DNA of 64,000 nt from Patescibacteria group bacterium. GTDB taxonomy: Bacteria; Patescibacteriota; Microgenomatia; UBA1406; GWC2-37-13. The notes beneath the pieces were generated by a model that saw only the letters and a program-made list of their open reading frames with translations, was not told the DNA's origin and did no database searches. A program made the translations under genes and the position numbers. Shown here in pieces: positions 1 through 64,000 of the stretch. The stretch spans positions 186,001 through 250,000 of the forward strand of contig JANWUX010000002.1 of assembly GCA_025057905.1 (NCBI GenBank), given 5' to 3'. Numbering within the stretch: position 1 is the stretch's first letter; each line of letters opens with the position of its first letter.

Positions 1-957
1 GGAAGCATCTTTTTTTAGCTCAATAACGATGCGAACTCCTTCTCGATCTGACTCATCTCGAAGATCAGAAATACCAACAATCTTTTTCTCGTTAACAAGC
101 TGAGCAATTTTTTCGACAAGATCAGCTTTATTGACTTGATAGGGCAGCTCTTTGACAATGATGGCAGTCTTGCCGTTGTTGAGTTTTTCGCTTTCGACCT
201 TGGCTCGGACCATAATTGAGCCTTTACCAGTGAGATATGCCTGTCTAATATCTGAAGCGCCATATATGATAGCTCCCGTCGGAAGGTCAGGACCTTTGAT
301 GCAATTAAGAAGCCGATCAACGTTGATATCAAAGAGAAGTTGATGAGAGTTTGACCCATCTCTCTTGGTGTTGTCGATCATTAAGACTAAAGCATCGACA
401 ACCTCGTTGAGATTATGAGGAGGAATTTTTGTTGCCATGCCGACAGCAATGCCCTCAGCCCCCATAAGAAGAAGATTGGGCAGCTTGGCTGGAAGACAAG
501 CCGGCTCTTTTAAAGACCCGTCAAAATTATCCAACCAATCGACTGTTTCTTTCTCGATGTCAGCCAGCATCTCCTCAGAAATTTTGGCTAGCTTAACCTC
601 AGTGTATCGCATCGCTGCCGGCGGATCGCCGTCGATTGATCCGAAATTTCCTTGCCCCTTGATTAATGGGTATCTCATCGAAAAATCCTGAGCCAGACGA
701 GCCAATGCTTCGTAAACAGGAGCGTCACCATGGGGATGAAACTTGCCCAAAACCTCGCCTACGACCTTGGCTGACTTGGCAAACTTAGCGGTGGAGTCAA
801 GACCCATCCGAGACATCGCATATAGAATTCGTCGATGAACTGGTTTGAGACCGTCACGAACATCCGGCAGGGCGCGTGAGACGATAACGCTCATCGCGTA
901 ATCAAGATAAGCCCGCTTCATCTCGGCCGTTATTTCAGTTGGCTGGACTTGACTCAT
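1..957 (-). CDS. gyrA: DNA gyrase subunit A (partial, C-terminal part beyond window)
   Basis: Breakage-reunion subunit of DNA gyrase, which introduces negative supercoils together with GyrB. The 319 codons visible begin at an ATG at 957 ([20 protein letters not shown]) and run off the left edge. Clear family signatures are [28 protein letters not shown], the [15 protein letters not shown] helix that contacts DNA, and [10 protein letters not shown] with the catalytic tyrosine. It lies 13 bp downstream of ppa and in line with gyrB, so gyrB, ppa and gyrA look like one transcription unit. ParC is the only serious alternative; the adjacent gyrB and single-copy context favour GyrA. Confidence 0.95.
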
Positions 958-970
958 TTCCAAATTTAGT

Positions 971-1504
971 TCAAATTCTCAATGATTGAGAGATGGTCTC
1001 GAAAGCCTTTTCTTTTCCAAGAAAATTTCTTGTTTTTACCCACTTACCCGGCTCAAGTTCTTTATAGTGATCGAAGAAATGCTTGATCTTATCTTTGGTT
1101 GATTGATCGAGACTATCAATATTCTCGATCTTGGCCAAGAATGGGTCAACCTTCTTTGTTGGTACCGCCAAAATCTTCAGGTCCTCCCCTTCTTCATCTT
1201 CCATTTCCAACAGACCAATTGGTCTGGAGGGGATGACTGTACCGGGATGAACGGGGAAACTGGAGATAACTAAGACATCAACCGGATCACCGTCCTTTGC
1301 TTGCGTTCCCGGTATAAAACCATAGTTAAAAGGATAAACTATGGCGGTATAGGAAAATCGATCAACAAACAAAGCACCGGTTTTCTTATCCAACTCATAT
1401 TTGATTGCCGAACCCTGAGGAATCTCAACAACAACATTAATCTCCTCTGGGGGGGTTTTTCCGGGAGAAAGTTTTTTGATATCCATATGATCTGAGAAAC
1501 TCAA
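971..1504 (-). CDS. ppa: Inorganic pyrophosphatase
   Basis: Soluble family I inorganic pyrophosphatase (177 aa, the usual bacterial size) that hydrolyses pyrophosphate and pulls biosynthetic reactions forward. The signature DGDPVDVLV (about residues 71-79) carries the metal-binding aspartates; [16 protein letters not shown] and [11 protein letters not shown] are the usual substrate-site segments. It is packed between gyrB (8 bp upstream) and gyrA (13 bp downstream), an unusual position, so its supply is probably tied to the gyrase operon. Met7 is a possible alternative start. Confidence 0.95.
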
Positions 1505-1512
1505 ACTTTTAA

Positions 1513-3462
<1,950 letters not shown>

Positions 3463-3516
3463 TTACTAAAAATACGCTCCAAAGGACAGGGAATTTTCAG
3501 AGAAGTTCGAGGCGAT

Positions 3517-3924
3517 TTACTTAAGCTCAACTTTGGCGCCGGCGCTCTCTAGTTTTTTCTTAGCTTCTTCTGCTTGCTCTTTCTTAACATTTTTTAAAAG
3601 CTCTTGCGGGACTGATTCGACCATCTTCTTTGCCTCCATCAAGCCTAAGTTAGGCAAAAGCTCGCGGACTGCTTTAATGACGGCGATCTTGTTGGCGCCC
3701 GCGTCGGTTAAAACGATGGTAAAGGTTGATTTTTCTTCTTCTTTTGCCGCTGTGGCAGGTTGAGCAGCAGCAACTGGTGCCACTGTCGCCATTGCCGGCA
3801 TGGCTGATATCCCAAATTTTTCCTCTAGGTATTTAACAAGCTCAGCCATCTCTAGAGTTGTTAGTTCTTCAAGCTCCTTGGCGATTTTTTGAAGTTTATC
3901 GTTTAGATTTGGTTGATCTGACAT
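3517..3924 (-). CDS. rplL: Ribosomal protein bL12 (L7/L12)
   Basis: Stalk protein of the large subunit that recruits translational GTPases. It has an N-terminal dimerisation helix ([21 protein letters not shown]), an Ala/Pro/Val-rich hinge and the C-terminal factor-binding domain with [20 protein letters not shown] and [10 protein letters not shown]. Two in-frame ATGs lie six bases apart (3930 and 3924). The strong Shine-Dalgarno AAGGAGGTG sits about nine bases before the second and only three before the first, so I take 3924. It follows rplJ by about 26 bp in the classical rplJL pair. Confidence 0.95.
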
Positions 3925-3950
3925 TGACATTCACCTCCTTCTTTCGATAG

Positions 3951-4490
3951 CTAACTTTTAACCTGAGACTTTTCCTTAAGGACAAACAACAGCTGTCTTA
4001 GCGGATACCCAAGAGTGTGTCTAAGTCGATAGGCCGGAGATTTTAAAGAAAAAATCAGTTTGACCATCAGATCCTTTCTTCCTGGCAGTTGAGCGATCAT
4101 CTCTAACTGCTGGCTTGAATAAATTTGATTGTCAAGAAGGCCAAACTTAAAATTTAAGGATTTTCCCTTTTTCATAAACTCAAACAGCGTTTTTATCTCC
4201 TCACTCCAGTCAGTCTCAAAAGTAACCAGTGCTGATGGCTCTTTGAGGGGAAAAAACTCTCTTTTGAGTTTTTGAAAAACTGGATTAGTTCTTGATAGTA
4301 AATTCACTGTTTTTTCAAAGAGAGTGTTTTTGACTACTTTTAGCTGACTACTTTTTTTTCTTAACTCGTTTCTGAGTGACTCAAGGACCTGATGAGGCGT
4401 CTGGCCAAATTTTAGAAGAACAAAGCTAGTCTTTCCTTGGAGAGATTCAAGAAGAATTTTGACTTTGAGTTTTTTTCTTTGGTTAACCAT
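3951..4490 (-). CDS. rplJ: Ribosomal protein uL10
   Basis: Base of the ribosomal stalk, holding bL12 dimers on 23S rRNA. At 179 aa it has the usual length. The N-terminal rRNA-binding domain shows LESLRNELRKKSSQLKVVKNTL, the typical L10 pattern, and the C-terminal helices bind L12. It is the first gene of rplJL and is preceded by a structured leader (see 4491-4560). rplK and rplA do not lie immediately upstream, so the stalk genes are separated from the usual rplKAJL cluster. Confidence 0.92.
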   Translation of the reverse strand: MVNQRKKLKVKILLESLQGKTSFVLLKFGQTPHQVLESLRNELRKKSSQLKVVKNTLFEKTVNLLSRTNPVFQKLKREFFPLKEPSALVTFETDWSEEIKTLFEFMKKGKSLNFKFGLLDNQIYSSQQLEMIAQLPGRKDLMVKLIFSLKSPAYRLRHTLGYPLRQLLFVLKEKSQVKS

Positions 4491-4560
4491 ATCGTCCTCG
4501 CCGGGAATTTGTCTTACATTCCCAGTTTTTTCTTGGGAAAAGCCCGGGTCTTTGGATAAA
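4491..4560 (-). promoter_or_regulatory. Putative L10 autoregulatory leader
   Basis: The untranslated stretch in front of rplJ has two possible hairpins in RNA sense: CCCA/TGGG around an A-rich loop, and GGGAAT/ATTCCC around a nine-base loop, flanked by CCCGGG and CCCGG. In many bacteria the rplJ leader binds L10-L12 and shuts off translation. The position fits, but I did not trace the kink-turn of the known family, so the function is inferred. Confidence 0.4.
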
Positions 4561-4565
4561 ATTAT

Positions 4566-4574
4566 ATTATATCA
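4566..4574 (-). promoter_or_regulatory. Extended -10 promoter for rplJL
   Basis: Read on the minus strand this is TGATATAAT, a consensus extended -10 (TGnTATAAT), placed just before the G/C-rich rplJ leader in the gap after rpmE. No good -35 was found, as expected for an extended -10 promoter. It would start the rplJ-rplL(-gyrB-ppa-gyrA) transcript. Confidence 0.5.
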
Positions 4575-4579
4575 AATAA

Positions 4580-4879
4580 TTAAATCTCCGATAAGAGTTC
4601 ACTTAGAGACTTAGTTCTTCTTTCTTCTTTCTCTTTTTTCTCTTTAGTCTTGGGTTTAACTTTTTTGTGATATTCTTGGGCTAGTTTCTGTTTTCTAAGG
4701 AAAGCGTTTATTTGACCTTTGGTGTCAATAAATTTTTGTTCGCCAGTATAGAAAGGATGACATTTGTAGCAAACTTCAACAGTAATGTTTTTCTTGGTCG
4801 ATCCGGTGGTGAAGGTGTAACCACAGGCGCAGGTGACGATCGCAACCTCGTAAAATTCGAGGTGAATGTTTGCCTTCAT
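4580..4879 (-). CDS. rpmE: Ribosomal protein bL31 with a basic C-terminal extension
   Basis: Large-subunit protein bridging to the 30S head. The first 65 residues are a zinc-type L31 with cysteine pairs in TCACGYTF and VCYKCHPFYTG. A lysine/glutamate-rich tail of about 35 residues (from KVKPKTKEKKEKEE) extends it to 99 aa, longer than the usual 70 or so. It is the last gene of a run hisS-prfA-rpmE, 34 bp after prfA. The rpmE-prfA neighbourhood is common in bacteria. Confidence 0.9.
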   Translation of the reverse strand: MKANIHLEFYEVAIVTCACGYTFTTGSTKKNITVEVCYKCHPFYTGEQKFIDTKGQINAFLRKQKLAQEYHKKVKPKTKEKKEKEERRTKSLSELLSEI

Positions 4880-4913
4880 AGACGGTTAATTATAACGATA
4901 AAAAGACAAAGAT

Positions 4914-5615
4914 TCAATGGTCCCCTTGATAAGCGAAGATCTTCTCCCAACGGCCCTCTTCGATCACTTCGGTTAGGATGTAAAAGCTTTTCCCAAGTCG
5001 GTGGTCAGTAATTCGATTTTGGGGAAAGTTGTAAGTGCGGATCTTTTCAGCTCGGTCGCCGCTGCCAACATTTTTAACATAGGAGGCGGTGAGGCCTCGT
5101 CTTTTTTCTTCCTCCAGCTGATGAAGTTTGGCCACAAGAAGGTTATAGGCAATCTTACGATTGGCTTCTTGATATCTTTCCCGAGAGGCGGTAGTGACAA
5201 TACCTGTTGGTTTGTGAACAAGCCTGACAGCCGTTGAGACTTTGTTCACGTTTTGACCACCATGACCTCCTGATCTGAAAAACTGCCACTCTAGATCATC
5301 GGGATTAATCTTGATATCAGACTTAACAATCTCTGGCAAAACAACGATAATGCAGGTGGAGGTGTGAATTCGGCCTCTTTTCTCTGTTTCGGGCACCCGC
5401 TGGACGCGATGGACGCCGGTTTCATTTTTGCAATAAGAGAAAACCTTATAACCAGTAATCTGAACAACATCATCGTCTATGTAAGCAAAGGTAAACCCTT
5501 TTCTTTGAGCAAACTTGACATAAGACAAAAGCAATTCTTTCATCCAGATTTTTGCCTCATCCCCACCAACGCCGGGTAAGGCTTCTATCGTCACCTTATT
5601 TTCGTTGATTACCAT
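4914..5615 (-). CDS. prfA: Peptide chain release factor 1, lacking domain I
   Basis: Class I release factor that reads UAA/UAG and releases the finished peptide. The codon-recognition loop has the PxT form ([11 protein letters not shown]), typical of RF1 rather than the SPF of RF2, and the catalytic loop has GGQ in [24 protein letters not shown] is another RF1 signature. At 233 aa it lacks about 110-120 N-terminal residues (domain I). The start overlaps the end of hisS by 20 bp and no missing part is encoded nearby, so this is a short protein, not a mis-called start. Confidence 0.9.
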
Positions 5616-6834
5616 TGGTTAATGACAAATTAATAATCTCAACCACTTGGTTGAGACTGACCAGCTTTTGTTCGCCAGTGGTCATTATCTTCAATCTTAC
5701 TAATTCTCTTTGAATCTCTTCTGGGCCAACAATAATGACAAAGATGATTCCTTTTCGATCGGCGTATTTGAGTTGTTTTTCAAATGAAGTGTCGGTTTCC
5801 AAATAAAGCTCGGTATTGATTCTTTTTTTTCTGAAGAAATCAACTAGTTGCAAAGAATAGCTGAGAAGCCTAGAACTAAAGATGGTGACAAGAAGTTGGG
5901 TGTTGGTTTTGGGTGAGGTTTTTTTTGAAGTCAGATCAGTCGCTTCGATCAATCGATCAATACCAAAGGAAAAGCCGACCGCCGGGAGAGGTTTTTGAGT
6001 CAGTAATCCAAGCAACTGATCGTAGCGGCCACCACCGCCGAGAGAGATCGGCAGGCTTTCTTCAACGGCTTCGTAGATTATCCCGGTGTAATAGTCCAAT
6101 CCTCGAGCCAAAGTTGGGTCATAAAAAAAATCTTTTTCTTTTTGATAGCCCTTGTCTTCAAGCAATTGAAAAAGTTCTCGAAGTCGCTCAGAGGGTGGCT
6201 GATTTTTAATTTTTTTCATTAGTTGCTGCGCTTGATCAGGGCTTAAGCCCTTATCAACTAGTTCATCGATTACCATCTCTTCACCGATTTTTTTTAGCTT
6301 ATCAATCGAAGTGATCAATCGGTTATCAATACCACTAAAATTTCTTCGGTCGTTGATGGCGATTTTGACTTTATCTAGACTAAGAGAACGAAAAATAGTC
6401 AGAGAGAGATTGATAATTTCAAAATCAGCTAGAAGTGATGAGGTGCCAACAATATCAACATCTGCCTGAACAAATTCTCGATAACGGCCTTTTTGGGGAT
6501 TCTCAGCACGCCAAACCGGTTGAATTTGGTATCTTTTAAAGGGAAAAACAAGCTGGTTAAAGTGTTGGCCAATAACCCGAGCCAAAGGAATTGTCTGATC
6601 ATACTTCAGGCCAATCTTTCTTCCGCCACGGTCCTTAAAAAGATAGATTAGCTTATCCGCTTCCTGGCCATACTTACCCAAAAGGGTTTCGGCCAGCTCA
6701 AGTGCCGGTGTTTCCAGTGGATCAAAACCAAACCTTTCAAAGATTTCTTTCAGTTTGTTGATGAGCCGTTGTCTTTTTATTGATTCCTCTGGTAGAAAGT
6801 CGCGGAACCCTTTCAATCTCTGAATCATACCCAA
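5596..6834 (-). CDS. hisS: Histidyl-tRNA synthetase
   Basis: Class II aminoacyl-tRNA synthetase charging tRNA-His, 412 aa. The start shows [12 protein letters not shown] and the dimer-interface motif 1. Motif 2 is [21 protein letters not shown], the histidine-binding segments are [13 protein letters not shown] and [11 protein letters not shown], and motif 3 is [11 protein letters not shown]. An anticodon-binding domain forms the last 90 or so residues. It overlaps prfA by 20 bp, suggesting coupled translation. Confidence 0.96.
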
Positions 6835-6897
6835 AAAGAACTTTTAGATATTATAACTAACGCCGTAATTGAAAGAGGCAATTTTGAAGATGTTTTC

Positions 6898-8049
6898 CTA
6901 ATTTGTTTCTTCTAGGGTAATTTCGAAGGTCTTAATTTCGCCATTCCTCCAGACTTTGACGGAGATTTTCTGACCGACTCTTTTTTCAGCAATAATTCTG
7001 GCAAGTCCTTGATTGTCGTCAGTTCTCAGTCTCTTGCCATCGATCTCGACAATGATGTCATCTTCTTGAAGTCCACCTTTTTCAGCTGGTGATCCTGGAA
7101 TTATCTCGACAATGTAGGCACCCTCCGCCACCTCGTTGATTAAAGCCGTTTCTCGATCGATCATCTGATATCTAACTCCAAGAAAAGGTCGAGAAAAGTT
7201 CATTCCTTCTCTTTTAAATCTCTCTAGAAGCTCTTTGACGATGTTGACTGGAATAGCAAAGCCAATGTTTTGCCCTTGACTGGAAATGGCAGTATTGATT
7301 CCAATCACCTGGCCTTTTGAGTTCAAAAGGGGTCCGCCAGAGTTTCCCGGATTAATCGCAGCATCGGTTTGGATCACATTATCAAGCCTTTCAACATATC
7401 CTTCAAACGGGCTACCAGCAGTGATGCCTCTTCCTAGACCGGAGATAATCCCTGTGGTGACGGTGTTGGGAAACTCACCGAGCGGAGTGCCGATGGCAAT
7501 CACGAGCTGACCGAGCTTTAGGTTGTTTGAGTTGCCAAGTTCAAGCGGCTTGAAGCCTGACCCGTTTATCTTTAAAATCGCCAAGTCGTTGAGAGGATCG
7601 CGGTAAACTCTCTCGACTCGGTACTTCTTGTTGTCAGAAGTGAGAACTTGATAAGTTGCCGAAGTGTCTGCAACGACGTGCTTGTTGGTGATCACTAGAC
7701 CGTCACTGCTGACAATAAAGCCACTGCCGATGTTTGTCTCGATTCTTTCTCTTCGGCCGGGAATTCTCCGAAAGGGAGAAAAGAAATCGAATGGATCAAA
7801 CTCAAATAGATCTCCTCGAGAAACGACTTTGTTTACGCCGATGGTAACTACTGATGGTAAAGCTTTCTCGACAACATCGACAATAACAGACTCTTCATTG
7901 ACAATAACTTTTTTTTCATTCTCTGTGTTTGATTGGCTTCTCTGCTCTGGGGTTTGGTTGAAATTTTTAAGATAGTTTGACCAATTGATTTTTTGACCAA
8001 GAAAGAGAATAGCACCAAGAAGTGCTAAAAGTACGATAGCTCTTTTCAT
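6898..8049 (-). CDS. Membrane-anchored HtrA/DegP-type serine protease with one PDZ domain
   Basis: Extracytoplasmic quality-control protease. It has one N-terminal membrane anchor (about residues 4-18), a low-complexity linker and a trypsin-like domain with the triad His124 (TNKHVVAD), Asp155 (DLAILKI) and Ser237 (GNSGGPL). A single C-terminal PDZ domain follows (from about 285, GSPAEKGGLQEDDIIVEIDG). At 383 aa it matches the DegS/HtrA single-PDZ class. It sits 6 bp downstream of a second exported protease (Ctp family), so both are probably made together. Confidence 0.93.
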   Translation of the reverse strand: MKRAIVLLALLGAILFLGQKINWSNYLKNFNQTPEQRSQSNTENEKKVIVNEESVIVDVVEKALPSVVTIGVNKVVSRGDLFEFDPFDFFSPFRRIPGRRERIETNIGSGFIVSSDGLVITNKHVVADTSATYQVLTSDNKKYRVERVYRDPLNDLAILKINGSGFKPLELGNSNNLKLGQLVIAIGTPLGEFPNTVTTGIISGLGRGITAGSPFEGYVERLDNVIQTDAAINPGNSGGPLLNSKGQVIGINTAISSQGQNIGFAIPVNIVKELLERFKREGMNFSRPFLGVRYQMIDRETALINEVAEGAYIVEIIPGSPAEKGGLQEDDIIVEIDGKRLRTDDNQGLARIIAEKRVGQKISVKVWRNGEIKTFEITLEETN

Positions 8050-8055
8050 TTAAGT

Positions 8056-9291
8056 TTATTTTATCTTTTTTTCAAAAATTTCTAATGCTTTTTTTAATTG
8101 ATCGTCTTTATCCTCGGTAAGAGTGTTACCTTCTTCTAGTTGGTTTTCGATTTTTATTTCTGGTTCAATGCCCTTCTCGTTAATCCAGTCACCATTGGGA
8201 AGAACCCATTTGGCGACCGTTAGATGAAGACCTGCTCCCTTATCTAGATCGATCGCTTCTTGAATCGAACCTTTGCCGAAGGTTTTTTCACCAATAAGAG
8301 TCGCTCTTCGATGATCACGCAGAGCGCCGGCCAAGATCTCACTGGCAGAGGCGGAGCCCTTGTTTATCAGGACGACTAAAGGTATGTCTAAAAGTTTGCC
8401 CCGTCTTTCAACTAAGTAATTAACAGACCGGATTGTTGTTGATCTTTGACTGACAATTAATTTTCCTTTAGGGAGAAATTCGGAAGCAATGTAAATTGAA
8501 CTTTCAAGGTAGCCGCCAGGATTGTCGCGTAAGTCAAGGATAAGCCCTTTGATCTTATTTTTTTGCCACCGATCTCTTACCTGAGGAACGACCTTGTCCC
8601 ACTCGTTGTTAGTTTTTTCGCCGAATTGGTTAATCTTGATAAGAGCGACCCGGTCCTTGAATATAAGCTCAAGTGATGGAACATTGATCTTGTCTCTAAC
8701 GATCTCAACCTGAAACTCTTTGTTTTCTCTTTCGAGAGTTAGTTTAACTTTGGTTCCTTTTGGTCCTCTAATTTTTGAAACAGCATAGTTTAAAGTCCAG
8801 TTTTCTGTCCTTTCTCCATCGACGGCGTTGATATAATCGCCCGCCTTGATCCGGGCTCTTTCTGCCGGAGAGTTTTTGAGAGGAGCAATGACAACAATTC
8901 GATTGTTTTTTAAACCAAGCTGGGTGCCAATGCCCTCAAATGTTCCTCTTAGGTCATTTTTTGTTTGTTTGTTTTCTTCGGGAGTCAGAAAGAAGGTGTA
9001 AGGATCACCCAGTGAGGCCACCATCCCCTTTATAGCACCGTAATACATCTTCTCAGTATCAATTTTGCTCTTATCGACATACTTACTGTTAATATTTTCC
9101 CAAACCTTGTTGAAAAGCTCAAAGTTTTGAGGGTAGTTGCCTGCTGGCAATCGCTTCTCTGACTGGAGGTTTATCGGCCAACGATTGGTATTGTTTTTGC
9201 CGATAGTGTATCCAAGGACAAAAACAAAAAGTACAAAAGCAACATTGAAGAAAAGACTGATGATTCTTTGAGGCTGGTAATTTTTGTTCAT
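8056..9291 (-). CDS. C-terminal processing protease (S41 family)
   Basis: Secreted or membrane-anchored tail-specific protease of 411 aa. It has an N-terminal anchor (about residues 10-30), a PDZ domain (about 115-195, FEGIGTQLGL and SPAERARIKAGDYI) and an S41 catalytic domain. The Ser-Lys dyad is visible as Ser315 in KGSASASEI and Lys340 in GEKTFGKGS. NPGGYLESSIYIASEFL is a family hallmark. The start overlaps the upstream gene's stop (ATGA type), so they are translationally coupled. Confidence 0.93.
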   Translation of the reverse strand: MNKNYQPQRIISLFFNVAFVLFVFVLGYTIGKNNTNRWPINLQSEKRLPAGNYPQNFELFNKVWENINSKYVDKSKIDTEKMYYGAIKGMVASLGDPYTFFLTPEENKQTKNDLRGTFEGIGTQLGLKNNRIVVIAPLKNSPAERARIKAGDYINAVDGERTENWTLNYAVSKIRGPKGTKVKLTLERENKEFQVEIVRDKINVPSLELIFKDRVALIKINQFGEKTNNEWDKVVPQVRDRWQKNKIKGLILDLRDNPGGYLESSIYIASEFLPKGKLIVSQRSTTIRSVNYLVERRGKLLDIPLVVLINKGSASASEILAGALRDHRRATLIGEKTFGKGSIQEAIDLDKGAGLHLTVAKWVLPNGDWINEKGIEPEIKIENQLEEGNTLTEDKDDQLKKALEIFEKKIK

Positions 9292-10010
9292 GAATAAAAA
9301 TAAATCTTATCAAACAAATCGATTGTCGTACAGTAAAGAAAATTTCCCTGGAGAACGACTCTAAGATCATCAATTCTTCTGAGCCGAAAGGTTGGTAGCT
9401 CAGAGGCTTCCGCTAAAGACTCAAGAGTGACAAAACCTTTGACACCCAAAGCCTCAAGCTTTGCTTGCTCAAACGCTGAGATTTTTTCAGCGACAATAAT
9501 TTTTCCGTCCACACTCTCTTTTTTAAGTTCGAAAAAAATTGATGACCTAAAAAGGAAAATCTCTCCGCCAAAAGTGATTGCTTTTTCCTTGAGCGGAAAA
9601 GACTGACCGGTAGAAACTCTGACTTCTAGGAAATCTCTTTCGATATTCTCGATCTCGCCTTTTACTGGGGCCAAAAAGACATTTTTTTCGCTTGAGGAAA
9701 ACTCAATTCTCAACACACCTTGGTTGTGATCTATCTCTTTTATTAGGCCAGTGACCGGCGAGAGGATTTTTTTGGTGCCAAAAAGTTTTTTTTTGAAAGC
9801 GACAAGATCCCCTTGGTTGACTTTTTCTCCGACAAACTTTTTTAGGTATTTGAAGATTTTCTCTGGTTTTATCCCCAACTGCTGGGCGATGTTGAGTGTA
9901 ATAGTTCGTTTTTTTGGGCTTTTGAAGATTGGTGTCTCAAAACTAATTTGATCACCTCTTTTTACAAGAAGCTCCGCCGTTTCTGTAACAGGCAGCCTGA
10001 TGATCATCAA
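9288..10010 (-). CDS. Barrel-sandwich (biotinyl/lipoyl-like) protein of unknown function
   Basis: 240 aa, not recognised as a named family. Repeated short beta-strand and glycine patterns (LVKRGDQISFETPIF, VGEKVNQGDLVAFKKKLF, ILSPVTGLIKEID, FLAPVKGEIENIE) resemble the barrel-sandwich hybrid fold used by biotinyl/lipoyl domains and membrane-fusion proteins. No MKM biotin site is present. The second half (GKIIVAEKISAFEQAKLEALGVKG) looks like a separate alpha/beta domain. It overlaps the ctp gene by 4 bp and sits where rplI usually follows rpsR. Function unknown; a role with the exported proteases is only suggested by position. Confidence 0.6.
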   Translation of the reverse strand: MMIIRLPVTETAELLVKRGDQISFETPIFKSPKKRTITLNIAQQLGIKPEKIFKYLKKFVGEKVNQGDLVAFKKKLFGTKKILSPVTGLIKEIDHNQGVLRIEFSSSEKNVFLAPVKGEIENIERDFLEVRVSTGQSFPLKEKAITFGGEIFLFRSSIFFELKKESVDGKIIVAEKISAFEQAKLEALGVKGFVTLESLAEASELPTFRLRRIDDLRVVLQGNFLYCTTIDLFDKIYFYS

Positions 10011-10034
10011 GATAAAGTATAGTTGGAGTCTGTT

Positions 10035-10274
10035 TTATTTTAAACCTTGATAGGAGACGTAGGGAATTAGAGCAAGAAATCTAGCGTACTTGACTTGCTT
10101 AGTGAGGCTTCTTTGGCACTTGCAACATAGCCCGGTTTTTTTTCGGCCTAGAATTTTTTTTCTTTGGCTCAAAAATCTTTCCAGAGTTTCTACCTCCTTG
10201 TAACTAGGCTTGGTTTTTAGCTGGCAAAAATAGCATTTTTTAAGATTCATCTCTTTCTTTTTAATTAAACTCAA
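10035..10274 (-). CDS. rpsR: Ribosomal protein bS18
   Basis: Small-subunit protein that pairs with bS6 on the platform. The core is YKEVETLERFLSQRKKILGRKKTGLCCKCQRSLTKQVKYARFLALIPYV. It has a zinc-type set of cysteines (KKCYFC near the start and CCKC in the middle). Met9 (MNLKKCYFC) may be the real start. It lies 9 bp after ssb in rpsF-ssb-rpsR; the usual next gene, rplI, is absent. Confidence 0.92.
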   Translation of the reverse strand: MSLIKKKEMNLKKCYFCQLKTKPSYKEVETLERFLSQRKKILGRKKTGLCCKCQRSLTKQVKYARFLALIPYVSYQGLK

Positions 10275-10283
10275 AAATCAGCT

Positions 10284-10847
10284 CTAGAAAGGGATATCAT
10301 CCGGATTAATTTTTTCTTCAACTGATTTCTCTCTAGTTTCTGATCCTTCTTTTGCGCTTTTTTCCTGAGCTGATTCTTCTTCCTCTGGTTCGACTGGCGG
10401 TTCATCAAAGAATACCTCTTCTTCTTCAGCCGATTCAGTTGACGAGGTTGCTGATGAGGTCAAAGTCTCTTCCTCAGAAAGAGATGAGCTGGTCACCTCG
10501 ACTGTTTTTTTATCGTTATTAAAGACAACAAAATCTTCGAGTATAATTTCCGCTAGTGAACGCTCCGTGCCGTCCTTACCGGTGAAGGTCCGATAGGTAA
10601 GTCTGCCTTCAAGATAAACTCTTTTGCCTTTGGTCAAGATCTTGGTGCAGAGTTCGGCCAGCTTCTGCCAAGCGGTGATTCGATGATACTGAACATCATC
10701 TTTTCTTTCACCTTTTGAGGTAATCCAAGTCCGGTTAGTGGCAACTCCAAAAGTGCAGACAGGTGTGCCACTTGGAGTATACTTTAGTTCCGGGTCTCGG
10801 GTTAAATTGCCAATCAAGATCACCCGGTTTACTGATTTATTGGCCAT
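10284..10847 (-). CDS. ssb: Single-stranded DNA-binding protein
   Basis: Coats single-stranded DNA in replication and repair and recruits partner proteins. The OB fold spans about residues 4-112 (NRVILIGNLTRDPELKYTPS, YLEGRLTYRTF). A glutamate-rich disordered linker of about 70 residues follows, and the tail ends in the canonical acidic tip DDIPF. The start overlaps the end of rpsF by 11 bp, showing tight coupling in rpsF-ssb-rpsR. Confidence 0.96.
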   Translation of the reverse strand: MANKSVNRVILIGNLTRDPELKYTPSGTPVCTFGVATNRTWITSKGERKDDVQYHRITAWQKLAELCTKILTKGKRVYLEGRLTYRTFTGKDGTERSLAEIILEDFVVFNNDKKTVEVTSSSLSEEETLTSSATSSTESAEEEEVFFDEPPVEPEEEESAQEKSAKEGSETREKSVEEKINPDDIPF

Positions 10848-11115
10848 GGTTGTTTTTTGAAATTGATAACATCAGGTACCGAATAATCCTTGGCTCAAAG
10901 TTTAGCTTTTGTTTTAGCTTTTGATTTTGATTTTTATCAAGGGAGACCAGCAAGCTAAAATAAAAGGCTTTTTTTTTCTTTTCAATTGGATAAGCAAGGA
11001 GTCTCTCGCCCCATTTTTCTTCTTTTTCAATTTTCCCGTTAAACGAAGAGACGATTTTCTTCACTTCTTCTAAATCTTCTTCATTCTTAAGAAGAAGAGT
11101 CAGCTCATATTTCAT
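10837..11115 (-). CDS. rpsF: Ribosomal protein bS6
   Basis: Small-subunit protein, 92 aa, partner of bS18. Family pattern: MKYELTLLLKNEEDLEEV, WGERLLAYPIEKKKKAFYFSLLV and a C-terminal IIRYLMLSI. It is first in rpsF-ssb-rpsR and starts 23 bp from the divergent membrane glycosyltransferase gene. The gap contains overlapping TATAAT-like boxes (11121-11131) that could serve both directions. Confidence 0.9.
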   Translation of the reverse strand: MKYELTLLLKNEEDLEEVKKIVSSFNGKIEKEEKWGERLLAYPIEKKKKAFYFSLLVSLDKNQNQKLKQKLNFEPRIIRYLMLSISKNNHGQ

Positions 11116-11138
11116 AGGTTTATAATATAATACAGGTA

Positions 11139-12950
11139 ATGCCCGGAAAAATCAATAGGGCGGCTCTAACAGCCTCGATAACTAGGGTCATCTTCGCCTT
11201 TGGAGATATCATTGCCGCAAAAGCCGTTGGTTTCTTAATATTATTTTTTTTGATTCTGACTCGGTTTCTTGGCCTTGACTGGGGTCTTCCCCAACCTCTT
11301 CATCCTGATGAAAGAAATATGGCGGTGGCCGTACAGTCTTTGAAATGCGACCTTAGCCGGTTGAGCTTTGATGTGGATTTTTTTTCTCAGTGCCTCAATC
11401 CTAATTTTTTTGCCTATGGTCAGTTTCCTCTCTATCTGGCCTACTTTTTGGCCTTGGGGCTAAAAAGCCTCAGTCACGATCAGGAGACTTTCATCAGCTT
11501 CGAAGAAGCAACCCTCTCACTGAGAATTTTCTCAGCTACCGCCTCCCTTCTAAGTAGCCTGGTTATCCTAAAGATTGTTGAGATGGTCACTCAAAAGAGA
11601 ATGCCTTTCTGGAGCCAGCTTTTAATTGTTTTTTCTCCATTTTTAATTCAGTCGGCCCATTTTGGAACGACCGAATCACTGTTGATCTTGTTTTACTCTC
11701 TGCTGATTTATCTTGGGATTTTAATTTTGACCAGAAAAATATCTCATAAAAAGTTCTTCTTTTTATCGGCTGTCCTTCTTGGGCTAAGTCTGGCAACCAA
11801 AGTATCTTCGCTAATCTTTGCTTTTATTCCATTTCTTTTTATTCTTAAACGAGAAGCTGCTGAAAAAAAGGAAAGAAAAAAAAGATTTTCCTCTATTGGG
11901 CCGGTAAGAAAGCTGGGTGCTTTTTTTATCATTGCGATTTTATCTGGTGTTTTTACCCTTCTTTTTTCACCTCATTATCTTTTGAGTTTTGAGGATTTTT
12001 TTTCTGCTTTAAGCTTTGAGACTAAGGTGGCCACTGGCCAGCTTCGAGTTTTTTACACTCAGCAATTTGAGGGCTCTCTGCCGGTGGTGTTCCAAATGGT
12101 AAAAATCTTTCCCTTTGCTTTAGGACCAATCTATATTGCAAGCCTGTTGAGGATTTTTTCCCTGGTAAAAGAGCTTCTTCTAAACAGAAAAGCGGTGACA
12201 ATTACTGAGAAATTTCTTCTCTACTCTTTTTTTGTATATTTTCTGCCCCAGAGTTTTTTATTTGTTAAATGGTCAAGATTTATGGCGCCGGTTTTGCCAG
12301 TCTTGCTGATCTTTGGTGTGATTTATTTGCAAAACATAAAAATAAGAAGAGCTATTTGGCCAATCTTTGTTTTATTGACATGTCTGCCTGGAGTTATCTA
12401 TTTATCAATCTATCTTCGGCCAGATGTTAGATTCAAGGCCTCTCAGTGGTTGTTTGATAATCTATCACCGAATACAGTCATTCTTACTGAAACTGGTAAT
12501 GTCGTCGATCTGCCGTTATCTTTGCCTAATTCAAGGACTAGCAGAGGCGGTCATCTAAACTATCAGCTTATCTCTTTTGATTTTTATCATCTGGACTTTG
12601 ATGAGAATTTAAGAAAGAAACTTGCCGACATTCTAAGAAGAGCCGACTATATCATTGTTCCCTCGCGAAGAGTTTTCGCTAACTATACTTGTCTTTGGCC
12701 AGTCAAAGAGAATCTTCTTGATCGAATTGCCTATCAACCTAGTCGATGTCAGAAGTTAAAGGATAAGTTTCTAGCCCTAAATGATTATTATCATCGTCTC
12801 TTCTCCGGCAGTCTTGAATTTTCTTTGGTGAGAGAATTTCGGCCGTTATCTTTCTGGTTTTTTGATCTAAACGACGAAGTTGCTGAAGAAACTTGGAGCG
12901 TCTTTGATCATCCGGTTATTAGAATCTATAAAAAAACATCAAAAAGCTGA
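11139..12950 (+). CDS. Membrane glycosyltransferase, GT-C fold (GT39/ArnT-like)
   Basis: 603 aa multi-pass membrane protein that probably transfers sugar from a lipid-linked donor to protein or glycan on the outer face. The first membrane segment is followed by GLDWGLPQPLHPDERNMA, matching the acidic D-E pair in the first outer loop of GT-C enzymes. About ten further hydrophobic helices follow to about residue 420, and then a soluble C-terminal domain of some 170 residues. Substrate unknown. Its 3' end overlaps the convergent cysS by 12 bp. Confidence 0.75.
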   Translation: MPGKINRAALTASITRVIFAFGDIIAAKAVGFLILFFLILTRFLGLDWGLPQPLHPDERNMAVAVQSLKCDLSRLSFDVDFFSQCLNPNFFAYGQFPLYLAYFLALGLKSLSHDQETFISFEEATLSLRIFSATASLLSSLVILKIVEMVTQKRMPFWSQLLIVFSPFLIQSAHFGTTESLLILFYSLLIYLGILILTRKISHKKFFFLSAVLLGLSLATKVSSLIFAFIPFLFILKREAAEKKERKKRFSSIGPVRKLGAFFIIAILSGVFTLLFSPHYLLSFEDFFSALSFETKVATGQLRVFYTQQFEGSLPVVFQMVKIFPFALGPIYIASLLRIFSLVKELLLNRKAVTITEKFLLYSFFVYFLPQSFLFVKWSRFMAPVLPVLLIFGVIYLQNIKIRRAIWPIFVLLTCLPGVIYLSIYLRPDVRFKASQWLFDNLSPNTVILTETGNVVDLPLSLPNSRTSRGGHLNYQLISFDFYHLDFDENLRKKLADILRRADYIIVPSRRVFANYTCLWPVKENLLDRIAYQPSRCQKLKDKFLALNDYYHRLFSGSLEFSLVREFRPLSFWFFDLNDEVAEETWSVFDHPVIRIYKKTSKS

Positions 12951-14369
12951 TTGTCCAGTCCTAAATTTTTTTCTAATTCGATACCTGTTATCAGAAAGAT
13001 CTTCTATCAGATAGCCAAGAGTTTCAATCTTCTCTCTTATTCGGTCGGCTTTGAGGTAGTCTTTGACTTGGCGGGCATTTTTTCTCTCTTCTGCCAGATT
13101 AATCACCGACTGAGGGATATTTTCTAAAGTCAGTCTTTCCAAACCAAGACCAAAAACTTGATCGAAATCAAGAATCAGACTCAGTCTTTCATGAGGAGGA
13201 AGATTTTTATCCCTAAGCATCGCCCAGGCTAGAGAAATTCCTTGAGGAATCTGAAGATCATTGGCAATTATTCTTTTAAATTCTTGTTCATATTTTTTGG
13301 CTTTGACAGAGAGTTGGCTTTTTGATGTTTCATTATTTTTTTCGTGAAGGTTACTGACAAGGTTTTTTAACCGGCGGAAACCCTCCTGAGCAGCTTTGGC
13401 TGACTCCCAAGTAAAATTCATTACTGACCGATAATGGCTCTGAAGAAATTGGTAGCGGATTGCTAAGGGTTCAAGGGTTCTTTTTTTGATATCTTCAATT
13501 GTGTAAATATTGCCGAGTGATTTGCTCATTTTTTGATTGTTAACCATTAGAAAATGGTTGTGGAACCAGAATCTGACAAAAGGTTGACCAGTGGCTGCCT
13601 CTGATTGAGCTATTTCATTTTCATGATGAACTGGAATGTGATCAACGCCTCCAGCATGGATGTCAATAGTTTGTCCAAGATATTTCATGCTCATCGCGCT
13701 GCACTCAATGTGCCAACCCGGAAAGCCGTCGCCCCATGGTGAGTCCCAGTGCAGAGTGTGGTTAGCAAACCGACCAACTCGCTTGAACCAAAGGGCAAAA
13801 TCAGTTGGGTGTTTTTTTTCTTTGTCGACATAGACCTCTTCCCTGGCACCAGGGAGTTTTTCCTTTAAGTTTTGCCCCCCAAGCTTGCCATAACCGGCAA
13901 AATTACAAGTGTCAAAATAAACCGCTTCTTTTGTTTCATAAGTGAACCCTTTCTTTTCTAAGATCTTAATTAGGTCAATCATCTCTTGAATGTGCTGAGT
14001 CGCCCGGCAGAAAACCTGAGGGAGAAGGATATTAAGCTCGGTAATCGTCTTGAGAAAAAAGTTGGTATAGAACTCGGCAATTTCCCAGACAGTCTTACCG
14101 GCTTTTCTGGCCCCTTTTTCGATTTTGTCTTCACCAGTGTCGTCATCGCCGGTTAGATGGCCAACATCAGTGATGTTCATAACATGTTTTACCTGAAAGC
14201 CGAGGTAAGTCAGGGTTCGTCTGAGAAGATCATTATTGACATAAGTTCTCATATGACCAAGATGAGTATAATCATAAACAGTTGGGCCACAGGTGTAAAA
14301 AGTGACCACTGAATTTTGAAGAGGTTGAAATTTTTCAATCTTTCTGGTTAGAGTGTTGAAAAGAAACAT
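12939..14369 (-). CDS. cysS: Cysteinyl-tRNA synthetase
   Basis: Class I synthetase charging tRNA-Cys, 476 aa. Zinc-site cysteines occur in [10 protein letters not shown] and [10 protein letters not shown]. The ATP site has the HIGH-like HLGH and the KMSKS motif in [31 protein letters not shown] is the usual cysteine-discriminating segment. The start lies 16 bp downstream of the tRNA-Pro gene on the same strand. Confidence 0.97.
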
Positions 14370-14385
14370 TTTCCAACAAGTTTTG

Positions 14386-14457
14386 TCGGAGTGGTGGGAG
14401 TTGAACCCACTGCCTCTTGGTCCCGAACCAAGCGTTCTACCGGTGAACTACACTCCG
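14386..14457 (-). tRNA. tRNA-Pro (anticodon CGG)
   Basis: A full cloverleaf folds on the minus strand: acceptor CGGAGTG/CACTCCG with discriminator A, D arm GTTC/GAAC, anticodon stem CTTGG/CCAAG with loop TTCGGGA, and T arm GTGGG/CCCAC with loop TTCAACT. The anticodon is CGG. CCA is not encoded. It sits between a small coiled-coil gene and cysS. Confidence 0.93.
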
Positions 14458-14467
14458 TCTCTCAGAC

Positions 14468-14977
14468 TCACTGTTTTCCAAAAGAGGCTCTCACTTCCTG
14501 ATGTTGGCGCTGAGCGATTTTTTTCGGATTAAAGATGCTTCTTCTTATTTTACCTTGGGGGATATCCTGCTGAGATGATTTTTTCTTCTCTTCTTCTATC
14601 TTTTGTTTCTTTTGTTCTTCCAAAGTTCTTTTCCTTTCTTCTTCCTTCTCTTGACTTCTTTTTCTTTCAAGTGATTGATGTTCCCAACCTTTAACTATCC
14701 TGAACAGCTCTTCTCTTATGACCTTCATTTGAGCCCTTTTTTGCTCCTGGTAGTTTGCTGTCAGTTTTTCAAGGTTTAAAGGGGTGTGATTGGTTGGCTG
14801 AATATTTTTTTTCTCTTTATCATGATCAACGGATGAGTGAGAAGGTTTTTCTTGAGAGAGAAGATAGTTTAGAGGATTAAAAGCTTGATTAATTGCCTTA
14901 ACTGCTTGTTTGGCCGTTGAGTTAGTAAGGTCTTTGAGTTGCTCAAATGTTTCGTCAAGGATAATTCTTTTTTTCAT
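14468..14977 (-). CDS. Charged coiled-coil protein of unknown function (paralogue of the 55.1-55.7 kb gene)
   Basis: 169 aa, not recognised by function. The N-terminus (FEQLKDLTNSTAKQAVKAIN) is amphipathic helix. The middle (about residues 75-145) is strongly charged coiled coil with many Glu/Lys/Arg, and the end (KIRRSIFNPKKIAQRQHQE) is basic. The same plan appears in the protein at 55108-55713 (IETIKDVTSQTVKGSVKAVS at the N-terminus, basic end), so the two probably belong to one family. It lies 12 bp after a SufT-like gene and next to tRNA-Pro. Confidence 0.6.
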   Translation of the reverse strand: MKKRIILDETFEQLKDLTNSTAKQAVKAINQAFNPLNYLLSQEKPSHSSVDHDKEKKNIQPTNHTPLNLEKLTANYQEQKRAQMKVIREELFRIVKGWEHQSLERKRSQEKEEERKRTLEEQKKQKIEEEKKKSSQQDIPQGKIRRSIFNPKKIAQRQHQEVRASFGKQ

Positions 14978-14989
14978 TTTCAGAGGGTT

Positions 14990-15298
14990 CTAAAACAATC
15001 CAAGAATTGCCTTGGCTTTTTTAGAAAGTTTCTCTAAGGTCCAAGGTGGATCAAAAGTCAGCTCAAGTGTGATTTTCTCTTTTTCAAAGCCAAGTTCAGT
15101 CAACTTTACCTTAATTTCCTCCTCAATGACCGAGACCAACGGGCAACCGATTGTTGTCAAGGTCATCGTTATCTTAACTTGATTATCTTCTTCGATAATG
15201 ACGTCATAAATTAGACCAAGATCAACAATAGAGATATGAAGTTCTGGATCAAGAACTTCCTCAAGTTTTTTCATAATCATCTCCTTCTTTGAGCCCAT
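14990..15298 (-). CDS. MIP18/SufT-like metal-sulfur cluster assembly protein
   Basis: 102 aa protein of the DUF59/MIP18 family, linked to iron-sulfur cluster assembly. It shows the family core VLDPELHISIVDLGLIYDV and the reactive cysteine in TTIGCPLVSVIEEEI, then the closing ELTFDPPWTLEKLSKKAK. No other suf or isc genes are visible nearby. It is transcribed divergently from the RNase J gene. Confidence 0.85.
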   Translation of the reverse strand: MGSKKEMIMKKLEEVLDPELHISIVDLGLIYDVIIEEDNQVKITMTLTTIGCPLVSVIEEEIKVKLTELGFEKEKITLELTFDPPWTLEKLSKKAKAILGLF

Positions 15299-15308
15299 AG
15301 GTGTTAGG

Positions 15309-15314
15309 TATAAT
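15309..15314 (+). promoter_or_regulatory. Putative -10 box for the RNase J gene
   Basis: A perfect TATAAT lies in the short divergent gap, 35 bases before the ATG at 15349. If it is the -10, the GTG at 15301 cannot be the start codon, which supports the downstream ATG. No convincing -35 was found at 17 bp. Confidence 0.4.
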
Positions 15315-15348
15315 TAATTATAAAACTTATTCTTCTAACAATCAGGAG

Positions 15349-17022
15349 ATGACTAGTCGACTTCGAGTCAGGTTTGTTCCTTTGGGCGGACTAACCGAGG
15401 TGACCAAGAATATGTATCTTTACGAGCTTTATGAAGACACTCGCCTTAAAGACATTCTTATCATTGACTGTGGGATCGGCTTTCCGAAAGAAAAAGAGTT
15501 AGGAGTTGATCTAGTGATTCCGGATATTAGCTACCTGGAGGATAAGAAAGACAAGATTAGAGCTATTCTTTTGACTCATGGCCACGAAGATCATATCGGT
15601 GCTTTGCCGTTTCTTTATAATGACTTGGGAAGACCGCCAGTTTTTGCAAGTAAGCTGACATCGGTTTTCTTAGAGAACAAGTTTAGGGAAAGAAATGATC
15701 AGGTTTTCATTGAAAGAGTTAACTTTGAAAAAACATATGACTTTGGTGGCTTCAAGGTGAACTTTATCAGAGTTACTCATTCAATTCCCGACACTACTCA
15801 CATTGTCATTAGATCACCGGTCGGCAATTTTTATCATGGCTCAGATTTTAAGCTTGATCTGACGCCTCCTTATGGCCCATCGCCAGACTTTTACCAAATA
15901 ACCAAGGCTGGATACGAGGGAGTTCTTTGTCTTCTGTCCGATTGTCTAGGTAGTGAGCGAGAGGGCTTAACACTCTCAGAGTCGGTTGTCGGCAGAACAT
16001 TTGAGGAAGAGATGAGAAAAACAAAAGGCAAGTTTATTATGACAACTTTTTCTTCAAACATCTCCCGAATACGCCAATGTGTTGAGGCGGCAATTAAATT
16101 TAATCGTAAGATTATTTTTCTGGGCCGATCAATGAAAGAATCGACGCGACTGGCCTCAGAAATTGGTTATCTGCCGATCCCTAGGTCGCTTATTGCTAGC
16201 GAAGAGGATTTAACTCGATTACCGCCAAACCGCGTTTGTTTAGTCGTCGCTGGCTCGCAGGCTCAGTACGGCTCGGCAATGACAAAACTAGCTGATAGAC
16301 AAAATCCATACACCAAAGTTGGACCAGGCGATAAGGTGATTTTCTCATCTGATCCAATTCCGGGCAATGAAGATGAGGTTTACGAGTTAATTGAGGAGCT
16401 CGTCTCTCAGGGAGCGAATGTCTACTACTCTGACATTGCTGACCAACTTCATTCCTCCGGCCATGGAAATCAGGAAGACTTGAAATTTCTAATTAGATTT
16501 ACTAAGCCTCAATACTTTATTCCAATCGGCGGGACGATCCGTCATCAACATCAGTACCGAAACCTTGTTGATGAACTGGGATTTGACCGCGACCGAGTCT
16601 TTTGTCTGATCGAAGGCGAGACCGTTGTTTTCTATCGGGGTGCTGCCAGTCTTGGTGAAACGATCCCAACCAGAACGATTTACCTTGATGCTTATGGAGT
16701 TGATGAGGTGGCTAGCGTTGTCCTTAGAGACAGAAAAACTCTATCAACGGAGGGAATTGTTATCGTTGTCATTGTCGCCGATAAACAAGGATCATTGATC
16801 ACCAGACCGAAAGTATTCTCGCGCGGTTTTGTTTTTGAGAAAGAACAAGATTTTTTCTATCAAGAGTCGATTAAAATCATTGAATCGGTAATGAGAAAAA
16901 AGTCAGGAAGGCTATTTGAGATAAACAACGTCAAAAGAGAGATTATCTCTTTGCTAGAGGAGTTTTTTTTCAATCAAAAAAGAAAAACTCCCTTGATCGT
17001 TGTAGAGATTATTACTCTGTAA
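15349..17022 (+). CDS. rnj: Ribonuclease J
   Basis: Metallo-beta-lactamase/beta-CASP nuclease with 5'-to-3' exo- and endonuclease activity, central to mRNA decay in bacteria without RNase E. The zinc motif HxHxDH is in LTHGHEDHIGALPFL, with further ligands in GSDFKLDLTPP. The beta-CASP part has FIMTTFSSNISRIRQ, and PIGGTIRHQHQYRNL matches the RNase J C-terminal histidine segment. I prefer the ATG at 15349 (MTSRLRVRFVPLGG) over the in-frame GTG at 15301 because of the promoter-like TATAAT between them. Confidence 0.93.
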   Translation: MTSRLRVRFVPLGGLTEVTKNMYLYELYEDTRLKDILIIDCGIGFPKEKELGVDLVIPDISYLEDKKDKIRAILLTHGHEDHIGALPFLYNDLGRPPVFASKLTSVFLENKFRERNDQVFIERVNFEKTYDFGGFKVNFIRVTHSIPDTTHIVIRSPVGNFYHGSDFKLDLTPPYGPSPDFYQITKAGYEGVLCLLSDCLGSEREGLTLSESVVGRTFEEEMRKTKGKFIMTTFSSNISRIRQCVEAAIKFNRKIIFLGRSMKESTRLASEIGYLPIPRSLIASEEDLTRLPPNRVCLVVAGSQAQYGSAMTKLADRQNPYTKVGPGDKVIFSSDPIPGNEDEVYELIEELVSQGANVYYSDIADQLHSSGHGNQEDLKFLIRFTKPQYFIPIGGTIRHQHQYRNLVDELGFDRDRVFCLIEGETVVFYRGAASLGETIPTRTIYLDAYGVDEVASVVLRDRKTLSTEGIVIVVIVADKQGSLITRPKVFSRGFVFEKEQDFFYQESIKIIESVMRKKSGRLFEINNVKREIISLLEEFFFNQKRKTPLIVVEIITL

Positions 17023-17043
17023 AATATCATAATCATCTCTTTT

Positions 17044-17670
17044 ATGACTTCACTGCCAACGACCTTAAAAAAAATTGCCCTTTTTCTTGAGCGATTTCCA
17101 GGAATTGGTGAAAAGACTGCCAATCGACTTGCCTTCTTTCTTCTTCGGATACCTTCTAAAGACCTAGAAGAGTTTGCCGATAACTTGAAAAATCTCAAGA
17201 AAAAAACCATGATGTGTCAGCGGTGTTACAGTCTAACAGAGGAGACGTTTTGTTCTATTTGTCAGGACAAAGGTCGAGATTCTCGAAAGTTAATGGTGGT
17301 TGAGACGGTCATTGATCTTTTGTCCTTTGAATCGGGTAACATTTATGATGGTCTTTATCACGTCCTCCATGGTAAGATTGATCCGCTTAATCGCGTTGGA
17401 GCCGCCGATCTAAAAATCACCGAGCTTCTTTGGCGATTAAAAAATGAGGTGCAACTAGAAGAGGTGATTTTGGCCACTAGTCCGGATATGGAAGGAGAAA
17501 CAACGGCTGCCTACATCAAAAATGAAATTGACAACCTGAAAAACCAAGGAATCATCTCGAAAAAGCTTAGATTAACTCGTCTCGCCTACGGCTTACCGAT
17601 CGGAGCCAATCTAGAATATGCTGACGCTGTCACTTTGAAAAAGGCGATTGAGGGAAGAAACGATTTCTAA
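17044..17670 (+). CDS. recR: Recombination protein RecR
   Basis: Recombination mediator that acts with RecF/RecO to load RecA. 208 aa, the usual length. The N-terminal helix-hairpin-helix has LERFPGIGEKTANRLAFFLL, the zinc finger has CQRCYSLTEETFCSIC, and the TOPRIM domain starts at LMVVETVIDLLSFE. GLYHVLHGKIDPLNRVG is the RecR hallmark. It overlaps the convergent prs gene by 4 bp; recR is often beside dnaX-ybaB, which here lie 1 kb away on the other strand. Confidence 0.95.
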   Translation: MTSLPTTLKKIALFLERFPGIGEKTANRLAFFLLRIPSKDLEEFADNLKNLKKKTMMCQRCYSLTEETFCSICQDKGRDSRKLMVVETVIDLLSFESGNIYDGLYHVLHGKIDPLNRVGAADLKITELLWRLKNEVQLEEVILATSPDMEGETTAAYIKNEIDNLKNQGIISKKLRLTRLAYGLPIGANLEYADAVTLKKAIEGRNDF

Positions 17671-18620
17671 GAAATGAATCTTGATTTTATTTCTTCGGCA
17701 ATTAGGGAGGCTACCGAGACTTCAATTAGCTTGTTGATTTTATCTTCGCTCTTAAGAAAAATTGTGTCGGTGGTGAAGATTTTTTCAATTGGACTATTTT
17801 CAAGAATTGGTTTTGCCCTGGCAGAAAAGTCATGATGGATGGCAACGACAAAGATCTTTCTGGCTCCTCTCTGCAAACACAGTTTGGCAGCGTTGACAAT
17901 CGTGCTGCCAGAAGTAATGATATCATCAACCAAAAGACATATTTTCCCGGTAACATCGCCGAAGAGATTAAGAGCAATTGATTGATGAATTCTCTCCAGA
18001 TCTCGTTTTTTTTCGACAACGGCAATTTCTTTTATTTTCCCTTGAAAAAAAGAGTCAGAAAAATCCTGAGCTCGCTCAATACCTCCTTGATCAGGCGAGA
18101 CGACCACCACAGATTGATCAAATTTTTTTTCATCAAGACCTTCTTTAACTAAAAACTCCCTCGCTTTTTTGGAAAGGATTTTTAAGGCGCTTAGGTTTTT
18201 AAAAGTGATTGAAAATATGCCCTCGGTAGCTTCATCATGAAGATTGACGGTAAAAACCGCTTGATAACCGACAGCTTCAAGAAATCGGGCAACGACGTTA
18301 ACTGAGACGGCCTCACCCGGAGAGTGTTCTCGGTTTTGTCGAGCATAGCCAAAATAAGGAATGACAGCGACAATCTCTCTGGTTCCACCTCGTCTCAATG
18401 CATCAGCAAAGAAAAACAATTCCATCAGGTGAGTGTCGGTGGGATTGGAAGTTGATTGAATGACAATCGAGACGGTGTTTTTAACATTCTCCTTAACTGC
18501 TACTCTCACCTCTGAGTTGTCAAATCTGACAATTTCAGCCTTTGAAAGAGGCAAGGACAAATAATGAGCAATTTTTTCTGCCAGTGGCTGGTTGGCTGTT
18601 CCTGAAAACAGTTTGATCAT
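17667..18620 (-). CDS. prs: Ribose-phosphate pyrophosphokinase
   Basis: Makes PRPP from ribose 5-phosphate and ATP for nucleotide and amino-acid synthesis. 317 aa, standard length. Motifs: LPLSKAEIVRFDNSEVRV, PYFGYARQNREHSPGEAVS, NLHDEATEGIF and the PRPP loop LLVDDIITSGSTIVNAA. FDHH-type metal residues of the archaeal class are not present, so it is class I. It lies 50 bp downstream of ybaB. Confidence 0.95.
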   Translation of the reverse strand: MIKLFSGTANQPLAEKIAHYLSLPLSKAEIVRFDNSEVRVAVKENVKNTVSIVIQSTSNPTDTHLMELFFFADALRRGGTREIVAVIPYFGYARQNREHSPGEAVSVNVVARFLEAVGYQAVFTVNLHDEATEGIFSITFKNLSALKILSKKAREFLVKEGLDEKKFDQSVVVVSPDQGGIERAQDFSDSFFQGKIKEIAVVEKKRDLERIHQSIALNLFGDVTGKICLLVDDIITSGSTIVNAAKLCLQRGARKIFVVAIHHDFSARAKPILENSPIEKIFTTDTIFLKSEDKINKLIEVSVASLIAEEIKSRFIS

Positions 18621-18670
18621 CGAATCGAAGTCTTTTGATTATCGCCTTTTTGTGCCAAGTTTTTATGTTC

Positions 18671-18934
18671 TTAACCTTGCTTAGTTGAGATCTCGAGCAA
18701 TTTTTTTCCTGCCAGTTCTTGGGTTTTTTTTACTGCTTCGTTGATGGCATCGGTGATTCGATTCTCTACAATACCGTCAACCTCGATAGACAATATTGTT
18801 TGATCGCCCCGAATGACGACTCTGACGCCATTTCTCTCAACGATAACTTCTTCTTTTTGAAGCGCTTCCTGCAATTGTTTGGCTTGTTGTTGGATTTTAC
18901 GGAGGTCGCTTGTTAAATTGCCAATGTTGACCAT
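18671..18934 (-). CDS. YbaB/EbfC-family nucleoid-associated protein
   Basis: Small DNA-binding dimer, 87 aa (family usually 100-110), with LRKIQQQAKQLQEALQKEEV and GDQTILSIEVDG as the recognisable core. Nine bases downstream of dnaX, the classical dnaX-ybaB pair; recR is not directly attached. Confidence 0.85.
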   Translation of the reverse strand: MVNIGNLTSDLRKIQQQAKQLQEALQKEEVIVERNGVRVVIRGDQTILSIEVDGIVENRITDAINEAVKKTQELAGKKLLEISTKQG

Positions 18935-18943
18935 GGGTTTATT

Positions 18944-19999
18944 TTATCTTTTATCAGTTTGATTATAGAAGTCGTTAAGGGCAATTTCAAGAGGAAGAGA
19001 GTCAACCGGACTGTATTTGAGTTGTTGGTAAGCTTGAAGAAGAAGTTTCATCAACAGGCTAATTTCATTTAGGCGAAGATTGATTTCGCGGTTAACTTCA
19101 ACTTTAAGACCCCTTTTTATCAGAAGCTGAACTCTTAACTCTTCTAGCAGGTCTTCGATTAGGTTCTTAAAATTACCGCCATTCTGGCTGAACTCAACCA
19201 ACCAGGCGAAGGTTTTTTGAATATCTTTTTTTTCGACCAGCTCAAGAAGAATATCTTTTCCTCTGATTCCAAGAAAAGATTCTAGATCCTCAGTGGTGGT
19301 GATCTTTTGAATGGCGACTTCCTCCAAAATCTTGACGGCATCTCGGAAGGAATAATCACAATGCCGACTGATAATCTCATAAAAATTATCGGCTAGACTC
19401 AGGTTTTCTGACTTGGCGACTTTTTTGAGCATCTTAATCAAGTCGGATTTTGAGGCTTTTCCAAAACTTACCTGGACACAGCGGGAGGCAATTGTTTTTG
19501 GCACCTTTTCGGGATTGGTAGTTGCCAGAATAAAAAAAGCAGTTTTTGGTGGTTCTTCGAGAGTCTTGAGGAGAGCATTGAATCCTTCAGTCGTAATCAT
19601 ATGAGCTTCGTCAATGATGAAGACTCGAAATCGGCCTACCATAGGAAGAAAAGCTGTTTCTCGAATCAAATTTTTGATCTCGTCAATCCCCCGATTCGAG
19701 GCTGCGTCCATCTCAATAACATCAGCAAAGTTTGAGTTTTTGATCGAAAGACAGTTATCGCACTGGTTGCAAGGTTCGATATTTTCCTTTGAAGAGAATT
19801 CTTTGCTAAAGTCATTATTGAGACAATTAATTGCTTTAGCAAAGATTCTGGCGGTTGATGTCTTTCCGGTACCTTTTTGGCCAAAAAAAAGATAAGCATG
19901 AGGTAAATGATAAGATCTGAGAATTTTGATGATTAATTCTCTGACTTTTGAGTTATCTATTTCGGCGATGGTTTGAGGTCGGTACTTGAGATAAAACAT
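18944..19999 (-). CDS. dnaX: DNA polymerase III subunit gamma (DnaX, short form)
   Basis: Clamp-loader ATPase of 351 aa. Walker A is FGQKGTGKTSTARIF, the zinc cysteines are in CNQCDNC, Walker B is VFIIDEAHMI, and sensor 1 and the arginine-finger region are in ATTNPEKVPKTIASRCV. The protein ends after domain III, so the tau extension that binds DnaB and the polymerase is missing, as in gamma. It begins directly after the ybeY-like stop. A delta-prime-like gene lies at 53.8 kb. Confidence 0.94.
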   Translation of the reverse strand: MFYLKYRPQTIAEIDNSKVRELIIKILRSYHLPHAYLFFGQKGTGKTSTARIFAKAINCLNNDFSKEFSSKENIEPCNQCDNCLSIKNSNFADVIEMDAASNRGIDEIKNLIRETAFLPMVGRFRVFIIDEAHMITTEGFNALLKTLEEPPKTAFFILATTNPEKVPKTIASRCVQVSFGKASKSDLIKMLKKVAKSENLSLADNFYEIISRHCDYSFRDAVKILEEVAIQKITTTEDLESFLGIRGKDILLELVEKKDIQKTFAWLVEFSQNGGNFKNLIEDLLEELRVQLLIKRGLKVEVNREINLRLNEISLLMKLLLQAYQQLKYSPVDSLPLEIALNDFYNQTDKR

Positions 20000-20353
20000 T
20001 TAGAGATTTTCAACTAAATTGGTAAGACCATGAACAACTAAATTATCGATGACTTCATCGACTCTTTTGTTTCTTTCGGCGGCTAGTAGAACTGCCTGGG
20101 GATAGCAAATAAAAATTTCTCCAAGAAGAATTTTGCCTTCATGCTTTTCGTTGTAGAAAAATGACAAAACCGGTAGGGCAATTGGCTCTTTTTTGTAATT
20201 TTCGGCTAGATGTTTCATCTTATTCCTGCCGATAAAAGCAAGATTAACAATCACGTCTTTGTTGATTTTGTTTTCAGAAAAGAAATTAGCAACGGTTCTT
20301 CTTAATCTTTCCCGATTGATTTTGTATCGCCAGGATGAAAAGATATTAATCAT
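20000..20353 (-). CDS. ybeY: YbeY-like rRNA endonuclease with incomplete metal site
   Basis: 117 aa, shorter than the usual 150. The family core is visible: KINRERLRRTVANFF, VNLAFIGRNKMKHLAENYKKE, VLSFFYNEK and LGEIFICYPQAV. However the zinc motif HGxLHLxGYDH reads HGLTNLVENL and then stops, so only the first of three histidine ligands remains. Either the nuclease activity is gone or this is a structural relative. It touches the dnaX start and follows rpsU by 10 bp. Confidence 0.8.
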   Translation of the reverse strand: MINIFSSWRYKINRERLRRTVANFFSENKINKDVIVNLAFIGRNKMKHLAENYKKEPIALPVLSFFYNEKHEGKILLGEIFICYPQAVLLAAERNKRVDEVIDNLVVHGLTNLVENL

Positions 20354-20363
20354 AATTTCAAAA

Positions 20364-20552
20364 TCAGGTGCCTCTTCGCAGGGCGCGTGTTTTTCTTCTT
20401 TCTTTCTCCTGTTCTTTTCTAATGATCGAAGGTTTTTTGTAGAACTGTTTTTTTCTAACCGTGGTCAAAATCTCTTCTTCAAGGAACATTTTTGAAAACT
20501 TTCTAAAAAGAGAATCCTTTGTTTCTCCCTTTTTTTTTACCACAACAATCAT
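20364..20552 (-). CDS. rpsU: Ribosomal protein bS21
   Basis: 62 aa basic protein at the mRNA exit of the 30S. Pattern VVVKKKGETKDSLFRKFSKMF, then FYKKPSIIRKEQEKERRKTRALRR is the usual S21 ending. It heads a small unit rpsU-ybeY-dnaX-ybaB. Confidence 0.9.
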   Translation of the reverse strand: MIVVVKKKGETKDSLFRKFSKMFLEEEILTTVRKKQFYKKPSIIRKEQEKERRKTRALRRGT

Positions 20553-20606
20553 TAAGTTTTTTACCCTCCTTTCTTTTTTTGTAAGAGTAACTTCTTAACG
20601 AATCTT

Positions 20607-21446
20607 CTAACGAATTTTTTTAATTATATCAACTAACTGATCGATTGTTAGAGAGGAAGGAACGAAGTATGGATTTTTAGTTGAGCCGTTGAGAAGCATG
20701 TTACCTGAGGCATGGAAAAACCAGGTAGCGTTTTTGTCAATCTCAAGAATTTTTTTATAGAGATCCTTGAGGTGATATTTTTTTCCTGGGGTGGTTTTGA
20801 TTCGAATGTTACCAATTTCGGGATCTTTCCTGGCAACGAGCTTAAATCCCCGCCTGAGTCCAAGTTTGATGACTTCTTCATTTTTAGAAAGGACAATTAG
20901 AGTTCTTCCCCATCGGGAGGGAAACTGCAGACCTTTTTCGATTTCTCTCTCAGCTTCAATTTTTTTCTGAAAGGTAATCACCAATGAATCAAGGATCGGA
21001 AAGAGATATTCAATAAGCTCATTACCCTTGATCATCAGCGTTCTTAGACCGCTATCAATCACTATCGGAAGGAGAAATTCATAACAATCAAGGTCGGGAT
21101 TTTTCAACTTTATCTCACCAAAGTGATCAAAAAAGTTGACTTGTTGAACAAGCCTTTCGAGAGCAAGAAGTTTCTTGCCAAAGACAAATTTTTTTTCTTT
21201 GAGGTGATTGAAAACTAAAAGAGCAGCGCAGATTTTGGCGGAAGTTTGATGATGATCAAATCTACCAAGGCCAGTGTCAACATGAATAATCTCTGGATCT
21301 TCATCCGGGGAGATTTTGTCAAGGGTCTCCCCTGCCGGCACCAGCTTTATCTGGGCTTTTTGCCAACCAGGGAGAAATCTTTTAATGAGCCAACAGGCGG
21401 TGACAGCATCAAGATCGGGTGAGATATGAGTGACAATCGTCTTCAT
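20607..21446 (-). CDS. Putative DHH/MYG1-like phosphoesterase
   Basis: 279 aa. The opening MKTIVTHISPDLDAVTACWL and then IIHVDTGLGRFDHHQ resemble the metal-binding motifs of the DHH superfamily and of MYG1-like nucleases (DHH/DHHQ). The C-terminal half (GRTLIVLSKNEEVIKLGLRRG, HLKDLYKKILEIDKNATWFFHASGNMLL in pieces) is also like MYG1-family proteins. Substrate unknown. The 3' neighbours are rpsU-ybeY; the start overlaps the proS stop (ATGA type). Confidence 0.6.
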   Translation of the reverse strand: MKTIVTHISPDLDAVTACWLIKRFLPGWQKAQIKLVPAGETLDKISPDEDPEIIHVDTGLGRFDHHQTSAKICAALLVFNHLKEKKFVFGKKLLALERLVQQVNFFDHFGEIKLKNPDLDCYEFLLPIVIDSGLRTLMIKGNELIEYLFPILDSLVITFQKKIEAEREIEKGLQFPSRWGRTLIVLSKNEEVIKLGLRRGFKLVARKDPEIGNIRIKTTPGKKYHLKDLYKKILEIDKNATWFFHASGNMLLNGSTKNPYFVPSSLTIDQLVDIIKKIR

Positions 21447-22699
21447 TTAATGAAAGAGAAATGATTTACCAATTGATCAAGAGATACCAGTTTGACTTTT
21501 TCTTCGGTTCGCCCTTTAATCTCAATCTTATCTTTAGTTTTTTGCGAGATTACCATTCTTACCGGCACGCCAATTAAGTCGGCATCATAAAACTTTTCAC
21601 CGGGAGAAATTTCTTCCCGATCATCAAGAAGAGCCTCAACTCCTAAGTTTTGAAGCTTTTCATAAACTAAAAAAACACGGTCGCGAACTGGTTTTTCTTT
21701 AAGATCTAAACCGACAATAATGGCCCGGTAAGGTGAGACGGTTTCTGGCCAAATGATACCTTTGTCATCATGATGAACTTCGACAATTGCTCCCATGAGA
21801 CGGGTCGTTCCAATACCATAACAGCCCATGATCGGGAACTTTTCTTTTCCATCTTGATCGACAAACTTGAGATCAAAAGCCTCTGAAAATCTTGTTCCTA
21901 GATCAAAAATATTACCAATTTCAATCGCTTTTTCTTTTTTTAGAGGATTTTGGCAGCGAGGACAGATGGTCTTGGATTGGCTAATTTCCTCATTTTGAGC
22001 AAAGGAACAACTCTCTTTATCACAATAGATAAGATCGACTTCACCGGATGGAGTAATAACATTGAACTCATGGCTAAATTTTTTAGTGAAAGAACCACCG
22101 GAGGCTTCGGTGATCTTAACTGAGGTTAAACCACATCGGCGAAAGATTTTTAAATAAGCCTGAATTACCTTTTGATAAAAATTCTCGAGGTCTTTCTTAT
22201 CATGATGAAAAGAATAAAGATCTTTCATGCCAAACTCTCGGCCTCGAAGAATTCCTGATTTCGGTCTTTTTTCATCTCGATATTTTAAGGTGATTTGATA
22301 CAAAGCCAAAGGTAGATCACGATAGCTCTTTATGAATTTTTTTGCCAGTGGCGTGATCGTCTCTTCGTGAGTTGGCGCCAGAGCATACTCGCCTCCCCAC
22401 TGACTTTTGACCTTAAAAAGAACATCTACAGATGTCCATCGATCAGTTTTCTCCCAAAGTGAGCTAGGGTGAAGAGCGGGCATGAGAACTTCCTGAGCGC
22501 CGATATTGTTCATTTCTTCTCGGATGATGTTTTCAATTTTTGTTAAGACTATTTTCCCAAGTGGCAGGTAGTTAAAAATACCCGAACTTACCTGATCAAT
22601 AAAACCTCCCTGAGTGAGAAGCTGATGACTAATTGATTCAAATTTTTTTGCCTCTTTTTTTGGTCGGCCAAAAAGTCTTGAATAAAGCATGATTTTCAC
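21443..22699 (-). CDS. proS: Prolyl-tRNA synthetase (short form without editing insert)
   Basis: Class II synthetase charging tRNA-Pro. Motifs: GGFIDQVSSGIFNYLPLG near the start, motif 2 in YRDEKRPKSGILRGREFGMKD, motif 3 in GCYGIGTTRLMGAIVE, and an anticodon domain at the end. At 418 aa it lacks the roughly 150-residue INS domain that clears Ala-tRNA-Pro in the E. coli type, so editing would need a free-standing factor or is missing. It overlaps the kinase upstream (22696-22699) and follows rseP, a conserved order. Confidence 0.94.
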   Translation of the reverse strand: MKIMLYSRLFGRPKKEAKKFESISHQLLTQGGFIDQVSSGIFNYLPLGKIVLTKIENIIREEMNNIGAQEVLMPALHPSSLWEKTDRWTSVDVLFKVKSQWGGEYALAPTHEETITPLAKKFIKSYRDLPLALYQITLKYRDEKRPKSGILRGREFGMKDLYSFHHDKKDLENFYQKVIQAYLKIFRRCGLTSVKITEASGGSFTKKFSHEFNVITPSGEVDLIYCDKESCSFAQNEEISQSKTICPRCQNPLKKEKAIEIGNIFDLGTRFSEAFDLKFVDQDGKEKFPIMGCYGIGTTRLMGAIVEVHHDDKGIIWPETVSPYRAIIVGLDLKEKPVRDRVFLVYEKLQNLGVEALLDDREEISPGEKFYDADLIGVPVRMVISQKTKDKIEIKGRTEEKVKLVSLDQLVNHFSFIK

Positions 22700-23262
22700 T
22701 GGTTAAATTTTAAACCGTGTTTGTAACCCAGTCGATCTAGGACTTTACCGACAGTTTCTAGAGGTCCAGATGAATAGGTGTCAATAACGAGGTGATAATA
22801 TTTTGGATCAAAAAAATCATAATCACCGTAAATTTTTCGCCAGGTTTTTAAGTTGTCGATCTCTCTTTCTTTGATCATCCCTTTTGCTTCGGCGATACTA
22901 ACTTTGTCTCGATTAACCACCCGGTCAATTTTTAGTGCTGGATTAGAACAAATAAGAAAAACTCTCAAAGTGTTAGAAAAGTTTCTTGCCATAAAGCCAG
23001 CGAGCCATGACTCAATCACGTAGTGACCTTCTTTAAGGAGGCTTATCGTTCTCTTGTCGATATAGCGATGGATTTTTTCGTCAGCCTGAGAGGCTAGGGG
23101 GTGTTTATACTCCTTAAGATAATCTCTCAGGATTATTCCGCCAGAAGCAAACTTCCAACCCAAAGGTTCAAGGTAGGGTCTTAGATTTTTAAGAAGAGTG
23201 TTTTTTCCGGTGGCGACTCCTCCAGAGATGGTAATATTTTCCCAGTTAAGATTGATCTTCAT
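22696..23262 (-). CDS. Cytidylate-kinase-like P-loop kinase
   Basis: 188 aa. A P-loop (ISGGVATGKNTLLKNL) and the later RDKVSIAEAKGMIKEREIDNLKTW resemble the (d)CMP kinase / AAA-type cytidylate kinase-like family, including the arginine-rich LID. It probably phosphorylates a nucleoside monophosphate, but the substrate is not proven by sequence alone. It sits between rseP (4 bp) and proS (4 bp overlap). The pyrH gene expected in this cluster is missing. Confidence 0.7.
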   Translation of the reverse strand: MKINLNWENITISGGVATGKNTLLKNLRPYLEPLGWKFASGGIILRDYLKEYKHPLASQADEKIHRYIDKRTISLLKEGHYVIESWLAGFMARNFSNTLRVFLICSNPALKIDRVVNRDKVSIAEAKGMIKEREIDNLKTWRKIYGDYDFFDPKYYHLVIDTYSSGPLETVGKVLDRLGYKHGLKFNQ

Positions 23263-23266
23263 TGTC

Positions 23267-24406
23267 TTAGAAAAATCTTAGGAAATCATTAATTGAAATA
23301 AAAATTGCCAAGGTAATGAGGATTAAAAAACCGACGAGATTAACATATTTTTCTATATTTTTGTTTACCGGCCGACCAGTCAGCCACTCGAAAAGAACAA
23401 AGATTAGTCTTCCCCCATCAAGAGCTGGGAAAGGCAGGATATTCATTAGCGCTAAGGACAGACTGATCAACGATGATAACTCAAGGAGGTTTAGGAATAG
23501 TCTCTCTCCTGACTCCTTAACTGTTTCATCAACAAGAGCGAAAATACCAATCGGTCCGGTAAGGGACTGAGTCAGTTCTCCGGGTTTCTTTTCTCTAAAA
23601 GCTGAGGCAATTAGCTGATTAAAAATTTTTAAATTGTAGTCAATAAGATTGTATGAGTGAAAAAATCCAGACAAAAACTTCTCGCCTGTCGTCTCGTACC
23701 TTAAGACAACCACATCAATCAAATTAACACCGATGATATGTCTTTTAAGTTTTTCATTATAGGCCGGATTTACCGTGACAATTTTTTTCTGGCCATTTTT
23801 ATTGTTGACCAACACGAGTTTAATTGATTGATCTTTAGTCTGTTTGATGGTCTCGATAAATTGCTGGGCGGAGCCAATGCTTTTGTAATTTTCGTTTTTT
23901 AACCAATATCCAAGAACAATATCTTGAGGAACGATACCGGCTTTGTCGGCGGGCGAACCTTTTGTTACCTGGGTTATGATTACTTTTTTTTGCTCCTGGC
24001 CAAAGGCAAAAGTATGGTCTTTAAAGATTTTCGGGACGGGAGAAGATTTGAACTGATTAAGCCCTAGCAAAAGATACATCAAAACAACACCAAAGATAAA
24101 ATTCATCAGAACCCCGGCCGAGATTATGACTACTTTCTGCCAAGGTTTTTTGAAGACGAAGGCTTTTTTCTTGTCTGAGCTAACTTCGTGATATTCCTCG
24201 CCATAGAGTTTAACAAAGCCACCAAATGGGAGAAGATTAAAAGAATAAATAGTCTCACCGATTTTTTTGCCGAAGATTCGAGGTGGCAGCCCCAAACCAA
24301 ACTCTTCAACCTTAACGCCATTCTTTTTTGCCGCCAGAAAGTGGCCTAGCTCATGAATTATCACCAGAAGTGAAAGAATCGCCAGAAAGATAATAAATGT
24401 CATCAA
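23267..24406 (-). CDS. rseP: RseP-type site-2 zinc metalloprotease
   Basis: Intramembrane protease that cuts membrane-anchored regulators or signal remnants. 379 aa with four hydrophobic stretches. The zinc motif HExxH is in LVIIHELGHFLAAKK, the third ligand is in NILPFPALDGGRL, and one PDZ domain lies in between (about residues 130-215, TKGSPADKAGIVPQDIVLGY). It is part of rpsB-tsf-frr-rseP-kinase-proS, a shrunken version of the usual cluster. Confidence 0.93.
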   Translation of the reverse strand: MMTFIIFLAILSLLVIIHELGHFLAAKKNGVKVEEFGLGLPPRIFGKKIGETIYSFNLLPFGGFVKLYGEEYHEVSSDKKKAFVFKKPWQKVVIISAGVLMNFIFGVVLMYLLLGLNQFKSSPVPKIFKDHTFAFGQEQKKVIITQVTKGSPADKAGIVPQDIVLGYWLKNENYKSIGSAQQFIETIKQTKDQSIKLVLVNNKNGQKKIVTVNPAYNEKLKRHIIGVNLIDVVVLRYETTGEKFLSGFFHSYNLIDYNLKIFNQLIASAFREKKPGELTQSLTGPIGIFALVDETVKESGERLFLNLLELSSLISLSLALMNILPFPALDGGRLIFVLFEWLTGRPVNKNIEKYVNLVGFLILITLAIFISINDFLRFF

Positions 24407-24428
24407 CTATTTTTTAAATCTCTAAAAG

Positions 24429-24989
24429 CTATATCTCTAGAATCTCTTTCTCTTTTTTATCTTTAATCAATTCTATCACTTTCATAAGTTGGTGATTTTC
24501 TTGATCGAGTTCTTTTTCTAAGCGAAATTTTTCATCTTCACTAATTTCTTTTTTTTCAAAGAGAGATTTTATTTGGCGTCTTGTCTCATCTCGGAGATTT
24601 CTTATCTGGTGCTTTCGTTCCTCGATTTTTTGACCGGCTAATTTTCGATACTTTTCTCGCTGTTCCGTCGATAGAGGCGGAATTTTGACAAGAATTTTTG
24701 ATCCTTGAATTGAGGGTGAAAAACCTAGAGGTGATTTTAAGAGAGCTTTCTCAATGTCTGAGAGAACTGTCGAGTCAAAAGGAATTACCGCTAAACAGTC
24801 TGGTGTGTCAATCGTGATGGTAGCTAGCTCTTTGAGCTTTAAGGTCATCGATCCACCGTATGTCTCAACCGAGATGTTTTCCAGAAGAGACGGATTAACT
24901 CGTCCGGTTCGAATTGACTTAAGATCTTCCTTTAGATTTTCGACGGCTTGAGTTGATCTTTTTCTAAAATCGTCAATTACTGAGCTCAT
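24429..24989 (-). CDS. frr: Ribosome recycling factor
   Basis: Splits post-termination ribosomes with EF-G. 186 aa, normal length. Signatures: LKSIRTGRVNPSLLENISVE, IPPLSTEQREKYRKLAGQK and EDEKFRLEKELDQ. It lies 9 bp after tsf; pyrH, which normally separates tsf and frr, is absent. Confidence 0.95.
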   Translation of the reverse strand: MSSVIDDFRKRSTQAVENLKEDLKSIRTGRVNPSLLENISVETYGGSMTLKLKELATITIDTPDCLAVIPFDSTVLSDIEKALLKSPLGFSPSIQGSKILVKIPPLSTEQREKYRKLAGQKIEERKHQIRNLRDETRRQIKSLFEKKEISEDEKFRLEKELDQENHQLMKVIELIKDKKEKEILEI

Positions 24990-24998
24990 GAAATTGTT

Positions 24999-25451
24999 TT
25001 ACTCTAACAACCAGCAAACAATTCGATTGACTTTGATATTCTCGCCAAATTTAAGGACGGCCTCCTTAATCAGATCAGCAATCTTTTTTGAAGAGTCACG
25101 AATATACTCCTGAGCCAAGAGATTATCAACGCTTTCCGGTTTCAGAGAGGCAACTTGCATGGCAATTTCTCGGCCTAATTTCTGAAATTCTTCATTTTTG
25201 GCTACAAAGTCAGTCTCACATAAAAGCTCAATTAAAGCACCAACCTTTCGGTTATGGTGAACATAAGCAAAGATTCCGCCATTAATTGTTCCCCGTGTTT
25301 CTTTTTCTCTTATCTTATCAGCTCCCCACTGAGTCAAGAGTTTTTTTGCTTTTTCTAGATCGTTATTAGCTTCCTCTAGAGCCTTTTTACAGAGAGAAAA
25401 AGAGATGCCTGTTTCTTCTCTTAGTTTTTTTAGCTTGGCAATGTCGTACAT
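24999..25451 (-). CDS. tsf: Elongation factor Ts (short form)
   Basis: Nucleotide exchange factor for EF-Tu. The UBA-like N-terminus KKLREETGISFSLCKKALEE and the core motif CETDFVAKNEEF are clear. At 150 aa it has only one half of the usual repeated core (E. coli 283 aa), similar to other minimal EF-Ts. It begins immediately after rpsB. Confidence 0.92.
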   Translation of the reverse strand: MYDIAKLKKLREETGISFSLCKKALEEANNDLEKAKKLLTQWGADKIREKETRGTINGGIFAYVHHNRKVGALIELLCETDFVAKNEEFQKLGREIAMQVASLKPESVDNLLAQEYIRDSSKKIADLIKEAVLKFGENIKVNRIVCWLLE

Positions 25452-26135
25452 CTATTTTTGATAAGAGTTGATAACTTCCTTGGCTAAATACTCAACTGGT
25501 GGAGCTGAGTCATCATTGGCGGGAATTGGATAATCAACTAAATTAGGGTTGGAGTTAGTGTCAACTATGGCAACGGTTGGGATACTTCTTTTGATCGCCT
25601 CAATAAGAGCATTTTTTTCCTTTTTGATATCAATAATGAAAAGAGCATCGGGTCTTTGAGTCAGGCTAATGATACCGCCATAGATCTTTTCTAGTTTTCT
25701 TAGTTTTTTTTCGAGTTTCAACTGTTCGTGTTTGACAAACTTATTCCACTCGCCAGTTTCTTTCTCTTTCTTAAGATCAAGGAGTTTTTTTATGTTTTTG
25801 CTGACGGTTTCAAAATTAGTAATCAGTCCTGGTGGCCATTTAGTCGTCACATGAGGGAGATTTCTTTCTTGGCTAAGTTTTGCAATTGTAGAAGAGATAA
25901 TTTTTTTGGTGGCGACGACCAAGATTGTTTTTTTCTCTTGAGCGAGTTTTCTCACAAACTCTTTGGCTTTTTCAAGAAGCTGAATGGTCTTTTCTAGGTC
26001 AATGATCGAAGAACCTTGATTGATTGAGTAGATATACTTTTTTGCTTTTGGATGGATTTTGTTTTTTCGGTGACCAAGATGGGCGCCAAGTTGAAATAAA
26101 ATCTTCACTTTTTCTTCAAGCTCCTCGGCTGACAT
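25452..26135 (-). CDS. rpsB: Ribosomal protein uS2
   Basis: Small-subunit protein, 227 aa. Signatures: LFQLGAHLGHRKNKIHPKAKKYIY near the start, TKWPPGLITNF in the middle and PTVAIVDTNSNPNLVDYPIPANDDS near the end. It heads rpsB-tsf-frr-rseP-kinase-proS and abuts tsf with no gap. Confidence 0.96.
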   Translation of the reverse strand: MSAEELEEKVKILFQLGAHLGHRKNKIHPKAKKYIYSINQGSSIIDLEKTIQLLEKAKEFVRKLAQEKKTILVVATKKIISSTIAKLSQERNLPHVTTKWPPGLITNFETVSKNIKKLLDLKKEKETGEWNKFVKHEQLKLEKKLRKLEKIYGGIISLTQRPDALFIIDIKKEKNALIEAIKRSIPTVAIVDTNSNPNLVDYPIPANDDSAPPVEYLAKEVINSYQK

Positions 26136-26173
26136 ATTCCGGAAATTTTATCAAGAAGAGGTTGATTTTTCAA

Positions 26174-27061
26174 TTAAATTTCTAATAATTTAAGAAAAGC
26201 GCGGAAGGGTTCTTTTGTGTCTTTGTGTTCTAGGGCCATCTCAACTACCGTTTTTAGATATTCAAACTTATTGCCGGTATCGTAATATCGCCCGTTTTCA
26301 ATAACAACGGTGTAGACAGGGAAGCCTTCGTTTTTGAGAAGATTTATAGCATCAACAAGCCATATTTCTCCTCCTTTGCCTGGCGGAACCTTTTTTAGAG
26401 CTTCAAAAATTTCTGGCGGAAGAATATAGGCACCGTGAGTGGCGATGGTAGAAGGTGCCTTATCTGGATCGGGCTTTTCGACAATCTCGTTTATTCGGTA
26501 GATATTTTTCTCAATATAGGTTAGGTCGGCGATTCCGTAGCGACTGAGATCTTCTTTATTCTTTATCTCAACTCCCGAGATTATAATTCCGCCTAGGCGC
26601 TCGTAGACATCAATCATTTGTTTTAATCGAGGTGGCTGAGCGTAGATGAATTCATCCCCCCAAAGGACGGCAAAAGGCTCATTGTCAATAACAGCTTGAG
26701 CCGTCAGGACGGGTGTGCCGTTGCCGTATGGCCCCTTCTGGCGAATATAGATAAACTCGGCCATTTGGGAGATTCTTTTGATTTCTTCAAGTAGCTGAAG
26801 TTTTTTTCCTTGAATAAGATTCTTGACTAAATCTTCTGAAGGCTCATCAAAATGATCCTCGATGGCTCTCTTGTTGCTGCCAGTGACGATGATGATGTTT
26901 TTGATCCCTGAGTTGATAATCTCCTCAACAACATACTGAATTACCGGCTTGTCAACCACCGGCAGCATCTCTTTGGGCATGGCTTTTGTTTGAGGAAGAA
27001 ATCGTGTACCAAATCCTGCTGCCGGAATGACGGCTTTCTTGATTTTTTTCATCTTAGTCAA
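26174..27061 (-). CDS. galU: UTP-glucose-1-phosphate uridylyltransferase
   Basis: Makes UDP-glucose for glycans. 295 aa. Nucleotide-binding start AVIPAAGFGTRFLPQTKAMPKEMLP, VDKPVIQYVVEEII, EKPDPDKAPSTIATHGAYIL and VENGRYYDTGNKFEYLK are GalU hallmarks. It overlaps the small upstream membrane protein by 8 bp. It fits with the surface-glycan genes elsewhere in the window. Confidence 0.93.
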   Translation of the reverse strand: MTKMKKIKKAVIPAAGFGTRFLPQTKAMPKEMLPVVDKPVIQYVVEEIINSGIKNIIIVTGSNKRAIEDHFDEPSEDLVKNLIQGKKLQLLEEIKRISQMAEFIYIRQKGPYGNGTPVLTAQAVIDNEPFAVLWGDEFIYAQPPRLKQMIDVYERLGGIIISGVEIKNKEDLSRYGIADLTYIEKNIYRINEIVEKPDPDKAPSTIATHGAYILPPEIFEALKKVPPGKGGEIWLVDAINLLKNEGFPVYTVVIENGRYYDTGNKFEYLKTVVEMALEHKDTKEPFRAFLKLLEI

Positions 27062-27497
27062 ATTTTATAGAAATGGTTTTTCTTAAATAAATTTGATTAT
27101 CAACAACAGCTTGAATATTGGCAGTGCCTTTCTGATTTGAAGTTAAAACAAAGGTAGCTTTTCCTGATTTATCTGAGGTTTGGATTTGAGGTTCTACTTT
27201 TCCTAAGTTGGTAATCAAAGAAACCGTCCGGTTTTCAACAGACCGATCTTTCTCGTTGCGGACAAAGACGTTAATGGTCACTTTTTCTTGGCCATCTGAT
27301 TTTGCTGATAGCGGCCAGGCAAAGATAAGTGATTTTTCTGCTGATGGTTGAAGCTCTTCGGAAGCTCGGGTAAAGATTCTGATCTGCTGATTAAAAAGAA
27401 CATAGGTGACAAAAATCGAAAAAAAAAGAAAAAAGAGCGTGATTAAAAGACCTAGTTTTTTATCCATTGGACGATATTTAAAAAGATTAGCAATCAA
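27054..27497 (-). CDS. Membrane-anchored protein with an invasin-like Ig domain
   Basis: 147 aa. A single N-terminal membrane helix (about residues 14-34) is followed by a beta-rich domain with VTINVFVRNEKDRSVENRTVSLITN and SGKATFVLTSNQKGTANI, which resembles bacterial Ig-like (Big_1, invasin/intimin) repeats. It is probably displayed outside the membrane. The link to galU (8 bp overlap) suggests shared transcription but no clear job. Confidence 0.55.
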   Translation of the reverse strand: MIANLFKYRPMDKKLGLLITLFFLFFSIFVTYVLFNQQIRIFTRASEELQPSAEKSLIFAWPLSAKSDGQEKVTINVFVRNEKDRSVENRTVSLITNLGKVEPQIQTSDKSGKATFVLTSNQKGTANIQAVVDNQIYLRKTISIKFD

Positions 27498-27539
27498 TTA
27501 GCTTTTTGTCAATTTATTCTCTTTTTTATAATAATCAAG

Positions 27540-28661
27540 ATGCTCAAAGCCTATTTTACTGCTTCGACCTTATTCAGCCAGGAATTATCGAAGAATTACC
27601 GGAGGATCATTTCATTGCTGAGAAAACACCGGCTTAAGATTCTCTCCGGCGAGCAGTTAGTTGACGAAAAGTTGCTTGATCTCGATAAGAAACTGTCCCC
27701 AAAAGAGATCTTTAAAAGACAAAAGTCACTTATTGAAGAAAGCGATTTTCTTGTGGCAGAAGTAACCAAGCCTTCCCATGGTGTTGGTGGCGAGATTGTT
27801 TATGGGTTAGTCAAAGAAAAGCCAGTTCTTGGACTTTTATATGAAAATACCCAAGACTTAATCTCACCGATGATTCTTGGTAATCCATCAGAGAATTTTT
27901 ATCTAGAAAGATACGATCTTGACAAAGTTCCATTTATTGTCAGTGATTTTGTTAAGTTTGTTAGAGCAAGAAAATCAAGAAAGGGCAAGCTCATCGTTAT
28001 TGATGGTAGTGATGGCTCAGGGAAAACTCTTCAAAGCCATTTGCTAATCGATTACTTGAAAAAGAGACGTTATCCAGTGAAGTACTTTGATTTTCCTCAG
28101 TACTACAAAACTTTTCATGGCCAAACAGTGGCGAAGTTTCTTCGGGGTGAGTTTGGCAAGATTGACGAAGTTTCTCCCTATTTGGCATCGCTTGCTTATG
28201 CCCTTGATCGTGTGTCAGTCAAAAACGAGATGGAATACTTCCTAAACAAGGGAGGAATTATTATCTGTAACCGCTATGCCACCTCCAGTCTGGCTCATCA
28301 AGGAGCAAAGTTTTTGGTTAAAAAGAAAAGAGAGGAGTTTTTGAAATGGCTCTATGATCTGGAGTACAAAACTCACAAGATCCCAAAAGAAGATCTAGTT
28401 GTTTATCTCAATGTCCCCTGGAAAAAAACTCTTCAGCTTTCGCGAAAAAAAAATAACCGCGATTATCTCCAGGGAAAAAAAGATATTGCCGAGGCAGACC
28501 TGGTTCATCGGCAGCGCTCAGAGCAGATGTATCTTGAGCTTTGTCAAAGAAATCGTCACTGGGTAAAAATCACTTGTGTTGATAAGGAAAATAATCTTCT
28601 TGCTCCTGAGACAATTCATGAAAAGATCATCGTCCTTTTGAAAACAAGGAAGATAATTTAA
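27540..28661 (+). CDS. Nucleoside 2-deoxyribosyltransferase-like / thymidylate kinase fusion
   Basis: 373 aa with two enzymes in one chain. Residues 1-130 look like a nucleoside deoxyribosyltransferase/Rcl-like domain (AYFTASTLFSQELSKNYRRI, then SLIEESDFLVAEVTKPSHG with the expected acidic residue, GGEIVYGL). Residues about 142-373 are thymidylate kinase: P-loop LIVIDGSDGSGKT, DFPQYYKTFHGQ, ICNRYATSSLAHQ and a LID-like REEF/RKKNNRDYLQ segment. Such a fusion could join base or nucleotide salvage to dTDP production. It overlaps the convergent Clp-like gene by 4 bp. Confidence 0.8.
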   Translation: MLKAYFTASTLFSQELSKNYRRIISLLRKHRLKILSGEQLVDEKLLDLDKKLSPKEIFKRQKSLIEESDFLVAEVTKPSHGVGGEIVYGLVKEKPVLGLLYENTQDLISPMILGNPSENFYLERYDLDKVPFIVSDFVKFVRARKSRKGKLIVIDGSDGSGKTLQSHLLIDYLKKRRYPVKYFDFPQYYKTFHGQTVAKFLRGEFGKIDEVSPYLASLAYALDRVSVKNEMEYFLNKGGIIICNRYATSSLAHQGAKFLVKKKREEFLKWLYDLEYKTHKIPKEDLVVYLNVPWKKTLQLSRKKNNRDYLQGKKDIAEADLVHRQRSEQMYLELCQRNRHWVKITCVDKENNLLAPETIHEKIIVLLKTRKII

Positions 28662-30880
28662 ATGACAATTAGTGGTTGATCTTTGTTAGCAAGAATTATC
28701 TTGGCAATTTTGTCTTCAATCTCAAATCTGATTAATCGCTCCATGTCCCTGGCGCCATACTCGGGGTTATAGCTCATTCTAATAAGATTTTCGAGTGTCT
28801 CTTCCTTAACTTTGACTCGAACGTTGTAAAGAGAGAAAATTTCTTTTTCTAGGTTATTGATGATTTTTTTGGCAATTATCTTGACGCTTTCGGGAGAGAG
28901 TTTTTTGAAATTAATGACGCCATCAAATCGATTTAAAAACTCAGGGGGGAAAAACGACTCGTCTTTGGCATTGGATGTGGCGATAATGACGAGGTTTTTG
29001 CAGTCAACTTTCTCGCCTCGGCCGTCGGTGAAATAGCCCTCGTCGGTGATTGTGAGGAAAATGTTGATGAGTTTAAGATCGGCTTTTTCTAGTTCATCGA
29101 GAAGAAGGACGCCGTAAGGTTGATTTCTAATTGCCTGAGTCAGTAACCCCGGTTCATTGGTTGAAGGATCGCCAATAAGCTTGGGGATGTCATACCTGGA
29201 TTGATAATTTGACATATCAAAGCGAATTAGATAGCGGGTGGGATTCAACGATGCCTCTTCTTGAGCGCTGGTTGATGAGAAAAAAACTTTGGCGATGGCT
29301 TTGGCAGTTTGAGTCTTGCCAACGCCAGTTGGGCCAAGAAAAAGAAATGAGGCCAGGGGCTTTTTTCTCTTTCCGATAAGCAAAAAAGCCCTTCTGATAG
29401 CAGCAGAGAGCTTGTTGATTGCCTCGTCTTGGTCAATGATCTCATCTTTTAAGAGAAGCTCGAGCGAGAGAAGCTTTTCTTTCATTTGAGAAGAGAGGGT
29501 GACTGGAATATGAGTTTTGTCATAGATTACTTTACCGATGTCTTCAGGCCTGACCGTTGGTCTTTGATCTTTATCTTTTCGGCGATTTTTGACATAAACG
29601 CAGGCAGTATCGAGAATGTCAACGGTTTTCTCTGGGAAGGGAATGTGGGTAATGTAGTACTCACTTTTCTCAATGGCTGATTTAATTGCCTCAAAAGAGA
29701 TAATCACTCGGTGATAATTTTCAAGCTCGAAAAATTTCTCAAGAAGAATTTTCATTGCTTCTTCTTTTGAGATTTCAAAAACATCCACTTTAGAAAAAAG
29801 ATTGTTGATAGCTTCGTTTGGGAAGATAAACTTTTGGTAGAAGAAGGGTGTTGTCACAGCGATTATTTGAATCTTGTCTGAGCCAGCATACTTTTTGAGC
29901 GAAACTTCCCAGTTGAGGTACTTCTCGAAGTTATCAATAAAAAGAATGATGTTTTCAGCATCAATTGCCTCTTGAAGCAACGACTCAAAAAGAGTCATCT
30001 GATTATTTATTTTTTCCATATCAATCTTGAGTATTCTTTTGTACATAAGATTGATGGTGGTTTTGCCAAGATAAATTTTTTTGGCTAGAGCATCGATAAT
30101 TGTTTTTTTGCCGACACCCTCTTCTCCCACAATCAAGACATTGGCAGCTTTGTTTTTTGAAAGATGCACCTCGATCTGATTAATCTCTTTTTCTCGATCA
30201 ATAATGTTGTTGATGTCGTAAAGGTAGGAGGGAGAGGCTAAATCGACAGCATACTGATCAAGAGTTGGAGTGTAGCCATATGACCAGTCGCGAGCCAGTG
30301 GTGGGACAGTCATAAGGTTATCTTGTGACCACCATTTTTTCTTGACAAGATGATTTTGGTAGAAAGTCTCAAACCACTGCTCAACCAAAGGGATATTTTC
30401 CGGCGCCAAACATCTTTTTTTTACAAAATCGTCTTTAAGTAATCTCTTCTCTTCTTCGGGTGTTTTCCTGATCAGGTAGATAAAGTATAAAATCGGACTA
30501 AGGGCGACCAAAGAGATCAGAAAAAAAGGAATGGCGATCACGGTTAGGGAGTGAATCAAAAAGTAAAAAAAGATGATTGAGAGTCTCATCACAAAACCAA
30601 TTGAGCGAGAGATAAAGTTGAAAAGCAGCTGATCAAAAAACTCCGAGAAAGTAAAGCCAGGCGTAGTTTTTTTGGATCGAAGGTTTTTCCAAGGATGAAA
30701 GAGGGTCTTAAAAAGGGTGGGGATGGAAAAGAAGTAAGGAAAAAAAATGATAAGGTTGAAACTTGCTTCTTTAAAAGATTTAAGAAGATCAAGAAGATAA
30801 CGAGGAAAATTTTTTTTCATTAGAATAAAGTATAGATAAAAAAGGATAAGATTGAAAGGATTTAAAAGAGTTTTACTCAT
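28658..30880 (-). CDS. Membrane-anchored Clp-like double AAA+ ATPase
   Basis: 740 aa. The first 140 residues hold two hydrophobic regions (about 40-58 and 95-136) instead of the Clp N-domain. Two AAA+ modules follow: Walker A at 252-259 (GEEGVGKK) with a weak Walker B (ILFIDNFEKY), and Walker A near residue 515 (FLGPTGVGKTQTAKA) with Walker B VLLLDELEKAD, sensor VIIATSNAKDE, then NPEYGARDMERLIR. The second module is ClpC/ClpB-type; the first looks degraded. It is probably a membrane unfoldase. Met21 is an alternative start. Confidence 0.82.
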   Translation of the reverse strand: MSKTLLNPFNLILFYLYFILMKKNFPRYLLDLLKSFKEASFNLIIFFPYFFSIPTLFKTLFHPWKNLRSKKTTPGFTFSEFFDQLLFNFISRSIGFVMRLSIIFFYFLIHSLTVIAIPFFLISLVALSPILYFIYLIRKTPEEEKRLLKDDFVKKRCLAPENIPLVEQWFETFYQNHLVKKKWWSQDNLMTVPPLARDWSYGYTPTLDQYAVDLASPSYLYDINNIIDREKEINQIEVHLSKNKAANVLIVGEEGVGKKTIIDALAKKIYLGKTTINLMYKRILKIDMEKINNQMTLFESLLQEAIDAENIILFIDNFEKYLNWEVSLKKYAGSDKIQIIAVTTPFFYQKFIFPNEAINNLFSKVDVFEISKEEAMKILLEKFFELENYHRVIISFEAIKSAIEKSEYYITHIPFPEKTVDILDTACVYVKNRRKDKDQRPTVRPEDIGKVIYDKTHIPVTLSSQMKEKLLSLELLLKDEIIDQDEAINKLSAAIRRAFLLIGKRKKPLASFLFLGPTGVGKTQTAKAIAKVFFSSTSAQEEASLNPTRYLIRFDMSNYQSRYDIPKLIGDPSTNEPGLLTQAIRNQPYGVLLLDELEKADLKLINIFLTITDEGYFTDGRGEKVDCKNLVIIATSNAKDESFFPPEFLNRFDGVINFKKLSPESVKIIAKKIINNLEKEIFSLYNVRVKVKEETLENLIRMSYNPEYGARDMERLIRFEIEDKIAKIILANKDQPLIVI

Positions 30881-31064
30881 GAAAATTACTTATCTGTCGT
30901 ATTACCTGCAAAGCGGGGTTTTACAATTTATCAAAACTGAAAGACTTTGTTACTCACTTTGAATTTTCTGAGTAGCAAAAAAATGACTTAACCAGTGAGA
31001 ATGATTTTAAAGTCTAAAGGAGAAAAGACCGCCTAAGATTGGATAATTGAATACTTAATAAATG

Positions 31065-31107
31065 AGATGTTTTTTCTGCTACCTTCTGATTTTTCAAAAA
31101 AACATCT
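31065..31107. repeat. Inverted repeat at the leader-distal end of the CRISPR array
   Basis: Perfect 11-bp arms AGATGTTTTTT (31065-31075) and AAAAAACATCT (31097-31107) around a 21-base loop, 20 bp beyond the oldest repeat. On the minus strand it would end the pre-crRNA transcript, possibly as a weak terminator. The stem is A/T rich, so this is uncertain. The rest of the gap 30881-31126 shows nothing else I can name. Confidence 0.35.
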
Positions 31108-31126
31108 TTAATAACATTTTTTATTA

Positions 31127-31933
31127 GCTTTTTTGTCCCTAACCTTCGGTCTTTCCTGTTAGTCCTTCTTGCCTTTTTGTCCCAAACCTTCGGTCAGAGG
31201 ATTTAATTTCGATGCCTTTTTGTCCCTAACCTTCGGTCCTTCCCGCAATGGCACGAGCCTTTTTGTCCCTAACCTTCGGTCTTGCTGGCAGGTTAATTCG
31301 CCTTTTTGTCCCTAACCTTCGGTCATAATAAAAGAGCAGGAAAGCCTTTTTGTCCCTAACCTTCGGTCTTTTTTGTTTTTTGGATTGGCCTTTTTGTCCC
31401 TAACCTTCGGTCAAAGGTGGTAAGAGGTAATGCCTTTTTGTCCCTAACCTTCGGTCCCTTAAAAAATCTAAAAAGCCTTTTTGTCCCTAACCTTCGGTCG
31501 ATTACCAGTTAGATTTTGCCTTTTTGTCCCTAACCTTCGGTCTTTTATTTTTCCTCCTTAAGCCTTTTTGTCCCTAACCTTCGGTCTATCAACTTGATTT
31601 TTATTGCCTTTTTGTCCCTAACCTTCGGTCTATGGTTGACACGGTTTTGCCTTTTTGTCCCTAACCTTCGGTCCGGGGAAGATGGAGTGTTGCCTTTTTG
31701 TCCCTAACCTTCGGTCAGCCAAGTTTGGTTTAGTCGCCTTTTTGTCCCTAACCTTCGGTCAATGTTCTGTGAAGAAGAGCCTTTTTGTCCCTAACCTTCG
31801 GTCTCGCCAATTGCCCTTTGCTGCCTTTTTGTCCCTAACCTTCGGTCGGCTTTCTGGTAGCTGATGCCTTTTTGTCCCTAACCTTCGGTCTCCCTGTCTG
31901 TTTTTCAAGCCTTTTTGTCCCTAACCTTCGGTC
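31127..31933 (-). CRISPR. Type V-D CRISPR array: 19 repeats of 25 nt, 18 spacers of 18-19 nt
   Basis: Repeats start at 31127, 31171, 31214, 31257, 31300, 31344, 31388, 31432, 31475, 31518, 31562, 31606, 31649, 31692, 31736, 31779, 31823, 31866 and 31909. In crRNA sense (minus strand) the repeat begins GACCGAAGGTTAGGG and ends ACAAAAAGGC. All copies are identical except the first two on the left, each with one change, so the old end is at 31127 and the leader is on the cas1 side. Very short spacers and the repeat ending are typical of Cas12d (CasY) loci as I remember them. All 18 spacers differ. Confidence 0.98.
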
Positions 31934-31945
31934 TGAAATCAGACC
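31930..31945. repeat. Leader/first-repeat inverted repeat
   Basis: GGTCTGA and TCAGACC arms (7 bp, 2-base loop) straddle the junction of leader and newest repeat and use the repeat's outer four bases (GACC in crRNA sense). It would form a hairpin at the 5' end of the pre-crRNA, or mark the integration site for Cas1. Confidence 0.5.
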
Positions 31946-31955
31946 TTTTGTCTAT

Positions 31956-31984
31956 ATGATAATCCAAAATCACTTGAAAATCAA
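31956..31984 (-). promoter_or_regulatory. Predicted CRISPR array promoter
   Basis: On the minus strand TTGATT (31979-31984) and TATCAT (31956-31961) are spaced by exactly 17 bases. Transcription would start near 31949, about 15 bases before the first repeat, and run through the whole array. This agrees with the array polarity read from the degenerate repeats. Confidence 0.65.
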
Positions 31985-32002
31985 GAAAAATCTGTTTATA
32001 AT
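31974..32002 (+). promoter_or_regulatory. Predicted cas1 promoter, overlapping the array promoter
   Basis: TTGAAA (31974-31979) and TATAAT (31997-32002) are spaced by 17 bases, giving a start near 32009 and a 47-base leader before the cas1 ATG. The -35 box overlaps the divergent array -35 within the palindrome CTTGAAAATCAAG (31973-31985). Confidence 0.65.
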
Positions 32003-32055
32003 TATCTTATAATATATAGATATTTTTATTTTAACAATTTTAATTTTATTTTGTC

Positions 32056-33087
32056 ATGTCTTATAATAGAAAAAAGTATCTTTGGCTTCCCTATCTTAAG
32101 GCAGTCCAGATAAAGCCAAAAACTGTTGCTTTCATTTACAAAGGTGGCATCACGGAAATTGATTGGGTGAAGATTCATTCGATAATGATTTATGGTGATA
32201 GCTGTGATCTGCCAGTGGAGTTAGTTGACAAATGTGCCTTTTACAAAATACCAATTGTCTTTCATCGACGCAATCTCGCCCGTGCTAGTCTGATACTTCC
32301 TAGTCCAACCGGGGAAACCCAAGATCTTCTTGGCTACCAGGTGAGGGTAAGAGACAATCTAAAGAAGAGAACCTATATTGCCAAAAGATTAGTCCTGGCG
32401 AAGTTTAAGGGAATGACCTGGCTTGTGCCCTCAGCCTGCGACTATTTGTTTGGAGTGGCCAATCTTCAAAAAATCAGAAACATCGAGGCCTGGCATGCCC
32501 GCCGGTATTGGCAGGAGTATTTCACCAAGTTAGGTCTAGAGAAAAAAAGACGGGAGAGTAACAATGAAGTTCAGAAAGCTCTAAATGCCGTATCCAAGTT
32601 TGTGGTTGGAATTGTTCTTCGCTGGGTTCTCTATCATAATCTAAGTCCTTATCATGGTTTTCTTCACCAACCAACCGATTATCCGGCGCTTATTTATGAC
32701 CTAATTGAGCCTTATCGGGGCTATTTTGATAGAGTTGTTTTTGAAGCTTATAGAGAAATGCAAGAAAATTCTAAAGACCGATCAACTTCTTTCGTAGCCA
32801 TGGCGATTGAAAAAATCAAAGATTTTCTCGAGAAAAAAATCTATGTTCACAGTACCCGGCAGATAGCAACTTTTCATGAACTTCTTCACGGGGTGGTTTT
32901 ATCTCTTCGAGTCTATCTTCTTGGAGAGACAAGGCGCTTTGTAGTTCCTCTTCCTGATCAACCCAAAGGTGGTCGCCCGATTAAAGCTTTCTATAAACTC
33001 TATGGCCGGACGGCAGGAGTGACTGATTTTTGGGAACAAGCTAAGAAATTAAGTCTTCAGGTGTCAACTTCTTCAGTGACAAATTAA
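32056..33087 (+). CDS. cas1: CRISPR-associated endonuclease Cas1 (type V-D)
   Basis: Integrase that inserts new spacers at the leader end. 343 aa. The N-terminal beta domain (FIYKGGITEIDWVKIHSIMI) is followed by the helical catalytic domain with the three metal ligands in recognisable places: Glu in IEAWHARRYWQEYF, His in LSPYHGFLHQP and Asp in ALIYDLIEPYRGYF. No cas2 or cas4 accompanies it, as in other type V-D loci; Cas1 of this group is thought to handle the unusually short spacers by itself. It converges on cas12d with a 47-bp overlap of coding ends. No clear Shine-Dalgarno. Confidence 0.96.
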   Translation: MSYNRKKYLWLPYLKAVQIKPKTVAFIYKGGITEIDWVKIHSIMIYGDSCDLPVELVDKCAFYKIPIVFHRRNLARASLILPSPTGETQDLLGYQVRVRDNLKKRTYIAKRLVLAKFKGMTWLVPSACDYLFGVANLQKIRNIEAWHARRYWQEYFTKLGLEKKRRESNNEVQKALNAVSKFVVGIVLRWVLYHNLSPYHGFLHQPTDYPALIYDLIEPYRGYFDRVVFEAYREMQENSKDRSTSFVAMAIEKIKDFLEKKIYVHSTRQIATFHELLHGVVLSLRVYLLGETRRFVVPLPDQPKGGRPIKAFYKLYGRTAGVTDFWEQAKKLSLQVSTSSVTN

Positions 33088-36000
33088 CTCCTGATTTTCT
33101 CAAGTGAGAGAGATACGCGAGGGTTTCTTCAAAGAGATTAATATTTTCGCTTTGGAGAGGATTTTTGTCTCTCAGATAACCTCTTAAGGCCATAACAAAG
33201 GCAGCTTGAAGATCAGCATCAAAAATTTTCAGACAATCTTCGAAGGGACAAACAAATATCGCTGAGTTTCCGCGGGTTTTTTTTATTTTTTTTAACTTCT
33301 TAGAATTAAGCCTCAAAAAAGCGAGCAACACCTCGCTTTTTTCAAGTGGAGGTCGAGCAAACCTTCTAACTACCTTTAGGAATTCTTTTTCATCACTCTC
33401 GCTCTTTTTGAAAAGATAACCGGCAGTGTGATTTTTGTTTGAGGTGTAGCCAAGAAGAATCCCTTCAGGAGTTTTTATTCGTATTATGTTTTTAATTCCA
33501 TTCTTATTAATTCTTTCGCAAATAGAAACGCTTTTTTCTTGAAGATAATTAGTTATTCTGTAAAGACTTCGACCACAGGCACAGCAAGTATAACTCGAAG
33601 CAAAGGCGGAAAGATTCTTTCCCACAGTTAAATTCTTGAATGATTTTAATCCTAATCCCCAAACATGCTTGATAGTGGCTCTATCAGCATCATTATCGCC
33701 GGGAACATCAGAGCGTTTGATCGAGTCATAAATCTTCGTGACTCGACCGCTACCTGTTTCGAAGTTGCTAATTGAGTATTCATAAACAATCGGCGATTTA
33801 TATTTAATAAACAAATCATGAATTTGATTGCGAATCTCTTTGATGGCGTTCTCTCTAATTTTTTGAAGAAGAGAGGTGATGGTGATGAATATCCCATGTC
33901 TTGACCGGCGCTGAATTTTTTCGTAGGCATCTCTAATTTTTCGGATGTTACTGCTTTTTAGGTACTCGGCTTTGATAATTTCAAAGGGGTTTCTAGAAAA
34001 ATCCACGAGAGCGAAGGCGACACCATACTCACCAGCATCAATCCCTAAGTAGAGATTGGAACTATAAAGAGTGGTAGTTCTTTTACCTGTGATGGTAAAT
34101 GGAATGGCATAGTAGAGTTTTTTTCTTAAGTGAGAAGAGTTAGTCGTGACAGTTTCTGTTTCTAAATCAAAATTAATCTCGTGAGCAATCTCCAAAATAA
34201 TTGATGGTCCATTGATCTCAATCTCTGCTTGCTCCCAAGATTTAGGTCGGTAGATAAGCCGGTCAAGAAATTGAGTCTGGTAGAAAGAAGAAGAAATTTT
34301 GAAATTCAGATTGTCTCGAAGGCGGGTTATTTCTATAGGCTTTATCTCATTTTTATCAATTAAGAAAGTCTTGGTTTTTTCTTTAGAAGAAAGCTCTCTT
34401 TTAGCGAAACTTTCGTCAAAAACAACAAAGAATTGATGACGTGAGCTAACAACTTCTTTTCTTTTTTTATTGAATTCTTCTTGGCTCATGGGATCAGGAA
34501 GATGAAGAATAAGAGGAAATCTCTTGTTACTGTTGATGATCTGAAGAGTGTAGCGGCTGATCTCGATCTTTTTTGAGTAAAGATTGAGAGCACCTCGCAG
34601 ATCGGACAAGAAATACCGATTAAAGAGACTATTCAAGACTTTTTTTTCCAAGATTACTCTTGACCCCTCGTTGCCTTTATGATGAAGGCTCAGGAAGTCA
34701 AGAACTCTATCAAAAACTTTTAATTGATGAAGTATTTTAGGATCTAGATCTAAATTGGACTGCGAATTGAAATTAATTAATAGGGCTAGAACCGTTTTTG
34801 AGGTTTCAACAAAATCAAGAGCCAGTTTTGGATCAAAGTAAAAATCTTTATTTCTTGAGCTAAGATCAATCAAAAAATTTGAAAATTGATTTAAGATCAG
34901 CTTAATTGATTCAAAAGGATCCATGTTTGTCGAAAGAGACAGAAGTCTTCTGGTTGAGGAAGCGTGGGGGTTTTTAAAGAAAATATATTTTTCTGGATGG
35001 CTAAAGATTTCTGAGATGTTCTCGCGTTGATCAATAAAAGGGGTGAGAATTTTTTGGTATTGATTTTTGAAGACTTGAGTGTTGAGAACTTGGTTGGAGA
35101 TTTTTCTGAAAAAACGCTCAACAATTTCTTCAAGAGAGATTTCTCTCACTTCCTCTTCTAAAGAGTCAAAGGACTTAAGCTCAGTCAAACCGTTGTATTT
35201 ATCAAGGATTTGGCGAATGATCTTCATTCCTTCATTAATTTTCTTAGGGGTAAGCTTGACCCTTTCTTCTAGTTGAGCCCTTTTTGACTCACCATAGAAG
35301 TCAATTGGTTTTTTAATTTGCTCAAAGAGAAATTTGAATTGCCGATCTTTTGAGACTGAATCATCTTCATTTTTCTTGAGATATCGCTGAAAGTAATAAT
35401 TAGCTTGGGTTCTTACCTCTGCTAGATAATCCTCGAAGAAAGGAAACTTTTTTGGACTTTCTAAGATGTCGGGATTGTCTTGAAGCAATTTCTGAAGATT
35501 TAAGAGCCAGTCAATAAAAGTTTTTAGTAATCTTATATGCAATTTTTTCTTTTCGTCGATTCCTTTTTTAATTTTGTCTTGATGTTTACTGAGTGAGGAT
35601 ATTAGTTTTTCTAGATTTTGGAGAAACTTTTGATAGACTTCTCTTGACTCAAGTGTTCGATTGACAAAGTTGCTATACCAAGATTTTATTTTTCCACCAA
35701 AAACCATTCGGTACTCTTGCCAACCTTGAGTGACGAACTTAGGCTGACCGATTTTTTTGGCTTTATCAGCAAGATAATCAAGAGCCTTCATAAGAATCTC
35801 TTCCTCCTGGGAATTGAGTTTTTTGTCTATGAATGAACAAAGGCGCAAGTAAGCCTCAAAATTTGCCTGATAATCTTCAATTAGAGATCTATAGAATCGG
35901 CCTAGATAGTTAGAAAGAGAGTTAAAATCTTCAGCTAGTCCTAGAACAACTTCGCCTTGAATCAGAATTTCTTTCTCCGGTAACGAGAATATCTTTCTAA

Positions 36001-36787
36001 GAAGATTAATTCGATCGTTGATTAATTCTTCGATTGGAACCTTTGATCGATCGTCTAATTTTACCAGCGTGGGAATGATGAAGTTTGTCAGGTCGCCAAC
36101 TTTTTCCTGAGGTTGGATGTCTTTTTCCTGAGATTCTGGGGATATCCTCTGAAAATTTAGATTAAATTCATCTTTCCAAAATTTAAGCTGGTCTTTGCCT
36201 TCTAAGACAAGCTTTTCGCCATCTTTGAAGAATTTGTCAACAATAGTGTCAATAAGTTCCTTTGCTTTCTGGTCTGTGATAATCATCTTTTCCACCTTTT
36301 TTCCAGGATCTTGGTTCGTTTTGTAGTCATCTTTTAGAATGTCAATGAGTCGCTGGCGAAATTTCTCTCGGCTAAGAGTTATTCTTACTGGATCAGAAAG
36401 AATAACTTGCTCGATAAATTTACCTTTATCAAAAAAAGTTCTTATTCTCTCGTCGGCCTGAGTGAAAATTACTTCAGCCGGTGAAGGAATATCAAAAACT
36501 TGGCATAGGAAATGAATTAATTTTTTTCTTGTAGGTTGAAAAATAACCCCCGAGCGAAGGGAGTCGACCCAGAAATCAAAAAGGTTATATTCGTCCTGAG
36601 TTTGAAGATAATCAGCCACGCTGCCAATTCCACGGGTTTTCTGATCATCAAAGACAATCTTCTCAAAAAAATTCACTAGGCTGTCTGGGCTAAGAGATGG
36701 AGGCGAAATTAGTGGGTACTTGATTGTTCTTGTGATCTTGCCTTTTGCAAGGTTGACTCGATTTAAGTGAACTCGATATCCTTTCAT
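33041..36787 (-). CDS. cas12d: Cas12d (CasY) RNA-guided DNA endonuclease
   Basis: 1248 aa type V-D effector. The N-terminus (MKGYRVHLNRV, RTIKYPLISP, LFDFWVDSLRSGVIFQP) and the segment KIKSWYSNF resemble the Katanobacteria CasY as I remember it. The C-terminal RuvC nuclease is split as usual: RuvC-I Asp917 in YLGIDAGEYGVAFAL, RuvC-II Glu1003 in VYEYSISNFETG, and RuvC-III Asp1190/Asp1192 in FDADLQAAF. A zinc ribbon has Cys1068/1069/1071 (TCCACGR) and Cys1180/Cys1185 (CPFEDC, wider than CxxC). All catalytic acids are present, so it should cut. The leader upstream holds the scoutRNA candidate. No HNH domain. Confidence 0.95.
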   Translation of the reverse strand: MKGYRVHLNRVNLAKGKITRTIKYPLISPPSLSPDSLVNFFEKIVFDDQKTRGIGSVADYLQTQDEYNLFDFWVDSLRSGVIFQPTRKKLIHFLCQVFDIPSPAEVIFTQADERIRTFFDKGKFIEQVILSDPVRITLSREKFRQRLIDILKDDYKTNQDPGKKVEKMIITDQKAKELIDTIVDKFFKDGEKLVLEGKDQLKFWKDEFNLNFQRISPESQEKDIQPQEKVGDLTNFIIPTLVKLDDRSKVPIEELINDRINLLRKIFSLPEKEILIQGEVVLGLAEDFNSLSNYLGRFYRSLIEDYQANFEAYLRLCSFIDKKLNSQEEEILMKALDYLADKAKKIGQPKFVTQGWQEYRMVFGGKIKSWYSNFVNRTLESREVYQKFLQNLEKLISSLSKHQDKIKKGIDEKKKLHIRLLKTFIDWLLNLQKLLQDNPDILESPKKFPFFEDYLAEVRTQANYYFQRYLKKNEDDSVSKDRQFKFLFEQIKKPIDFYGESKRAQLEERVKLTPKKINEGMKIIRQILDKYNGLTELKSFDSLEEEVREISLEEIVERFFRKISNQVLNTQVFKNQYQKILTPFIDQRENISEIFSHPEKYIFFKNPHASSTRRLLSLSTNMDPFESIKLILNQFSNFLIDLSSRNKDFYFDPKLALDFVETSKTVLALLINFNSQSNLDLDPKILHQLKVFDRVLDFLSLHHKGNEGSRVILEKKVLNSLFNRYFLSDLRGALNLYSKKIEISRYTLQIINSNKRFPLILHLPDPMSQEEFNKKRKEVVSSRHQFFVVFDESFAKRELSSKEKTKTFLIDKNEIKPIEITRLRDNLNFKISSSFYQTQFLDRLIYRPKSWEQAEIEINGPSIILEIAHEINFDLETETVTTNSSHLRKKLYYAIPFTITGKRTTTLYSSNLYLGIDAGEYGVAFALVDFSRNPFEIIKAEYLKSSNIRKIRDAYEKIQRRSRHGIFITITSLLQKIRENAIKEIRNQIHDLFIKYKSPIVYEYSISNFETGSGRVTKIYDSIKRSDVPGDNDADRATIKHVWGLGLKSFKNLTVGKNLSAFASSYTCCACGRSLYRITNYLQEKSVSICERINKNGIKNIIRIKTPEGILLGYTSNKNHTAGYLFKKSESDEKEFLKVVRRFARPPLEKSEVLLAFLRLNSKKLKKIKKTRGNSAIFVCPFEDCLKIFDADLQAAFVMALRGYLRDKNPLQSENINLFEETLAYLSHLRKSGVNLSLKKLTPEDLIS

Positions 36788-36792
36788 TTCTT

Positions 36793-36892
36793 AAAAGCGC
36801 GCCCAGGCAGTCTGACCTCATGTGGTCGAAAAGGCAACCTGATGAAAACTTCATCAGGGAAAAACCACCTGAGCGCGGTGGGTTAGGGACCC
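36793..36892 (-). ncRNA. Candidate scoutRNA (crRNA partner) in the cas12d leader
   Basis: Unannotated structured region. The plus-strand bases 36881-36890 (GGTTAGGGAC) match ten bases of the crRNA-sense repeat, so the minus-strand RNA carries a perfect 10-nt antirepeat GUCCCUAACC starting about 3 nt from its predicted 5' end. Downstream it has a 10-bp closing stem (36868-36877 with 36798-36807, one G-U), a perfect 9-bp hairpin (36838-36858), a small hairpin (36814-36827) and a T-run (36793-36796). A second repeat-complementary stretch is GCCTTTT (36829-36835). Cas12d is known to need a scoutRNA; the assignment is inferred and no transcript has been seen. Confidence 0.75.
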
Positions 36893-36898
36893 AGTAAG

Positions 36899-36927
36899 AT
36901 CATATATGATTTTATTTTTAATTTCAA
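36899..36927 (-). promoter_or_regulatory. Predicted promoter of the scoutRNA candidate and cas12d
   Basis: On the minus strand TTGAAA (36922-36927) and TATGAT (36899-36904) are 17 bases apart. The predicted start is at about 36892, giving an RNA beginning GGGUCCCUAACC. No other good promoter was seen between it and the cas12d ATG, so the effector mRNA may be read through from here. The -35 is identical to that of cas1. Confidence 0.65.
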
Positions 36928-37215
36928 TATCTTCATTCTTTTGAAGAAAAATCGGGATTGTCGATGGTAGCCCACGATAAAGGTTAATGAAAAAAAAACG
37001 CTAATCGTGCTTGAGAGAAAATAGTTTTTTTATGCCATCAGAAAAATTTTTATAATTAATTTTCTTTATGTAATTATCTGTTATAGATACCCCGAACCTA
37101 AAATTGACTAATTAAAATCAGGAACGTGATTATCTATTTGTAATTGGACAAAGCCAATAAGAAAAAGAATAAATCCAGCTAGAAAATTAATTTACTCAAT
37201 TCTCGTATCCTTATC
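36928..37215. other. Non-coding AT-rich gap
   Basis: No open frame, tRNA or clear repeat is visible. It separates the CRISPR-Cas unit from a run of decaying genes and may itself be former coding sequence. Confidence 0.5.
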
Positions 37216-38094
37216 TTAACAAGGACACTCATCAAAGCAGCAAAACAAGTCCTTGATATAAAAACCATTTTGGAGATATTCTTTTTGGATCTTTTTTCTT
37301 TTTTTTAAATTTTTCCTGATTTTTTTGACAACTACCGGAATGCGCTGGTGAAATTTATAAATAAAACAAGAGATTGCTCCTTCATGCCTAACTTCTGGGC
37401 CAACTAAGAACAGGCCCGGCGTTCTCGTTGATTCATCATCTTCAGTCAAGGTAGGTTTTGAGGTTTTTTTGTCCCAGTCAAATAAGTTCTTTATCAATAA
37501 CGATTGGTTTTTTTCCTAATTTCGACAACTCAATAAAAGCGCCCATTCCACTCTCATAACCACCAATTATAACTTCCCAATCGCCTTTTACTTGTTTAAA
37601 AGATTTAATCGATGAATAACGAAGGCAGTAATTACTTCCTTCAAAAGAAGGAATTTTCGGGTAAAAGAACTCGCCGGCAGACCAAATAATTATCTTGGCC
37701 AAAAAAATTGCTTAAGTTGTCTCGATCGAAAAAATATCATTTTCTTCTTTCACTGTCATTACTCTAACTTTAGTCATTATTTGAAGATTAAAAAAATTGC
37801 TACTTTTTTTAAATAAGTGGCATATTCTAAACCGCTCGGATGCTCGGTTTGCAGAATAAAAGCTGGGGAAATCTCGGGGCTGACAGCGTATAAATCGATC
37901 ATTCCAAAAAAATTCCCAATAATAAATGAGAGATAAAACTTGTTTCTTTAGGCCTATTCATAAATGAAGCCCCGACTTGGTCCTTTTCAAGAATTAAAAA
38001 GTTTTGAAAATTTATCTTTTTTGGTAGAATCCCGATGCCTTATTACTGAAGCATCGGCACCGGCAATAATTATTTCTGTTTTAGGCCTTTTCAT
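37216..38094 (-). pseudogene. Broken FAD/NAD(P)-dependent oxidoreductase
   Basis: Pieces of one flavoprotein lie in several frames. It begins at an ATG at 38094 (MKRPKTEIIIAGADAS, a damaged first Rossmann GxGxxG). Middle pieces include MIDLYAVSPEISPAF and EHPSGLEYATYLKKVAIF, and then, after stops, AKIIIWSAGEFFYPKIPSFEG with VIIGGYESGMGAFIELSK (second Rossmann loop). A last piece, GLFLVGPEVRHEGAISCFIY, ends in a cysteine-rich tail (CCFDECPC). At least three stops or frameshifts break it. It resembles thioredoxin-reductase-like or CzcO-like oxidoreductases. It is non-functional unless the reads are wrong. Confidence 0.7.
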
Positions 38095-38397
38095 CTTCTT
38101 TAAAATGCAACTAAGTTGTATTCATTATGCTGTATTAAATGCCGATTAAAAGTCAAGAGACAGCTATTTTAAAGTTTAATATTGACAATTAATAAAATTT
38201 TGAATAATTTTTTTAATAAAAATGATCAAAACTCCAAGAAAAAAAAAGAAAAAACCACCAGGTAATTTTATATCTCTCGCAATTTATTCAACTCTCTTTT
38301 CAGTTAAATTAGCTAAATGTAATCTTCTAAATAAACTGATATTTGCAAAATTTTCTTTGTTAAATATAACAACCTAAAAATAAATTTCTCTCTCAAG

Positions 38398-39435
38398 ATG
38401 AAAAAATTAAAAATTGTTTTACTTTACAACAATCGTCACTCATATCCTGATCCTAATGACTACCGAAATCAGCTTGAGGCAGATTTTGATGACCCGGAAA
38501 CAACTGAATGGCAAATTAGATATTTGAAAAGGAGTGGTTTTGAGGTAATTCCAATTGAAGCCAATGAGAATGCTTACCTTAGGCTTTACAGACTAAGAAA
38601 AAAGATTGACTTGGTTTTTAATGTTTCTGAGGGTATTTACGGTCTAGACAGGGAGGCTCAGCTTCCAGCGATGCTCGAGATGCTTCAGATACCTTATCTG
38701 GGTTCACGTCCTTTAACTCAGGCAATTATCCTGGACAAGGCAAAAACTAAAGAAGTTCTAAGTTTTCATGGGATTCCTAACCTACCATTCCAGGTTTTGA
38801 GAAGGTCTGATGAGATAATAGACACGAGATTGAAGTTTCCTTTGATTGTCAAACCAGTAGCTCAAGGTTCATCCGCTGGGGTTACCAACGAAAGTGTCGT
38901 TTTTAGCGTAGAACAACTTCGCCATCAAGCCAAGAAGATAATTGAAACTTTTTTCCAGCAACCAGTTATTATTGAGCCTTTTTTATCAGGGAGAGAGTTT
39001 TCTGTCCCTATGATGGGTAATCCGCCAAGAATCTTGCCGATTATTGAGCCAAATCATAAACTTTTGCCTAAAAATTATCTCCCTCTTGATTCCTTGGAGG
39101 TTAAGTGGCACTTTGAGGAAAAGGCGGGCTCAGAAAGTTATCTTCAATGTCCAGCCAGGCTCTCCCGAAAATTAGAAAGAAAAATTAAAGAGATTTGTCT
39201 TCAAACTTGGAAGGCTTTAGAGATTAGAGACTGGTGCCGAATTGATATCAGATGCGATAGGGAGGAAAATCCCTATGTTCTTGAGGTAAATAGCCCACCT
39301 GGGATCATCCCTCCCGAAGTTTCGCGATCCTCTTACTTTCCCCTCTCTGCCAGAGCCGCTAAAATTAGCTATCAACAGCTTCTTGAAGATCTAGTCAAAA
39401 TTGCTCTTGAGAGATATAGAAAGAATTACTTGTAA
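38398..39435 (+). CDS. D-alanine-D-alanine ligase-like ATP-grasp protein
   Basis: 345 aa, intact in a belt of dead genes. The start KIVLLYNNRHSYPDPNDYRN, LVFNVSEGIYGLDREAQLPAMLE, YLGSRPLTQAIILDKAKTKEVL, KPVAQGSSAGVT and VLEVNSPPGIIPPEVSRSSY match the Ddl/ATP-grasp fold, including the last metal-binding Glu/Asn. The FN.SEG...REAQ and PYLGS patterns are typical of Ddl homologues, so a peptidoglycan role is likely but the amino-acid substrate is open. A possible Mur-ligase remnant follows it. Confidence 0.8.
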   Translation: MKKLKIVLLYNNRHSYPDPNDYRNQLEADFDDPETTEWQIRYLKRSGFEVIPIEANENAYLRLYRLRKKIDLVFNVSEGIYGLDREAQLPAMLEMLQIPYLGSRPLTQAIILDKAKTKEVLSFHGIPNLPFQVLRRSDEIIDTRLKFPLIVKPVAQGSSAGVTNESVVFSVEQLRHQAKKIIETFFQQPVIIEPFLSGREFSVPMMGNPPRILPIIEPNHKLLPKNYLPLDSLEVKWHFEEKAGSESYLQCPARLSRKLERKIKEICLQTWKALEIRDWCRIDIRCDREENPYVLEVNSPPGIIPPEVSRSSYFPLSARAAKISYQQLLEDLVKIALERYRKNYL

Positions 39436-39805
39436 TCCTTAATTTATATTCAAATGGTCTCGGATTTCATTGTTTAGTCTTTCATTGTTAATTCCCTTAC
39501 AGCGTATTTTCCTTGATCCATTTCTTGTCCTATCTGCTCTTTACTCTTCTCTGCTTTGATAATGAATCGATAGCACTGTGCTTTTTGATGATAGTTCTAT
39601 TTTTCTACTATAAGATTAGATATCCCTAATGAGAAACGATTGTCTTGGCTAAGTTTAGGATTGAAATTTTGTCAAACAGTGATGAAATTTAGCTTTCGCC
39701 GATCAAGAGACTTTGTTTTATCTCAACATTCAAGGCACTACCTTTTACATTATTTTTTCCGGTGAAGTTACTTATTTCTATATCACTTTTCTCGATCTCT
39801 GATAT
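39436..39805. other. Non-coding stretch, probably decayed
   Basis: No intact frame. The minus strand has protein-like scraps (for example CYRFIIKAEKSKEQIG) broken by stops, so an old gene is possible. I cannot name it. Confidence 0.4.
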
Positions 39806-40320
39806 TTAATTCCCCGTAAGGTTGTTAATCCAAACACAGCTTTGATTATTAGATTTCTCCATGTCTCCTAAGCAAACTGAAACCTCAAGAGATGCTCTAT
39901 CTGGAGAAATAAAAAATTTGTCCTTTAAATTTTTCAAATTAATTTTTCCCGAGCTAAGACCGATTTTGTAGATTAAGTTTCCCAGATAACTTTCAAGAGA
40001 GGGAAAATGAATAAAAACCAAAGGGATAATTAAGAGTTTATTAATTAGTTATAGTAATCTGAGATTTAGATTTAACTTTTGCTGCCTTAAATTTTCACTC
40101 ACTCTTCTATTTTGATCGATGTTGAAACCTATTTTTTCTAATTCTAGAAATTGATTGTCATCAAGATTAAAAATAAGATAACCATTTTTACTAAAAGAGA
40201 GGCACGTTTTATACCAACAAGATTTTCTTCATGTGCTTCTATTGGTCCAAAGCAGGAGATCTTTCCGATTTTAACTAACTCTGTTTTATTTCTTGCATCT
40301 GAAGGTTACCTTTCTTTTTT
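39806..40320 (-). pseudogene. Decayed gene, possibly a Mur ligase remnant
   Basis: On the minus strand RNKTELVKIGKISCFGPIEAH and KNGYLIFNLDDNQFLELEKIGF occur in neighbouring frames, then after stops an open piece of 71 residues (LESYLGNLIYKIGLSSGKI, ISPDRASLEVSVCL). The KTELV, NLDD and domain-end patterns faintly recall Mur ligases, fitting the adjacent Ddl-like gene. The identity is weak; the decay is clear. Confidence 0.35.
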
Positions 40321-40473
40321 TTAGATTTTCTAAAATCAAAGTTATACCGGATATTTTAACATATTATAGGATAATACCAAGCCTAGCAAATTTTTGATGC
40401 CAAATAAGTTACTTGGATTGATATCTCGTTTTTTTTGATTTTAGTGTTAGTTTAACTTAAAATGTGTGACTGC

Positions 40474-41356
40474 CATGAAGATCAATCGCTTATTTGTAAT
40501 TGTTCTTTTGATTTTTTTTCTGATGATTTTTTTCTTGACAGGAATCAGTCTTGTCGAAAAAAACGAAAATGAAAATGGGAAAACAAATTTAGTTTCAACT
40601 GATAAAAATCAAAAATTTCAACCTTAGAGAAGAAGATTGAGAACTCCAACAACTATGTTTCGCCAACGAATGATCAATGAGTCTCAAATCTAGTAATTCC
40701 TGATCTTAAGAATACCTTGTACATTGGCTCTTATTCTGAAGGATTGGTTTTGAAGTATAATGAAAAATTATATTTCAGTAATTTTGATTCGAATAATTTT
40801 TCACCAACATCAATCTCTCCTCCTCAAGATTTTGACAAGATAACTGGACTAAGTTAATTGAAGGCCCACGAGAGCCACTTGGGGCGAATAAAATTTTCAG
40901 CTTCAGAGTTTTTTCGGGCAATAAACGAGCTCTTATTGTGGTAACATGGAGTCGAGATAAAGATGATCTATCTTCCTCTCTCTCTGATTATGAATACTAT
41001 CGAGTGTTTTTTTACGATGTTAAAAAGAAAGAACTAAAATAAGTGAAGGATCTAAAAGTTATCAAGAATGGAAAAGAATACCATGTCCCCAAAATTGACA
41101 AAATTAGCAAAGATGGCAGATTTGTATCTTTTTATCTATTCAGATGCTGGGCTTGCGGGAATCACTTACCAGAGGTCGTGTTATACGATCTTTTAAGTGA
41201 AACAAAAAGGGAATCGGGAAAGTGATCGAATTTGATTGGCTCGGAAACGTCGACTACAAGTACAAAGAGTACATCACAAAATCCTGCCCTGAACCCCAAC
41301 CAGGAGAATGTTTTGAAGATCCAAACATTCTTCCTTTCAATTTTGGTAGATTTTAA
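40474..41356 (+). pseudogene. Broken gene for a membrane-anchored or secreted protein
   Basis: Starts with a good signal or anchor (MKINRLFVIVLLIFFLMIFF, about residues 1-22), then a stop near 40625. The frame resumes as LKNTLYIGSYSEGLVLKYNEK, stops and shifts again, and continues with VIKNGKEYHVPKIDKISKDG and CWACGNHLPEVVLYD. A last frameshift near 41220 restores IEFDWLGNVDYKYKEYI to a natural end at 41356. Family not recognised; it reads like an extracytoplasmic beta-rich protein. The gap 40321-40473 shows nothing. Confidence 0.6.
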
Positions 41357-41432
41357 AACAAGAATCTTCGCGAATTGGTGTCTCTTCTTGGTCAAGTTAT
41401 AGCTTTCATCTTAAAAATTCAGTCAATTCATG

Positions 41433-41504
41433 TGGGCACGGATAGAATCGAACTATCGGTCTCTTCTTTATCAGAGAAGTGTTTTACCATTAAACTACGT
41501 GCCC
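41433..41504 (-). tRNA. tRNA-Ile (anticodon GAT)
   Basis: Cloverleaf on the minus strand: acceptor GGGCACG/CGTGCCC with discriminator A, D arm GTTT/AAAC, anticodon stem CTTCT/AGAAG with loop CTGATAA, and T arm GATAG/CTATC with loop TTCGATT. CCA is not encoded. It marks the right border of the decayed belt and is not inside an rRNA spacer, where tRNA-Ile often lies. Confidence 0.93.
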
Positions 41505-41603
41505 TTATTGTATATTATATTTGCTCTTTTTTGGATTTCAATATGTCGACTTGGTCTCTATATCAAATTTTTCACTTGTGTATAATAAGGTAACAAACTG
41601 AAA

Positions 41604-42824
41604 ATGCTTTATTTTTCCGAAATTCAAGGGAAAAAAGTTTTAACTGAGACTGGATCAGAAGTCGGAGTTTTAAAGGATTTAATCTTTCTTGCGTCTGAGA
41701 ATCCTTTAATAACCAAAATCGTGATTCAAGGAAAAGATAGACAATCTCAGGTTATAAACTCAGACTCACTCTTAAGATTTGACGCCGAGGTTATTCTTAG
41801 GGAAGATTTTTCTTCTTCTTCTCTTGAGGAGAATGAGCTTTTTTTAGTGAAAAACTTACTCGATAAACAGATTATTGACATTAAGGGTAACAAAATCATA
41901 AGAGTCAATGATGTTATTTTGGTCAAAAACAAAAATCGCTGGTGGATCGCTGGTGTCGATGTGAGTTTAGCTGGCTTGATGAGAAGAGTAAGGTTTTTGC
42001 CAATAGAGAAAATCTATTTTTTTCTTAAACGTTTTATCAACATAAAAATTAGATCCAAGTTTTTGTCCTGGGCTGATATTCATCCGCTTGATTTGACGCG
42101 GGGTGAGGTTCGACTAAGAAAAAAGGAAGAAAAACTAAAAAGAATTCCGCCAGAAGATCTCGCAGACTATCTTGAAAGAACGAACATTCTCAATGTGAAA
42201 AAAATCCTTGGGATTCTTGATTTGAAAACGGCTGCTGAGGTTGTCAGCAACTTAAACATTAACTGCCAAACTGATCTATTTAAAAATTTTAAACCAGAGA
42301 CAGCGGCCAAGTTTTTGAGATACATAGATCCTGATGAGGCAGTTGATGTTTTGCTAACACTCCCCAAAAAAAGACGTCAAACAATCATTGACCTTCTTGA
42401 TAAAAAAACTAAAAAAAGCATCTTGAAGTTAATTGAGTGGTCCAAAAATCCAATTGGTTCACTAATGACCACCGAGTTTGTTTTAGTGACCTCTGATTAT
42501 ACTGTTAGAGAGGTCTTGGAAAAAATAAAAAAAGAAACGAGAGATTTTTCGGTTCTTGATTATATTTATGTTGTTAACAAAAGAAATGAACTAGTTGGTG
42601 TTTTTAATCTTCATGAGTTGCTTCTTCAGGATCCGGAAACGACAGTTTATCGATTTATGGTTCAAAATGTCATTGTCATTCATCTCACTACACCTGAGGA
42701 AATCGCCATAAAAAAAATGCTCAAGTATAAGCTATACGCTTTGCCGGTAATTGATGAAAAAAAGCGAATTTTAGGTATAATAACATTTGATGATTTGAGT
42801 CTTAAACTTCTCGAGAAATTATAG
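41604..42824 (+). CDS. PRC-barrel / MgtE-N / CBS protein without channel
   Basis: 406 aa. Two PRC-barrel-like segments (about residues 1-70, EIQGKKVLTETGSEVGVLKD, and 85-160, IIDIKGNKIIRVNDVILVK) come first. An MgtE N-domain of helical repeats follows (about 180-285, PPEDLADYLERT, PDEAVDVLLTLP), then a pair of CBS domains (about 285-405, GSLMTTEFVLVTSDYTVREV, LYALPVIDEKKRILGII). The magnesium channel helices of MgtE are missing, so it is probably a soluble magnesium or nucleotide sensor. It abuts the next gene. Confidence 0.85.
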   Translation: MLYFSEIQGKKVLTETGSEVGVLKDLIFLASENPLITKIVIQGKDRQSQVINSDSLLRFDAEVILREDFSSSSLEENELFLVKNLLDKQIIDIKGNKIIRVNDVILVKNKNRWWIAGVDVSLAGLMRRVRFLPIEKIYFFLKRFINIKIRSKFLSWADIHPLDLTRGEVRLRKKEEKLKRIPPEDLADYLERTNILNVKKILGILDLKTAAEVVSNLNINCQTDLFKNFKPETAAKFLRYIDPDEAVDVLLTLPKKRRQTIIDLLDKKTKKSILKLIEWSKNPIGSLMTTEFVLVTSDYTVREVLEKIKKETRDFSVLDYIYVVNKRNELVGVFNLHELLLQDPETTVYRFMVQNVIVIHLTTPEEIAIKKMLKYKLYALPVIDEKKRILGIITFDDLSLKLLEKL

Positions 42825-43649
42825 ATGAGAAAACTTGTCGTGATTGCTGACTGGGCTGAAGATAGCTTGAGTTGTGCGGAGGTGAAGATTGCCGTAAATG
42901 GATATCTAAAAGTACAAGAAAAGGCCGACATTTCTTTCGTGGCTTCTAAACCCTCAACAATTCACACGAGCTTTCTGGTTAATCAAATCGTTGAGGATGT
43001 TGAGATATTTAGTAGTCCCAAAGAAGTAGTTATTTTTCAAAACACAGATCCAAGGCTTAATTATAGCTCGCCAACAAAAAAAGCTGAAGGAGCGAAAGCC
43101 CTAATCTTAAGGCTTTACTCAGGGATTTATGTTCTTGGCCCAAACAGTGGTTATGATTTTTCTCTTATAAAGAAGAAGATTGAGAAGGTTTATCATTATA
43201 CTGGTGTCAATGAGGAAGGCCAGTTTCACTCCAGAGATTTGTATGCAAGGATTTGTGCTCATTTGATGAATTATCTAGAGGACGAGCTTGAGCTAGAAGA
43301 AGCATCGATAGTCGAAATACCTGATCTAGAGGGATACTACATTGGCCACATTGACAATTTTGGTAACATCAAGACGACGATCACTTATGAAGACTTCAAA
43401 GGTAGATATGCTTATGGTGACCTCGTCAAAATAAAAATTAATAACGTCACAAAAGAAGCAAGATATGTTAGTAATCTCTTTGGTGGTTATCCAGGTGAGC
43501 TTGTCATTTATCCAGGCTCCTCAGGAAGCAAAGATAATCGTTTTTTAGAGATATCAGTTTGGAGATACTTCAACGAGGAGAAGGCTACCACTGGCTACCA
43601 TGAATTTAATTATCCAAAGGTTGGCTCGGCGATAGAAATCTTCGATTAA
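42825..43649 (+). CDS. SAM hydroxide adenosyltransferase-like protein (DUF62 family)
   Basis: 274 aa. The N-terminal domain has NTDPRLNYSSP and VLGPNSGYDFSLI, and the C-terminal domain has YIGHIDNFGNIKTTITYEDF and LVIYPGSSG, following the family that splits S-adenosylmethionine with water (relatives of fluorinase). The first strand (LVVIADWAEDSLSC) departs from the usual LTDFG motif, so activity is not certain. It starts on the base after the PRC/CBS gene stop, suggesting one operon. Confidence 0.75.
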   Translation: MRKLVVIADWAEDSLSCAEVKIAVNGYLKVQEKADISFVASKPSTIHTSFLVNQIVEDVEIFSSPKEVVIFQNTDPRLNYSSPTKKAEGAKALILRLYSGIYVLGPNSGYDFSLIKKKIEKVYHYTGVNEEGQFHSRDLYARICAHLMNYLEDELELEEASIVEIPDLEGYYIGHIDNFGNIKTTITYEDFKGRYAYGDLVKIKINNVTKEARYVSNLFGGYPGELVIYPGSSGSKDNRFLEISVWRYFNEEKATTGYHEFNYPKVGSAIEIFD

Positions 43650-43713
43650 TCGATTTTAACTTTTGAGCCTCTTGTTTTATTCTCATCCAGAGAGCTTTTC
43701 TTTTTTCTGTAGA

Positions 43714-43740
43714 TTTAGTCTATAAAACGGGTTAGGATTT
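43714..43740. repeat. 16S processing stem, 3' arm
   Basis: These 27 bases are the reverse complement of 45293-45319 with one mismatch. In the precursor RNA the two arms would bring both ends of 16S together for RNase III; rnc lies at 63.1 kb. Confidence 0.85.
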
Positions 43741-43756
43741 TTTTCTTTTTTTAAAG

Positions 43757-45285
<1,529 letters not shown>

Positions 45286-45292
45286 TTTTTTG

Positions 45293-45319
45293 AAATCCTA
45301 ACCCGATTTATAGACTAAA
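45293..45319. repeat. 16S processing stem, 5' arm
   Basis: Partner of 43714-43740 (26 of 27 bases complementary). It lies just before the mature 5' end of 16S. Confidence 0.85.
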
Positions 45320-45388
45320 TGAGTAATATCTACCGACTTTTAAAGGTGCCTGTAATGAGGAATGGTTTGACAAAGAAAGTCAATAGAA

Positions 45389-45417
45389 ATTTTACAAGCA
45401 TTTGTTTAAATTGTCAA
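45389..45417 (-). promoter_or_regulatory. rRNA promoter
   Basis: On the minus strand TTGACA (45412-45417) and TAAAAT (45389-45394) are 17 bases apart, close to consensus. The start would be near 45382, about 100 bases before the 16S gene. The -35 lies just outside the mreB-like stop codon. Confidence 0.75.
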
Positions 45418-45418
45418 C

Positions 45419-46471
45419 TCAAATGACAATTTTTGCTAGCTTTTCTTTATCTTGCGAAAGAGCAATCAGGCCTTTTATAGTTGCAGAGTAATTTTTCTCT
45501 TCTTGAACTACTTTTATATCAAGCTGTTGACTAAAGAAGCGATCAATTCCTTTAATTTTTGAAAGTCCTCCGGCAAGAATGATTCCTTGATTGTTTACTT
45601 CATCCACGATCTCCGGCGCTGAGTTCTCGAGAATTTCCTTTATCCCATCGGCGACTTGATTAAAATGATTAATAAGAGCCTCTCTTATTTCTGAACTTTT
45701 AATTTTGATTGTCTTTGGTAAGCCAAATTCAAGAGATTTTCCTCTGACAGTCGAGATCTTTTCTTCATTACAAAAATTTAGAAGATCAAGTTTAAGTTCT
45801 TCACAGGTCGCTTCTCCGAGGATTACGCCGTACTTAAGGTAAATGTAGTTATAAATTGTCCTGTTCATGCTTTCGCTTGCTGTTTTTAAAGTTTTCTGGC
45901 TTATAATTCCTGCACTTCCAACTATTGAGATCTCGATTAACCCTCCTCCTAGATCGACGATAAGAACGGGTTGATGAGAAAAAACATCAGCTCCGCAACC
46001 AGCAGCAGTGGCTAGAGATTTTTCAATTAGATAAACTTCATTAATTCCATTTTTTTTAAATGAATCAATAATAGCCTTTTGTTCAATCTCGGTGGCAATT
46101 GAGGGGACAACTGAAATGATACGAATTGGCGGTTTTATCAATCTTTTATTAAAATAGAGATAAACAGATTTTTCGAGGAATTTTTTTGATAAAGCAAGTT
46201 GAGAATCAAAATCAACGATCACACCACTGACTATTGGTTTAATTACCTTGATAAAATCAGGTGTTTTTCCAATGATCTCTCTTGCTTCTTTACCAAAAAA
46301 AATATACTCGTTAGTCCGGGTGTTTTTAGCAATGATTGTCGGTTCCTTAAGAATAATACCTTTATCTTTAATAGCAATCTTTGTCTCCGAAGTTCCTGGA
46401 TCGAAATAAACCTCGAAGAGGTCGAAGAAGGGAATTTTTAATTTTTCCTTCAGAGCGATAAAATTAATCAT
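45419..46471 (-). CDS. mreB: MreB-like actin ATPase
   Basis: 350 aa actin-family protein, probably guiding cell-wall growth. Phosphate loop 1 is YFDPGTSETKIAIKD, the connecting region is KPIVSGVIVDFDSQL, phosphate loop 2 is VLIVDLGGGLIEISIVG, and the adenosine motif is GIILAGGLSKIKGI. The first loop is somewhat changed from IDLGTANT, and no mreC or mreD is next to it. It is divergent from the O-antigen-ligase-like gene with a 2-bp gap between the starts. Confidence 0.8.
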   Translation of the reverse strand: MINFIALKEKLKIPFFDLFEVYFDPGTSETKIAIKDKGIILKEPTIIAKNTRTNEYIFFGKEAREIIGKTPDFIKVIKPIVSGVIVDFDSQLALSKKFLEKSVYLYFNKRLIKPPIRIISVVPSIATEIEQKAIIDSFKKNGINEVYLIEKSLATAAGCGADVFSHQPVLIVDLGGGLIEISIVGSAGIISQKTLKTASESMNRTIYNYIYLKYGVILGEATCEELKLDLLNFCNEEKISTVRGKSLEFGLPKTIKIKSSEIREALINHFNQVADGIKEILENSAPEIVDEVNNQGIILAGGLSKIKGIDRFFSQQLDIKVVQEEKNYSATIKGLIALSQDKEKLAKIVI

Positions 46472-46473
46472 AA

Positions 46474-48654
46474 ATGATTGGTTTTATTGATAAGATAATT
46501 AATTTTTTGTTTAATAGCCTCTTCTTCTTTACACCTTTATATTTTCTTTTCAATACCTCTGAGCTTTTTGAATTCAATAAGATGCTTCTAATCTATGGCT
46601 TTGCAGCTTTAATTGGTTTTTTTTGGATAGTTAAGATGATTTTAACAAAAACTATTATCTTGAGGAAAACTTTTCTTGATTTGCCGATCTTTATTTTTTT
46701 TCTTTCTCAGATTTTTTCGACCTTAACCTCAATTGATGTTCACACCTCAATTTTTGGTTACTATGGCAGATTTAACGGCGGACTTTTGTCAATTTTTTGC
46801 TATATTTTTCTGTTTTATGCCTTTGTTTCAAATAATGTAAAACTTTATCCTCTTCTTAAAATCTCAGTAATTTCGTCACTCTTGGTTGTTCTATATGCCA
46901 TACCCGGAAAGCTTGGTCATGATATCACTTGCTACCTCTTTTCTGGTGGACAGATTAATGATAATTCTTGCTGGGATAATCAAGTTCTTCAATTTCAACC
47001 TCATGTTAGAGCTTTCTCGACATTAGGTCAACCTAACTGGCTAGGGGCTTATCTTGTGATTAATTTTTTCATTGGAGTTTATTTCTTAACGAAATTGCTG
47101 AATGAGAAATTAAACAAAACAAGATTTATTTTTAAGTATTTGCTTCTTGTTTTGTATTTGTTTTTAAATTTTTCTTTTGTTTTATTTAGTCGATCTCGCT
47201 CAGCGATGATTGCTCTTTTTATAAGTTTTGTTGTCTTTTCTTTGGGTTATTTTTTTCTAGTAAAGAAGAAATTTGGAGTTTTTTTTCTAACTCTTCTTAG
47301 TGTTATTTTGATTGGAATTTTTTTATTCAAAACTGGAATTCCTCGAGTTGATAAGTATCTCACTTTTTCGTCCTTTAAAGCCTCCTTAGAAAATCTTCTT
47401 GAGCAAAAAATTGCTTTACCAGAAAAATCAAAGATGGAGAGAAAATCAGTGTCAACACAAAAAGCAAGCAAGGAGGAGAAAGTTAAAACCGAGGTTACTG
47501 ACTCTGGCGAGATAAGAAAAATTGTCTGGCGAGGGGCAGTTGAACTCGGAAAAAGATATCCTCTATTTGGAACCGGGGTAGAAACCTTTGCCTATGCCTA
47601 TGAGTTTGTCAGACCGATTGGACACAATTATACCTCCGAGTGGGATTTTATCTACAACAAAGCTCATAACGAATTCTTAAATTATTTTGCGACGACTGGA
47701 TTTTTTGGCTTGATATCTTACTTGATAATGATTATTTTTTTTGTTTATTTTTCAATTTCTTTGATAATATTGAACCAAAGATCATTAAACCAAAGAAATG
47801 AATTCTTTTTGAAGAATAATCTTCTCTTAACAATTGCACTTCTTTGTGCTTATTTAAGCATCTTGATTACGAATTTTTTTGGCTTCTCGACGACAACTAT
47901 TAACTTATTCTTTTATCTTATTCCGGGTGTTCTTATTCTTCTGGGTACTCAGAATCAAGATCTTGAAAATCAAAAAAAGAGAAAAATAGAACTTTTTTAT
48001 CTTTTTCAGGTCTCTTTTAATTTTTCTTTATCACAGTTGTTTGGGATGAGTCTTGGTCTAGTTCTTCTTGTCTTTATATATTTCTATCTTTATAACTACT
48101 ACACAGCAGATACTCTTTATGCCCTCGGAAATAGTTATTACCGAAGCAATTATCCTAGAAAATACGAAGTGGCCGCTTTTTATTTCAGTCGAGCAATCAA
48201 AATCAGAAGAGAAGCGGTCTATGAAGATAAGCTTTCTTCAAGTTTAGGTTTTCTTTCAGCGATAGCAGGTCTTCAAAATCAAGCTTCAACAGCGGCTCAG
48301 TTGATCAATCTAAGCCAGTATCACAATCAGCGCGCCATAGAATCGTCACCAAAAAATGTTTTTTTTCTCAAGACTCAGGCAAAAAATTACTTTAATTACT
48401 ATATCGCTGAGAACAATCCCCAGTATCTAATGGAAGGAATAGAGACACTGAGAAAAATTAGAGAACTTTCTCCCACTGATCCTAGAGTTCCGTATAACTT
48501 AGCGGTCTTTTATTTTGAATTGGAAAAAAACGAAAATAACTCAAAAAAAAAGATCACTTACCGAAAAAAAGCTCTTGAACAGCTTGAAGTCTCACTTAAG
48601 TTGAAAGAAGATTATCAAGACTCACTTGAGTTACTCAAAAAGATCAGAGATTAA
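46474..48654 (+). CDS. O-antigen ligase/polymerase-like membrane protein with TPR tail
   Basis: 726 aa. About eleven membrane helices carry the Wzy/WaaL pattern: LFSRSRSAMIALFISFVVF, a large outer loop (about residues 290-400) with LGKRYPLFGTGVETFAYAYE and YNKAHNEFLNYFATTGFFGL. The last 170 residues are TPR-like helices (YALGNSYYRSNYPRKYEVAA, VPYNLAVFYFELEKNE). It probably links or polymerises surface glycans, or glycosylates pilins given the pilus genes that follow. The substrate is unknown. Confidence 0.8.
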   Translation: MIGFIDKIINFLFNSLFFFTPLYFLFNTSELFEFNKMLLIYGFAALIGFFWIVKMILTKTIILRKTFLDLPIFIFFLSQIFSTLTSIDVHTSIFGYYGRFNGGLLSIFCYIFLFYAFVSNNVKLYPLLKISVISSLLVVLYAIPGKLGHDITCYLFSGGQINDNSCWDNQVLQFQPHVRAFSTLGQPNWLGAYLVINFFIGVYFLTKLLNEKLNKTRFIFKYLLLVLYLFLNFSFVLFSRSRSAMIALFISFVVFSLGYFFLVKKKFGVFFLTLLSVILIGIFLFKTGIPRVDKYLTFSSFKASLENLLEQKIALPEKSKMERKSVSTQKASKEEKVKTEVTDSGEIRKIVWRGAVELGKRYPLFGTGVETFAYAYEFVRPIGHNYTSEWDFIYNKAHNEFLNYFATTGFFGLISYLIMIIFFVYFSISLIILNQRSLNQRNEFFLKNNLLLTIALLCAYLSILITNFFGFSTTTINLFFYLIPGVLILLGTQNQDLENQKKRKIELFYLFQVSFNFSLSQLFGMSLGLVLLVFIYFYLYNYYTADTLYALGNSYYRSNYPRKYEVAAFYFSRAIKIRREAVYEDKLSSSLGFLSAIAGLQNQASTAAQLINLSQYHNQRAIESSPKNVFFLKTQAKNYFNYYIAENNPQYLMEGIETLRKIRELSPTDPRVPYNLAVFYFELEKNENNSKKKITYRKKALEQLEVSLKLKEDYQDSLELLKKIRD

Positions 48655-48671
48655 ATCTTAAACTCTTAAGT

Positions 48672-49139
48672 TTATGGATTTACATTATCACTTGAGAGAC
48701 CCCAAATGCAATTTACTTCTCTACTTCCACCCGGAGCTTTACATCTTCTTTGGCAATTAAATTGAGAAGGAGACGAGACTTCATAGGGTAAGACTTGCTG
48801 ATCATTTTCAAGACAGGCATAGATTCGAAAGTATGTGCCATCACTTTGATAAAAATAATCTGGAGAGATTGGGTCAGTCGGAAGTCTTGACATGTATATT
48901 TTTCCTGTTGCAGGGTCTTTCAACTCTGAGCCAAAGGTTAGAGTTTGAGGATAACCCCCTTTGTCTTCATAATAAAGTTCCAGAGCTTTTTTGATCTGCT
49001 CTAGATCGCTTTTTCTTCTGGCGTCACGAGCTTTTTTTAAGGAGTTTAGGAAGTTTCCAGTAATCATTCCTGTCAAGGATCCAACAAGAATGATCACGAT
49101 TAAAACTTCAATAAGAGTGAAGAATTTTTTTTGTTTCAT
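48672..49139 (-). CDS. Type IV pilin-like protein
   Basis: 155 aa. Prepilin signal KKFFTLIEVLIVIILVGS with cleavage expected before the Phe, then the conserved KKARDARRKSDLEQIKKAL segment and a cysteine-bearing C-terminal end (NCQRRCKAPGGSREVNCIW). It resembles GspG-type pseudopilins. It lies after a second pilin and the pilB-pilT-pilC genes on the same strand. Confidence 0.88.
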   Translation of the reverse strand: MKQKKFFTLIEVLIVIILVGSLTGMITGNFLNSLKKARDARRKSDLEQIKKALELYYEDKGGYPQTLTFGSELKDPATGKIYMSRLPTDPISPDYFYQSDGTYFRIYACLENDQQVLPYEVSSPSQFNCQRRCKAPGGSREVNCIWGLSSDNVNP

Positions 49140-49201
49140 CCAAAATCAAAAAGGGATGTTCTTTTTCAAAATGAATTGATTTCTCTAATAAGATTTAAAT
49201 A

Positions 49202-49717
49202 TTATCTGACACAGTAATAACACTCACTCGCTGGATTTCCCGTTGGGCAGCTAGCTTCTAAGTCGCCATTCTTTTTATACTTGGTGTTAGGATTACTTGC
49301 GAATGACTTTGAGGTTGGCTTATAACAAACTACTACTGTTGGAGGATCATTTTTGCCTGTCACGAATATACTCTGTAATTGATTGCCAGCCAGTTGAATG
49401 AAATCTGTCTTTAATTCGCCTGTCTGAACGATTCGGTTTATGGTATCAGTTAATGTGTTAGCAACAACTTCATTCAAGTCAGCACAGTTAGTAGATGTGC
49501 TCGTACACCAAGGCATCTGATTTTTTATCGCGTAATATCTAATCATCGCACCATGAAGTTCAGAAACAGTATTACGAACTCCTGTGTCAGTTCCCTTTTT
49601 TAGTTGCTCAAAAGGATCAAGAGCAGCCAAAAGACCTACTGCCAAAGCCCCAAGTAAAGCAATAACGATTAATAGTTCTATCAGTGTGAAAGATTCTGAA
49701 ATTTTTCCTAATTTCAT
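49202..49717 (-). CDS. Type IV pilin-like protein
   Basis: 171 aa. The N-terminal signal ESFTLIELLIVIALLGALAVG marks a prepilin cut before Phe. The exposed part has cysteine pairs (WCTSTSTNCADL, CPTGNPASECYYC). It sits 60 bp downstream of pilC and is a good candidate for a major or abundant pilin of the pilBTC unit. Confidence 0.85.
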   Translation of the reverse strand: MKLGKISESFTLIELLIVIALLGALAVGLLAALDPFEQLKKGTDTGVRNTVSELHGAMIRYYAIKNQMPWCTSTSTNCADLNEVVANTLTDTINRIVQTGELKTDFIQLAGNQLQSIFVTGKNDPPTVVVCYKPTSKSFASNPNTKYKKNGDLEASCPTGNPASECYYCVR

Positions 49718-49777
49718 ATCAATTTAATATTAAAAATTATTACTAAGAAATATTTCTCTTGTCAAGATCTAAAATAC

Positions 49778-50983
49778 TTACTTAAAAGAGGTGGTTAGAT
49801 TGTATATTGGAGTGATAACCGACATGACTAAAAATCCAACCCCCAATCCTAAAATAACCAAGATTAATGGTTCAATGAGGGTTGTCATTGATTTTATGGC
49901 AATTTCTGATTCAGTTTCGAAGTACTTTGAGAGTCTAAGTAAGGTATCATCAAGATTGCCAGTTTGTTCACCCACGACGGTCATCTGAACAAGAATCGGA
50001 GGAAAAACTCCTTCTTGTTCGAGAGAGCTGCCAATTGATTGACCTTTTTCTACTTTATGGTAGACATTGATAAAAGCCTCTTTAAAAATGAGATTATCGG
50101 TAGTTTCAATGACGATTGCTAAAGATTCAAGAATCGAGACGCCAGCACCAACGAGAATAGCAAGAGTTCTAGTGGAGTTAACAAGAGAGGATATTGATAT
50201 TATCTTTCCAAAAAAAGGAAGTTTAAGAAGAGTTCCGTCGAGAAGTTTTTTACCAGCTTTTGATTCGAAATATTTTTTTAATAAATAACCTCCACATACA
50301 AGTGAGATAGCCAATACTGGCCAAAATTTAACCATGAAATCAGAAATGACAATTAGTAACTGAGTCGTAAGGGGGAGAGATATATTAAAATCTTTATAAA
50401 GATCAAACAATCGAGGGATAACAAAAGTTATCATTATGAACATCACTACCAGCATTCCAATGACGATAACAACTGGATAGGTTAAGGCGCCCTTAAGCTT
50501 ACTTTTGAACTCCCTTTCTTTTTCTAGGTTATCAGCGAGTCGAAGAAGAATTTCTCCAAGTTTACCAGAAGCCTCCCCTGACTTTACTAGAGCAATATAG
50601 AGGTTAGAAAAATACCGGAAATACTTTTTTAAAGCGGATGAAAAAGGGTTGCCTGATTTTATTTCCTTGTCGATATCATCAATCATTTTTTGAATCTTTG
50701 GCTTTGTAGCTTGTTTTTTGAGAATTGAGAGACTTTCGACAATAGTCAAGCCAGCGTTTAGCATTATGGCAAGTTGTCGAGTAAAGTCAACAATATCATT
50801 GAAACTAACATTACTCATAAATAAGCTCAAGAGATTGCTCTGTTTATCTTTTTTTGCAACGACTGACAATGGAGTGTAATTGTTTTTTCTCAGATACTGA
50901 ATGACCGTTTCGACTGAGCTTGCTTCAATTGATTTCTCAATAACATTTCCCTCCTCGTTTACTGCTCGATATCTGAATATCAT
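49778..50983 (-). CDS. pilC: Type IV pilus inner-membrane platform protein PilC
   Basis: 401 aa T2SF-family protein on which the PilB/PilT motors act. Two repeated domains: FTRQLAIMLNAGLTIVESL near residue 65 and STRTLAILVGAGVSILESL near 270, each followed by membrane helices, and PLILVILGLGVGFLVMSVI at the end. It lies 15 bp downstream of pilT. Confidence 0.94.
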   Translation of the reverse strand: MIFRYRAVNEEGNVIEKSIEASSVETVIQYLRKNNYTPLSVVAKKDKQSNLLSLFMSNVSFNDIVDFTRQLAIMLNAGLTIVESLSILKKQATKPKIQKMIDDIDKEIKSGNPFSSALKKYFRYFSNLYIALVKSGEASGKLGEILLRLADNLEKEREFKSKLKGALTYPVVIVIGMLVVMFIMITFVIPRLFDLYKDFNISLPLTTQLLIVISDFMVKFWPVLAISLVCGGYLLKKYFESKAGKKLLDGTLLKLPFFGKIISISSLVNSTRTLAILVGAGVSILESLAIVIETTDNLIFKEAFINVYHKVEKGQSIGSSLEQEGVFPPILVQMTVVGEQTGNLDDTLLRLSKYFETESEIAIKSMTTLIEPLILVILGLGVGFLVMSVITPIYNLTTSFK

Positions 50984-50998
50984 ATTTTCTTATTTAGG

Positions 50999-52060
50999 CT
51001 AAGAGATGGATTTTAAGAATTTTTCAAGTTCTCTGGGTCTAATAGCAAATGAAAAAGCGGTCTCCTTGTTTATTATTCCTTTCTGATACAAATAAACAAG
51101 ATTTTTCTCAAGGAGAATCTGACCTTCTTCTTCGGATGTGATTAAAATGTTATCAATAAGTTTAGTTCTTTGGTCTCGAATTAAGTTTGAAATGGCAGGG
51201 TTATTTATCAAGACCTCAACGGCGGGAGTTCTTTCTTGTTTGTCGATTCTTGGCACTAATCTTTGAGAAATGACCATATTCAAAACTGAGGCCAACTGAT
51301 GTCTTATTTGGTTTTGTTGAGTTGCTGGAAAGATGTCAATGATTCGGTCGATTGTCTCGGTAGCTGAATTGGTGTGAAGAGTTGAAAATACTAGGTGACC
51401 AGTTTCTGCTGCTGTTATAACTAAAGAAATTGTGTCATAGTCTCTCATCTCGCCAACCATAATCACGTCTGGGTCCTCTCTTAGTGCCGATCTAAGAGCT
51501 CTGGTCCAAGAAAATGTGTCGTTGTTGAGCTCCCTCTGAGAAATGATTGATTTTTGGGGAGGATAGAGATACTCAATTGGATCTTCAATGGTGATGATGT
51601 GTTTGGTATATTTTTTGTTGATTTCGTTAATGATTGCCGCCAAAGTGGTTGACTTACCTTCTCCTGTTGGTCCTGTTATCAGAACCAAACCTTGTTTTAA
51701 GTTAACTACTTTTTTTAAGATTGGAGGTAGATTGAGATCATCGATTTCTTTTATTAGAGGCGGTACAAGCCTAAAATTAGCACAGACATTTCCTCGAGCG
51801 AAATAAAAGTTAACTCTGAATCGAAAGTCTCGATAGCTTATGGCTAAGTCAATTTCTTTGTTGCTAAAAAAAATTTCTTGCTCATGATCCTTTAAGATCT
51901 CAGTGGTAATCTTCCTGGAAATTTCCGGCGTGATTAACTGCTGGTTTACGAGTTGATGGAGTTCGCCATTAACTCTAATCGCCGGCGGATAATTAGGAAT
52001 AATATGAAGATCGGATCCGTTTTTTTGAATTAAAACATCTAGAAATTGATAATGGATCAT
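50999..52060 (-). CDS. pilT: Pilus retraction ATPase PilT
   Basis: 353 aa hexameric ATPase powering retraction. Walker A is ITGPTGEGKSTTLAAII (with Glu in place of the usual Ser/Thr), the Asp box follows, Walker B is PDVIMVGEMRDYDTI and the His box is GHLVFSTLHTNSATETIDR. It is between pilB (9 bp) and pilC (15 bp). Confidence 0.94.
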   Translation of the reverse strand: MIHYQFLDVLIQKNGSDLHIIPNYPPAIRVNGELHQLVNQQLITPEISRKITTEILKDHEQEIFFSNKEIDLAISYRDFRFRVNFYFARGNVCANFRLVPPLIKEIDDLNLPPILKKVVNLKQGLVLITGPTGEGKSTTLAAIINEINKKYTKHIITIEDPIEYLYPPQKSIISQRELNNDTFSWTRALRSALREDPDVIMVGEMRDYDTISLVITAAETGHLVFSTLHTNSATETIDRIIDIFPATQQNQIRHQLASVLNMVISQRLVPRIDKQERTPAVEVLINNPAISNLIRDQRTKLIDNILITSEEEGQILLEKNLVYLYQKGIINKETAFSFAIRPRELEKFLKSIS

Positions 52061-52069
52061 TGCTGTTGC

Positions 52070-53782
52070 TTAAACCTCGGCGACTCTGAGAACTTCTTGA
52101 ATAGTGGTAATTCCTTCAAGGGATTTCAAAAAACCATCTTGCTTCATGGTGATTAACCCCTCTTTCTTTGCCTGATCTTCGATCACCTTAGCCGACTCCT
52201 GTTGAAGGATTAGTTTATTGATAGTTGGCGTTACTTCAAGAACTTCAAAAATCCCAACTCTCCCTAAGTAACCGGTGTGATTACATTCATCACAACCTTC
52301 ACCTCGGTACAGATTAATTGGTTCATTTTGATACTTTTTTGGTAGTAGATCACCTAGTGTTATTTTGATTTTTTCCTCTATCTGATTTTCTGGCCGATAG
52401 TTAACTCTACAATAAGGACAGACTTTTCGACAGATTCTTTGAGCGATGGCAGCTGTAAGAATGGAAGCGATCAAAAAGGGTTCGGCCCCTAAGTCAATTA
52501 ATCTGGGAATTGAGGTTGCTGAATCATTAGTATGAAGAGTTGAAAAAACAAGATGGCCAGTTAAAGCTGCCTGAATGGCTAATTGAGTAGTTTCTTTATC
52601 TCTGATCTCTCCGACCAAAATTATATTAGGATCCTGTCTTAAAAAGCTTCTTAATCCAGTAGCAAAGGTCAAGCCGGCTTGAGGATTAATCTGAACTTGA
52701 TTGATTCCCTTGATCCGATATTCCACTGGATCTTCAAGGGTCATGATATTGACACTAGGCTTATTGAGGCGACTTAGAATAGAATAAAGTGTGGTGGTTT
52801 TTCCTGAACCAGTGGGTCCAGTGACAAGAATAATGCCATAAGGTTTGCTAATTGACTCTTCAACATATTTCAATTGAGATCCTCTTAAGCCCAGCTCAGG
52901 TAAATCAGGAATTCCACCAGTTTTTTTCAGAAGTCTAATAACAACTTTCTCTCCGTTGACTGTCGGCAAAGTCGAGACTCGAAGATCTACTTCTTCGTTC
53001 TCGGTCCGAAAATTAAAGCGGCCATCTTGAGGAATTCTCTTTTCATCAATTTTCATTTCTGAGAGAATTTTAATCCTCGAAACAAGACCTTCATGAATTG
53101 ATTTTGGTAACGAGAGTTTTTCTTGCAGAATTCCATCGATTCGATACCTAACACGAGTCCGATCCTCTTCAGGCTCAATATGGATATCAGAAGCTCGGCT
53201 TTTGATTGAGAACTCAATGATGGTTGACACTATCTTCGCTATCGGTGCCTCGCCGATTGAGGTTTCGATCTCTGACTGAACTTTTTTTGTCTTTGGAACG
53301 AATTCCTTGAGGGCTTCTTTTACTTCTGGCGATAATCCTTGACTATAGGCAACACTTATGCTTTTTTTTATTTCTTCTTCATCAGCTAGCGCCATAACCA
53401 CTTTAAAGCCAGTTTTTCTTTCTAGAAAATCAATCAAATTAATGTCGTGTGGGTTTGCCGAGGCTATGTAGAGTGTAGAGTTTCTAAGGTCAATTTTGTA
53501 AGGAAGAATGTTATTCTTCTTAGCGATGATTTCAGGGATTAAGCCGACAGCTTGAGAATCTATTGGAAGTGTTTTTAGATCAACAAAAGTTAAGTTCTTA
53601 ACTTCGGCGATTGTTTTTAAAATCTCTTCTCTTGGAATGTTTGCTCTCTCGAGGATCACTTTTTCAATCGGCGTATTTTTTTGAAGGGAGATTATCTCAA
53701 AGTGATCAGCTTCTCTCAGAGAAATTTTGCCTAAGCTGATAAGTTTTTCTAGTATCCTTTTATCAACGCTTTGAGAGGTCAT
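52070..53782 (-). CDS. pilB: Pilus assembly ATPase PilB
   Basis: Extension ATPase, 570 aa. The N-terminal GspE-N domain is followed by Walker A VTGPTGSGKTTTLYSIL, Walker B PNIILVGEIRDKETTQLAI, His box GHLVFSTLHTNDSATSIPR and the zinc cysteines CRKVCPYC and CDECNHTGY. The frame opens 63 bases further upstream (53845), but MTSQSVDKRILEKL at 53782 fits the family start and avoids overlap with the divergent delta-prime gene. First of pilB-pilT-pilC. Confidence 0.94.
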   Translation of the reverse strand: MTSQSVDKRILEKLISLGKISLREADHFEIISLQKNTPIEKVILERANIPREEILKTIAEVKNLTFVDLKTLPIDSQAVGLIPEIIAKKNNILPYKIDLRNSTLYIASANPHDINLIDFLERKTGFKVVMALADEEEIKKSISVAYSQGLSPEVKEALKEFVPKTKKVQSEIETSIGEAPIAKIVSTIIEFSIKSRASDIHIEPEEDRTRVRYRIDGILQEKLSLPKSIHEGLVSRIKILSEMKIDEKRIPQDGRFNFRTENEEVDLRVSTLPTVNGEKVVIRLLKKTGGIPDLPELGLRGSQLKYVEESISKPYGIILVTGPTGSGKTTTLYSILSRLNKPSVNIMTLEDPVEYRIKGINQVQINPQAGLTFATGLRSFLRQDPNIILVGEIRDKETTQLAIQAALTGHLVFSTLHTNDSATSIPRLIDLGAEPFLIASILTAAIAQRICRKVCPYCRVNYRPENQIEEKIKITLGDLLPKKYQNEPINLYRGEGCDECNHTGYLGRVGIFEVLEVTPTINKLILQQESAKVIEDQAKKEGLITMKQDGFLKSLEGITTIQEVLRVAEV

Positions 53783-53835
53783 AGTTAAAATATAATCAAA
53801 GTCTCTAATAGAAATCAATAAAAATAAATCCAAGA

Positions 53836-54462
53836 ATGATGCCAATCGTTTTGGTGAACTTTGAAAAAAAGGAAATTCTCGAGTTTATAAGAAAAGATTT
53901 AGGATCCGACTTCATACTTTTTGAGATTAACAATGATAAAAAAAAAGTATCCATCAATGACATAAGGGAGATTGTAAAAGAGACTTCTACTTGCCAAAAT
54001 AAACCCAGGGTTTATCTCTTTTATAATTTTTATTTAGCAAGTAATGAGGCTCAAAATGCTTTTCTAAAGACTCTTGAAGAGCCACCTTCAAAAACCCTTT
54101 TTATTCTTTCTGTTGATAATCAAGAAAAAATCCTACCGACGATCCTCTCTCGCTCGAGAATAATCATAAACAAAAGAAATTTTAAGTTATCAGAAGAAAT
54201 TAAAGAGATTCTAAAAAAATTTGCCGAAAATGAAATCCTCGATTTGAGACTGAGTGAGAAAATATCAGTAGGGGAAGTTATCTCTTTCCTTAAAGAAAAA
54301 CTAAAAGAAGAGAAGAATATTCTTCCAATTCTCAAGGAAGCTTTAGAGATAAACAATTTGATAGAAAAAAACAATTTGAATAAAATTTTGGCGCTGGATT
54401 ATCTTCTAATTCAAATAAAAAGACTTTTTCAAAAAAAAGAGATCACTCGAGCATTCTCATGA
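53836..54462 (+). CDS. DNA polymerase III delta-prime-like subunit
   Basis: 208 aa clamp-loader protein. VSINDIREIVKETS, RVYLFYNFYLASNEAQNAF, LKTLEEPPSKTLFIL and LSRSRIIINK are the DnaX/HolB helicase-core pattern with the SRC-like end. No Walker A motif exists, as expected for the non-ATPase delta-prime. It is shorter than E. coli HolB (334 aa). It converges with the muramidase-like gene (20 bp overlap). Confidence 0.75.
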   Translation: MMPIVLVNFEKKEILEFIRKDLGSDFILFEINNDKKKVSINDIREIVKETSTCQNKPRVYLFYNFYLASNEAQNAFLKTLEEPPSKTLFILSVDNQEKILPTILSRSRIIINKRNFKLSEEIKEILKKFAENEILDLRLSEKISVGEVISFLKEKLKEEKNILPILKEALEINNLIEKNNLNKILALDYLLIQIKRLFQKKEITRAFS

Positions 54463-55030
54463 AACTATTAACACCGTAAGCCCAGCTTCCCCGTGAGCGA
54501 GGAGTGTATTTCTTCATTATTGCCGTTGCTGTGATTAGGCCTTTATCAATGTAATCTCTCTTTATCCCTCGAGCGACGGTTTCAATTGCCTCTTCATACG
54601 ATTTAAATCTAATTACCTGAGTTCCGTATATCCCCCATCCCCAACAGTTGTAAGAGTTTTCAGGGATATATTTGCAAAGATTTGATTCTTGCATGGCAAT
54701 GGCCGGTAGAAGACGGTAATCTAGGCCGTATTTATCAGAGGCCTCTATGATTTTTTCAGCATAATCATAAAGGGGTGATTGATATTTTCTAAAAAATGAC
54801 TTTAGGTTGGCGACCCGGCTATCGCCAAGTTCAGTTTCTAGGCGGTAACCATCTTGATTAGATGGTTGATAAAGTGATTGAAAATAATTTTTTTTCATGT
54901 CAATGTCGGCGATTATTCTTTCAATCACAGATTTTCTTTCCAAAAACCTAAAAATTCTAAAGCATAAAAAGAGATTGAGGCTTGACAATAAAGAGAAAAA
55001 AAGTAAATAAATCACCAGTTTTTTAATCAT
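54443..55030 (-). CDS. Exported muramidase-like (lysozyme fold) protein
   Basis: 195 aa. An N-terminal membrane anchor (about 4-26) precedes a domain with YGLDYRLLPAIAMQESNLC (the Glu of ESN is the likely acid) and NCWGWGIYGTQVIRFKSYEE, which resembles lysozyme/glucosaminidase domains that cut peptidoglycan. A sister gene lies at 56598-57197. Probably cell-wall remodelling around the pilus. Confidence 0.7.
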   Translation of the reverse strand: MIKKLVIYLLFFSLLSSLNLFLCFRIFRFLERKSVIERIIADIDMKKNYFQSLYQPSNQDGYRLETELGDSRVANLKSFFRKYQSPLYDYAEKIIEASDKYGLDYRLLPAIAMQESNLCKYIPENSYNCWGWGIYGTQVIRFKSYEEAIETVARGIKRDYIDKGLITATAIMKKYTPRSRGSWAYGVNSFMRMLE

Positions 55031-55107
55031 AGGATTAATCTAGCAAAAAATAATTGATATATCAACTTTCCTTTTGCTAAATCACTTTTTCAGGAAGACT
55101 GTTGAGT

Positions 55108-55713
55108 TTATTGAGTGTTTCTGGCCACTTGAAGCTCTTGAGAGAGTGAATATTGAGTCCCCATTTTTTTTGCTCGATAGAGGAAAAGAGATCCTCTTTT
55201 CTTTTTTCTGGTGATCATTGCCTGAAGCCAGGTAGAAGACTCGCTGATTTTTTTTCTGAGGTTTTTTAGCAGATTTAGAATGATCTCTAAAAATCTCACG
55301 TGATAGACGCCTGGTTTTTCTGGGAGTTCGTTGATTGTCTGTGATTCGATATCTTTTATGTTAGAAATTAGTTCATTTCCTTCTCTCTTTATTAAATCCA
55401 ATTCGTTTTTAATGATAGCAAGAAGCTTTTTAATTTCTTCATTTACGATGACATTTTCATGATGCCGTCGAAAATCAAAGATTGTTTTTTCGTTTTTCAA
55501 AAGAGAACTTTCTTTTTCAGATTGCGGCTTTCTTTCTTTTTTATTTGATTCCTGGTAGTAACCAAAAAGTTGATCAACTATTCCCATTCCAATATCCGAG
55601 ACAGCCTTCACACTCCCTTTTACTGTTTGAGAGGTAACATCCTTGATTGTCTCTATTGGGTTGGAGTATGAAATTTTTGTCCCGTTTTTTTTTTGAAAAC
55701 CTTTAAGTGACAT
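55108..55713 (-). CDS. Coiled-coil protein of unknown function
   Basis: 201 aa. N-terminus IETIKDVTSQTVKGSVKAVS, then IKKLLAIIKNELDLIKREGN coiled coil and the conserved-looking ELPEKPGVYHVRFLEIILNL, ending in a basic tail. It shares the N-terminal plan and basic end with the protein at 14468-14977. No name can be given. It is 11 bp after the trigger-factor-like gene. Confidence 0.55.
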   Translation of the reverse strand: MSLKGFQKKNGTKISYSNPIETIKDVTSQTVKGSVKAVSDIGMGIVDQLFGYYQESNKKERKPQSEKESSLLKNEKTIFDFRRHHENVIVNEEIKKLLAIIKNELDLIKREGNELISNIKDIESQTINELPEKPGVYHVRFLEIILNLLKNLRKKISESSTWLQAMITRKKKRGSLFLYRAKKMGTQYSLSQELQVARNTQ

Positions 55714-55724
55714 ATGGAATAATT

Positions 55725-56594
55725 TTACAACAGGCTAATTAGATAATCAATAGTCTTTTGTTTTCTAATAAGAGTGGCGTAGTAGTAGCTATTTCTTTTT
55801 GCTTTTTCTTTCTCTTCTTCACTGGTGAGACTATTGAAAAGTTTATAAAGATCTTTTTCCTCAACTTGGATATTCTCTTCATTGGCAATTTTTTCAAGAA
55901 TAAACTCTAGTTTGTAGGTCTCTTCAATCTCCTTTTTGAGTGAGTTTTTTAGCTCTTTTAGGCTTATTCTTTTTGTTCTTAAGTAATCTTCTATCGTCAA
56001 ACCTACTTTTTTTACCTCATCAACTAGATTTACCAGTCGGTGATTGAGCTCTTCTTCTAAAATAACGTCGGAAATCTCTACTTCGACTTTCTTGAGTAAA
56101 ACCTCAAAAATTTGGCTAAGAAGAGTAGTTTTTTTTTGCTCTGTCTCTTTTTCTTCTTCTTGGTTTTTTCCTGGAAGCCAGATTTTGGGAGCTTTTGCCT
56201 CATCAGCTATTTTTTTTATACTCTCTTTATAGTTTCCTAGTTTAACTTCAGGTTTTAGCGGGATGGTAAATCTAAGAAGCCAACTTTCACTTCCTTTTGG
56301 CCTCGTGAATTCTATTTTTGGATTGTATATGGGTAGAAAATTTTCTTTTTTGACTATCTCGGTGTAAATATCGGGTACGATCTTTTTGATCATTTCTTCG
56401 ACTATTTTATTTTCAGGAATGTGTTTTTCTGCAATCGAGTCAGGGACGTTACCTTTTCGAAAGCCTTCAACTACCAAATCTTGTCTAAGCTTGTTAAAAG
56501 CTTCGGTTCTTTTTTGGTTGAGATAGTTTTTAGACAAAGTCACTTCAACCTCAACAGTGTTTTTGGGGATTTTTTTTAGATTGTAAGTATACAT
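55725..56594 (-). CDS. tig: Trigger factor-like chaperone lacking the PPIase domain
   Basis: 289 aa. The ribosome-binding N-domain is recognisable (NTVEVEVTLSKNYLNQKR, VEGFRKGNVPDSIAEKH, the GFRxGxxP signature) and the C-terminal helical chaperone domain follows (ISDVILEEELNHRLVNLVDE). The FKBP-type isomerase domain (about 85 residues) is replaced by a short charged linker. It should still hold nascent chains. It lies between two small secreted-protein genes. Confidence 0.85.
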   Translation of the reverse strand: MYTYNLKKIPKNTVEVEVTLSKNYLNQKRTEAFNKLRQDLVVEGFRKGNVPDSIAEKHIPENKIVEEMIKKIVPDIYTEIVKKENFLPIYNPKIEFTRPKGSESWLLRFTIPLKPEVKLGNYKESIKKIADEAKAPKIWLPGKNQEEEKETEQKKTTLLSQIFEVLLKKVEVEISDVILEEELNHRLVNLVDEVKKVGLTIEDYLRTKRISLKELKNSLKKEIEETYKLEFILEKIANEENIQVEEKDLYKLFNSLTSEEEKEKAKRNSYYYATLIRKQKTIDYLISLL

Positions 56595-56597
56595 CGC

Positions 56598-57197
56598 CTA
56601 AAATTCTACAGGAAATTCTTCAAGATACAATAGGAATCTTTCCTCTTCTTTTTTGAATTCATCAATAAACCACTTAACTTTTGACGCCCAGAGAGGATTT
56701 TCAGCATAGATTTCTCCGATCTGTTCGATAGTCATCAGTTTCCATTTCTCTACATAAGTCTCTTTCAAGTTCTTTCCAACTTTTTCAATTGCTTCTTGCC
56801 AGTTTTTGAACATGGCATAACCACCGCCCCAGCCGAAGGGGTTGTAGGAGCCTGGAAAAACAAACTTACCAAAGGTTGATTCCACTCCTGAGATTGCTGG
56901 TAGTAAATAGCAATCAAGCTGGTATTTCTTACAAGTAAGAATAAAGATTTTTGTTTCCTCAACAAGTGGTGACTGATATCTTCTCAAAACGTTTCTGATA
57001 GTGATCTCTTTCCTCAAAAAAAATTGACTAAATTCGTTTTTCTTTTCCGGGATAACTTTTACTGACAACTGTGCTGATGAGTCACTTACCGCCTTTGCCT
57101 TTACTGGTTTTGTCCATAAAAAGATTAATATTCCTGTAATAAAAATTAGAAAGATATTTTTTCTCATAAAAAAAGATCCTAAAGCTTTTCTAATCAC
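56598..57197 (-). CDS. Exported muramidase-like (lysozyme fold) protein
   Basis: 199 aa sister of the 54443-55030 protein. Membrane anchor or signal at about residues 13-30, then RNVLRRYQSPLVEETKIF, CYLLPAISGVESTFGKFVFP (Glu of ES is the likely catalytic residue) and YNPFGWGGGYAMFKNWQEAIE. Probably cuts peptidoglycan. It ends 4 bp before the trigger-factor-like start. Confidence 0.7.
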   Translation of the reverse strand: MIRKALGSFFMRKNIFLIFITGILIFLWTKPVKAKAVSDSSAQLSVKVIPEKKNEFSQFFLRKEITIRNVLRRYQSPLVEETKIFILTCKKYQLDCYLLPAISGVESTFGKFVFPGSYNPFGWGGGYAMFKNWQEAIEKVGKNLKETYVEKWKLMTIEQIGEIYAENPLWASKVKWFIDEFKKEEERFLLYLEEFPVEF

Positions 57198-57337
57198 TAA
57201 GAAAAACCTTAGGATCTAAGATAATTATAGCATAAAACTATAAGAAATTAAATAAAAGATTAAATGAAGAAAATGTAATCGTCTAGATAATTCTTTCTCC
57301 GATTTGACTTTTTTTATGAAAAGTAAAAAAATATTAT

Positions 57338-57808
57338 TTGATGAAAGATTTTTTCGCTAGATCAAGAAGAAAAAAAATCAAGAGTTTTTTTACTCTTGTG
57401 GAAATTTTAGTGGTCATTGCTATCATTGGAATTTTGTCGGCTTTGTTTTTACCAAATTACATGGCCGCAAGAGAAAGGGCCAGAGACTCACAGAGAAAAT
57501 CCGATCTGAAACAAATCCAGAAAGCATTAGAAATGTACCGTCAAGATCAATTTCCTCCGGCTTATCCGACCTCCCTTCCGCCAGCTGGTTCAGAGTTTAA
57601 AAATAATATCATAAATGTTGTCTATATGAATAAATTTCCTACTGACCCTCTCCCTGGAAGACAATACTTTTATTCTTATGACAATTCCAGTCTTTCTTAC
57701 ACCCTGTGTGCTTGTCTTGAAAACAGGGCTGATAGAGATGGCGTAACTTGTTCTCCTCCATGTTCTTGCCAAGCCAATCAAAAGTGTTTTCTTGTTACTC
57801 AGCCTTGA
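57338..57808 (+). CDS. Type IV pilin-like protein
   Basis: 156 aa, first of a six-pilin operon. A basic leader (SRRKKIKS) precedes [21 protein letters not shown], then the [22 protein letters not shown] helix. The C-terminal part has disulfide-type cysteines ([21 protein letters not shown]). The gap before it (57198-57337) has no gene and probably holds the promoter. Confidence 0.87.
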
Positions 57809-57810
57809 CT

Positions 57811-58248
57811 ATGGGATTAAGATTTAAGTCCTTTACGCTTCTTGAGATGTTGGTTGTTATTGGAATTATTGGTATTTTAATATCACTTGGGGTTTCTTCC
57901 TACTCAACGGCTCAGAGAAAATCAAGAGATGCAAAAAGAAAATCTGATCTGAAAATAATTCAAAATGCTCTTGAACAATATTATTCAATCTGTGGCGGAA
58001 AATATCCTTCTTCGATAAATTTCAGCGGAACAATTACAGCAACAACTACTGATTGTCCTGGTTTAGCATCTGATGTCACTCTGATTTCAATGCCGACAGA
58101 TCCGCTTGGCGGTAACTATCAGTGTGTTGGTACTTGCAATGCTTCTGCATATACAATATGCCCAAAAAATGTAGGAGGAGGGAGATTTTTAGAAACAGAG
58201 AATTGTAACTCAACTAATAAAAGCTGCTGTATTTCCAATCTCCAATGA
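57811..58248 (+). CDS. Type IV pilin-like protein
   Basis: 145 aa using the ATG at 57811 (MGLRFKSFTLLEMLVVIGII); the frame is open further left but that part overlaps the previous gene. Pilin helix with RKSRDAKRKSDLKIIQNALE, and paired cysteines at the C-terminal end. Two bases after the previous stop. Confidence 0.85.
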   Translation: MGLRFKSFTLLEMLVVIGIIGILISLGVSSYSTAQRKSRDAKRKSDLKIIQNALEQYYSICGGKYPSSINFSGTITATTTDCPGLASDVTLISMPTDPLGGNYQCVGTCNASAYTICPKNVGGGRFLETENCNSTNKSCCISNLQ

Positions 58249-58640
58249 AAAAGAGTTTTACTCTTATTGAGATTTTAGTAGTGGCAACGGTTATTGGTCT
58301 TCTTGCTTCGGTTTTGACAATCTCATTTTCTCAATTAAACGTAAGAGCCCGAAATGACAGGAGAAGAGTTGATATTGAACAAATAAGAAGCGCCCTGGAA
58401 ATGCATAGATCTAATAACAATACTTACCCCCAAACACTTCCGACGTTAACTCCTTATCTCTCTGTGCCTTCAGATCCTAAAAGTCCTACCTATAACTATC
58501 ATTATAGACGAATTTCTGATACTGATTATGTGATTGGGGCTTTTTTTGAAAACTCAAGCTCAACTTGTAGATACTCCCAAGCTTTATCATGTGGATCAGC
58601 CAATTGTAATATTTGCTTTGGACCCTATGGAGAGCGATGA
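58245..58640 (+). CDS. Type IV pilin-like protein
   Basis: 131 aa. MKKSFTLIEILVVATVIGLL signal, helix NVRARNDRRRVDIEQIRSAL, then a short globular part with PSDPKSPTYNYHYRR and four C-terminal cysteines. Overlaps its neighbours by 4 bp on each side (ATGA type). Confidence 0.87.
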   Translation: MKKSFTLIEILVVATVIGLLASVLTISFSQLNVRARNDRRRVDIEQIRSALEMHRSNNNTYPQTLPTLTPYLSVPSDPKSPTYNYHYRRISDTDYVIGAFFENSSSTCRYSQALSCGSANCNICFGPYGER

Positions 58641-59125
58641 GATCAGAAAAGAGTTTCACCCTTGTTGAGATTTTAGTCTTGATGGTAATTGCCAGTGTTT
58701 TTTTTGGTCTTTTTATTCCAAATTATCAAAGGTTTGAACAGGAGAGAATCCTTCAAAATCAAGCGAGAAATTTTTCGCAGGTTTTTGAATTGGTAAAAAA
58801 AAAGGCCTTCTCTTCTGAGCTTCATGACAAAAACTGCCAAAATTTTTCTGGTTATAAGTTGACCATAAAGTCTAATAATAATTATTCATTCAGTTTTGGT
58901 TGCCATACTAACTTCTATGAAATTCAGAATTACTACTTGAATCAAAATAACTTTTTTACTGAAGCCATAGGAAAAGAATTTTACTTTTCACCAACGGGAA
59001 GATTAATCGATATCGGTGGTGTAAGCACTTTAAGAATAAAAAATGAGATAATCAATAAATGTATTGAAATTAACATTAACGAAAGGGGGATAATGACAGT
59101 AAATTATTTTCTAATAAATTGTTAA
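58637..59125 (+). CDS. Pilin-like (minor pseudopilin) protein
   Basis: 162 aa using the ATG at 58637 ([20 protein letters not shown]), which overlaps the previous stop. The N-terminal helix is typical; the rest lacks the RKSDL pattern and resembles GspH-like minor pilins (FSPTGRLIDIGGVSTLRI). Confidence 0.82.
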   Translation: MRSEKSFTLVEILVLMVIASVFFGLFIPNYQRFEQERILQNQARNFSQVFELVKKKAFSSELHDKNCQNFSGYKLTIKSNNNYSFSFGCHTNFYEIQNYYLNQNNFFTEAIGKEFYFSPTGRLIDIGGVSTLRIKNEIINKCIEININERGIMTVNYFLINC

Positions 59126-59563
59126 GTGAAAAAAAGTTTTTCTCTTATCGAGGTTTTGGTATTTGCGGGAATCTTACAAATTTTTTTTATTGCCGCTCTA
59201 TCAACAACGGTGTTTTTTGTTAGAAATCTTAAAAACGAGGAGTATAAAATCCTAGCTTCTTATTACTTGGGAGATTTATCTGAATGGCTGAGATACAATA
59301 AAGATATTGATTGGAATGGATTTTCAAAGCGATCTTCTCCTAGTGGAATGAGGTATTGTTTCAATAGCTTAAATTGGAATAATCAAGGAAGCTGCTCTAG
59401 TTATGGTCTTGGGAATCCACCTCTCTTTAAGAGGGAACTAGTCTTAACGACTATTAATCCTCCTGATAATACAAGAATAGAAGCTCATATCTTTGTTTCT
59501 TGGGATGATTCAGGAGTGGACAAGAGTGTCAATTCAAAAATTATTCTTACGCCTTTAGACTGA
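59126..59563 (+). CDS. Pilin-like (minor pseudopilin) protein
   Basis: 145 aa with a GTG start directly after the previous stop. KKSFSLIEVLVFAGILQIFF is a prepilin-type N-terminus; the C-terminal half (TRIEAHIFVSWDD) is beta rich, like minor pilins of the GspI kind. Confidence 0.78.
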   Translation: MKKSFSLIEVLVFAGILQIFFIAALSTTVFFVRNLKNEEYKILASYYLGDLSEWLRYNKDIDWNGFSKRSSPSGMRYCFNSLNWNNQGSCSSYGLGNPPLFKRELVLTTINPPDNTRIEAHIFVSWDDSGVDKSVNSKIILTPLD

Positions 59564-59569
59564 ATTATC

Positions 59570-60136
59570 GTGAAATTAAAAAGGTCCTTCACGTTAATTG
59601 AAACTATTGTTGTTTTGTCACTTATTGGTCTTTTTTTACCGATAATCTTCGCTATTGTTTTTACTCTTGTAAGCCAACAGATGAAGGTAACAAGATTATC
59701 TTTAATCAAAAGGCAAGGAGATTTTATTTTGAATGAAATTTCATCTCTCATGAAAAACTCAGCCTTGTCAATTCACTCAGATTTTCCACCGAATGATCAA
59801 AACAATCTCTGTGATCGTGAAAACACAGTGTACGACACTGAATCGTCTTTGGTCTTCAGAGATAAAAATAATTACTGGTTCAGAATTTTTTTTGATAATA
59901 ATCGAATCGCTTCTTACTCCTCAGCAACAAATGTTACCTATTACTTAAACTCTAACGAGGTCAGGGTTTATGATTTTTTTATGAGGTGTCGGAATAATTC
60001 TTCCTATACTCCACCTTTGTTTGTTATCTGGTTTAGGATCTGCTATCGAAACCCAAATACAAATGACTGTGCCCAGACAAATGAAGAAAAAGTTGATCTT
60101 CGATACGAAACGAGAATTAGATTGAGAAACAGATAG
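59570..60136 (+). CDS. Pilin-like (GspJ-type minor pseudopilin) protein
   Basis: 188 aa, GTG start. RSFTLIETIVVLSLIGLFLP signal; the following LIKRQGDFILNEISSLMKNS is typical of GspJ/PilW-like minor pilins. Sixth and last pilin of the operon; 48 bp before pilM. Confidence 0.78.
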   Translation: MKLKRSFTLIETIVVLSLIGLFLPIIFAIVFTLVSQQMKVTRLSLIKRQGDFILNEISSLMKNSALSIHSDFPPNDQNNLCDRENTVYDTESSLVFRDKNNYWFRIFFDNNRIASYSSATNVTYYLNSNEVRVYDFFMRCRNNSSYTPPLFVIWFRICYRNPNTNDCAQTNEEKVDLRYETRIRLRNR

Positions 60137-60184
60137 TTCACAGTCAAAATTGATATTTCTGAATCAATTTTCTATATTGAAAAT

Positions 60185-61207
60185 ATGGCAGGAAATTTCT
60201 TTTCTATCGAACTCAACAACCAGCGACTTAAAGTAATAAGTTTAAACAGGGTTGATAAAAACTACGAAATTGACAAAATTGGTTCGATAAAGGTTTTGCC
60301 CGATTACTTCTCTTCCAACTTAGAAAAAACGATAAACGATCAGGCAAAAATTATCTCCGAATTCTTCGCTAACCTGGAAATCAAGAAAAAAAACGTCGTG
60401 ATTACCTTGGCGGACAATTTGGTTTATCATCAAATTCTTGAGATGCCCTTACTCAAGGAAAAAGAGTTAATATCGGCTCTTAAATATCAAGCTGATCAGT
60501 TTATTCCAATGTCAATTGAAGAAGTTAATCTTGATTTAGAAGTCATAAAGGAAGACAAAGAGAGAAAAAAAGTCCTAATTTTTGTTGCTGCTTGCCCTAA
60601 AAAGACAATCGAGAAAATTCAAAATACGATCGAGTTGGCTGGCTATTTTCCTATCGCCATAGAGACAACTCTCTCTTCTTTGGCTCGCCTTTTAGACTAT
60701 CTTAGTAAGAAAATTGTTGAAAAATATCCGGGAACAGATAGTTTGCTGTTGATTAATTTCGAAAATGACTTTTCAACGTTAACATTCTTCGATCAATTTC
60801 CTTTTTTGATAAAAAAAAATCGAACAATTTTAATTGGCTACCAATTGCTATTGAAAGAGTTGATGATCAATTTTGATTTCTCAGAAGATAAAGCGATTGA
60901 CTTTTTGACCAACTACCGTCCCGACCAAAACTCAAGTTTTCCCGTGAGCAAAGTAGTTAGGCCTCTCATTAGAGAGCTATCTGAAGAAATTAATCGATTT
61001 ATCCTTTCGGAAAAACCTTCTATTATTTTTTTTGTTGGCCAGATTGGAAAGTGTCCAAGCCTAATAGATTTTCTTCAACAAAATCTACCTTCCATCAAAC
61101 TAGAAATTCTCAATCCTTGTCATTTTCTAAGAAAGAACCCGCTTGCAGAGAGTTTATTAAGCGAACTGCCGAGTTATTTTTCAGCCATTGGTAGTGAGCT
61201 AAGGTAG
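60185..61207 (+). CDS. pilM: Pilus assembly protein PilM
   Basis: 340 aa cytoplasmic actin-like protein. MAGNFFSIELNNQRLKVISL, then VVITLADNLVYHQILEMPLL, the hallmark KEKELISALKYQADQFIPM and VFVAACPKK-like core. It would bind the N-terminus of PilN and link PilB/PilC to the pilus base. Confidence 0.88.
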   Translation: MAGNFFSIELNNQRLKVISLNRVDKNYEIDKIGSIKVLPDYFSSNLEKTINDQAKIISEFFANLEIKKKNVVITLADNLVYHQILEMPLLKEKELISALKYQADQFIPMSIEEVNLDLEVIKEDKERKKVLIFVAACPKKTIEKIQNTIELAGYFPIAIETTLSSLARLLDYLSKKIVEKYPGTDSLLLINFENDFSTLTFFDQFPFLIKKNRTILIGYQLLLKELMINFDFSEDKAIDFLTNYRPDQNSSFPVSKVVRPLIRELSEEINRFILSEKPSIIFFVGQIGKCPSLIDFLQQNLPSIKLEILNPCHFLRKNPLAESLLSELPSYFSAIGSELR

Positions 61208-61215
61208 CTAAGCTA

Positions 61216-61824
61216 ATGAGAAAAAGAGCCATTAATCTAATTGTCAACAGGGAAGATTACCAAAAATACGAATATGGATTTAAACTCATTAGATACTTGA
61301 CCATTGCTCTTTTTTTGATCATCTTAAGCTTTTTTTTTCTAATCATGTTTATTCTTGAAAATTTTAATGCCAAAATTGAAACTTTGAGAAAAAAAAAGAT
61401 AGAATTATTAGCTGATTCAAACAGAAACCAAGAGTATCGGGTGAAAATAGCATATCTTATTAATCATTACTATAAATTAAAAGATTTTCTAAAGAATGAT
61501 GCTAATTCTTTCTTTTATTATTCCCTCCTCAATCAAACACTGAAAGCCACTTCAGATTCACAAGTGATGATTCGGGAATTTTCTATCAATAAAGATCGCC
61601 AATTCAATTTTGTAGTTAGCTTTGCTGATTTTGAAAGTTTAAGAAACTTTTTTAGGTTTATCGAGTCAAAAGAGTTTCTCAAAAACTTTGAATCAATTAC
61701 TCTCAGAGAATTTTTGGTGATAGGAAAGACTGAAAGAGATGAAGGAAAATTTCAGCTCTCTTTCCACGGCCAGTTTTTGCCCAAAGAAGTTCTTGAAAGG
61801 GATGTAAATAATGATGAAAATTAA
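61216..61824 (+). CDS. pilN: PilN-like pilus assembly protein
   Basis: 202 aa. The N-terminus has RAINLIVNREDYQKYEYG, equivalent to the INLLP PilM-binding motif, then one membrane helix (about 27-49), a coiled coil and a small alpha/beta domain. Between pilM and the PilO-like gene, overlapping the latter by 14 bp. Confidence 0.75.
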   Translation: MRKRAINLIVNREDYQKYEYGFKLIRYLTIALFLIILSFFFLIMFILENFNAKIETLRKKKIELLADSNRNQEYRVKIAYLINHYYKLKDFLKNDANSFFYYSLLNQTLKATSDSQVMIREFSINKDRQFNFVVSFADFESLRNFFRFIESKEFLKNFESITLREFLVIGKTERDEGKFQLSFHGQFLPKEVLERDVNNDEN

Positions 61825-62536
61825 GATCAAGCCATATCTCTTTTCCCTAATCAGGGAAAACTTAACGTACATTATTGGTTTTTTTGTGATCATATTCTTC
61901 TTTTTTTTTATTATCTTCATGGGAGCAAGGAAGGTTTTAGATTCATTTAAACAGATTAATAAATTACAGGAAGAGGTAAACAGGCTAAAAAATGATAAGA
62001 TTGCCAATTTGGATCATAAAATCGCCGAAAAAGAAACTCTTGATGACTTGATAAAAACTTTGGCTCAGTTAATTGTTGAAAAAGAAGATTATTTCTCAAT
62101 TGTGAAGACTCTGGACATTTTATCAGCCAAGACAGGATTCTACATTTCTAACTACTCAATTGACCAAGACAAACTTAAAACTGAGAAGATTAATCTTCAA
62201 GTTAGTGGTCTAGGGAGCAGTCAGGATCTTCTAAATTTTCTAAAAGAGTACAATTTTGGAGGTGGAAGATTAGTAACTTCAGACAACATAGACTACAAAT
62301 CTGACATTCAGGGGGTGATAAAGATAAATCTTACTTTGTACAATAAAAAAAGAACCAATTCATCTGGCCAGAGCGACGCCTCATTTATCAACCAAAGAAC
62401 TCAAGTTGAAAATCTTAATCAGATTATCTCCGAAATCAGGGAGATAAGATCAAAAATTGAGACGAGCACCCACGAGCACAAAGAAGACAACAAAGATAGT
62501 ATTGGTAACTATGAAAAAAAAGAGCAATCCTTTTAA
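61811..62536 (+). CDS. pilO: PilO-like pilus assembly protein
   Basis: 241 aa. One membrane helix (about residues 15-37), a coiled coil with INKLQEEVNRLKNDKIANLD, and a ferredoxin-like domain with DDLIKTLAQLIVEKEDYFSI and INLQVSGLGSSQDLLNFLKE. A charged disordered tail follows. The assignment rests on order and topology. Confidence 0.72.
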   Translation: MMKIKIKPYLFSLIRENLTYIIGFFVIIFFFFFIIFMGARKVLDSFKQINKLQEEVNRLKNDKIANLDHKIAEKETLDDLIKTLAQLIVEKEDYFSIVKTLDILSAKTGFYISNYSIDQDKLKTEKINLQVSGLGSSQDLLNFLKEYNFGGGRLVTSDNIDYKSDIQGVIKINLTLYNKKRTNSSGQSDASFINQRTQVENLNQIISEIREIRSKIETSTHEHKEDNKDSIGNYEKKEQSF

Positions 62537-62546
62537 CTAGTTTGTT

Positions 62547-62555
62547 TGGTATAAT
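62547..62555 (+). promoter_or_regulatory. Extended -10 promoter for rpmF
   Basis: TTGGTATAAT (TGnTATAAT form) ends nine bases before the rpmF ATG, so the rpmF mRNA would be nearly leaderless. It separates the ribosomal unit from the pilus operon. Confidence 0.5.
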
Positions 62556-62563
62556 AAACTAAA

Positions 62564-62713
62564 ATGACACCTCTGCCAAAAAGAAAACTCTCCACTCGCC
62601 GAATCGGTAAACGAAAGAAGACAAGATTAAAATCACTGCCTAGACTTGTCCTGTGTTCTTTTTGTTTTAAGCCCAAGATTCCTCATTTTGTTTGCAAAGC
62701 TTGCGGCAAGTGA
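62564..62713 (+). CDS. rpmF: Ribosomal protein bL32
   Basis: A 49-residue gene read directly from the sequence: MTPLPKRKLSTRRIGKRKKT at the start, then LVLCSFCFKPKIPHFVCKAC with two CxxC pairs for zinc. It matches bL32 in length and layout. It is followed after 6 bp by nusB; in many bacteria rpmF lies near rnc, as here. Confidence 0.92.
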   Translation: MTPLPKRKLSTRRIGKRKKTRLKSLPRLVLCSFCFKPKIPHFVCKACGK

Positions 62714-62719
62714 CTATAA

Positions 62720-63070
62720 ATGGATCCTCGACACAAGAGACGAATCAAGATTGTCCAAGAGCTTTACCAAAATGAGTTTTTTCCTCAAAAAAAACTTTCG
62801 AAAAAAACAAAAGAAATCCTTACCTTCGAAAAAAAAATTGTTAAGATCATTGAAAAATACATACTTAGGAAATCAATTGAAAGTGTTTCCAAAATTGATA
62901 TCGCCATTCTTAAGCTGGCAATTTTTGAGCTTCTGATTGAAAAAAAGGAGCCGGTGAAAGTGATTATTAATGAGGCTGTTGAACTTGGGAAGGAATTTGG
63001 CGGTGAAAAATCCTATGCTTTTATTAACGCGATCTTGGGAAAGGTTGTTGCCAATCAGAGAGAGATATGA
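62720..63070 (+). CDS. nusB: Transcription antitermination factor NusB
   Basis: 116 aa, all-helical. RRIKIVQELYQNEFFPQKK at the N-terminus, then SVSKIDIAILKLAIFELLIE and KVIINEAVELGKEFGGEKSYAFI, the NusB signature. It acts with NusE in rRNA antitermination. It is short in its first half. It overlaps rnc by 4 bp. Confidence 0.9.
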   Translation: MDPRHKRRIKIVQELYQNEFFPQKKLSKKTKEILTFEKKIVKIIEKYILRKSIESVSKIDIAILKLAIFELLIEKKEPVKVIINEAVELGKEFGGEKSYAFINAILGKVVANQREI

Positions 63071-63753
63071 AAAATTACCAACATTTTCAGGAAAAGATAA
63101 ACTATAATTTTAAAGACACCCTTCTTCTGAGAAACGTTTTTGTTCATCGATCTTATCTTAATGAAAGGAAGAATTTTCCTCTGCCTTCTAATGAAAGATT
63201 AGAGTTCTTAGGGGATAGTGTTCTTTCTCTTGTTATTTCTCTTTATCTTTTTAAGAATTATCCCTGCCTTTGTGAGGGCGATTATAGTAGAATTAAAAGC
63301 CTGCTAGTAAAAGCTGAAACTCTTGCTGAGATTGCTCTTTCGTTTAATGTAGACAAATTGCTTCTTCTATCTAAAGGTGAGGAAAAGATGAATGGTCGAA
63401 AGAATAAAAACATTCTTGCCGACTCTCTTGAAGCTTTAATTGGAGCCGTTTTTCTGGATTCAAACTTTGAAGAAAGTTATCGTTGGGTAACTAACTTTCT
63501 TTTTAAAGACAAGCTTGAAAAAATTATCAAAAACCAAGATTATCAATCATTTAAAAGTCGTCTTCAAGAGAAAGTTCAGGCTAAATATAAAACATTGCCT
63601 GAGTACCAAGTCTTGAAAGAGGTTGGCCCAGAGCACCAGAAAGTTTTTCGAGTCGGTGTTTTTATAAAAGGAAAGAAATATGCTGAGGGATCAGGTCGGT
63701 CAAAGAAAGAGGCCGAAGAGGAAGCGGCTAAAAATGCTTTTGTAAATTTATAA
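63067..63753 (+). CDS. rnc: Ribonuclease III
   Basis: 228 aa double-strand RNA nuclease for rRNA and mRNA processing. Signature NERLEFLGDSVLSLVIS (about residues 38-54) with the metal ligands, then DSLEALIGAVFLDSNFE, and a C-terminal dsRNA-binding domain (about 155-226, GRSKKEAEEEAAKNAF). It would cut the 16S processing stem noted at 43.7/45.3 kb; whether it also trims Cas12d RNAs is unknown. Confidence 0.96.
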   Translation: MKNYQHFQEKINYNFKDTLLLRNVFVHRSYLNERKNFPLPSNERLEFLGDSVLSLVISLYLFKNYPCLCEGDYSRIKSLLVKAETLAEIALSFNVDKLLLLSKGEEKMNGRKNKNILADSLEALIGAVFLDSNFEESYRWVTNFLFKDKLEKIIKNQDYQSFKSRLQEKVQAKYKTLPEYQVLKEVGPEHQKVFRVGVFIKGKKYAEGSGRSKKEAEEEAAKNAFVNL

Positions 63754-63774
63754 TGGATGTGTTATTATTTTATA

Positions 63775-64000
63775 ATGGCAACTGCGATTCGGCTATTTCG
63801 AGTTGGAAAAAAAAATCAACCTTACTATCGAATCGTCGTTAGCAACAAAAGATCAAAAGCTAATGGCAAATACATTGAGGTAATTGGCAAATATAATCCC
63901 CTTGTTGATCCCCCTCTTATTGAGATAAATAAAGAAAGATTCAATTATTGGTTTGAATGTGGCGCTGTTTTTTCTGAAGGTGTAAGAAAACTCTTGAAAA
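63775..64000 (+). CDS. rpsP: Ribosomal protein bS16 (partial, runs off the window)
   Basis: 75 codons visible. MATAIRLFRVGKKNQPYYRI, then VVSNKRSKANGKYIEVIGKY and NPLVDPPLIEINKERFNYWF match bS16 closely. It begins 21 bp after rnc. The C-terminal residues lie beyond 64000. Confidence 0.95.
   Translation, partial: MATAIRLFRVGKKNQPYYRIVVSNKRSKANGKYIEVIGKYNPLVDPPLIEINKERFNYWFECGAVFSEGVRKLLK

Follow-up and report, generated by a model that had tools for sequence, protein, structure and literature searches.

A predicted Cas12d scoutRNA with a long, tracrRNA-like antirepeat that changes together with the CRISPR repeat

The window, the whole 64-kb stretch of DNA analyzed here, encodes a predicted RNA that its sequence identifies as a Cas12d scoutRNA of a tracrRNA-like variant, whose transcription and function we infer. 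The element is very probably a trans-acting guide-RNA partner of the type V-D system that would be anchored to the crRNA at two points. In related bacteria the repeat and the RNA change together without losing their pairing, an indication that guide-RNA pairing in one branch of Cas12d is much longer than that of the family's 'short-complementarity' RNA.

The type V-D CRISPR-Cas locus in the window is complete and consists of the array, cas1, cas12d, and the upstream RNA (Table 1), so that a Cas12d effector and a CRISPR array share the locus of the RNA. Judged by its relatives in the searches, the genome is of the Patescibacteria (CPR) type. The cas12d gene is intact, and the RuvC motifs of its product (D917, E1003/E1010, and D1190/D1192) are invariant in the family alignment. 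The crRNA-sense repeat of the array is GACCGAAGGTTAGGGACAAAAAGGC, and the period is 43–44. On the minus strand at 37216–37702, directly upstream of the RNA, a pyridine nucleotide-disulphide oxidoreductase (PF13738) survives as decayed fragments.

Table 1. Features of the type V-D locus in the window (positions within the window).
Feature	Position	Strand	Remarks
CRISPR array	31127–31933	−	19 repeats of 25 nt, 18–19 nt spacers
cas1	32056–33087	+	Pfam PF01867, E 7.9e-24; TIGR00287
cas12d	33041–36787	−	1248 aa; NF033951, 1177 bits, full model covered
Predicted scoutRNA/tracrRNA of the Cas12d system	36793–36892	−	Fold z −4.8; same core 5′ of cas12d in relatives
Small 5′ hairpin holding the antirepeat (UGGGU/ACCCA)	36879–36893	−	Predicted fold; equivalent arms in relatives
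Antirepeat GUCCCUAACC	36881–36890	−	Pairs with repeat nt 8–17 by sequence
Closing stem, 5′ arm	36868–36877	−	Predicted fold
Closing stem, 3′ arm	36798–36807	−	Predicted fold
Inner hairpin, 9 bp, perfect	36838–36858	−	Predicted fold
Second antirepeat (dock) GCCUUUU	36829–36835	−	Pairs with repeat nt 19–25, adjoining the spacer
Small hairpin GACC/GGUC	36814–36827	−	Predicted fold; only some relatives have one
Promoter TTGAAA-17-TATGAT	36899–36927	−	10/12 consensus match

The sequence-only reading had noted that plus-strand 36881–36890 is identical to ten bases of the repeat. These letters are GGTTAGGGAC, nucleotides 8–17 of the crRNA-sense repeat, and the predicted minus-strand RNA of about 100 nt begins with their exact complement, GTCCCTAACC. 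This complement occurs in the window 18 times on the plus strand, always within the array, and once on the minus strand, at the antirepeat; 0.03 matches would be expected by chance in 64 kb. A match of at least 10 nt within 200 nt upstream of cas12d arose in 7 of 2000 shuffles. The match at this single locus was thus suggestive, and relatives were therefore examined; the comparative data are decisive. A chance match is possible for one locus but is ruled out by the relatives.

The predicted minimum free energy of the window RNA is −47.9 kcal/mol compared to −30.1 kcal/mol for shuffled sequences, none of which was as stable (0/200). The fold reproduces the proposed closing stem (10 bp, one G-U) together with the 9-bp hairpin and the small hairpin that had been proposed with it. 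No Rfam family matched the RNA region above its gathering score. A second antirepeat, absent from the earlier reading, complements the final 7 nt of the repeat (GCCTTTT in the DNA). GCCUU is present at the same place in every RNA placed and pairs by sequence with the invariant AAGGC at the repeat 3′ end; because this target is invariant, the dock cannot give a covariation signal. The GCCUU of the Cas12d RNAs corresponds to the published scoutRNA 'dock'.

Searching whole genomes for the family and scanning genome contigs by alignment yielded 16 Cas12d loci, the window among them. Single-protein scans of genome contigs and viral contigs returned no relatives, and neither did phage and plasmid collections. 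Two candidates were rejected: a putative array in genome G618 for locus L018 lies within ordinary coding sequence, and L016 (6205–8715 of G309:C53), in a genome of the same family, encodes not Cas12d but Cas12e (CasX), 837 aa, with an array of 37-nt repeats.

An antirepeat of 9–12 nt is found at the same place in 11 of these loci, counting the window, which represent about six or seven lineages. All 11 antirepeats share one register (repeat nt 7–9 to 17–18) and lie directly 5′ of the closing stem, and each matches the repeat of its own locus, though the repeats differ. Loci L010, L011, L013, and L014 have the repeat CATCGAAAGTTAGGAACTAAAAGGC and an 11-nt antirepeat, AGTTCCTAACT, 5′ of cas12d. 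The repeat and antirepeat are CTCCGAAAGTTAGGAACCAAAAGGC and GGTTCCTAAC at L015, CACCGAAGGTTAGGGACAAAAAGGC and GTCCCTAACC at L042, and CTCCGAAATTAGGTGGTGAAAAGGC and CACCACCTAA (10 nt) at L066. The cas12d gene of L042, a close relative, is split into two frames of 935 and 322 aa (3937–6742 and beyond, G733:C3:49338-52818), by natural decay or an assembly error, and its 30-repeat array and RNA look intact.

Three loci were read out of sample. The antirepeats of L012, L019, and L044 (GGGTCCCTAACCC; CACCACCTAAAT) were read before any array was known; searching the same genomes afterwards located arrays on other contigs, with the repeats CGCCGAAAGTTAGGGACAAAAAGGC, CACCGAATTTAGGTGGTGAAAAGGC, and CTCCGAATTTAGGTGGTGAAAAGGC. 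The antirepeats match their own repeats over 9, 12, and 12 nt, respectively, the L012 duplex being limited to 9 bp by a mismatched tenth position. Most loci match their own repeat over a greater length than the repeats of other loci, as at L019 (12 versus 6). Net binding after the cost of opening the hairpin is predicted as −7 to −17.5 kcal/mol for the long-antirepeat loci and as −1 to −3 kcal/mol for three of the four loci outside their clade. A lack of conservation in related loci had been named in advance as a result that would count against the antirepeat; at these 11 loci it is conserved and covaries with its own repeat.

The pairing was analyzed in a gap-free repeat/antirepeat alignment of eight distinct rows. 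MAFFT alignments of whole RNAs misplaced the stems, and pairs were therefore counted on the gap-free alignment and complemented by a descriptor scan. Ninety percent of the cells pair, compared to 68% in shuffled alignments. Two-sided compensatory change is seen at 9 of the 12 pairs and one-sided change at none of the 12. The compensatory cells number 22 versus 6.1 in shuffles (0/500 as high), and the independent events are fewer than these 22 cells, since the rows form about three sequence classes (GGTTAGGGAC, AGTTAGGAACT, and TTTAGGTGGTG) in their repeat/antirepeat changes. Shifting the register drops pairing from 90% to 20–48% (45–48% for a shift by one). Single positions take several pair types, with AU, GC, and UA at repeat nt 8 and GC, UA, and CG at nt 18.

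These data bear on the idea that the RNA is an ordinary short-complementarity scoutRNA in which the GCCUU dock works alone and the 5′ antirepeat is a functionless relic or a coincidence. Such an RNA would resemble most Cas12d loci outside the clade, which have only the dock, and the published scoutRNAs, which are described with docks of 3–5 nt (PMC9522604). A relic would decay, however, and instead both sides have changed together across lineages whose Cas12d proteins are mostly 30–45% identical. This disfavors a relic, and we consider a dock acting alone highly unlikely.

The RNAs share a common order of parts: the antirepeat in a small hairpin, the closing stem, UUUCC or GUUCC, the inner hairpin, UUGCCUU, optional small hairpins, and the second arm of the closing stem. 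The sequences of the arms vary between lineages and their complementarity is kept. A descriptor built on this core finds the RNA at 11 loci and misses L019, L044, L066, and L053; stray matches number three in the loci and window and one in reversed controls. The proposal that the RNA is a candidate Cas12d scoutRNA thus gains support from its location, fold, and fitting dock and from the same core at Cas12d loci across the family.

Cas12d loci fall into two kinds. In L017, L047, L049, and L053, the repeat forms a hairpin of its own (−4.5 to −8.1 kcal/mol). L017, L049, and L053 have only the dock and lack the long antirepeat, the scoutRNA placement at L049 being uncertain. At the long-antirepeat loci, repeat folding is weak or absent (0 to −3.3 kcal/mol; −5.2 kcal/mol at L019). 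In protein trees, the long-antirepeat loci all fall on one side of a branch that is well supported (98 SH-aLRT in the longer set), and the same branch has 100/100 support in the tree without long branches. The long antirepeat marks one well-supported Cas12d clade, in which the internal hairpin of the repeat is weak or missing. The contrast in repeat folding and the single supported branch suggest that the internal hairpin gave way to a trans duplex a single time, in this clade. L047 lies outside the clade and its repeat forms a cis hairpin; its 9-nt match uses a different register (51/2000 shuffles), and the locus may be intermediate between the two kinds.

Several loci outside the clade differ in layout. 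In the L017 array, whose repeat we take to be the CasY.1 repeat, the last copy before cas12d doubles as the 5′ arm of the closing stem of the scoutRNA; the array end and the RNA gene thus overlap in this CasY.1-like locus. The L053 scoutRNA core (2807–2859) adjoins the array and is not directly 5′ of the effector. L049 (Deltaproteobacteria UBA2409), from a record that does not bear a Patescibacteria label, has Cas12d and an array of 39 copies.

The scoutRNA of Cas12d (CasY) is reportedly the subject of Harrington et al. 2020, which may already contain long antirepeats in some Cas12d loci, the comparison here being by description only. The window RNA resembles the Cas12d scoutRNA in its type V-D locus, its position 5′ of cas12d on the same strand, and its closing stem, inner hairpin, and GCCUU dock. 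It differs from described scoutRNAs, which have been reported with 3–5 nt of complementarity (PMC9522604), in the added 5′ antirepeat held in a hairpin, 10 nt here and 9–12 nt in the clade. The earlier judgment that this antirepeat is long for a scoutRNA and closer to a tracrRNA therefore holds. Its premise that published scoutRNAs pair over only a few bases agrees with those descriptions but not with the Cas12c2 structure, which shows more pairing (PMC9522604).

The Cas12c2 tracrRNA (scoutRNA) of Kurihara et al. 2022 has the order AR-1, stem 1, linker, stem 2, linker, dock (AR-2), and stem 1′, with its 5′ pairing segment directly before stem 1 (PMC9522604). The window RNA has the Cas12c2-type order AR-1, stem 1, linker, stem 2, dock, and stem 1′. 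In Cas12c2, separate segments of the tracrRNA pair with crRNA positions −18 to −12 and −11 to −8, and the dock pairs with −4 to −1 (PMC9522604). The crRNA footprint is close in the two systems, −18 to −8 and −4 to −1 in Cas12c2 and −18 to −9 and −7 to −1 here. Positions −18 to −8 of Cas12c2 pair with 4 nt at the 5′ end and 7 nt at the 3′ end, whereas one contiguous 5′ antirepeat directly before the closing stem spans −18 to −9 here. An AR-3 equivalent 3′ of stem 1 was not detected, with no match of at least 6 nt between the closing stem and the start codon. By analogy, the RNA would work like a Cas12c2-style guide scaffold. Its locus and core sequence make it a probable Cas12d scoutRNA, which the 'short complementarity' criterion does not, and on the reasoning of Kurihara et al. 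the term tracrRNA would apply to it. Like the tracrRNAs of types II, V-B, V-E, and V-K, it would be trans-encoded with an antirepeat of about ten bases or more; their duplexes, unlike this one, are longer and often bulged (30 bp in BhCas12b; PMC11246509), and their scaffold is different. Repeat/antirepeat layouts are given in PMC11246509 for V-B, -C, -E, -F, -G, -K, and Cas12l and none for V-D.

The promoter proposed for the RNA was found as described (36927–36899). Its score is modest by itself, being equaled in 27 of 1000 shuffles, and a TATAAT-like −10 element stands at an equal distance in most relatives. In most of the long-antirepeat clade, a sigma-70-like promoter ends 6–8 nt upstream of the antirepeat, with the best scores at L014, L042, L012, and L013 and weak ones at L010, L015, and L044. 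The T-run proposed at the 3′ side did not stand up: it is merely CTTTTAA and no terminator was called, so the RNA may belong to the cas12d mRNA as its 5′ leader, the start codon lying 10 nt past the closing stem. A regulatory leader, in which crRNA pairing at the 5′ hairpin of the mRNA controls cas12d expression and not effector assembly, would explain the missing terminator and the end of the RNA segment 2–30 nt before cas12d, on the same strand, throughout the clade. The core and dock, however, fit a guide-RNA scaffold and the part order of the Cas12c2 tracrRNA (PMC9522604), and the L053 core is 1.1 kb from cas12d, beside the array. The probability of a purely regulatory leader is very small, and the leader and guide-partner roles are not mutually exclusive.

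As a guide-RNA partner, the RNA of about 100 nt would be made from its own promoter or as the cas12d mRNA 5′ leader and would begin with the short hairpin displaying the antirepeat. This hairpin would open to form a 10-bp duplex with crRNA repeat nt 8–17 (−18 to −9 before the guide), and the dock inside the closed core would pair with the last 5–7 nt of the repeat adjoining the guide. Cas12d would bind the RNA pair anchored at these two points, leading to crRNA maturation and DNA targeting, and the trans duplex would take the place of the internal repeat hairpin of Cas12d systems outside the clade. Duplex formation in cells and a role in processing and cleavage are what we infer from this arrangement. 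The duplex could instead serve mainly to let RNase III mature the pre-crRNA, as happens in type II systems. An RNase III is encoded in the genome and the antirepeat resembles that of a tracrRNA, but a duplex of 10–12 bp is short for this enzyme. Maturation of crRNA in Cas12c proceeds without RNase III (PMC9522604), and a mainly processing role is very improbable.

There is a low but appreciable likelihood that the RNA is both the Cas12d guide-RNA partner and the cas12d mRNA leader, such that crRNA pairing with the first bases of the transcript builds the effector and adjusts its expression. If so, the replacement of a cis hairpin by a trans duplex in this clade would make the dual role possible. 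Short pairing is what sets scoutRNAs apart from tracrRNAs. Both kinds of RNA are present in related Cas12d lineages, and the way in which a guide RNA exchanges a hairpin within the repeat for a duplex in trans is therefore directly addressable, with exact RNA sequences supplied for testing with these Cas12d enzymes or for fusing into single guides.
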